A stretch of 39,489 nucleotides of DNA from NCBI GenBank assembly GCA_002179805.1, contig NAVB01000589.1, positions 1 through 39,489 on the forward strand. The letters run 5' to 3'. The position numbers were made by a program, and so were the translations under genes. How positions within the stretch are numbered: position 1 is the first letter of the stretch; each line of letters begins with the position of its first letter. The stretch comes from Acanthamoeba lenticulata (lineage: Eukaryota > Discosea > Longamoebia > Acanthamoebidae). This document shows, piece by piece, positions 1 through 39,489 of the stretch. Below the pieces are notes generated by a model. That model saw only the letters and a list, made by a program, of their open reading frames with translations. It searched no databases and was not told the origin of the DNA.

Positions 1-21
1 TTATAAAATAAAAAAAGTATG

Positions 22-3000
22 TTATTGGAGGCAGCACTTCGGGTCGCCCGGGCGGCCCGCCTTGGCGCCACCAGGGCTGGGCGGGGAGCCGTTGACGACG
101 TCAAACTCGACTTGCCGCACGCCCAGCACACTGCGTGATACAAAGCCGCGCAACCACCGCTGGCACTCGGCTTCCAACAAAATGCCTCGCACAAACGGCG
201 TGAAAGCACGGATGGGCTCTGGCGGCTTAAGCAGCTTTTTGCGCCAGTCCTGCTCGTCCTCGTTCTTGCCCTCGTCTTTGCCCTCGCCCTCGACAGCCTT
301 GCTCGTCTCCTGCGTTTGCGCTGGCTTGGCCGCCTGCGCGGCCGGTTTCGCAGCGGCCTGCGGCTTGGCGCGCGGTCGGAAGAAGCTCCAGACGTTGTCC
401 AGCAGCCACTCAAAGCACGCAAAGATGAGGATCGGCGACCGGTGGAGGAGGCCCTCCTGCAGCAGCGCCAGCACGTTGGCCCCTTTGATCCTCTTACCTG
501 CGCGCCACGCCACGCGTGTTGGCCCCACATGCGTGTGTGGGCTCTGCCCAGCAAGGACGTGGGGGACGCACTGAGGAAAAGCGCGCAGGCGTCCTCGAGG
601 TCGAGAACCTCGTACTGGCCCGCGGCGGCCATGAGCGCGCTCACGTCCTCCTCGCTTGCCCCACACTGCTCGAGCCACTCGACCGCCGGGTCCAGTGTAC
701 TGGCGATGGCGTTGGTCATGTGGACGCCGTAGCAAAAGTCGAGCAACCGGTTGAAGGTGGCCAGCGTCATGTTGGGGATCGGTACGTCGAGCAGCGCGCC
801 CGCGGCGCCTTCACCGCCCGCACCGGCGCCAGCCGTGCGGTTGGACTCGCGCATGCCGAGCGTGAACATGGCCTTGAAGACGGCCGAGCGGCCAGAGAGC
901 AACAGCCTGTGCGCCGTCACCGTTTTGTTCTCCTAAGTTGTGCATTTTTTTGTTTTGTTTTGTTTTTTTGAACTTTAGAATTTAATATGAATATTTTACA
1001 AAATCCGTTGCTAATTATAAGAAATTATATAAGAAAACAATAAAATATAAAATTATAAAAAATCAAAGCGACAGGTGGGGGAAGTGCCTCGTAGGGGAAG
1101 GAGAATGTGACGTCGTGCAAGGACGTGTCCTCACGCCACACGGCAAAGCAGCCAAGCTGCAGCACAGTTCGGCGCACAGGCTGAAGCTCAGGCGGGAGGG
1201 TGGTGGGGTCAACAGGCGCCGCTGGTTGCTGCACCGGCGGGGAGGCAACACCAGAAGACGCATAGACCTGCTCAACTGGTGTTGAAGAGCCGAGTCAGAC
1301 ATATTTTATTATTTATTTTATTTATTTTTAAATTCATATTTTTTAATATTGGCCGCGTACCACCGCCAATAAGGCATTTGAAGGCGGTCAACACGTTCAG
1401 GGCGCTCTCTTCGTTTCGTTGCAGCTCCTGCAATCATGGTGACGATGGTGGTGAGCTGAAGACTCCACGTTGGTGGTGGATGCGCGTACGTTGAAAAACA
1501 GGGAAAGGCCGTCTGCGTCGATGAGCAGTTGGCGCTTCTCTGCGGGGTCCATGAACATGAACACCAGCGCGAGGAGCGGCTTGTAGCCCGCGCCGTTCTT
1601 CATGCGGACCGACCACCGCGCCAGATCAGCCACTGTGCTCGCGATCATCACCATCATCATCAATGGTTAATGGTTGTGCTCATCAAGGCCAAGGCCGTGG
1701 TTGTGGTTGTGGTTGTGTTTCAACGGACCCATCTTACGGTGCTTGGTGAGCTTGGCGTGGAAGGTCTTCAGCATGTCGTCCCGCTCGGGGGACTGGACCT
1801 TGTGTTTGGCGCGCGAGAGAAGGTAGCGCCAGACCGTGGGCACCGCCTCGACCCGGATCAGGTCCATCATGGCGCCCTCTGCAAAACCACATAATTTGAA
1901 TTGTTGTTGTCGTCGTCAGCAGCAGCGCCAAGCAGGAAAGCGGGAATGTCAAGAATGGCATGTGTGGCGAACCGTGTTGGAGCATGTTGAGCAGAATATC
2001 GCTCAACCATCGGTTCACGGCGGGGATCTGCGAGAGCGAGTTGTCCAAGTGGTCCACGATCGACTGCGGCGTCCCGATCAGCGTCAGGGCCATGACGACC
2101 TCCTCTGCCGCACGCCGGCCACGCGCCCCACGTCAGTCCGCGAACATCCATGCGTCGTCGTCATCGTCCTCAGCTCAAGCGAGTGCGACGTGTTGGTGTA
2201 CCCGTCGTTGCGAGGCGCTGCAGGAAGCCTGCGGCGCTGGCCTTGGCCGTCGTGTAGGTCGAGTGCTGGAGCTGCGCGGGACCCAGCGTCAGCCAAAGCA
2301 CCAACAAACACGCACGCACGCACGAATGACGAAACGCGAACGCACCAGGTCGAGGACTACGGGGATCGGATCGCTGTCGGCGATCCGTAGGCTGTACATG
2401 GGGTCGCATGCGATGGTCCAGAGGGCCACCAGGGCCCATCGCACGCGCGCTTCGTTTCGCTTGGTGAGCGGGAGACGTCGGAGGAAGCCAGCCAGGATCT
2501 CGATCCCGCCCTTGGCCACCACGACATCGCGCGTCGCCTTGCCTACACGTTCGGGACAAGATGAGTTGTGGTGATGAAGATGATTGCGGGCCCAGAAGAC
2601 GACGACGACAACTACGACAACGACGACGAAGCGCACTTTTGACCGCCCGGGCAAGGGCAGCAGCGAATTTCTTCTGGGCCAGGCGCAGCTCGGGCACGGA
2701 GGCACGTTCGGCCTCGAGATCGGCCACCTTGCTCAGCAGACACTCGGCAAGCGCCTCGTTCAGGACCAGAGTGGCATTTGCGGCTGATTTCGATTGAAGC
2801 GAACATCACAAACACAAAGTTGAGTGATGGCAGAGCTTGAGGTTGGGTGGAATGGTGTGACACACACGTACGAGTGACGTGCAGGATTTTGGCCATGACG
2901 CTGGCGGCACTAGCCCGAGTGTGCAGGTCGACTTCCTTCAGGTCGAGCAAGATGGGTGTGAGCGAGGCAAACACCTGGTGCCCGGCCTCCTTGCTCACGC

Positions 3001-3230
3001 TCCTCCATTCTGGGGCCGACCCGCGTTAATTTTGCAGAACGTGCGGCGTTGTTGTTGCGCCGGACATGCACGCACAAGCCGGAGGTGGTTGGAGGTGACG
3101 GCACATAAAATACAAGAAGAACACACGCACCATCTTCCTTGACACGAGCAAGCCTGTGCACTGACTCCTGCCGGGTTGTGGTGTCGTTTGCGGTGAGTCC
3201 GCCAAGACACCGCAAGACTTCGTCCTCCAT
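22..3230 (-). CDS. Armadillo-repeat plus BTB/POZ protein with C-terminal CaaX box
   Basis: Twelve exons join in phase: 3131-3230, 2872-3009, 2637-2783, 2346-2542, 2202-2271, 1973-2104, 1729-1878, 1490-1632, 1361-1427, 1073-1275, 572-932 and 22-497. They total 2184 nt, giving 727 aa. Residues 1 to about 400 are helical and armadillo/HEAT-like, with leucine-rich helices and sentences such as ARVRWALVALWTIA. Residues about 425-570 form a BTB domain: the DVTFSF strand, then TAHRLLLSGRSAVFKAMF, then LLDFCYG and the VLDLEDACALFL end. A charged K/E/A linker follows. The last four residues are CCLQ, a CaaX box whose final Gln favours farnesylation. ARM-BTB proteins (plant ARIA/ABAP1 type) usually act as CUL3 E3 adaptors or transcriptional partners. 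That role, and membrane attachment by lipid, are inferred here. The start is the first ATG of exon 1. The stop lies 21 bp from the window edge, so the 3' UTR is cut off. Confidence 0.8.
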
Positions 3231-3381
3231 GGTGATGGTAAATGGCCTGAGCCGAGCTGGCGCTTGTACGCCAACTTGCCGTTGGTGTTCGCTGCGGCCA
3301 AAAGGAGGAAGTTCGTTTGCGTCTTCTTCAGGCCAGAAATGATTTTTGTTCAGTTTTTTTTTGGTTGCCTTGCGGCCCCAG

Positions 3382-4855
3382 GATTAAACCCAGCATCAAG
3401 CCGAACCAATCCAGAAGCAGCGAAGGTCCTTATTCATTTGTCCTCGCACGCGAACACGTAATCAATCAACAATGAACGTCCCGACCCACACCTGCCACTC
3501 AAAGAGAAAGTGCTTTCGTTGGCCAACTACTACATCCCCGTCCGAATCGAGTTGCCTGGACCATTGCCACTTCCACTCAAAATCATGAAGCCCTTCCGCC
3601 AAGTGAAGACCTCAACTCAGTCCGCGTGTACCGCTGTTTATTCTATGCACTTTTGGTCCAATTGGGAAGACGTGCGAGACTTCCTTCTTCTCCCTGCCTT
3701 GCCTTGTGTCAGTACACGTTTTAAATTATGGTTATGTTGCTTTTTGCTGCAGTGCCTGAGAGAGAAGTGCCTGAACCACAAGAAGAAGGGCGCGAAGAAA
3801 CCACTTTCGAACGTTGAAGGCTGGGCTGCTGACACGACGTCAGACAAGCCAGTAAAAGTAATCAATCGAGGGGAAAATGTGCTCTACTTGAGGCTGCAGG
3901 TATGAATTACTGTCATTACCACTTTTGTGAAGGCTCATCTCTTGATCTACGCAGACACTGTGCAACTCGAGTCACCACAAGCACTGCAAAACCCCTCTTG
4001 AGCTTGAGGTGGGGATCTACATCCTGGATCAGCAAGGCAATTGCTGGGCCCAGGGAATGATCGATTGTACGTTGCCTTCGCCCATCTTGATTTTCTCCCC
4101 ACAGCTTGAGTGGGCTCACCTTCCCTTGTGTGTTTTGCGTACAGTGGGCAGGGTCTATTCGAACCGTTCCAAAAAACGTCTCGAACTACCTTCCACTGGC
4201 AACCGTCCCCGAATCCATCCTGGCATCTGGTGGAACAACGCCCAAGAGGAGAGCTGCCTTAGCCAGGCCACACTTGATGTCAGTTGCCCCACTGCCTACG
4301 AAGAGCAGGACCTTCACACTGGGTCCAACAACGAGCAGCCGTCCGACCTGGAGCTCAACAACGGCCACCACGACTGCGACTACGACCAGCAGGCCTCGGA
4401 AGACTGCTTGTCATCGCCTTCGCCGTCTTCATCACCGTCATCGTCATCATCGCCATTCTTGTCGTCGTCTGGGCTTGTTCCGTTGACACCTCAGCCCCTT
4501 ATGGGGATGGGGTGTCTGCAGACAATCGCTACACCGCATGAGGATGGTGTCGAGTCGATGCCGCCTGATGAGGCGCTCGATCCTCCCATGACCCAGGAAG
4601 AAATCAACGAGTGCCTGTCGTTTCAAGCGTTAGATCAGGAGACTCTTCAGCGCCTTAAGGAGCTGGAGGATCTGCTGACGAACGCTGGAAACGACGATGT
4701 GTGGGCTTCGACGTCCATCAATGGTATGTGCATGGTCTCTTCTCTCTCTTGTCTTTCAGCCCAGCAGCCCAGGCTCCTCCTTACTGGACCTCGCTTTTCA
4801 CTCATCTCTCATGCTTGTGCTTTTGTATCGACGTTCAGACTACTTTAGCTCGTGA
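3382..4855 (+). CDS. Unrecognised protein, 5' end unresolved
   Basis: A phase-consistent chain is 3382-3457, 3507-3602, 3753-3899, 3955-4066, 4145-4723 and 4839-4855, ending at TGA 4853-4855. No in-frame ATG lies upstream of exon 1, so a further 5' exon or a different start is needed. The N-terminal half is strand-like, with a proline/leucine stretch ELPGPLPLPLKIMKPF and a Cys/His/Lys-rich part around CLREKCLNHKKK and CNSSHHKHCK. The C-terminal half holds a Ser-rich tract and an acidic helical end beginning MTQEEINECL. The strand-rich plus basic first half recalls Ig-fold DNA-binding domains, but no diagnostic motif is visible and I assign no function. The acceptor at 4144 is a choice: using the AG at 4149-4150 opens another frame that stops near 4486, so exon 5 may be mis-framed before the Ser tract. 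The gene starts close to the divergent ARM-BTB gene and may share its promoter. Confidence 0.5.
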
Positions 4856-5290
4856 AGAGGCCTCCTCCCGCAAGGCCAGGCCAAGGGACATCAAGAAGCT
4901 CATCAAGGACTCCTCCTGTGCCGTGCTGGGCCAGAGCCTGGCTTCCGCCCCCGACCGCCACAAGGTTGCATGTACGTGTTGCCGTTTCTGTCTGTCCCTG
5001 TCTGCGTGTGTGTCCGTGTATGTGTGCCGTCCGTGCGTGTGGTGCGCCACGTCAAAGTGGTTGTACCACGCCTCGGCCACACACGCATGTACGCACACAC
5101 GCAGACAGGGGCAGACAGAGCCAGCAACGCGCAAGCACCCTTGTGGTTTGTCAGGGCTGGAATCAAGGCTCGGGCCCAAGCCGTGCGCCGCCGGCCGTCG
5201 TCGCCGACCTACCGCGCAGCTGTCGTCTTTGACGGGCTTCTTTGTGTCCCTTGGCGCCACATGCCTTTCCTTCGTCTTAAAAATTGTTTC
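4855..5290. repeat. Large imperfect inverted duplication of a coding-like segment
   Basis: The left arm (about 4865-5058) and the reverse complement of the right arm (about 5065-5275) align along their whole length with substitutions and one insertion of about 30 nt in the right arm. Both arms read as protein in their outward-to-centre direction. The plus strand of the left arm gives RPRDIKKLIKDSSCAV and ends in SAPDRHK. The minus strand of the right arm gives APRDTKKPVKDDSCAV and ends in SSPDKPQ. Both are followed by matching T/G-rich sequence built on CTGTCTGC and GTGTGTG blocks that meet at a centre near 5060. The arms therefore carry a duplicated exon plus the start of its flank, head to head. 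RNA crossing the locus would fold into a hairpin of roughly 200 bp. The left arm overlaps the end of the neighbouring plus-strand gene. No protein family was recognised. Confidence 0.75.
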
Positions 5291-5319
5291 AATCGCCAAT
5301 CAGCTAAATGCCCATTTTG

Positions 5320-5368
5320 GTGCGCTACAAAAAAAAGTGCAATTTTTTTTTTTTTTTGAGTAGCGCAC
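5320..5368. repeat. Short foldback with A/T stem
   Basis: A 9-bp perfect inverted repeat (GTGCGCTAC at 5320-5328 and GTAGCGCAC at 5360-5368) encloses an A8 run and a long T run that can pair in register. It sits just outside the right arm of the larger inverted duplication, in the gap before the KIN17 3' end. It may be a miniature foldback element or an RNA 3'-end structure. Confidence 0.6.
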
Positions 5369-5580
5369 GAACGACATCGTCTGGCTCTGCGGCTTCTTCG
5401 AGACGGTATCTGCCATTTCGATCTTCATTTGTGAGGTCTCACTCACCACCGGAAGTGTTACCATAGCTGTACCAGTCCTTTTTACCTGTAATTTTGAAGA
5501 CTAAGGCTGGTATTTCCAATAATATGTGGAAAAAAGACACTATATTTATTATTGTTGACAATTCAAGGTCGAAAGGGCAA

Positions 5581-7456
5581 TCAAGCCAGCTTGGCGATGT
5601 CCTCGTAGGCGACACCCTTGACCAACTCGCCAGAGCCGCGCAGCTCGATCGTGGCGCAGAACTTGTCCACGTCGATGGTTTTCAGCGTGGCGCGCTCGCC
5701 CCGGTGCTCGCCGTTCACCACCAGCACCTTGCCCTCGAGCGCCGGCAGCACTGCACACCAGCAAATGAATAAAGGAAGATGGATAAAACGCAGGAAATTA
5801 ATCAATTAAAATAAATAAATAAAATAAAAATTACATGCGTATGTGCGTGGTGCATGTGCGCGTGTGTGCGTGTGTGCGTACCGGTCTCGAGGAATTCCTG
5901 GTCGAGCCGGAGGACGTCGCCGCCCTGGAGCATGCGGACCTGGCCCACGTAGCGCCCGTCGACTTCCTCGATGACGCCCTTCTGGTTGTAATACTTGCCG
6001 CCGCCGACGGTCTTGTGCTTGACCTTGACCACGATCCCCTCCGCCAGCCAATAGTCCGTTCGCTTCGCCTTTGCCTTCATCTTTTCCTTCTCCTTCAGCA
6101 TCTTCTCCTGCTCCTCCTTCTCGCGCCTCTCGCGTTCGAGCCGCTCGCGTTCGAGTCGCTGCTTGCGCCGCTCCTCCTGCAGCATGATCTCCTCCACGGC
6201 CGTCAGCGGCCGCGCAGGCGCCGGTGCCGACCCCGCCCGCCGCGCTGACGACGACTCGCGCTCGTCCCGCTCGGCGCCGCTCGACGTCGTCGTGGTTGTT
6301 GAAGTTGTCGTCGTCGTCGCTGTGGCGTCCCACCGGCTGCCGCGCGGGCGCTTGAACTCGCGCCGGTGATCGGCCCCGTCTTGGTCCTCCTCCCTCCTGC
6401 TGCTCCTCCTCTTGTCGTCGACGTCGTTGCCATCATCGTCGTCGTTGTCGTGACGATGGCGTCGGTCGTGGTCCTCTGCCTTGCGCTTCTGTCTGGCCTG
6501 CGTCGTCTCTTCGCCATCATCGCCATCAACATCAACGTCGTGAGGGTCTTTCTCTGCGTCGGCCTTGACCGAGGCAAGCAGCGGCGCTGGCGGCTTGCCG
6601 ATCTTGGACGCGCCAAGCGAGAACGCGATCTTCACGCCCTCGAGCTTGACCGGCTCCCCTGCTTGTTGCTGTTGTTGCTGCTGACGCGACTCAGCGTCGT
6701 CGCCGTTGCTGTCGTCGGCGGTAGCGACGTCCTCTTCCTCACCGCCGCCCAAGGCCTCGCGCTGGCGGCGGGCCTCCTCGAGCTGCTTCTCGATGCGCAG
6801 GCGCTCGCGCTCTTCCTCGTCGACATCGGCCTTCTTGCGCCGCTCGAGCGCCTTCTGTCGCGCGATGGTCTCGGGGTCGCGGTCGATGTAGGCCAAGAAC
6901 CAGCCTTTGGGCGTCTCGTCGACGGTGGCCTTGCCGGTGCGGCCGAGGTACTTCACAAACTCAGTGAGCGACGTCCACTTGGTGGCGTTCATGTGGAGAT
7001 GGTGCCGATCGCGAATCAGCTCGGCGTAGACCATGTTCGCGTGCACACGCTTCGTGCCGTGCCTACAGGCAGCAAAAAGAGCAAATTAATAATGATTAAA
7101 GGAAACACGATGAAGCGTCGCTGATGGGGTACCTGTGACGAAGATGGCGAATGAAGCTTTCCTCAAATTCGGCTGAAAAGCTATCGAGGAACTTGTTTGG
7201 GTTATCGGAGAAGATCGCCATCTGGCGCTGGTGCGATTCGGAACTCGTGTGGCACTGCAGAGAGGCAAATGCGGTGAGATGAAGCAACGACCAGCATCAC
7301 AAACGGAGGGGGGGGGGTAGTAAAAACCTTGAAACCGTTTTCATCTCGGCATTGCTTCTGGCACATCTGGCAATACCAACGCAGCTTCTGCAAACCCTTG
7401 GCCTTGATGCGATTGGCAATGGCCTTGGGCGTCAGGAAGCCATCGCTCTTGCCCAT
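5581..7456 (-). CDS. KIN17: KIN17 DNA/RNA-binding protein
   Basis: Four exons, 7328-7456, 7133-7254, 5882-7062 and 5581-5750, total 1602 nt and encode 533 aa. KIN17 is a nuclear nucleic-acid-binding protein tied to the DNA-damage response, replication and splicing. The start at 7456 gives MGKSDGFLTPKAIANRIK, matching the family N-terminus, so the upstream in-frame ATG at 7504 was not used. A C2H2-type zinc finger is visible: C29-x2-C32-x12-H45-x5-H51. It is followed by the KIN17 winged-helix region, with GTKRVHANMVYAEL, HMNATKW and VDETPKGWFLAYIDRDPE. The C-terminus has the tandem SH3-like part, with AEGIVVKVKHKTVG, KGVIEEVDGRYVGQVRM and the ending YEDIAKLA. The middle is expanded by low-complexity charged segments (poly-Q, D/E runs, R/S/D-rich, T-repeats). 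This makes the protein about 140 aa longer than the human form of 393 aa. Identification is secure. Confidence 0.97.
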
Positions 7457-7557
7457 CTTGCGTTTTTCTTTATGCCTTGCTACAGTTTGATCTTTCTTGG
7501 CCAAGTTCTTGCCTTCTTTTTCTCTGCCTTTTCATTTCACATTTTTCAAATTCCTGC

Positions 7558-10002
7558 TCAGCCTCGGTTGGTGATGGAGACGCTCAGGCCGTGGGGCCGC
7601 AGGGTCACAGCGGGGATGGCCAACACACGCGAGCCTTCCACGAGCCGGACTAGGTTGTGGATGAGGGCGGGGATGGGGGCAAATATGAGAAGATGATTGA
7701 GGACGAGGGTGTGGACGGACTACCAACCTTGGAAGTGGCGGACGATGGCGGCCAGCAGCACGCGCGCCTCCATGAGGGCGAAGTTGCGCCCAATGCAACT
7801 GCCAAAAGGAAGAAAGGGATCAAACAACACATATTATCACCAATTGAAAACAAATATAAAATAAAAATTAATAAAGAACAAATAACGATGTTGCACCTGC
7901 GCAGGCCGCCGCTGAAGGGGAGGTAGGCAAAAGCGTGGCGGGCCTTGGCGTTCTCCTTGCTGAACCGCTCGGGATCGAACCGCTCCGGGTCGGGCCACAG
8001 CGCCGGATCTCGGTGGATCAGGTACGGCACAACCGTCACCTCGGTCTGCACTCGCGCCTCGCGTGAGTGCTTCCTGTGAGGCCACTCGGGGAAGAGGGCA
8101 GCGAGAGACGCACGCCGCTCGGGATCGTGTACGGGCCGATGCGATTGTCCTGCAGCGCGCGCCGCACAAAGCCCGGCTGGGGCGGGTAGAGCCGCATGGA
8201 CTAACACGCGACCAATTAGAAATGATTTTTGAGTATTGTTTTTAAAATTCGAAAGATGTACCTCGCTGAGGACCATGTCGAGGTAGGTCAGCCGAGGCAG
8301 GTCGGCGGCAGCGGGTACGCGGGCGTCGCCCATGACTGGGACGAGCTCGCGGACCAGCGTGGCCTCGACGTCAGCGTGCTGGGCCAGCAGGTAGAGCGTC
8401 CACGACAGCGCGATGCTCGTCGTCTCGTGTCCCGCAAACTATTGGTGAAAACGATAACGACGATAAAGACGATGATGTTGAAGAGCTGAACTGATACTCT
8501 TCAACGCACCATGAACGTCATGACCTCCTCCATGATCTGCTGGTCGCTGAAGCCCTGTCCGTCCTCGTCGTCCTTGGCCTCGAGTAAAAGGTCGAGCAGG
8601 TCTCGTCTGCCGCCTCCGGCGCCCCGCTGTGCGCCATCGACGTCGTCCTTGTCCCGCTCGTCCGCCTGCCTCCGGCGCCGGGCGATGATATCGTACACGA
8701 GCCGCTGGAGCTTGTCCACATTGGCCGCGAACTTGCGGCCGGTGGGCGTGCAGCGGCAGTAGAGCCAATTGGGCAGCGAGAAAAAGTCGTACGACCTGCG
8801 GAGAGTGTGGACCAGTACGCGCGCAGTCAGCGCCCGGACGTCCCGGGCCAAGCGGCGCCCGCTACGTACCTCTCCTCGATGGCCGACAGGACAAACTCAA
8901 AGGCCTCCACCACGTCGTCGCTCGCCGCGTCGCCTGCAAACCCACCCATGCGTGAGCCTGGGCGGCCGCGGCCCTGGACAGAAAAAACGTACCTTCCGGG
9001 TTGAAGCTTACGCCAAAGGCGGCCAGCCCGATGATGTCCAGCGACGTCTGCGTATGCGCGTACGTTGTGTGGCCGATCAGCGTTGTCCCAGAAAGGGGCG
9101 AGGAAGGACCGTGGCACGGACCTTCTTGAGCTCGAGGCCGAGGTCTTCTACGCGGAAGGAGGCGCTCTCCTTGGCGGCGATGTTGGCTTGCCACCGCCCC
9201 ACGAGCCGCTCGGAGGCGTCGGCAAAGATCGGATAGAGTTCGTGCAGGTTCTTCGAGTAGAAGGCCGGCGACATGAGCCGTCTGCAGCACAACGTTACCA
9301 TCCTGTGAGTAGGAGGACTCAGAGCACAAACAGCGCGGTGTGGGCCATACCTCTTGCGCCGCCAGGTATCGCCGTAGCTCATAAGGATGCTGTTCCCAAG
9401 AAAGGGCTTGAACTCCTTGTCGTAGCCCTGCACAGCCACAACAAAAACATATTTTCATATTTAAAATAAATCAAATAATGCAAGGAAAAAAGGTCGCGCC
9501 TTGCAGTAAAAGTTCACGTCGGTCTGGCCGTTGAGGAGGTTCTTCACCAGTTCGGGGTCGGTCAAGAACAGTGTCGGAGTCGTGCTCTCGTACCACACTC
9601 GGAAGACGGGACCGTACTTGGCCCGCCATTGCAGGATCGTGTCCAATATCTTGCCCTACGGCGCATTCAGCACCACAAGTTCGGCGGAAGTGTGCGTTTG
9701 GTGTGCGTGCTGTACCTCTTCACCTGCGCCCTGCATCTCGAGGAGGTTGTGGCCCAGCAGCGGATGCGGCTTGGGCCCGGGGAACTGCGCCATCGCCCCG
9801 GCATAGTGTCGCCACGGCACCAGGTACCACTTTATGGCGCCGCCAGGGCAGATGGGGCTGTGAGTGTCGAGGCGGTGGCGCCCACAAGTGCACAAGCAAC
9901 CGTGTAGGAAAAAGAGGGTAAAACACGTACGAAGAAGATGAAATAGGAGATGAGGCCTACCACCGCACAGGCGACCAATTGCAAGAGGATGAGAAGGTCC
10001 AT
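7558..10002 (-). CDS. Cytochrome P450 (microsomal type)
   Basis: Thirteen exons: 9931-10002, 9716-9829, 9500-9655, 9351-9427, 9122-9281, 8993-9047, 8870-8933, 8510-8795, 8262-8438, 8114-8200, 7897-8045, 7728-7798 and 7558-7649. They total 1560 nt, giving 519 aa, a normal P450 length. Exon 1 encodes a 24-residue membrane anchor starting MDLLILLQLVACAVVG, followed by a proline-rich hinge with FPGPKPHPLLGH. The helix-C motif is WRRKR, the helix-I motif AGHETTS is at about residues 330-336, the ExxR motif (ESMR) is at 387-390, PERF follows, and the haem loop FSGGLRSCIG places the thiolate Cys near 467. Together these predict an ER-bound haem monooxygenase. The substrate cannot be read from sequence. 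The third intron begins with GC instead of GT (see findings). The gene is divergent from the small gene at 10202 across 199 bp. Confidence 0.95.
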
Positions 10003-10201
10003 CTTCGCACAAGTGTGGAGATTAGACCACTAGCGTCAGCAAGGAGGCGTAGTCCGCTGGCCAGACAGAACTTCTGCCTCGTCTTCAGAGAAGAAATAGA
10101 AAATAATTGATATTCGGGATCTGCTGACGTCAGCGTAAGAGAGCAAAGCGCCGGCTTTCTAAGCCAGTTGGCTCTACACACCAGCGGAAGACAACAACAT
10201 C
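10003..10201. promoter_or_regulatory. Shared divergent promoter region with palindromic TGACGTCA
   Basis: This 199-bp gap separates the ATG of the P450 gene (minus) from that of the small gene (plus), so both promoters must lie in it or overlap transcribed sequence. It contains one perfect CRE/ATF-type palindrome, TGACGTCA, at 10125-10132, inside a longer near-palindrome GCTGACGTCAGC. Binding by a bZIP factor is an inference. No clear TATA element was seen. Confidence 0.4.
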
Positions 10202-10567
10202 ATGGCGGAAGGTCAACACGAATCGATCCCTGCTGTCGAGATGCTCGAAGGAGAGAAGCCAACGGGCGAAATGATCTTCACGGGTATGTTTGCTTCTGCC
10301 CAACCGCGTGGCCGTGCTCTGCTCACGTGTAGAGCTTGGCGCTACACGACAGACTTCGTAAAGAAGGTGAACGACATGTTCGCCGAGGCAGTTGAAGGCT
10401 TTCGCGTTCTCGATGATGAAGACGCTGCACTCTGCCAGTACTTGCAGGAAGATCTTCGCAAGCAACAGGAGAAGGGAAGGCAGCTTCGTGCCCAAATTGA
10501 CAAGGCGCAGTACTCGATCAAGCAGTTCATGCGTGCTCTCCCTGCCAGCCCTGTTATCGAGGAATAG
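10202..10567 (+). CDS. Small acidic coiled-coil protein, unknown
   Basis: Best model: exons 10202-10283 and 10335-10567 with a 51-nt intron, encoding 104 aa. Splicing joins MIFT to AWRYTTDF and removes a stretch unlike the rest (FASAQPRGRALLT). Because the intron is 51 nt and free of stops, retention would still give an uninterrupted 121-aa protein. The C-terminal two thirds are helical and heptad-like, with FVKKVNDMFAEAVEGF and QYLQEDLRKQQEKGRQLRAQI, so a small coiled-coil subunit of a larger complex is likely. I do not recognise the family. The start is the first ATG, shortly after the divergent P450 promoter. Confidence 0.65.
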   Translation: MAEGQHESIPAVEMLEGEKPTGEMIFTGMFASAQPRGRALLTCRAWRYTTDFVKKVNDMFAEAVEGFRVLDDEDAALCQYLQEDLRKQQEKGRQLRAQIDKAQYSIKQFMRALPASPVIEE

Positions 10568-11099
10568 GTCGGGTCTTGTATACACTCAGGCAGTCCCTAG
10601 GAGCTTACAGCAAGACCAATGTTGTTGGAGATATCTCTATTTGTATTACAACATGATTGCCCAGCGCTCTGTGGCGTGAGGAGTAAAGCGCTAGTCAGAC
10701 TTCTCTTCCGCTCGTTGAGGTGTCGCCCTGCGCAGGGTCGCATTAGACAAAAAGCTCACAGACCAGGTAGATCAGTAGTTCACATACCAGCTGCAGCACC
10801 AGCGGACCAACAAGGCGATCCAGGAAACCTGAACGAGTTCTTCTTCCTTTTCTTTCGGGTCTCCATCTTCTTCATCAGTCTCTTCATCGCTCTCGTCCCT
10901 GGTCATCACCAGCACGGCCGGCCCTTCCTCTCGTCGCTAAGGTTGCTACGTACGTCAGAGCTAACCTGCATCAATAAGAGCTGCGGGACGTTGTACCAAG
11001 CTTGGCAAGGGAGGCAGAGGCATCCCCTTCTTCAATCGAAGATCTTCGGTGAGGCTTCGAATCTAGTCATACCGCGGCGTCAGAAGCTGAGCATGCTCG
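10568..11099. other. Gap with 3' UTR and a possible short acidic minus-strand ORF
   Basis: This holds the 3' ends of the flanking convergent genes. On the minus strand, 10772-10906 encodes a 44-aa ORF opening MTRDESDEETDEEDGDPKEK. It has acidic bias and a possible donor (CAG|GTTTCC) after its acidic part. It could be the tail of an unmodelled gene. No conserved domain is visible, so it is not called as a gene. Confidence 0.25.
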
Positions 11100-11427
11100 T
11101 TAGCGAGCTGGCTGTGTAGCAGTTGTGTGGCAGGCACCTCGACGCAGAAGGGCGTTCGAACAAAGCGGCCTTCTTCGCATAGGAACTGGCAAAACGTCTG
11201 GCTTGCTGTTGTTAACCGTCCCGTCTTCCTCTACGGGTTTAAGGCGCGCGCATGTGAGCAATCGCTGTGGGTCAAGCAAGAGCGAACTGGCCTGCGGGGG
11301 GGGGAGCACCCGTCGCACAAAGTCGTAATAATGGTAGCCTTCACGGCACACGATTGAGAATACAAGACGTAAACAAGCAATCAACAACTCGCGGACACGT
11401 ACCCAAGTGAAAGAGGAACCACACCAT
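11100..11427 (-). CDS. Small basic protein, unknown
   Basis: Exons 11403-11427 and 11100-11338 join in phase to give 87 aa. The N-terminus MVWFLFHLGYHYYDFVRR is hydrophobic and aromatic, with no acidic residue until the Asp, followed by a PPP segment, a Leu-rich helix and a basic tail. The composition suggests a small membrane-associated or organellar subunit, but no family is recognised. Inside exon 2 (minus strand), the 18-nt string GTGCTCCCCCCCCCGCAG begins with GT, ends with CAG and is a multiple of three, so it can be read through or removed without changing frame. The gene is close behind the small heat-shock gene on the same strand. Confidence 0.5.
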
Positions 11428-11574
11428 CGCGTCTTCTTCGTTCTTGTTCGCTGTTTTTAAAAAGAAAACGTGGAAAAACAAGGAATTCTAATTTCTTCTG
11501 CATTTACAACTGGGTATGTACAAGGATGAAGGGACACGCGAACATTGTGTGACCCCTTTGCTGTCTTTACATGA

Positions 11575-12769
11575 TCACATGTCCTGATCCTGAAGTGGAC
11601 GCGGGCTCTGCACTCAAAGAGTGAGGAAAGCCGGTGGTCGCAACAGAACTCTGGTCGTACCTTGATCCTGAGGTGGAGGCGCAGGAGGCCAGCATCGAGC
11701 TCCGTCTTGGCAGACTTGGGCTCCACGGCTACGGGCAGCTGAATCTGGATAGAGCAGCAGGAGAATCATTTGTAATTGTTCCCATTCATTCGACTGATCA
11801 GATAGTTACCTTGCGGAAGAAGCGGCCAAAGTTGCGCTCCTTCTGGTAGTAGAGACCTTGCTCCTCCTCTCCTGTTTGTGGCTTGAGGGCGGCGACGGTG
11901 AGGACGTTGTCCTTGAGTGTAAGGCTGATGTCCTCTCTGTGGAGCCCCACGTGCAATGTTCCAAGTTGAGTCACTTCTAGGCTGGCGAACACGATCAGGA
12001 GCAACTGTACGTACTTGGGGACGGAGGGCAACTCGATTTCCACGCGCAGGTGGTAAGGGTCCTCCTGGAAAATGTCGCACCTGGGCTTCCACATCTTGTC
12101 CTGGTTGATGTTTGGGTTGGCTTTTACGCGTGCTATGTCTGGCAGCTTGCCCCACCTCTGCTTTATCGGCCGCTTCTGCAGTTGCTTGAACGGTCAGGGC
12201 CGAGAGAAAAACTCAACTCAAAGAACGAAATCGAAGATGCCTTAAATCAAAGAACGAAAAGCGAAGGAAAGTAAGCAACCTGGAGCAGACATGGGGGTCT
12301 GAGCGCCGAAGGCGGCGCCCCAGCCGCCACCCCAACCGCTACGGAACATGGACCCGGCTTCCCGCTTGCGGCCCACGCGACGGCCACCTTCGCCCTTTTG
12401 CAAGTCGAGCTTCCACGCGCAGCCGTCGCCCCCTTGATGGGCGTCGGCCGAAGCGGGCAGGGGATGTGAGGTCATGCTGCTCTCGGCCTGCAGCTCGTTA
12501 CTGCCGCCTGCAGTCCCAATGCTGCCCTCCGAGTGCCGACGCCACCAGGCCATTCTCTCTCGGTTTTTGTGGTTGTGCAAAAAGAGTGAGCTTGGATGAG
12601 GTTCCGATGTGTAGTCCTTACTTCTCTGGAGACCTGTCATGGCATCACAGCTCCTCATCAGCCCCGAGACCGCGACCTGTCGTCTCAAACGCGCCTCTTC
12701 GCTCAAATTTGCCAGATGCTGCCGCTGCTGGTCAACTATGGCTTCGGGCTCGAGTCCCGCCTTGTTCAT
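11575..12769 (-). CDS. Small heat-shock protein (Hsp20/alpha-crystallin)
   Basis: From the inner ATG at 12553, exons 12280-12553, 12015-12138, 11810-11936, 11661-11744 and 11575-11589 give 207 aa. The last coding piece is only 15 nt (DQDM and stop). An alternative first exon starts at 12769 (MNKAGLEPEA), with an intron whose donor is GTAAGG near 12620 and acceptor near 12558, adding about 50 aa in phase. I extended the feature to include it. The alpha-crystallin domain is complete: CDIFQEDPYHLRVEIEL, then VPKEDISLTLKDNVLTV restored by splicing out 78 nt, FGRFFRKIQLP, and a terminal beta-strand hairpin with LRLHLRIK. Small Hsps form ATP-independent holdase oligomers. The N-terminal arm is Gly/Trp-rich (RSGWGGGWGAAFG), as is common in the family. 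The final Ile-x-Ile tail motif is not evident (LHLRIK is nearest). No perfect heat-shock element was found upstream. Confidence 0.9.
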
Positions 12770-12910
12770 TTTGCTTTGGTACCACTCTGACAGACAGCTG
12801 GGCGTCAGCTGATTTGTTGTTCCAGTGGTGATTGTTCAAAGTTCTTTTTCACTTCAGATAAACCAACAATCCCCCTTTTACATCATACACAAGAAGCAGT
12901 AGCATCATCA

Positions 12911-15900
12911 CTACCAGAGAGCAAGCAAGTGGGTGAGCAGAGCCTGCACGCATGCCATCACGGCGCTCTCCGCGCCCCTCGATGCCGACGAGAACTCCGG
13001 GCACGAGTTGAACGGCGCCTCGCTGCACGAGCACGGCCAGCACGACGTCACGTCCACCAAAGGCTCAGCCTCGTCCGCCTGCCTGGCCGACGCGCTGCGG
13101 CAGTCGCGGAAGGAGGACTGGGCCTCGACGAGGAAGAAGCTTCCGTTGCGTCCTTCCGCCGTCTGGAGGCCCGCGCCGGGGCAAGGGTAGACCGTCCACT
13201 CGGACTGCCACATGGTGATGCCCACAGTGACCTCACCAGTATCCATGCTCTGGCCCTGGCCGTCGACGAGGCTGAAGCGGCCCGACTGGTGGATCTCTCC
13301 GCGCGACAGGTAGACGCCCGCCACGCCCTGGATGCCCGTGAAGCCGTTGGCGTCCTGGGCGGCGTCGCCTCCGAGGAGCACGACGTTGCCGCCCAGCTTC
13401 AACGTGGAGAGCGACCTGATTTCGATCAGGGCCATGCCTCCCCAGCCTGTTTGTGGGCGCGGTCGGGACGTGAGAAAAGCGAGCATTGACAATGAGAGCA
13501 GATCATCAGGATGATTGACTGTCGTACCCAGGGAGAAGGTGGCATTGGAGGAGAGGATGCCGCCGGAGCCGCCAGCGATGGTCACGTCGCCCTCAATGGT
13601 GACAGACGACCCGCTGTGGGCCTCGAGGCTGGCTTGATAGCCGTTGTTGGGCTCGTTCAAGTTGTTGACCTGGCGAGCATTGTGGCCCAGTGTGAGGTCG
13701 CCCGTGACGTGCAGCTTCGAGTAACCATACACCTCGACCGTGGTCTCGTCGTTGTCGAAATAGCCACCGCGCTTGGCCGGTTCGTTGTCGTTAGCTTCAT
13801 GACGGTCGCGGAGGAGGCGAGCCGTGTGCTCAGAAACAGGCATCTTTCTCTCCTTCTGCTCCTGTCGTTCCTGCCTCAGCAACAAGATGTCCGAGTTGGA
13901 GTAGTTGGTCGATGAGTTGCCCATCACGCCGCACAAGAGCGCCATGTTGCCACCGACGGTCAGCGACGAAACGTCCAGCACGGCCGCGGTCACCACCAAC
14001 GGGGTGCCGCCGTTCGACGAGGAGCCGTCGGTCATGGCGGCGTCGACGTTGCCGCCGTTGCCGCCAGTGAGTGCGATATCACCGCCGACGGTCATGTGCG
14101 CGTTGCTGAGGACGAGCAGCATGGGCGCATAGCCGTCGCTGAAGCCCTCACCAGGGCTGCCGGTGCCGTCAACCACATCGCCGCCATTGCCGTTGGCCAA
14201 CGTGACAGAACCTGTCATTGTTGTGGTTGTGGTGGTGGCACGGTGAGGTCGCTTATGCGTGGAACATTACATTCATTACAAATAAAGGATTATTTATACA
14301 AAAAAAAACACTTAATAAAAAGAATGATATCAATAAAAGAACAGCAACACGGACCAGCAATGTCGAGGGTGGAGTGGCCGACAACCCACACAAGCGATGA
14401 CCCGCCGTCGCCCGCGTCGCTGGAGCCGCCCGTAACAGAGCTGCCGTTGGCGCTCATGATCGACACCGATCCGCCCACCGAAACCGACCCGCCGTGGGCA
14501 ACTGAAGAAAGTTTGTTGTGAGTATTTGAACAACTCAAGAAGACGACGTCATGATAAGATTTGGAATGTTGGTTGTTTCTGTTGGAAGGGGGGGAAAGTA
14601 CCAAGGAACATGTTGGAGCCGGTGTCTTGGCCGTTACCGTCCACGCTGCCGCCGGGCGTGCAGCTCTCAATGATGACATCGCCGCCAATGACCACGTTGC
14701 CCTCCCACGCGTTCTCCACAATGAACCCGCCAGACGTCTCAGTCTGAGCGAGCACAAGAATAGCGTCGTTGCACTGACCGCCCTGATCTGGAGGACGGAT
14801 TGACACGAGCACGATCGTACACGCTTCATGTCAATCTCTCTCGCTCGCTCAGAGGAGAAAGGGACAAGGAAACGACGCACAGCCGGAGTAGTTGGACGAA
14901 CTGGCCATGCCGCCGGCGATGGTCACGCTGCCGCCCACGCGCATGTCCAGCTTGCCCGTGCCGGGCATCGCGATGGGGATTCCTTCAAAGGGGATGGGCA
15001 CATCGCCACGCTGAGCGTTGTTGCGCTCAGGCGATGATCCCGAGTCCCCAATGGCAATGAACAGGGGCATAACGTTGGTTCCCTGTCGAAGATGGAGCGT
15101 ATGAGCCAAGGCTTGGGCAAGAAGGATTGCCGCAGCGGTTGTCACAAGGAGAGACGTACGACATAGAAAGCGGCGTGGTTGGCCTGTCCGCCGATCATGC
15201 CCTTGCCAGCAGAGCCGCTGGCGATCAAAATGTCTCCGCCCACGGTCAGGCTGCCGCCCAACCCGAAATAGCCCAGTGCCAAACCTGGTCATATGCAGCA
15301 CCATCATCAATATTGTTGTGTTTTGTGTGTTTGGTGTGTGGCTGAGAATCTGGGGGATGAACGTACCACCATCGCCGCCCATGCCGTACTGATCGTTGGA
15401 GTTGCCGCCGTGGCCGCCCAGCACGATGAGGTTGCCCCCGATCACCGCATCCACGCTGCCGATGAGGGCGAAGAGCGCCGGCTTGGCATTTCCGCCGTAC
15501 CAGCCATCGTCATTGCCCGCAGTCACATTGGCGTCACCGCCGTTGCCTGACTGAACCAGCACGTCCTTGGCCACGGCCACCACGCTGTCCAGGCCCATGG
15601 AGAACTGCGTCGTGCTGGCCTGGGGGCCGGATGATCTATCGCTTGAAAAGCTGCCGCCGTTGGTGGTGCTGTTGCCCGCATGGCCGCCGCGAACGGTGAT
15701 GCTGGACTCGGCCGAGCCGTTAACCAGCAGCGCTGTCTTGGCCAAGTCGATGACGGCGTAGCCCGCCATGTAGCCGTTGTTACCGTCGTCACGGAGGCCC
15801 GTGGCAGAACCAGACTCGACCGTAAGAGAGCCTGCGCATGATCGTGTCAATTTGACAAGCTTGAGTAAGAGAGAGAGAGAGAGAGACAACGTACCACCCA

Positions 15901-16923
15901 CAGCGAACACGCTCGATGCCAATTCCATCATCACCGTAATGCCCGCAAAGGTGGCTTGCGACAGGGCCATGAAGACGCTGTAGCCAGAGGAGATGATTGC
16001 CTGGCCGGTGGTGCCGATGAAGGTGTCGCCAGAGCGAACCTCGACATCGCCGCCCACGCTCAGTAGGCCGCCATAGAGCTCAAGAAAGACACCCCTCGTG
16101 CCCTCAACCCCGGTGATGGGGAGCAGGCTTTCGGTGAGGTTGGCGGAAGTGATGCGCAGGTCGCCCGCCACTTGGAGCGCTGCAATCTGGACGCTCAGAC
16201 TTGCGGAACCAGAGTCTCCGCGTTTGTTGGCCAGAGGAGTGGAGAGGAGGCCGGCGATGAGGATGACGTCGCCGTTGATGGTTACGTTCGACATACTCCG
16301 CACCTTCAGTTCGACTCCACTGACCGCCGAAGTTAGTTCAAGCGAGCCGTCAATCAACACCTCGCAGTCATTGAAATTCACTATCGGGTCGAAGTCGTTG
16401 GACAAGGACAAGCCATGCGCCAAGGTCATGGTCGCTCCGTCGCAGTAGAGCTCGGCAAGCTGGTCGCTGGCGGCCAGATTGAGCGAGCCGGTGGACGAGA
16501 ACGTGGCGGCTTCTTGCACGTTTAGGGAGGTCGTGTTGAGCGAGCCTGCATCGCACAAAGAAATCAAAATTCAATCAAAAGCTCATTGATTAAAGAAAGG
16601 GTAAAGGGCAAAGAGAAGAACCTACCTGCGACAGAGAGCGACGCCCTGTCGCTCACGGTAATGGAATAGCCCTCGGCGGAGAAGCCCATTGGGATGGTCA
16701 CCACCACGTTGGCGCCGTCCATTTCAACGTAGTCTTCCTCGGTCGGGACGCCGTTGTTGCCGTTGCCACTGCATCCGGTCCAGGTCGAGTTGTCGTTCCA
16801 AGCGCCTCCGCCCGCCACGGCAGTGCACGTCAACCGGCTTCCGGCCTCGACGGCGGGCATCCACCAGGCGCTGGCCACGAGCATAAGCACGGCCGTGATG
16901 ATCAACAGCTGTGGTGCCTTCAT
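12911..16923 (-). CDS. Secreted repeat-rich predicted beta-solenoid surface protein, copy A
   Basis: Nine exons: 16626-16923, 15895-16545, 15367-15831, 15160-15284, 14881-15082, 14602-14787, 14355-14501, 13528-14211 and 12911-13446. They total 3294 nt, giving 1,097 aa. A signal peptide is clear (MKAPQLLIITAVLMLVASAW). The mature start has GGGAWNDNSTWTGC and VPTEEDYVEMDGANVVVTIP, a pattern typical of bacterial and eukaryotic beta-helix surface proteins. The body is built of tens of imperfect strand-turn units of the form L-x-V-G-G-D-V/I-x-x-x-x-G, rich in Gly, Asn, Ser and Thr, with several N-glycosylation sequons. A Cys-rich segment (CWPCSCSEAPFNSCPEF), small residues and the hydrophobic end AVMACVQALLTHLLALW suggest a GPI-anchor signal. 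An adhesive or cyst/cell-surface role is inference only. The start at 16923 was chosen by alignment to copy B. Most introns are phase 1. Confidence 0.8.
12926..13214. repeat. Near-identical 289-bp tract shared with 17720-18008 (copy A member)
   Basis: By eye, this stretch differs from 17720-18008 at one position only (C at 13076, T at 17870) and has exactly the same length. The sequence on both sides diverges at once, including the last codons of the two proteins. It lies in the final exon and encodes the Cys-rich and pre-tail segment. Confidence 0.85.
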
Positions 16924-17039
16924 CATCTTTCTCCTGGGTCGCAAGGAGGAAGGGAAGCCACGAAAGAAGAAGCGCTTTGACTCGTTTGTGATGTGTGCGG
17001 TTTGGGTGATGAGTGAAGTTGGGTGGTGCCGAGTCAGCT

Positions 17040-17194
17040 TTTATGCCCCAACGCTTGGTGCTGGATTGGTCGCTGCGCGGCCATTCATCACTCGGTGACT
17101 CGCACCTCGTAAACTGTCGCCACTGACCACAATGAGTGGTAGCCGAGTTCATTAAACCAGGTGTTGTTCGCCTCTTATCAACCAATCAGCAGGC
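17040..17194 (-). promoter_or_regulatory. Promoter of copy A: TATA-like, CCAAT box and distal CAACCAAT element
   Basis: On the minus strand, GGGGCATAAA (17040-17049) lies about 117 nt before the ATG, and a CCAAT box (17065-17069) lies 20 nt further upstream. A distal 16-mer, CAACCAATCAGCAGGC (plus strand, 17179-17194), is also present upstream of copy B. The TATA-CCAAT spacing is identical in both genes, which supports real promoter function. Confidence 0.6.
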
Positions 17195-17259
17195 AACGAC
17201 GGAGTTGCCCTTTTGTAGAAGTTTTTTTTTACAATTTAAAAATAAAAAACATACCAACA

Positions 17260-17480
17260 AGGCGCAGAGTCCGGCAGTGAGCGGTGCTTTCCGCTCTCTG
17301 CGACGCCGACGAGAACTCCAGAAAGGAGTTGCAGGGCGTATCGCTTCGGGCCCTGCGGACGACGAAACGAAGCATGATGACGAAGGCATGAGCGTTCTGA
17401 GTGAAGGCTGATCGCGTTGGAGGCAAGCATGCCGCCCTAGACACGTCGCCCTCGATGGTGGCCGACGCCGGGGCTTGGGA
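17260..17480 (-). pseudogene. Relic of the beta-solenoid family (exon 8/9 fragments)
   Basis: Between copies A and B, the minus strand carries decayed pieces of the same gene. FLEFSSASQRAESTAHC near 17275-17330 matches the FNSCPEFSSASRGAESAV tail of the intact copies, and SATIEGDV near 17440-17470 matches SVTIEGDV in exon 8. The order is preserved but the intervening sequence is lost. Nucleotide similarity around GACGCCGACGAGAACTCC is strong. There is no intact reading frame across it. Confidence 0.7.
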
Positions 17481-17695
17481 TAGGAGGCATCTCAAAACTC
17501 ACTGTCAGCGAGACGCCACCGTTGGCTGAGCCGGTTGAACCTACTTGTTGACAACGCCAGTGATCACAGCTGTCGCTAGTGCCGAGGCCACCGGACAGGA
17601 ATTCCTGCTATTGATCACATCAGCTGAACCAGTTTATGAATATCTTAACAAGACGGTACAAGTTTTCGTCTTCCTTTCGAGGGTCTACACAAACA

Positions 17696-20600
17696 CTAGC
17701 AGGCAGAGTAGAGGAGGTGCAAGTGGGTGAGCAGAGCCTGCACGCATGCCATCACGGCGCTCTCCGCGCCCCTCGATGCCGACGAGAACTCCGGGCACGA
17801 GTTGAACGGCGCCTCGCTGCACGAGCACGGCCAGCACGACGTCACGTCCACCAAAGGCTCAGCCTCGTCTGCCTGCCTGGCCGACGCGCTGCGGCAGTCG
17901 CGGAAGGAGGACTGGGCCTCGACGAGGAAGAAGCTTCCGTTGCGTCCTTCCGCCGTCTGGAGGCCCGCGCCGGGGCAAGGGTAGACCGTCCACTCGGACT
18001 GCCACATGTAAATGCCCACCGTCTCCTTGCCGGTCTCATTGACGCGCTGACCCTGACCGTCGACGAGGCTGAAGCGGCCCGACTGGTGGATCTCTCCGCC
18101 CTCCAAGTAGACGCTCGCCATGCCCTGGATGCCCGTGAAGCCGTTGGCGTTCTGGGCGGCGTCACCGCCTTGGAGCGCGACGTTGCCGCCGAGCCTCAGG
18201 GTCGACACCAGCTGGACTTCGATCAAGGCCATACCTCCCCCGTCTGTGCGTGTTCCCGTCGCCACCGGTGAGCAAGCCAGCCTCGACCATGTCACACAGA
18301 GGGGGCGGAGAGGGATTGGGCGTACTCAGGCTGAAGCTGGCGTTGGAGGAGAGGATGCCGCCGGCGCCGCCGGTGATGGCCACATCGCCCTCAATGGTGA
18401 CCGACGCGGCGCCTCCGACCAGGAGGCTGCTCTGGAAACCGCCAGCGGGTGGGTTGAGGTTGTTGACCTGCCGGGCGTGGTGCGCCAGGCTGAGGTCGCC
18501 CGCGACATGCAGCTTCGAGGACGAGTAGACCTCCACGGCTGTCTTGTCGTTGTTGAAGTAGCCACCGCGCTTGGCCGCCGGGGTCTCTGAGTCCGCCTTG
18601 GCCGCTCGGCAGTCGCGGAGGAGGCTGGCCGTGTGCTCAGGCAGAGGAATCTGTCTCTCCTTCGGCTGCTCGGGCTGCTGGTTCCTGGTCAGGACGGACT
18701 CGTTTATGGACGAGTTGGTCGAAGAGTTGCCGAAGGCGCCGCACAAGAGCGCCATGTTGCCACCGACGGTCAGCGACGACACGTCGATCACGGCCGCGGT
18801 CGCCCCCAACGGGACGCCACCGTTGGCGGAGGAACCAGAGGTCATGGCGGCGTCGACTTTGCCGCCATTTCCGCCGGTGAGTGCGATGTCACCGCCGACG
18901 ATCATGTGCGCGTTGCTGAGGACGAGCAGCATGGGCGAATAGCCGTCGCTGAAGCCATTGCCGGGGCTACCGGTGCCATCAATCACATCGCCGCCATTGC
19001 CGTTGGTCAACGTGAGCGAACCTGTTGTGTCGTGGTTGTGGTGAGTGAGCTGATGAAGTTATTAAAATGTTAACCTTTTCAAGTTCTAAATGAAAATATG
19101 TTTGATAGGAAACTAAAATTATAGGTCCGAACCAGCAATGTCGAGCGTAGCGTGACCCAAGACCCACGCAAGGGACGATCCGCCATTGCCCGCGTTGTTG
19201 GAGCCGCCCGTGACAGAGCTGCCGTTGGCGCTGGTGATCGACACCGACCCGCCCACCGAAACCGACCCGCCGTAGACAACTGAGGTCAATGTGGATGAGT
19301 TAGAACAAAAGCTTGCTTGGTAGCTGTGGTTGTTGGAGCGGAGGATGTGTACCAAGGAGCATGTTGGTGTCGCCGTTCTGGCCACTGCCGCCCACGCTGC
19401 CGCCGGGCATGCAGCTCTCAATGATGACATCGCCGCCGATGACCACGTTACCCTCCCACGCGTTCTCCACAATGAACCCGCCAGACATCGCGTACGAGAG
19501 CACCTGAATAGCGTCGATGCACTGACCGCCTTGGTCTGGAGGACGCAATCCGTTGTCAATCACTCTGTATCCTGCGGCCAGGGAAGCGACGACGTACAAT
19601 TCGAGTAGTTGGACGAGCCGGCCACGCCGCCGGCGATGGTCACGCTGCCCCCAACGCGCAGGTCCAGCTTGCCCGTGCCGGGCACGGAGATGGGCGGCCC
19701 TCCGGGGCCAACCGATCCGCGGATGGGCTTTTCGTCGCGGGCGTTGACGTTGGGAATGAGAATGGGAGGGGTAGGGCCGCCTGATTGGCTCAGCGCCGCA
19801 AGGCTGGTCCCCTACGACAAGAGGAGGCGAGCAAGCGAGAGAGGTTTGAGAGAATTCAGGTGCATGAGGAAAAGTGAAGGGGCGATGACGTACGACATAG
19901 AAGCCGGCGTGGTAGGCCGACCCGCCCACCTGACCCGTGCCAGCAGAGCCGCTGGCGATCAAAATGTCTCCGCCCACGGTCAGGCTGCCGCCCAATCCGA
20001 GATAGCCCGTCGCCATACCTGATCATATACCGCGCCGTCATCAGTATTTGGGTCGGGCTGCCGTTGGAGAGAAGGGAAATACGCACCACCACTACCGGCA
20101 ATGCCGTACTTGTCGTTGGTGTTACCGCCGTGGCCGCCCAGCACGATGAGGTTGCCCCCGATCACCGCATCCACGCCGCCAGCGAGACGGAAGAACGCCG
20201 GCTTGGCATTCCCGCCATTCCAGCCATCGTCATTGCCCGCAGTCACGTTGGCATCACCGCCGTTGCCCGACTGGACCAGCACGTCCTTGCCCACAGCCAC
20301 CACGCTGTCCAGGCCCATGATGAACTGCGTCGTGCCCGCGTAGGGGCCGTTGAGGTTGAAGCTGCCGCCGTTGGTGGTGCTGTTGCCCGAGTGGCCGCCG
20401 CGCACGGTGATGCCTGACTCGTCCGAGCCGTTGACCAGCAGCGCGGTTCTGATCATGTTGATCATGGCGTCACCCGCAGCGTAGCCGTTGTTGTTGCCAT
20501 CGTGGCGAAGACCGGTGACGGAGCCCGACTCAACAGTGAGCGAGCCTGGTTTGTGTTGACAAGTGCCCAAAGAGACAGGTCAGCCAACCGCTGCTTGACG

Positions 20601-21621
20601 AAGAGGGTCAGAGAAACATCGTACCACCAACGACCACCACACTCTGTCCAGTTTCGAACAGCACCATCGCGCCCTGGTAAGAGCCGTAATACATGGCCCC
20701 CAAGACGTCGCCGTCCGTGACGAGGTAAGCATTGCCTGTGTTGCCGACGACGGCGTCGCCCGAGCGCACCTCGACGCTGCCGCCCACGCTCAGCAGGCCG
20801 GCGCTCAACTGGATGGTGGCGTCCCTTGAGCCCACCACCTCGACGGTGGCGTTTTCGGGGGTGGAGGCCGAGGTGATGCACAGGTCGCCTCCAACCTGGA
20901 GCGAGGCGCCGGAGATGGACAAGCCCAGGCTCGAGCTGGGGACGCCGCGTTTATCAATGAGGGCTATGACGCCTCCATTGAGGACGACGTCGCCGTTGAC
21001 GGTCACGTTCGCCAGCTGCTGCAACGCCATGTAGCAACCGCTGAAAGCTGAAGTGAGCTCGAGAGAGCCGTCGATCGACGCCTCGCAGTTCTGGAAAGTC
21101 GCCTGCGAGCCGTAGTCGTCGTTGGACAAGGACACGCCGTGCGCGAAGGTCATGGTTGAATCCACACAGTAGAGACTGGTCGGTTGGCCATTGATGTTGG
21201 TCAGGTTGAGCGTGCCGGTCGACGACACCATGGCCGCTTGTTGCACGTTCAAGCTGGCAGTGCGGAGCGAGCCTGTCGGCAACAAGATTTTAATTGTTGA
21301 GGGCTTTACAACCTCGATGCAAGCAAGATGGGGCATACCTCCAGCGATGATGAGCGACGCCCTGTCATCAACACGTACAATGTAGCCCTCGGCGGAGAAG
21401 CCCGAAGGAATGGTCACCTCCACGCCTGCGCCCTCGATCTCAACATAGTCATGCTCGGTCGGGACGCCGTTGTTGCCGTTGTCGCTGCATCCGGTCCAGG
21501 TCGAGTTGTCGTTCCACGCGCCTCCTCCCGCCACGCACGTCAACGCCTCGACGGCGGGCATCCACCAGGCGCTGGCCACCAGCACCAGCAGGGCCGTCAT
21601 TACAAACATCGACGGCTTCAT
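17696..21621 (-). CDS. Secreted repeat-rich predicted beta-solenoid surface protein, copy B
   Basis: Nine exons with the same order and phases as copy A: 21339-21621, 20625-21272, 20087-20545, 19894-20018, 19598-19811, 19353-19535, 19133-19279, 18326-19021 and 17696-18243. They total 3303 nt, giving 1,100 aa. The signal peptide is MKPSMFVMTALLVLVASAW. The N-terminal GGGAWNDNSTWTGC block, the long series of VGG-D-V/I solenoid units and the Cys-rich C-terminus all match copy A. The extreme C-terminus differs (LTHLHLLYSAC, not LTHLLALW), although it is still hydrophobic. Exon 5 carries a proline-rich insert (SQSGGPTPPILIPNV) replacing the shorter region of copy A. Tandem duplication is certain from the shared exon structure. 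Function is unknown, and surface display is inferred from the signal peptide and tail. Confidence 0.8.
17720..18008. repeat. Near-identical 289-bp tract shared with 12926-13214 (copy B member)
   Basis: Counterpart of the tract in copy A. It is bounded by a sharp drop in similarity at both ends: on the right, at the codons after the conserved Trp-Gln-Ser-Glu-Trp segment, and on the left, inside the last few codons. Confidence 0.85.
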
Positions 21622-21735
21622 TCTCGTCGTCTAGATCTCTCAAGTGGAGAGTTGGGTGAAGCTGGCCTGGGGTGTGTGGGCGTGTGTGAGGGTTTGTGTA
21701 TAAAGTGGGGAATGCAAGAAGACGAGGAGACAGCC

Positions 21736-21998
21736 TTTATGCCCAGGGGCGGGGTGCGCCATTGGTCGCCGTGTAGGCCATGGGATTCTACGCACTCAGC
21801 AACTGTCCTGCTTTCGTTGGTGCTTGAGATAGGCTCACACACCACCCCCTGCCAATGGCATTGTGGGCTGGTGTTGTACGCGTTCCGGGCAAGCACGCAT
21901 GTGTCACACTAGCGGCTTTTACAGACTCCTGACCAACCAGACACGGACCTGATTGCAAGGTGAAACCAGGTGGCGGACATAACAACCAATCAGCAGGC
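21736..21998 (-). promoter_or_regulatory. Promoter of copy B: TATA-like, CCAAT box and distal CAACCAAT element
   Basis: On the minus strand, GGGCATAAA (21736-21744) lies about 115 nt before the ATG, with a CCAAT box at 21761-21765 and the CAACCAATCAGCAGGC element at 21983-21998. The pattern mirrors copy A. The rest of the gap up to about 22450 holds a C-run at about 22189 and no gene that I can support. Confidence 0.6.
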
Positions 21999-22454
21999 GT
22001 GTACACGACCAGACAGTTTGCATAAGGAATGTCCAAATGACGATCAGAGAAAAATCTTCATTGGTCAAATTTAATGTACGCTCCCGGTAGCCTTGTGCAG
22101 AGCACCTCAACAGAGCACAAGGAGCCTATTTGCCTAGCACCGCCACAGAGCCACATACAAGACACCTCCGAACGATCAAGGCCAGAATGCCCCCCCCCCC
22201 ATATACTGTTTCGATGCTGGTGAACGTTAGCATTCCACTCTGGGGAGGGCAAGGGTGTGTGGCCTTACACATAGGAAAGTTTTGCATTAGAGGTGGAGCT
22301 GACGGTGATGGTTGCGTCCCTCAAGGGTGACTAAGACCACGCTCACGGCTGGCTTGAGATCCGGGATAGTGAGACGGTTGGGCGGGAATGGGGGTCGCCC
22401 TGCGCTTATTCCGCTTTCTCGCGGCGCATCAAAGACCCCTCTCTTAGGCGTTCA

Positions 22455-22935
22455 CCCCTGCCCACCATTGCACTTTCAGCGCTTCTTGATGCTGAAGAAA
22501 AATCCACTCACACGAGCACGGCGAGCACGACGTCACGTCCACCAACGGCTCGGCCTCATCTCTCTCTGTGCGAGTGTAGTGGACGAGAGCACGGCAGCAA
22601 ATAGAGGGTGGTCGTACCCAGAGCTGCTGGTGATGGTCACGTCGCCTTCGATGGTGGCCAACGCCAGAGATAACCGGCAAAAGGGTTGATCGGGGGAGGA
22701 TGATGCGCGATGGTGAGGTCGCCCTTGAAGTGCAGTTTCGAGGACGTCCACGCCTCCACGCTGGTCTCATCGCTTCCGGAGCGCTTGGCCGGCGCGCTCG
22801 CCGGGAGGGGCCACGCGCTCATCGACAGGAATCGTCTTTCTCTGATGCTGCTCCTGCTTCTTAACATTGAACAAGGGGAAGGTGGAGTTGGTCGATGAGT
22901 TGCCGAAGGCGCCGCATACGGGCAGGGGACCCAAC
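22455..22935 (-). pseudogene. Relic of the beta-solenoid family (exon 8/9 fragments)
   Basis: A second decayed copy lies upstream of copy B. In minus-strand order it keeps pieces matching AFGNSSTNS (near 22900), SSKLHVAGDLSLAHH as SKLHFKGDLTIAHH (near 22710-22745), TIEGDV (near 22640), and the VDVTSCWPCSCSEA segment as VDVTSCSPCSCEW (near 22505-22550). Frames shift between the pieces and large internal parts are missing. With the relic at 17260 this implies at least four units in the ancestral tandem array. Confidence 0.75.
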
Positions 22936-23104
22936 GCCCGGGGAAGCAGCTCTCCCCCTCCCGCGATCCGTTACGGCGCCGAATGTAATGTTCGATTTTT
23001 ATGACTGCCAATCGGCCGATAAATCAATCGCTTGGAGTATCCCCAAGCATTTAACAGCAGGCTGGTTGGTCGGTTTTAAAATTCGCTGACAAACGAACGC
23101 TGCC

Positions 23105-25087
23105 TCAGGCCTTTGGCGGCGCCTTGAACGCGGCGGCACCGGTGATCTCGCGGCCGCAGACACTTGGTGACGGGCATGACGATGATCATGATCATATGTG
23201 GAGGACGTGGCCACGGTCAGACTGGCCCAAACACACAAACAAGGTCGGAGGGAGAACGTACAGGGTGTTGACCTCATAGGTGCCCTCGTAGGTGTAGGCG
23301 GCCTCCATGTCGAGGAAGTGGCGCGCCACGACATTGTCGTAGATGATGCCGTTCCCGCCCAGGAGCTCGCGCGCCAGCGCGACGCACTCGCGGCCCTTGA
23401 GGGTGTTGTGGGCCTTGACCAGCGAGGACTGGCCGCTCGTGACCCGCCCGTGCTTGACAAAGAGCTCCGAGAGGCGCCACGACATGAGGTACATGGCCTG
23501 GACGTGGCCCAGCATGCGCACGAGCTTCTCCTGCACCAGCTGGAAGCTGGCCAGCGAGCTGCCAAACTGGCGCCGCTCCTTGACGTGCTTGAGCGCCGCG
23601 TCGTAGGACCCCATGGCCAGGCCCACGGGCACCCAGCCCACAAAGATGCGCGACGCCAGCAGGACGCCCGCGGTGCCCTTCAGGAACGAGTCCGCGTTGG
23701 GGAACCGCGCGCTCTCCGGCACCACGCAGTCCTCCAGGTAGATGTCCGCGCTGTTGAAGGCCCGCGTGGACGATCACGTGTCAGCCACTCGATGCGCTTC
23801 ATGAAGAAGAAGATTGACGACGACGTACTTTTGGACGCAGCGGAAGCACATCTTGTTCTCGATCTTCTCCGTGCGGAGGCCTTTGGTGCCCTTCTCCACG
23901 AGGAAGCCGTTGACCTGGCCGGTCTCTGCGTTGCGCGCCCACACGATGATCACGTCTGCCCGCCCCCCACGTCACGCCACGTCAGCATCGCCACCCGCTG
24001 GGCTGGCTGTCGACATCGCCATAGGCCTCAAGGCGGCAGCGCTGGTACCGGCAAAGGTGGCGTTGCCGATCCACCGCTTCTGGCCGTTGAGCTTCCAGCC
24101 GCCGGGCACGCGCGTGGCCGTCGTCTTGAGGCCGCTGGCGTCGCTGCCGGCGCCCGGCTCCGTCAGTCCGAACGAGCCTGGGAGACCAGAGCAGACGATG
24201 ATGACGGTGATGATGATGAGAAAACAGTTGATCAAAAGGCTGGAGATGAAGGCAAAGGACATTATGAGCATCATGTGAAGAGGGTTCGGACCGACGGCGT
24301 CGAGACTGGCGAGGCGCGGGAGCCACTTTTGCTTCTGGGCCTCGCTGCCGCACTGCTCGATGGAGAGCATGACCAGGTAGGTCCCGATGACGAAGAAGCC
24401 CGCCATTTCCGAGTTGACGCGGGCCAGCTCCAGCACCACCATGGCGGCGCTCATGAACGACATTCCCTGCATTCCACATCATTCGCACACGGTGAGTCTC
24501 GCGCGAGGCGACATTGCTGATGAGGCCTTGGGTCTGTACCGGGCAGCCGTAGCCCTGAATGGTGCCGCCCATGATGCCGAGCTCCTTGAGCTTGGGCAGC
24601 AGCTCGAAAGGGAACTCGGCCTTTTCATAGTACTTGTCGATCTGCATTTTATTTGTATTTTTTATATATTATTTTCTGATTTTAGAAAAGAAAAGAAAAG
24701 CAAAAGGGTTCACGTACGATGGGGGCGACGTGGTTCTGGGCAAAGGCGCGGGCCTTGTCGCGCCACTGGCGCTCCTCTGGGCCCAGCAGCTCTTCAAACC
24801 CGAGGAAGTCCGACGCTGGTGTGTCGTGTGCCGGTTAGTGGTCGCCCCAATGTGGGAACGGAGCATCTCCCGCCACCGGAGGAGAAGGTACGAGGAACAG
24901 CGGTCGAGGAAGAGGTGGGCATCGCGGTGAGCGCCGCAGCATCTGAAACGGAAGAGAAACCGAGCGTGAGAATGTGATTTACATGATGCCGACGTTGAGA
25001 AAGCACTGCCGCACCAGCGCGAGCGGTTAGCTGGTTGTGAAGCACAGCCAAGCGCTTGGCGCAAATCATAGAAGACGAGGACGACAT
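23105..25087 (-). CDS. ACX4-like acyl-CoA oxidase/dehydrogenase with a mitochondrial-type presequence
   Basis: Eight exons: 24877-25087, 24718-24815, 24540-24641, 24292-24466, 24049-24177, 23829-23955, 23262-23750 and 23105-23162. They total 1389 nt, giving 462 aa. The fold is acyl-CoA dehydrogenase: FAD-dependent alpha-beta desaturation of acyl-CoA in fatty-acid oxidation. The closest family I recognise is plant short-chain acyl-CoA oxidase 4. Shared signatures are [70 protein letters not shown], and [20 protein letters not shown] with [12 protein letters not shown] (catalytic Glu in YEGTYE). Plant ACX4 ends in a peroxisomal PTS1, but this protein ends in FKAPPKA. Its N-terminus ([15 protein letters not shown] onward) is Ser/Ala/Arg-rich and free of acidic residues for over 50 aa, as in mitochondrial presequences. 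The electron acceptor (ETF or oxygen) cannot be read from sequence. Confidence 0.9.
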
Positions 25088-25286
25088 GTGCTTGCTTGAG
25101 TGGCGAGCTAGAACTGTCGTGCAAGTGGGCAACACAACAAAAATGCACCCCCTTATTTGCCCGACATTTCCCGTACATTTCCTATGGAGCTGTCCGTGAG
25201 TGGTTTGGGAAATCCGCCTTTCCTTAAAATTGCTTATTGTATTTTTTTGTACAAGTCGTTTCCGAAACGGTTTCGAGTCGTTTGTA

Positions 25287-27741
25287 TCAGCCGTACTCGA
25301 GGCGGCTGCCCGGGTAGGGCGAGGAGGCGGCCGTGGGCGGCGTGGCGAGCATCTCCGCGAGCCAACTCGTCGTCATCGGCGAGAGCGGCGAGGCTGGCGG
25401 CGAGTTGCCGCCGTTTGAAGACGATGACACCGACGACAGGGATGATGACGCAGACGTTGACGAAGACGGAGAGGTCGACGGCAAATCTTGCTGAATCGAC
25501 GCTGATGGTAAAGCTGTAGAAGACGAGGGAGGCGACGGGGAAGAGGAAGTGGGCGGGACGAGTTGTGGCGGGCAGGTCGGGGCGATGGCGAGTGTGGAGG
25601 TCGCGCGAAAGTACTCGCAGATGAGCTCGCTCCATTCCTGCTTCTCTTGCTCAAACAGCCGGTCCCGCACCACCTTGATCCTTTCCTCGTCTGCAAAATA
25701 ATTATTGGCCAGGAATGATTTAGTTCAGATTTACAAAATAAAAATATAAAATGCGAAAAATAATCAATTTTTTGTGGAGAAAGGCAAACCATTTTGCTGG
25801 AAGGCGTCAAAGTTGCTGTAGAGGAGAGACTTGTCGACGCCCACCATCTTCTCGATGGCGGCCACGAGCCACTTGACCTTGCCCTGCGCGTCGAAGAAGA
25901 ACTGCATCTGGTAGGCCAGCCGCACGATCTGCCCGTCCTTCCGCAGGACTCGTCCCGACGTTGCAAGGATTGTCGCCGTGTAGGGCTCGTTTCTGCAGGT
26001 TATCAGCATGATCAGTTATCATCATTTCTTAATATATATTATTTAACAAAAGAAAAAAAAAGGTGATAATCATTGCTCTTCAAACACGTACGCGTTCATA
26101 AAGAGCGGAATCATCTTCTTCTTGTCCTCCCGCGGCAGCAACGCTACCAACTTCTTCGTGTGGCACACTTCATGCTGTGATCACAAATCATCGTCTATGA
26201 GACATAACTTGTATTCATAGTGAACATAAAAAAATAGTTGACATACCAGCGTGAAGCCAGAGAGCGAGCAATAGGCCTCACTGGCGGTCACCACCGTGGA
26301 TTCCATGTGCTCAAACTGCATCACCAGGAACGGCATCCTGCATGTTGTTCATCACGTCAGAGAGAGCATGCAAAAGAGGACGAGAAAGTGAAAGTGGGAA
26401 GATGGTGAGGAGCAATAGAAAGAGTGGAAGAGAGACGGACCGAAGGTCGTTGATGACAAACGGAGCCTTGTCAAAATAGCACAATTCGAGGAAGGGAAAG
26501 TGTCGCTGGATGTCGTCGATGCTCTCGATTTTGTAGGACGGCAGGCCGAACCCCGCCAGCCCCTGGTCCAGCGGCGGCGGCGGCGAAGCACCCGCCGCCG
26601 CAGCGGCGCTCACATATTGCCGCTGCTGCTGTTGGATGTACTGCTGCTGCTGCTGTTGTTGTTGTTGTTGGTACTGGGCCTGGAGCACCGACGTGGAGCG
26701 CGCGGCGGCCGCCCCGCGCAACATCGGCGTTGTGGTGGTTGTGGGATGGTTGTTATAGATGGATGTCAACGACGACGACGACGACGATGACGACGGGTCA
26801 TTCATCAGCGCCGGAGCTGCGCGGTCGAGAAAGTCCTGGAGCGGCTGGAGTGAGTGCAAGGGCGGCCGGGCCCGGCCCGCGTGGGCGTCGAAGGGCAAGT
26901 AGGCCGTCGCGGCCGCGGTCGGTTGCAACGACGATGACGACCCAGAGGAGGGGCCGAAGTAGGTCGTGGTAGCTGAACCGCGCGGCTGCGGGGGGGTCTG
27001 AGCCAGGTTGGTGACGGTGTTGAAGAGCTGGTCGACGCGTTCGTCGTTCTCCTTGAACCGGCGCTTGAACTTGCGGTGCTTGGCCCGCAGTCGGCCGTTG
27101 TCTTCTTCGAGGGCGGCAATCTTCTCCTTCATTTCGCGCACCGTCTGCGAGAGGAAGGACAGAAGCAGGTCCGACGCGTTGGCGGGCATCGTGGGCGCCG
27201 CTGCGGCGGACGTGCGCATCGCGGTGGGCAGTGTGCTCGAGTCATCAGCCTGGTAGCTGGTCCCATTCGAGAGGGCCGGGGGAAGTGGATTGCCTGGGGG
27301 CGAGGAGTTGTGCTGCTGTGGGTAGAACGTTGAACTGCCGATGCCATGGTCGGAGGCTCCGTTGGGCGGAGAGGAGACGGAGGTGGTGGTTGTGGTGGAG
27401 GGCAGCACCGTGCCGCCTAGAGGCAGCGGTTTAAGGGTTGGCATGTTCGTTGCGCCTGCAGCGCACCAATCAAGATGAGAAGGCCATTCATTTGTGACAG
27501 TTGGGGACAAGAGCACACTGTACTTGGTGGTGTTGTGCGGCGCTGCTGTTTTGGCCGGCCTCGTCGCCGATCCATGTAGAAACAGCGGTGTGCCCAGCCA
27601 TGCGTCTTGCACCGGTTGCAGGGCTCTTGCCTGCCATTGTGGAACTCCATTTCGTCAGGTCATGTAATGCAGTACGAAAATAGTCAGATGAGGGTACCCA
27701 TCGCACGCAACACGGGCTAATCGACACAGCACGCAAGCCAT
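25287..27741 (-). CDS. Zn(II)2Cys6 transcription factor with coiled coil, poly-Q and PAS domain
   Basis: Seven exons: 27698-27741, 27524-27630, 26441-27455, 26247-26337, 26092-26174, 25790-25992 and 25287-25690. They total 1947 nt, giving 648 aa. The tiny first exon carries half of the metal cluster, and splicing completes C3-x2-C6-x6-C13-x5-C19-x2-C22-x8-C31, the fungal-type binuclear zinc cluster. It is followed by a basic RRRGRPKQ stretch with an AT-hook-like GRP core. A coiled coil at about 150-200 (MKEKIAALEEDNGRLRAK) fits dimerisation. A Ser/Pro/Thr-rich middle, a poly-Q tract encoded by CTG/TTG-type repeats at 26625-26675, and a PAS fold at about 375-500 (ASEAYCSLSGFTLHEV, VALLPREDKKKM, KVKWLVAAIEKM) follow. 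The tail is Ser-rich. A sequence-specific nuclear regulator with a sensory or dimerising PAS domain is predicted. It lies between two acyl-CoA oxidation genes. Confidence 0.88.
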
Positions 27742-28034
27742 GTGGCTAAATTTAAGTAAAGCGATTAAATCACCAACAGATTGTGTGCCAATCTGTCCAC
27801 GCTACTCAATTGAGAAGGTCGACTTCGGCTCCTGCATGTGCGAGAAAAACCTGCGGTTGGTCCAAGAAGCATGTCGTCAAGATGAGGTGGGATTTGGTAA
27901 ATCCTACGAAATGACGACAAGCAGTCAAGCTTCAGCTCGTTGGCTTCCCTGGTCAACGAAGCGATCACCACCCTTCAGCTGTGGAAAATGGAGACGACTT
28001 TGGTGAAGACTTCTTTCTCTCTGCGTGATCCAGT
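27742..28034. other. Gap upstream of the Zn2Cys6 gene
   Basis: About 290 bp between the 3' end of the acyl-CoA oxidase gene and the start of the transcription-factor gene, both on the minus strand. It should hold the oxidase 3' UTR and the regulator promoter. Reading frames exist on both strands but none shows domain signal or convincing start context, so none is called. Confidence 0.4.
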
Positions 28035-31000
28035 TTAGAGCTTGGCGGGCACACTGTCGACACCCCGGATGAGCGGGGCCACGCTCTCTTCGTAGTAGAA
28101 CGGGCGGCCATTCGTGTTGGTCTGGGGCGCGTTCCTCACGATCTGCGCAGTGCACCAGCCGAGGTGAGCAGCTCTCATCAGAAACAGTTGATGGTGCTGA
28201 TGATGATGATGATGAACAAACCTCAAAGTACTTGCGGTAGATGTCGCCGTCGTAGGCGCCAAAGGGCGCCTTGAGCACAAAGTCGGGGATGGCCAGCGCA
28301 TCGGTCAGCAGCACCGCGTCTCGGCGCACCTCGCGGCACAGCTTGAGGTGAGCCTTGCGCACCAGCGCCGCTGCCTCGCCGGTGAAGTAGCCGTATTCGA
28401 GGAAAAGGGCCGCCTCGGCGTGGACGCGGTCGAGCGCAAAGAGGAGGCTCAGCCGGCCGAGCGTCGAGGCCAAGCCCTTCTTCGGGGAGGACCCGCCGCT
28501 TTTGGCCTCTTCTACCTCCTGCTGGGCCACCTGGTGGAAGAAGTTGACCACAAAATACCAGGTGTGCACGCGCGAGCACGAGACGAGCGCCATCAGGTTG
28601 TCGTTCCAGGCCTCCTCCAGGTCCTTGCCCGCCGCCACGTCAGCCTGACGTCAGCACCCCCCTTCCCCGGTGAGTTTACTCCAAGGCAATCTCGGCTCAC
28701 GGACGCGGGCTTCACCTGCAGCTGCTGCGCGACGGTGGTGATGTGCTTGGCGGCGAGCCAGCGGAGGGCGGCCACGAGCGAGGCCGCCGAGGGCACGTCT
28801 CCGTCGACGAGCGAGGGACGCCACGACGCCGCGTCGGCGGCCAGGATCTGTGGGGCCTCGGACAGGTAGGCCACCGAGCCCGTCAGCTGCTTGCCCCGCG
28901 CGGCCTTTTGCAGCGAGGCCATGAGCTGCCTCGCGCTCTGCTGGGCCAGCACGATGTTGTCTCCGCCTGAGGCCGCATCGGCAACAACGCGAATGAGCCA
29001 AGGCAAGGGCAGAGAAAACGGATGAGGGGGGGGGAAGGCGTGTTTGCGTACCGCCCGTGGTGATGACGCCGTGGTCCATGATGAGCCCCGGGATCGAGTT
29101 GTAGGCCGAGTAGCCGTGGCCGCCCATGCACCGCCGGCAGGTCTCGAGCGCCGTACTGGCCCACCAACCGAGCCACGCCTGCCCACACGCAAAGATCAAA
29201 AATAAATAAATCATTAAAATATAGTATTAATAAAACAAAATAAAATAAAATAAACAAATAAAATAAAATAAAATAAAATAAAATAAAATAAAATAAAAGG
29301 CGCACCTTGAAGCCAGCCGAGATGTTGTGGTAGTCGGGAACGAGGCTCAGGAAGCGCTTGGGGTCAACGTCCTGCCGCTCGAGCTCGTGGAACCAGTCGT
29401 GGCCTACCTTGCGCGCGAGGAAGTGGAGCGCGTACACGCCGGCCAGCAGCGGCATGAGGTGATACTGGTGCGACTGGTAGTCCAGGATCTGCTGGTCCTT
29501 CGCGCCCTGCCGCCGCACGGCGCCGTAGCGTATGGCGATGGTCACCGCGTGGCCCACAACGTCCGCGCTGTCCTCCATCTACGCAACACATGCCAGGAAT
29601 TTGAGTTACGCGCGATGGTGGGAGCGGTTCGTGCTTGACATACCACAACCAAGCGCTCTCCGATGAGGGTGTTGTAGGCCATTGCCGGGTTGGGCGCGGC
29701 CGTGAACACGCCCTGACGCGATGGAGTCAGTCAGCCGTCAAGTCACGCCAACAGTGGGTGTATGGCGATGGAGGTCAACCTCGGGCGAGAGCTGCGCCCA
29801 CTTCATGAGCATGTGGTCCAGCGGGACGCGCACTTGGGTGAACTGGATCCACCCGTTGTCCAGCCTGCCCGCCCCACACGTCGTGGCGCACACATGAGTC
29901 ACTCTCGTGCGTGGTGATAGGCCAACAAACCAACGCGGGAGGGGGGGGGGAAGGGGCGACGTACCCAGCGCGGCCCATCTTGGCCCCGATGTCGCCGCAG
30001 GTCACGCCCGGCATCAGTGTCCCGTCGACGAGGCTCCGGAGCTGCACGATGAACCTGCGGTGGCGGCCACGTCAACAAAAAAACAGAGAAGGAAAAAGGC
30101 CAACGGCAGCGGTGCGCACCAGTTGAGCCCGAGGTCCTGGCCGTCGACGATGAGGCGAGCGATGGCCACGGTATGCGTGGCCGTCTCGCCGGCCATGCCG
30201 ATCCACCACTTGGTCGACGTCAGCGTGGGCCTGAAAAAATTATGCCAGAATTAGCGATAATAAGAACGGAAATTAAAGAAAAAAAAGATCTGGGCCAATC
30301 GTGGACAAGACGAAACGACAAACAAGTCACGAGGACATACGAGTGAATAACGAAGGTGCGGGTGGCCTTGTCGTAGGTAGCTGTGGTCTCGATGCCCCGC
30401 AAAAACGACGAGTGCCCCAGCTCGGTCATGGCAAAGCAGCCCAGCACGCGCGCCGCTTCGATATCATCCTGTCCAAACGTATTCGTGTTATTTAATAATT
30501 ATAAGTTTATAATATGATAATCAAAACAAAACAACACAAAAACAAAACGAAGCGATAAGACCAGGTACCTTCCACTTGAGCCACTGGTCCTTGGTGCCAT
30601 GCGTGTAAATGGACTCCCTGGGATGGTTGTTGCAATGATGTTGAGTACACTAACAAACAGATGAGGGAAGCGACGCACTTGAAGAGGGTGCAGTGGACGT
30701 AGAGTCTCATGGAGAGGGTGCGATCGTAGGAGGCGATCACCTGGTGCGTAGAATGGGGCGTTGACCGCGTCAGAAAAAGAAACGGTCAGCTTAGCAGCCC
30801 GGCTCGGGAGGGGGCGGACGCACACGCAAGAAGGCACGGCGCTCTTCCTCGCTCGAAAACTGCTGCATCATCCGCAACGCTCGGCGGACTTGAGCCATGC
30901 ACCTGCCGACGCGGCCCAGCGGGGGTGAGCCGAGTGAGCTCACCAACACACACATGGATGCAAGCTGTAGCGCACTCACTTTTGGCGAGCCTCGGGACGA

Positions 31001-31242
31001 GTCAGGTCATAGTAGTTCCGAACGAAGAGGGTCGGGTCGCGCTCGATCGTTTGTTCCATGCGCTCCTGGGTGGGGGGAGGGGAGAAGGCTGAGTACACTG
31101 TCGTGCTGGGTCAGGGCCGCTGCTGGGCCGGCACCTTGAGGGCTGTAGGTTGCGGGCCGCCATAGATGGCATACGTGAGCTGCCTCACGTCAAAGGGCGA
31201 GTTTGCCCTCTCCTGCGCAATCGTCTTCATCTCTTCGTTCAT
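28035..31242 (-). CDS. Peroxisomal acyl-CoA oxidase with PTS1
   Basis: Fifteen exons: 31135-31242, 30980-31065, 30824-30902, 30679-30740, 30569-30617, 30341-30468, 30120-30230, 29965-30054, 29780-29864, 29644-29712, 29306-29578, 29052-29178, 28716-28966, 28222-28644 and 28035-28142. They total 2049 nt, giving 682 aa, the usual ACOX length. It catalyses the FAD-linked, H2O2-producing first step of peroxisomal beta-oxidation. Family signatures: N-terminal [19 protein letters not shown], the flavin-site motif [22 protein letters not shown], and [19 protein letters not shown] with [13 protein letters not shown]. The C-terminus is VPAKL, a peroxisomal targeting signal of the (S/A)-K-L type. Intron 29179-29305 contains an (AAAAT)n-like tract. 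The importin-alpha gene ends only about 90 bp upstream of the ATG. Confidence 0.95.
29222..29298. repeat. AAAAT-type microsatellite in an acyl-CoA oxidase intron
   Basis: A run of AATAA/AAAAT pentamers fills most of the intron between exons 11 and 12 of the acyl-CoA oxidase gene. On the sense strand it is a T-rich tract that could serve as an extended polypyrimidine stretch. It is likely to vary in length between strains. Confidence 0.85.
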
Positions 31243-31332
31243 GGCGCCAGTGGGAAATTGCCTTCTCCAGCAAAAATCAACAAAAATACGAAATATCGAA
31301 AAATGCCAGGAATGCGCAAAAATGTCTTGCGT

Positions 31333-32966
31333 TCATGGGTTGCTGGGCGCTGTTGGGGCGGGGAACGGGCTGTTGCTCCGCGGCTCGGCTTCCGCCAGGG
31401 TGGTGTTCTCCTGATAAGCCCCACCATTGCCATAAAACGAAGCCAGAATCTCTGCGGCCTTGGCTTGCACTTCTCCTTTGCTTGCTTGGCGCAGCTGACG
31501 CAGCTTGGTCAGGCCACCCGCATCGTTGACCAGCTCCACAAACAGATTGCATCCCCCAGCCGGCGTGGTGCGGGCGCCCGTCTGGAGTACGTCCTCGAGT
31601 GTTTGCAGGGCCAACACCACCAGCTTGTCGTCTGTCGGTGCTGGGGAGAGGAAGTTGCACATGGCGTTGATGAGCCCTTGGTTCACCAAGTAGTGCACTT
31701 GCTCAGGGTCGCCGCCGCTGGTGGCGTGGTGAAGGGCATGAACGGCCTCCTCCAGAACGTCCAAATGCTGGCCATGCGATGTGTGGACGACATGAATGAG
31801 TGTTGGGATGAGGTCAGCGTCGATGACCATCTGGATCTGCGCTCGATTGTCGGCCATGATGCTGGAAATGACCCAGCACGCCTCCTTGCGCAAGCTCTTC
31901 TTTGGATGACGTAGTAGGCTGTGCAGGCACGGCAGGACCCCACAGTTGAGAAGCAGTTGCGTTTGGTCATCATTTCCTGTGGCTATGTTGCCCACAGTGC
32001 GGAGGGCTGGGATCCGGATTGAAGTACTCTCATGCCTGTTTCGTTGCAACGCGTTACGTTGATTCATGTTCTAAACAGAAATATTTAAAAGAATTAAAAT
32101 TTAAAATTTTAAATTTAAATAATAAGATTTGTTTTTTTTGGGGGCCGCACATGAGGAGTTCGACCAGACGTCGACAGACTCCGGCGTCGAGCACGGCCTG
32201 AATGTGGTCGTGGGGACCGTCGGAGAGGTAGGCCAGAGCCCAGCAGGCGTCGGCGACTGTTTCGTCATCGCTCGAGTCGATCAGGCGAGCCAGCGTGAGG
32301 AGTGCCGGCCGCACAACCTCGAAGTTAGGCTGCGGTTCGCCGCGACACAGGTTGGCGATGGCCCATGCGCCAGTGCGGAGGAACGATGGGCTGGCCGTGG
32401 TCTCCGCAAGGTTCGTCAAGAGCGGCGACATGACGTTATTGTGGAGAACCAAGTCGCGGCACTCACACGATTCGCCCGCCAGGTTGCCCAAGGCCCACAA
32501 GGCCTGGAGAGTGGACTATTAAGTGTTGCGACTTCTCGGTGATGATGGTGGTATGAACCTGTTCGCGAACGTTCTCATGCGGCGAGGCTGCAAGCGTGTG
32601 CACGAGTACTGGCACGGCGCCCGCCTCGATGACCGTGCGGACGTGGTGCGACGAGCCTGAGGCAATGACGTTGGTGAGCGCCCAGGCCACCTCGAAGTGG
32701 AGCGCTGGTCCATTTTGGTCGTTGGTGAGGATTTGCACAAAGTGCTGCACAACACCAGCGGCCAACACTTGGTCGAGGGGCGTGTGGCCGAGCGAGAGCA
32801 GCTCGCACAACTCGGTCGCGGCAGAAAGCTGCTGCTGCGGGTTGTTACTGCACAGCTCTGCGGCCAGTGAAAGCAGCATCTCTTGTGTAACTGCTGGGTC
32901 TTGAGTGCCACTTTGAGTTTGTTGCAAGCTCGTCTTCTTCATTCTTGCAGTTGCAAACTTGAGCAA
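31333..32966 (-). CDS. Importin-alpha-like armadillo protein without an IBB domain
   Basis: Three exons, 32559-32966, 32151-32503 and 31333-32035, total 1464 nt and encode 487 aa (479 aa from the second Met, at 32942). Importin-alpha recognises classical nuclear localisation signals through a groove lined by Trp and Asn in successive armadillo repeats. The repeats are evident: EVAWALTNVIAS, ALWALGNLAGES, TGAWAIANLCRG, ACWALAYLSDG, PALRTVGNIATG and EACWVISSIMAD, followed by repeats 7-10 and an acidic/Ser-Pro tail. What is missing is the Arg/Lys-rich importin-beta-binding segment of about 60 residues. The protein begins with a short Gln/Thr-rich stretch and enters the first repeat by about residue 25. 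The next gene ends only 23 bp upstream, leaving no room for an IBB-coding exon nearby. Protein identity is secure; transport competence is uncertain. Confidence 0.92.
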
Positions 32967-32989
32967 ATTTTATTATTTATTGCGCAGGT

Positions 32990-34711
32990 TTACTCGCGTG
33001 CCTCCCATTTGAGGATGAAGCCCTCGCCTTGATAGTCAGCGTCAGAAGTGAAGCTCACGAAAGCTGCAGGAGACTCCACCACGATCTCCATCGGGCGCGT
33101 CACTTGGCCATGCAGCACAGCGACAAGAGCTCCTTCACCTTGCGCTCCCTCGAAGATGCGCAGCTTGTCGAAATACCTCTCCGTGTCAAGGAACCGCGAA
33201 CACGATGCGACGTGCATTACGCGGAGGAACGATTGACCACCCGCGTTCAAGGTTGTTTTCGTAGTGCCGAAGCGAGATGACGCCCTCGTGCGTCGTTTGT
33301 AATTCATCCAATCGCCTGGCAGGAGGTACATCCACCGGCTGCATGGGCAGGTCGATAGGCGTCATTGCTGCAACAACAGAAAGAAGATATTTAGCGAGTT
33401 GAATTCAATTGCCAGGAGGAGTTTGTGCGTACGTGAAGAGAGATGGGTAATGGACGCGTTGTAGATCACGCCGATCTCAGCAAAGTAGCCACTTAACGCG
33501 GGAGGCTGAGACAACGCCCAGAGGAAGTCCGTGCGGTTCCATTGGGTGCTCTCATAGCTTCCACCCACGACGCTATTGTTGGCGTCCAGCTCGAGCCAGT
33601 ACGTATAGCTCAGAATCTCCTGAGCGAGCCGAGGATCAACTGCGACCCACATCGGCATGATCTCGGTCGTAAACCAGATTGAGGTCTTGACCTTGACCTC
33701 CTTGACCGCCTTCGGTGACGCTCCAGACGACGGAAGACGGGCGTCAAGGGTCGTGTAGTTGTATTTCCAGACTGGTTGATTCCACACCTCGATCGAGCGG
33801 TCGCGGTCAATAACAAACCCGGTGTGGGAACCGCCAACCAGATTGGACAGAATCACGTGGAAGGCGCCAGCGTTGATATCTGCGCACTCGGGATTGTCTC
33901 TGCGTGTTCATGTGAATTCTTATTGCATTGTTCTTTTATTGTGTACCTGGAGAACGTACGATTTGGAGGGGTCGGTGTGAAGATCTGAAGTACAGCGCTC
34001 TCCCAACCAAGACGATGATGCTATATTGTACTCTGCCACGAAATAGATCAAGAGCGCCTTGATATCACTTGAGGCAAAGGAAATGGTGATGTTGTCTGGA
34101 TTGACCAGCACAACTGGTTTCGGCTGCACGGGGAAGGCCAACGACGCACTAGCCCATCCATGGCACATGCCTGAATGGTGTGTGCGTGTGTGTGGGCAGA
34201 TGAGAACAACAGGAATAGAACAGGAGATAAGCCAAGCATACCTTCCCACTTGGGATCGTCTGGTGACGTTCTCTGCCATTCACTCTTGACTGTTGGGTAG
34301 TCATATCTTTGCTTGAAGATGTCATATTTCTCTGTTTGGAAGCGAGTTAAAAAGAGCACACTGTCTTTGGAGGGGCCACTTACCTGCTGGCGAGAGTAGG
34401 GCGATATCATCTGGGGTCATCTTCTTCAGCTCGGCAAGAATATAAACGTTGTAGTTGAAGTCTTGCGGACCTTTTGACCAAACTCTGTGGGCAATACCAG
34501 ATTGGTAGGACGGCCAGTAGCTGTCACTCCATGGTGTATACAAGAGTTCACCATCTGTTGGCAACTTGTCCCATTTGAACTCCAGACCAGTGGCTAAATG
34601 TGTGGGGTCATTGCGGTCGTTCCAAGCGCTGGCATGCACTACAGCAACCAAGCCCAGCAGCAGAGCAACGAGGGCTGCAAGTCTTCTTTCTTGCATTGAA
34701 GTGCTTGGCAC
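32990..34711 (-). CDS. Secreted transglutaminase-elicitor family protein with C-terminal CUB-like domain (apparent frameshift)
   Basis: Five exons: 34384-34711, 34242-34331, 33960-34170, 33433-33899 and 32990-33367. A signal peptide is clear (MQERRLAALVALLLGLVAVV, from the second Met at 34696). The core matches the oomycete transglutaminase elicitor family (GP42-like), which cross-links Gln to Lys. It has CHGWA with Cys near residue 142, SSDIKALLIYF, the ECADINAGAFHVILSNLVG segment with His near 224, and DRDRSIEVWNQPVW with a candidate Asp, giving a plausible Cys-His-Asp triad. The last exon encodes a CUB-like domain: SLRHYENNLERGW, then FLDTERYFDKLRIFEG, then VESPAAFVSFTSDADYQGEGF. Between the first and second of these pieces (about 33190-33200) the frame shifts by one base without room for an intron, so the protein as read would stop early. 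This may be a sequencing error, an allele or a decaying gene. Confidence 0.8.
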
Positions 34712-34798
34712 GCTTTCAATGAACTGGTTTTGTCCTTAAAAGCTAAATAGACGAAAACTTTTTTCTTTTTCAAACATTTAACTCTGGAGAGTGATGCG

Positions 34799-35093
34799 AT
34801 GGGCATTGCTTCACTTCCACTTTGGAGCCTGGAGCAACTCCAAGACCAGGCGGAACTAGGCGATGCCGAAACCGGTGTGCACGCCCACTACCAGGAGAGG
34901 ATGAGAAACTGCTCTTGATCTTGTGCGACGGTCGCGGCTGGAGGAGTACCTGACGTCGCCCGACTTTGGTTGCCGCGCCGTTTCTCCCTGCGAGTTCCTA
35001 CCCGCGGTCACACGTCGTAGTGCTGCCGCGGCCGAAGGTGGCAACGAACTGGCCGAAGAGGCAGCCGGTAAGACGTTCCTCTTCCGCGACGAG
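34799..35093 (+). pseudogene. Broken coding-like plus-strand stretch, unknown
   Basis: An ATG at 34799 opens a 39-aa frame (MGIASLPLWSLEQLQDQAEL) ending at 34918. Then, shifted by one base, a frame reads LVRRSRLEEYLTSPDFGC and continues through an AAAAEGGNELAEEAAG segment to TAG near 35093. Both halves look protein-like, but no intron of reasonable size joins them, so this is a frameshifted gene, a relic, or a mis-modelled short gene. I do not recognise it. The rest of the gap to 35363 shows only weak open frames and the 3' end of the leucine-rich-repeat gene. Confidence 0.3.
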
Positions 35094-35363
35094 TAGCCCC
35101 ACACGCAGAATGCCACACCAACTTTGGCCATTATCAGGACGAAGCCACCCACAGGCGAGCAACCTACCAAAACGACTGGTACAGAGGAGGCAAAGAACAA
35201 CACAGTTGTTGAAGTCTCTTCTCCAGGGCTTCGTGGACGATGTGTGCATAATAAACTTAGCCGCTAAGTTACAGAGAGATAGAAGATGCTAAACACAACT
35301 AGCGCCTACGAGAAGTGCTGTTTTGTTTTACATGATGGTTTCTGCTTTGCCAACAGCTGTTAA

Positions 35364-38300
35364 TTAGGGAGAGACGTGAATGGCCAGTTTGGGGAGAAGC
35401 GAGTGGAGATGGTGCAAGACATGTGGCGCCACTTGGTGCTGATCCAGGTAGACCTGGCGCAACGCCTGGCAGCCGGCCAACGGCGAGAGGTCGCTGCCCA
35501 GGCCGGGCACCTGCCGGAGGGAGAGCGACCGGAGCGCCACCAGCGATTTGAGGCCGTCCAGGCCCTTGGCCTGGACGTGGCATCCGTCGAGGTCGAGTCG
35601 CTCTAGGCGGGTCAGCGCCTGGGCGGCTCCTGTCGCCGGCTGTTGTTGTTGTTGTTGCTGCACGAGCAGCTCTTGCGACACCACCCCGTTCTCCTGGCTG
35701 CAATCCGTGACCAAGATGAGGGTGGTGCCCAGCGCCACTGCCGTGGCCTCTTCTTCGCCGGACGCCGCCTCTGTGCTCGTCATCGTCGTCGATGTCGTCA
35801 TCATCGAGGTTGTAGTTGGCGTGGGTTCGCCCTCTGTCGCAGCGGCCGCAGCGAGCACGGCGCAGTCGGCAAAGGACGTGTGCGCGACGTTGAGCTCGCG
35901 CAGGTTGCGCGCCAGCGCGAGGTGGACCCACTTGGCGCGGGCCACCGGGCAGCGGGCCAGGCCGAGCGTGTGCAACTGCGGCAGCACGTGCTCGGCGAGC
36001 ACCTCGAGCTGGGCAAAGGAGGACATGTTGAGGTTGAGGTGGGTCAGGTGCCGCAGGTGCCGCAGGGCCGCGTAGTCCTCGCACCAGGTCCCGGCGAGGC
36101 ACAGGCGCTCGAGGCCCGTGAGGACCGCGACGGCGGCCACGCTCACGAGCGGCGTCGAGTGGAGGTCGAGCACGCGGAGCCGCTTGCAGCGGCGGAGGCC
36201 CTCGACCGAGCGCACGGCGGGCGAGCGGCGGAGGCTGACGACCTCGAGCCGCGTGAGGTTCTCCAGCGGCTGCAGGTCGGCCGACGCCGCCTGGTCGTCG
36301 GCGTCGCCGGCCACCGAGGCCAGCCGCAGGGCGCGCAGGTCGTGGAGCGACGACAGCATCGTCAGCGAGAAGGGCGCCGCCGTCGGCCCGTGCGGGGCCG
36401 ACGCGTAGAAGGCCGCGGCCGACGATGATGACGATGATGAAGAGGCTGACGACGAGGACGAGGAAGATGACGGCAGCGCGGGCGTTGAGCCCAACGAGGC
36501 CAGGCCGCAGGCCCGCACGTTGAGCTCCTCGAGGGACCGCAGCGTCGAGAGGGCGGAGAGGTCGGCCACGGCCGGGAGGTCGTCGAGGCTGAGGCGCGTG
36601 AGCCGCTGGAGGCCAGCGAGCGGGGCGAGGTTCATCAGGTGAAGGCAGCGCTCCAGCGCGAGGTCCTCCACCTCGGGCACGGCCTCGACCAGCTCATCGA
36701 GCTCTGCGCGTGGGCCAGCGTGCTGTCAGAGCTGGCGATGATGATGAAAGTGTAGATGGACGAACGCACCGGTCATTTCCTCGTTGTCGGCCACGACGAG
36801 CCGCTTGAGCGCACCGCCCACGAGGCCGAGCGAGGCAAGCGCCTTTTCGTTGACGTCGCCGCAGACGAGCACCGGCAGCTCGCACTCGCGCCTGCGCCGG
36901 CTGCTCTTCAGCGTCGACTGCTTGGCGAGCTGCTCCTCCCACGGCCCGTACCAGCCGCCTGCAGCCGCGCGCACACGATCGTTAGTTGCTGTTCCCCAAT
37001 AGACCGCACGTTTGTGTTTGCTGTTCGCGAGACCTTTGGCGCGATGGGCTTCGAGCTCCTTCTTGAGCTTGTCGGCGCCGCGCTCGGTGAGCTCGCCGTG
37101 GACCTTGGCCCCGAGGCAGGTGATGTGGACCTCCTCCTCGTCGCCCAGCATGAGGCCGTGAAGCGAGCCCGGCGTGGCCGCGGCGGCCGCGACGCCCAAG
37201 TCGACGGCGGATCGGACCGCCCGCGGCGGGAGGGGCGCCACGTCGGCCATGGTCGCGGCCGCCGAGGTCGACGAGGACGTCGTAGACGACGTCGACGAGA
37301 CCGGCGACGGCAGCGCCGAAGTCGACGACGAGAGCGACGACGAGGTCAACGATGCCGCCGACGACCCGCGCCGCCGGCTGCGGTCGGTGATGCACGAGTC
37401 GGCGTTCGTGGTGGCGCTGAGGAAGCTGTCATCAGTGCGGGCGCTGATGTCGCCGCCCTCGGTGCGCGCCGTGCTGTCGCCCGCTGCCGAGGACGAGCTC
37501 GTGTCCAGCTGGAGCTGGCCCGCTGGCGGTTGGAGGCGAAGCTGCCGCACCGCGTCGGGCGGAAGGATGGGCGGCGGGGTCGACACGCGCGACGTCGAGG
37601 CCAGCAGCTTCCGCGTTTCCTCGAGCTTGAGCATCAGCGCCTCGCTCAAGTGCTTGTCTGCAGGTTTCGGGTTGGGTCATGCTGACGTCAGCACTTGCAT
37701 CAAGGATGACGTCATGCGCCACCTTACACGAACCTTGTTGGGAGATGGTGGCGTAGGCCTTCTCGAGCGCCTCGAACGCGTCGAGGATGCCCGCGTTCTC
37801 CTGCTGCGCGACCGCGGGCGAAGAGGCCGCGGCAGAGGCCTCGCCCGGCCGGACCGGCTCAGGCGGAACCTGCGTCGTCTCCGATGCCGCAGAGCTGGCG
37901 GCCGCCACCATGGCGGGGAGGCTCGCGCCAAAGGGCGCCGCGCCCGCAGGCGCCGTCCGACGGCGCGGTGAGAGGATGGACTTGTCCGCCCGGTCGGTGG
38001 CGAGCCAGTGCTGGCCGGCGGCCGCGGGCGAAGGCAGCGGCGTCGGGCCGACGTCGTCCTCCGCGACGCTGCTGCTGCCGGCGGCAGTCAGCGCGGCGGC
38101 AAAGGCCATCATGCGCGACTCGCGCTCGATGCGCTCGCGCTCGCACCGCTCGAGCAGGCTCGCGCTGCGCCGCTTGCGCAGGTTCGTCAGCGACACCCGC
38201 CGCAGGATGTGGCCTCGACTTGACTCGTTGTTGTTGTTGTTGTTGCCGGCGGCAGCGGCCTTGTCGCTCAGCAGGATCTCGGACATGGTGTTGGACCGCC

Positions 38301-39021
38301 GGTCGCGCTCGCGCTCCAGCTCGCGTTCGCGCTGCCTGCTCTCAAAGGTGCCGCTCTTGGACCGCCGAAGACCGCTGTCGACAGCGGACTCTGCCGTGTT
38401 GGCGCTGCTGTTGTTGCTGCTGTTGCTGCTGCTCCCGCCCAACAGGCCCAGGCCCCAGCCAAAGCGCAGGCTGGGCCCAAACAGGCGCTCGGCCGCCTTC
38501 CAGCGGCTGTCGGCCGACGACGGCACGGCCTCGTGGTCGGCGCTCTGCGTGTGGTGTGCGGGTCCCTGGTCGTGGCCGGCGGGCTCGTCGCGCGAGCGCC
38601 ACTGAGCCCACATGCGGCTCTTGGCCTTGAGCGACACCGCGTCCTGCGAGCTGCTCTCCGCGGTTCCCTTTGCGGCGGCCGTCCCGTCATTGTTCCCGGC
38701 CGGGCCGGCGCTGTTTGAAGTGAAGCTGTCACCGCTCGAGCTGGCGGCGCTGCTGCTGCTTCGCCGTTCGATGCGGCTGACCTCGCCGCTGTTGCGCGGC
38801 GAGAAGGAGACGCGATTGGGCGCCTTTTCCTTCTCCTTGGCCAGCGGCAGCTGCGGGAGTCCTCCAGAGGCCGCCCCGTCGCTGCCGCCGTTGGTCTCCT
38901 TCTCGTCGCCGCTGCCGCTGGGCGAGTTGTCGCGGTCGCGCCCCATAAAGAAGAAGCCCTTGCCCGTCTTGCGCCGGCCGGGGAGCGACACGCCGCCCGA
39001 GGTGGCCATGCTGACGCCCCC

Positions 39022-39063
<42 letters not shown>

Positions 39064-39444
39064 GGCCGCGGCGGACGAGCTGCCGGCAATCGAGCTGCTG
39101 CCGCTGTTGGACAAGGAAGAGGAGGACGAGGACGAAGACGAAGACGAAGAGGAGGAGGAAGAGGAGGAGGAGGAGAACGAAGACGACGAAGCGGCCAGGT
39201 TGCTGTTGGACAGGCTCAGCTTCTTGCCCAGCTCGGGGGACGCCTTCTTGCCCAGGTCCGAGCCGGAGACCTTTTTGTTGGAGTCTTTCACCAGCGCCTG
39301 TGGGACCCAAGAGAGAGAGACACCCATGATGAGCGCACGTCGAGCTCGCCATCCTTCAGGCAGAAGTGGGCACCTTGAGCGGGTTCTTGAAGGCTGCGGA
39401 GATGCGCGGGAGAATCTTCCGCTTTTCATTGTCCTTTTCCAATT
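35364..39444 (-). CDS. Leucine-rich-repeat protein with long Ser-rich N-terminal region, 5' partial
   Basis: Five exons are in the window: 39374-39444, 37734-39297, 37034-37657, 36770-36958 and 35364-36703. They give 1,261 aa, with a splice acceptor at 39445, so the gene continues past the right edge. The N-terminal part is low complexity: a poly-Ser tract encoded by TCG/TCC-type repeats (39019-39200), charged coiled stretches (LLERCERERIERESRMM) and Ser/Ala-rich linkers. A predicted helix (KHLSEALMLKLEETRKLL) follows. The C-terminal 430 residues form about 12-15 leucine-rich repeats of the L-x-x-L-x-x-L-x-L type (LAPLAGLQRLTRLSLDDL, LRSLEELNVRACGLASLG), interrupted by another Ser run and a Thr-rich insert. 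It is probably a protein-interaction scaffold. No kinase or GTPase motif is seen. The 75-nt intron at 36959-37033 is in frame and stop-free, but it has a CTAAC branch site, so I treat it as an intron. Confidence 0.8.
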
Positions 39445-39489
39445 CTATTGATCATAAAATAGAAAGAAATAATAATAATGGCGATTATT

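What the first reader, a model, noticed from the sequence alone, without database searches (positions are those of the whole stretch)
12911..21621. Tandem family of large secreted beta-solenoid-like surface proteins with conserved nine-exon structure
Two ~1,100-aa proteins share signal peptide, an N-terminal GGGAWNDNSTWTGC block, tens of imperfect VGG-D-V/I strand-turn units, a Cys-rich segment and a hydrophobic tail suggestive of GPI anchoring. The unit resembles bacterial adhesin and polysaccharide-binding beta-helices, yet each gene has eight introns at matching places, so the family is long resident in a eukaryote. I know of no named family with this exact layout. It is a candidate undescribed amoebal adhesin, coat or prey-binding system.
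Basis: partly seen in the sequence, partly recalled or inferred. Interest (0 to 1): 0.75.

Follow-up and report, generated by a model that had tools for sequence, protein, structure and literature searches.

The report
Undescribed amoebal beta-helix surface proteins
Two neighbouring genes in an Acanthamoeba-like amoeba belong to a so far unnamed family of large secreted rod-shaped proteins that probably coat the cell surface and may help the amoeba stick to things.

The parts
12911..16926 (-). gene A, 9 exons, 1098 aa; exons 16626-16926, 15895-16545, 15367-15831, 15160-15284, 14881-15082, 14602-14787, 14355-14501, 13528-14211, 12911-13446
   Evidence: spliced model, GT-AG, phases matched to gene B; intact on second haplotype
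17696..21621 (-). gene B, 9 exons, 1100 aa; exons 21339-21621, 20625-21272, 20087-20545, 19894-20018, 19598-19811, 19353-19535, 19133-19279, 18326-19021, 17696-18243
   Evidence: spliced model, GT-AG, phases matched to gene A; intact on second haplotype
16843..16926 (-). gene A N-terminal signal-peptide-like segment (residues 1-28)
   Evidence: by inspection of the translation; no predictor available
21544..21621 (-). gene B N-terminal signal-peptide-like segment (residues 1-26)
   Evidence: by inspection of the translation
16771..16812 (-). gene A N-cap block GGGAWNDNSTWTGC
   Evidence: C, G, W, C, P, D of the N-cap invariant in 7 of 7 members aligned, P0001 and P0003 left out; C, W, C, P, D invariant in P0001-P0006
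21487..21528 (-). gene B N-cap block GGGAWNDNSTWTGC
13202..16770 (-). gene A beta-helix region (introns included)
   Evidence: 17 strand-turn-strand motifs; model of 12914-14209 shows strand triplets
17996..21486 (-). gene B beta-helix region (introns included)
   Evidence: 17 strand-turn-strand motifs; 72.9% identical to A; not modelled itself
13001..13201 (-). gene A six-Cys C-terminal module (EWTVYPC...FRDC...CxPCxC...CP)
   Evidence: six Cys invariant in 8 of 8 members aligned, P0001 left out
17795..17995 (-). gene B six-Cys C-terminal module
12914..13000 (-). gene A hydrophobic C-terminal tail, possible GPI signal
   Evidence: hydropathy
17699..17794 (-). gene B weaker hydrophobic C-terminal tail, possible GPI signal
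   Evidence: hydropathy
17282..17467 (-). remnant of a third array copy between A and B
   Evidence: repeat families D12 and D14; blastn
22511..22916 (-). remnant of a fourth array copy upstream of B (pieces of exons 8-9)
   Evidence: tblastn, blastn

Best explanation
A and B encode secreted extracellular rods: a signal peptide, an N-cap with two cysteines around a Trp, one long parallel (probably right-handed) beta-helix, a six-cysteine C-terminal cap, then a hydrophobic tail (after a Ser/Pro stalk in three larger relatives) that most likely directs GPI attachment. The rod would stand on the cell surface of acanthamoebid amoebae and act without catalysis, as part of the surface coat and/or as a glycan-binding adhesin, as autotransporter passengers and yeast Awp adhesins do with the same fold class. 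Shown: gene structure, constraint on both haplotypes, family members, conserved caps. Supported by models: beta-helix. Inferred: disulfides, GPI anchoring, surface location, binding role, absence of enzyme activity.
Against: Foldseek gives no significant hit (0 of 72 and 0 of 83 matches at E<=0.001), and model confidence is moderate, from 9 and 6 sequences. Tails of C, P0003 and P0006 are weak (18-residue means 0.81, 0.79, 0.97) and many internal windows equal them; B is intermediate. P0001 and P0004 end right after the Cys module. No expression, localisation or binding data exist for A or B. The strict motif count of P0004 and P0006 does not exceed the shuffle maximum, though a Gly-rich unit does. 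In alignment A1 a few charged columns inside the solenoid are invariant (for example D434, R467, D618, D690, E723 of P0001), so an active site is not excluded.
Confidence: 0.5

Rival explanations
1. A cyst-wall protein that works like Jonah: a secreted beta-helix that binds cellulose in the cyst wall, not membrane anchored.
Against: No CAA domain: NCBIfam scan of B and P0001 empty at E<=1; TIGR04215 has 58 matches in this genome, none on C480, C1489 or C277. Two relatives are transcribed in an amoeba with no observed cysts. ACA1_244890 is named in no main text of the held library; supplements could not be read.
Confidence: 0.25
2. A polysaccharide lyase or glycoside hydrolase of the pectin-lyase-like fold, secreted to digest food polysaccharide.
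For: Many aligned chains are such enzymes (PL6 alginate lyases, pectate lyase, pectin methylesterase, GH28).
Against: Pfam at E<=1: no family in A and P0001-P0004, only a sub-threshold Sir1 match in B (C, P0005, P0006 not scanned). Invariant columns are mostly Gly and cap residues; the few charged ones in the four-member alignment form no cluster that I can place, and rung register is uncertain.
Confidence: 0.12
3. A secreted matrix or slime component without membrane anchor or specific ligand.
For: Gly-rich (15-20%); intermediate to weak tails in B, C, P0003, P0006.
Against: Clearly hydrophobic tails in A, P0002, P0005 and Ser/Pro stalks before the tail in P0003, P0005, P0006.
Confidence: 0.1
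4. Gene-model artefact or decaying duplicates.
For: Two remnants in the same array; introns 2 and 8 of A happen to be open and in frame.
Against: Four intact spliced copies on two haplotypes with conserved splice sites and dN/dS below 1; transcribed relatives in MMETSP0439.
Confidence: 0.02

Closest known systems
Jonah lectins (choice-of-anchor A) of Acanthamoeba cyst walls
   Same: secreted amoebal proteins with a beta-helical fold
   Different: no CAA match; the P0002 model shows one continuous helix instead of one or three folds with Thr/Ser-rich spacers; six-Cys C-terminal module and tail; relatives in an amoeba without observed cysts
Autotransporter passenger adhesins (pertactin, Vag8, antigen 43)
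   Different: no translocator match; eukaryotic spliced genes; Cys-containing caps; no sequence similarity found
Candida glabrata Awp1/Awp14 adhesin-like wall proteins
   Different: no sequence match in PDB searches; yeast wall instead of a naked amoeba
Acanthamoeba mannose-binding protein (DUF4114)
   Same: acanthamoebal surface adhesin
   Different: beta-sandwich plus Cys-rich repeats and a transmembrane helix (PMC11934332, passages); no DUF4114 match here
ACA1_244890 (A. castellanii Neff, 'uncharacterized protein')
   Same: a family member, of the gene C type (C is 585/950 identical to its 95%-identical twin P0001)
   Different: its twin P0001 is 31% identical to A and B; no function assigned

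Membership tests
[quoted passage not shown]
   B and P0001 scanned with NCBIfam, 0 families at E<=1; 58 TIGR04215 matches in the genome, 0 on C480, C1489, C277
Jonah / choice-of-anchor A | one or three separate beta-helical folds with Thr/Ser-rich spacers | tested here: inconclusive
   model of P0002 shows one run of strand triplets over about residues 120-936, but confidence is moderate and A/B were modelled only in part
Jonah / choice-of-anchor A | encystation-specific expression, cyst-wall location | not testable with these tools
   no expression data; relatives transcribed in an amoeba with no cysts seen
Parallel beta-helix fold class | stacked rungs of three short strands | tested here: met
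Autotransporter (type Va) | C-terminal beta-barrel translocator | tested here: not met
   no Pfam family in A, only sub-threshold Sir1 in B; C-terminus is a Cys module and tail
Pectin-lyase-like enzymes (PL1, PL3, PL6, GH28, CE8) | curated family match | tested here: not met
   Pfam scans of A, B, P0001-P0004; C, P0005, P0006 not scanned
Pectin-lyase-like enzymes (PL1, PL3, PL6, GH28, CE8) | conserved catalytic residue cluster | tested here: inconclusive
   few charged invariant columns; rung register uncertain
   Pfam scan of A and B at E<=1
GPI-anchored surface protein | signal peptide plus C-terminal hydrophobic signal after a small-residue site | tested here: inconclusive
   18-residue tail means: P0002 1.75, A 1.66, P0005 1.51, B 1.27, P0006 0.97, C 0.81, P0003 0.79; P0001 and P0004 lack a tail; no GPI predictor
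Ice-binding beta-helix | regular TxT array on one face | tested here: not met
   TxT 4 in A and 4 in B, shuffle means 4.2 and 3.9
Acanthamoeba mannose-binding protein | DUF4114 domain | tested here: not met
   Pfam scan of A and B at E<=1

The most novel reading that the evidence does not exclude
An undescribed acanthamoebid family of single beta-helix rods, roughly 10 nm long in the 1000-residue members and perhaps twice that in the 1700-residue ones, held to the trophozoite membrane by a GPI anchor and closed by a new six-cysteine cap, that forms part of the amoeba's surface coat and mediates adhesion: a eukaryotic counterpart of bacterial autotransporter rods that arose without detectable bacterial ancestry. 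(Lengths are estimates from rung counts and a recalled rise of about 0.48 nm per rung.)
Probability: 0.33. Interest if true: 0.62.

Novelty: new variant of a known kind. Interest (0 to 1): 0.42.

Why it matters
In the passages read here the named Acanthamoeba adhesion and wall proteins are the mannose-binding protein and the Jonah, Luke and Leo lectins and laccase. A conserved, tandemly duplicated family of surface rods would be a new handle on adhesion and the trophozoite coat, and its six-Cys cap is a usable signature for finding members in other amoebae.

Tried and rejected
Rejected: Jonah membership; G8, pectin-lyase-like Pfam families and DUF4114; ice binding by TxT arrays; bacterial or viral origin as a supported claim (viral contigs: 26 pattern matches, 0 relatives; genome contigs: 36 pattern matches, 0 relatives; both start from two short exact patterns, so distant relatives could be missed). 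P0007 (PKD-domain protein, E 0.029, 26% identity over 5%) was dropped as chance. P0003 was a hit but is not listed, although it was a row of that query. A first motif definition separated poorly and was rewritten after I had seen the sequence. Alignment A4 (exons as separate rows) was visibly misaligned and not used. The first protein search listed P0001 but missed its 95%-identical twin P0002, so its negatives are weak: absence of A/B orthologues from the Neff annotation is not shown. Family absences from the VIA-align lists are not used as evidence. Literature: 'ACA1_244890' in 0 papers; searches listed no paper that by title or abstract start concerns this family; passages of PMC9283445 do not mention it; supplements could not be read.
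Full report
What is there. On the minus strand lie two tandem genes, A at 12911-16926 and B at 17696-21621. Choosing GT-AG introns by frame and by agreement of the two paralogues gives nine exons each, 1098 and 1100 aa, with eight introns at matching places and phases. The proteins are 784/1076 identical (778/1083 in the four-way alignment).

The genes look real and under constraint. The window is contig C480 of a 48.48 Mb assembly of 1825 contigs. Contig C1489 is the other haplotype: its whole length aligns with window 8025-29237 in three blocks at 92.6-95.6% identity. It carries intact A' and B' with GT-AG at all eight introns in each. Nei-Gojobori dN/dS is 0.57 for A-A', 0.28 for B-B' and 0.51 for A-B, with 0.78 in one 100-column block of A-B. 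So the proteins are constrained, A only loosely.

The array is active. In the alignment of the last exon, the 300 columns at the 3' end hold 6 sites where the two paralogues of a haplotype agree against the other haplotype, 5 that group by allele and 9 others; the other 245 columns hold 0, 38 and 11. This is the pattern of gene conversion after the haplotypes parted. Remnants of two further copies lie at 17282-17467 and about 22511-22916. On C1489 the upstream remnant keeps an open stretch of 80 aa, 85% identical to B.

The family is wider than the window. Searching the genome with B gave 37 matches at E<=0.001: A, B, their alleles, the remnant on C1489, and one new place on C277. Searching with C gave 12 matches at E<=0.01, none on a new contig. 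Gene C (C277, 1004 aa) has six exons. Its introns 1 and 4 sit at the same alignment columns and phase as introns 1 and 7 of A/B; its intron 3 (phase 0) lies about ten columns from intron 4 of A/B (phase 0) in a gappy stretch and may or may not be the same; introns 2 and 5 do not match. C is 28-29% identical to A and B and 585/950 identical to P0001. Protein searches found P0001, then P0002 = ACA1_244890 of A. castellanii Neff, P0003 and P0004, then P0005 and P0006. P0004 and P0006 are labelled Stereomyxa ramosa MMETSP0439. [quoted passage not shown] The members with a named organism are thus all acanthamoebids; P0001, P0003 and P0005 come from contigs without one.

Anatomy. Members have a secretory-type N-terminus by inspection (P0001 looks short), an N-cap with two Cys around a Trp (C, G, W, C, P, D invariant in 7 of 7 aligned, P0001 and P0003 left out; C, W, C, P, D invariant in P0001-P0006), a Gly-rich repeat region, and a C-terminal module whose six Cys are invariant in 8 of 8 aligned (P0001 left out). 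Seven of nine members continue after it; P0001 and P0004 stop there. P0003, P0005 and P0006 put a Ser/Pro-rich stretch before the tail. Mean hydropathy of the last 18 residues is 1.75 in P0002, 1.66 in A, 1.51 in P0005, 1.27 in B, 0.97 in P0006, 0.81 in C and 0.79 in P0003. So a GPI signal is plausible for A and its relatives, doubtful for some, and shown for none.

Repeat. The strict strand-turn-strand motif occurs 17 times in A and in B (1000 shuffles: maxima 6 and 5), 8 in C, 11 in P0001, 10 in P0002, 8 in P0003, 10 in P0005, but 4 in P0004 and 7 in P0006, where shuffles reach 7. In A and B many successive motifs lie 33-52 residues apart. In P0003-P0006 a Gly-rich unit is enriched (36-39 against maxima of 10-16 in 200 shuffles), with GG motifs often 19-25 residues apart, which could be one or two per rung; in A and B this unit is not enriched (4 and 6; maxima 9 and 11). 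The rung signature has drifted between subfamilies.

Known families. Pfam at E<=1: none in A, P0001, P0002, P0003, P0004; B has only a sub-threshold Sir1 match (C, P0005 and P0006 not scanned). NCBIfam: none for B and P0001, the two scanned. PHROGs: none in 4 of 4 members of A1. PDB sequences: none for the A1 profile or the Cys-module profile. The nearest amoebal analogue is the Jonah lectin family (PMC6541295 and PMC11423589, passages read). Its CAA model has 58 matches in this genome, none on C480, C1489 or C277, so A, B and C are not Jonah proteins by that test, though they share the fold class.

How it most likely works. The parts fit a stiff extracellular rod with cysteine-containing ends, tethered by a lipid anchor, acting by shape and surface rather than by catalysis: invariant positions are mostly Gly and cap residues, with a few charged columns in the smaller alignment that leave an active site possible. 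Two members come from a transcriptome of an amoeba in which no cysts were seen, which favours a trophozoite role over a purely cyst-wall one; absence of observed cysts is not proof. Coat, adhesin or both cannot be separated here. The steps from rod to surface to binding are inference.

Novelty. Searches listed no paper that by title or abstract start concerns this family. The protein family and its six-Cys cap appear undescribed; surface beta-helices as a kind are well known. Hence 'new variant of a known kind', with moderate interest.

Noticed in passing
window 33365-33907 (-): ORF matching Transglutaminase elicitor (PF16683, E 2.1e-18), a family recalled from oomycetes, in an amoebal genome.
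   Followed up: no
window 13447-13527 and 15832-15894: Introns 8 and 2 of gene A are multiples of three without a stop, so retention would only insert 27 or 21 aa; in gene B the same introns are 82 and 79 nt.
   Followed up: partly
window 12925-13224 and 17719-18018: These 3' stretches of A and B are 99% identical over 300 nt, and six sites of the 3' end agree within haplotypes against the other haplotype: gene conversion.
   Followed up: yes
own genome, e.g. C121, C437, C660, C1688: Choice-of-anchor A (Jonah-type) domains are abundant: 58 exon-level matches over many contigs, second haplotypes probably included.
   Followed up: no
window 5802-7085, 7650-8438, 27925-29226, 31333-32070: Neighbouring ORFs look ordinary: KIN17-like, cytochrome P450, acyl-CoA oxidase, armadillo-repeat (importin-alpha-like, by Arm_3).
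   Followed up: no
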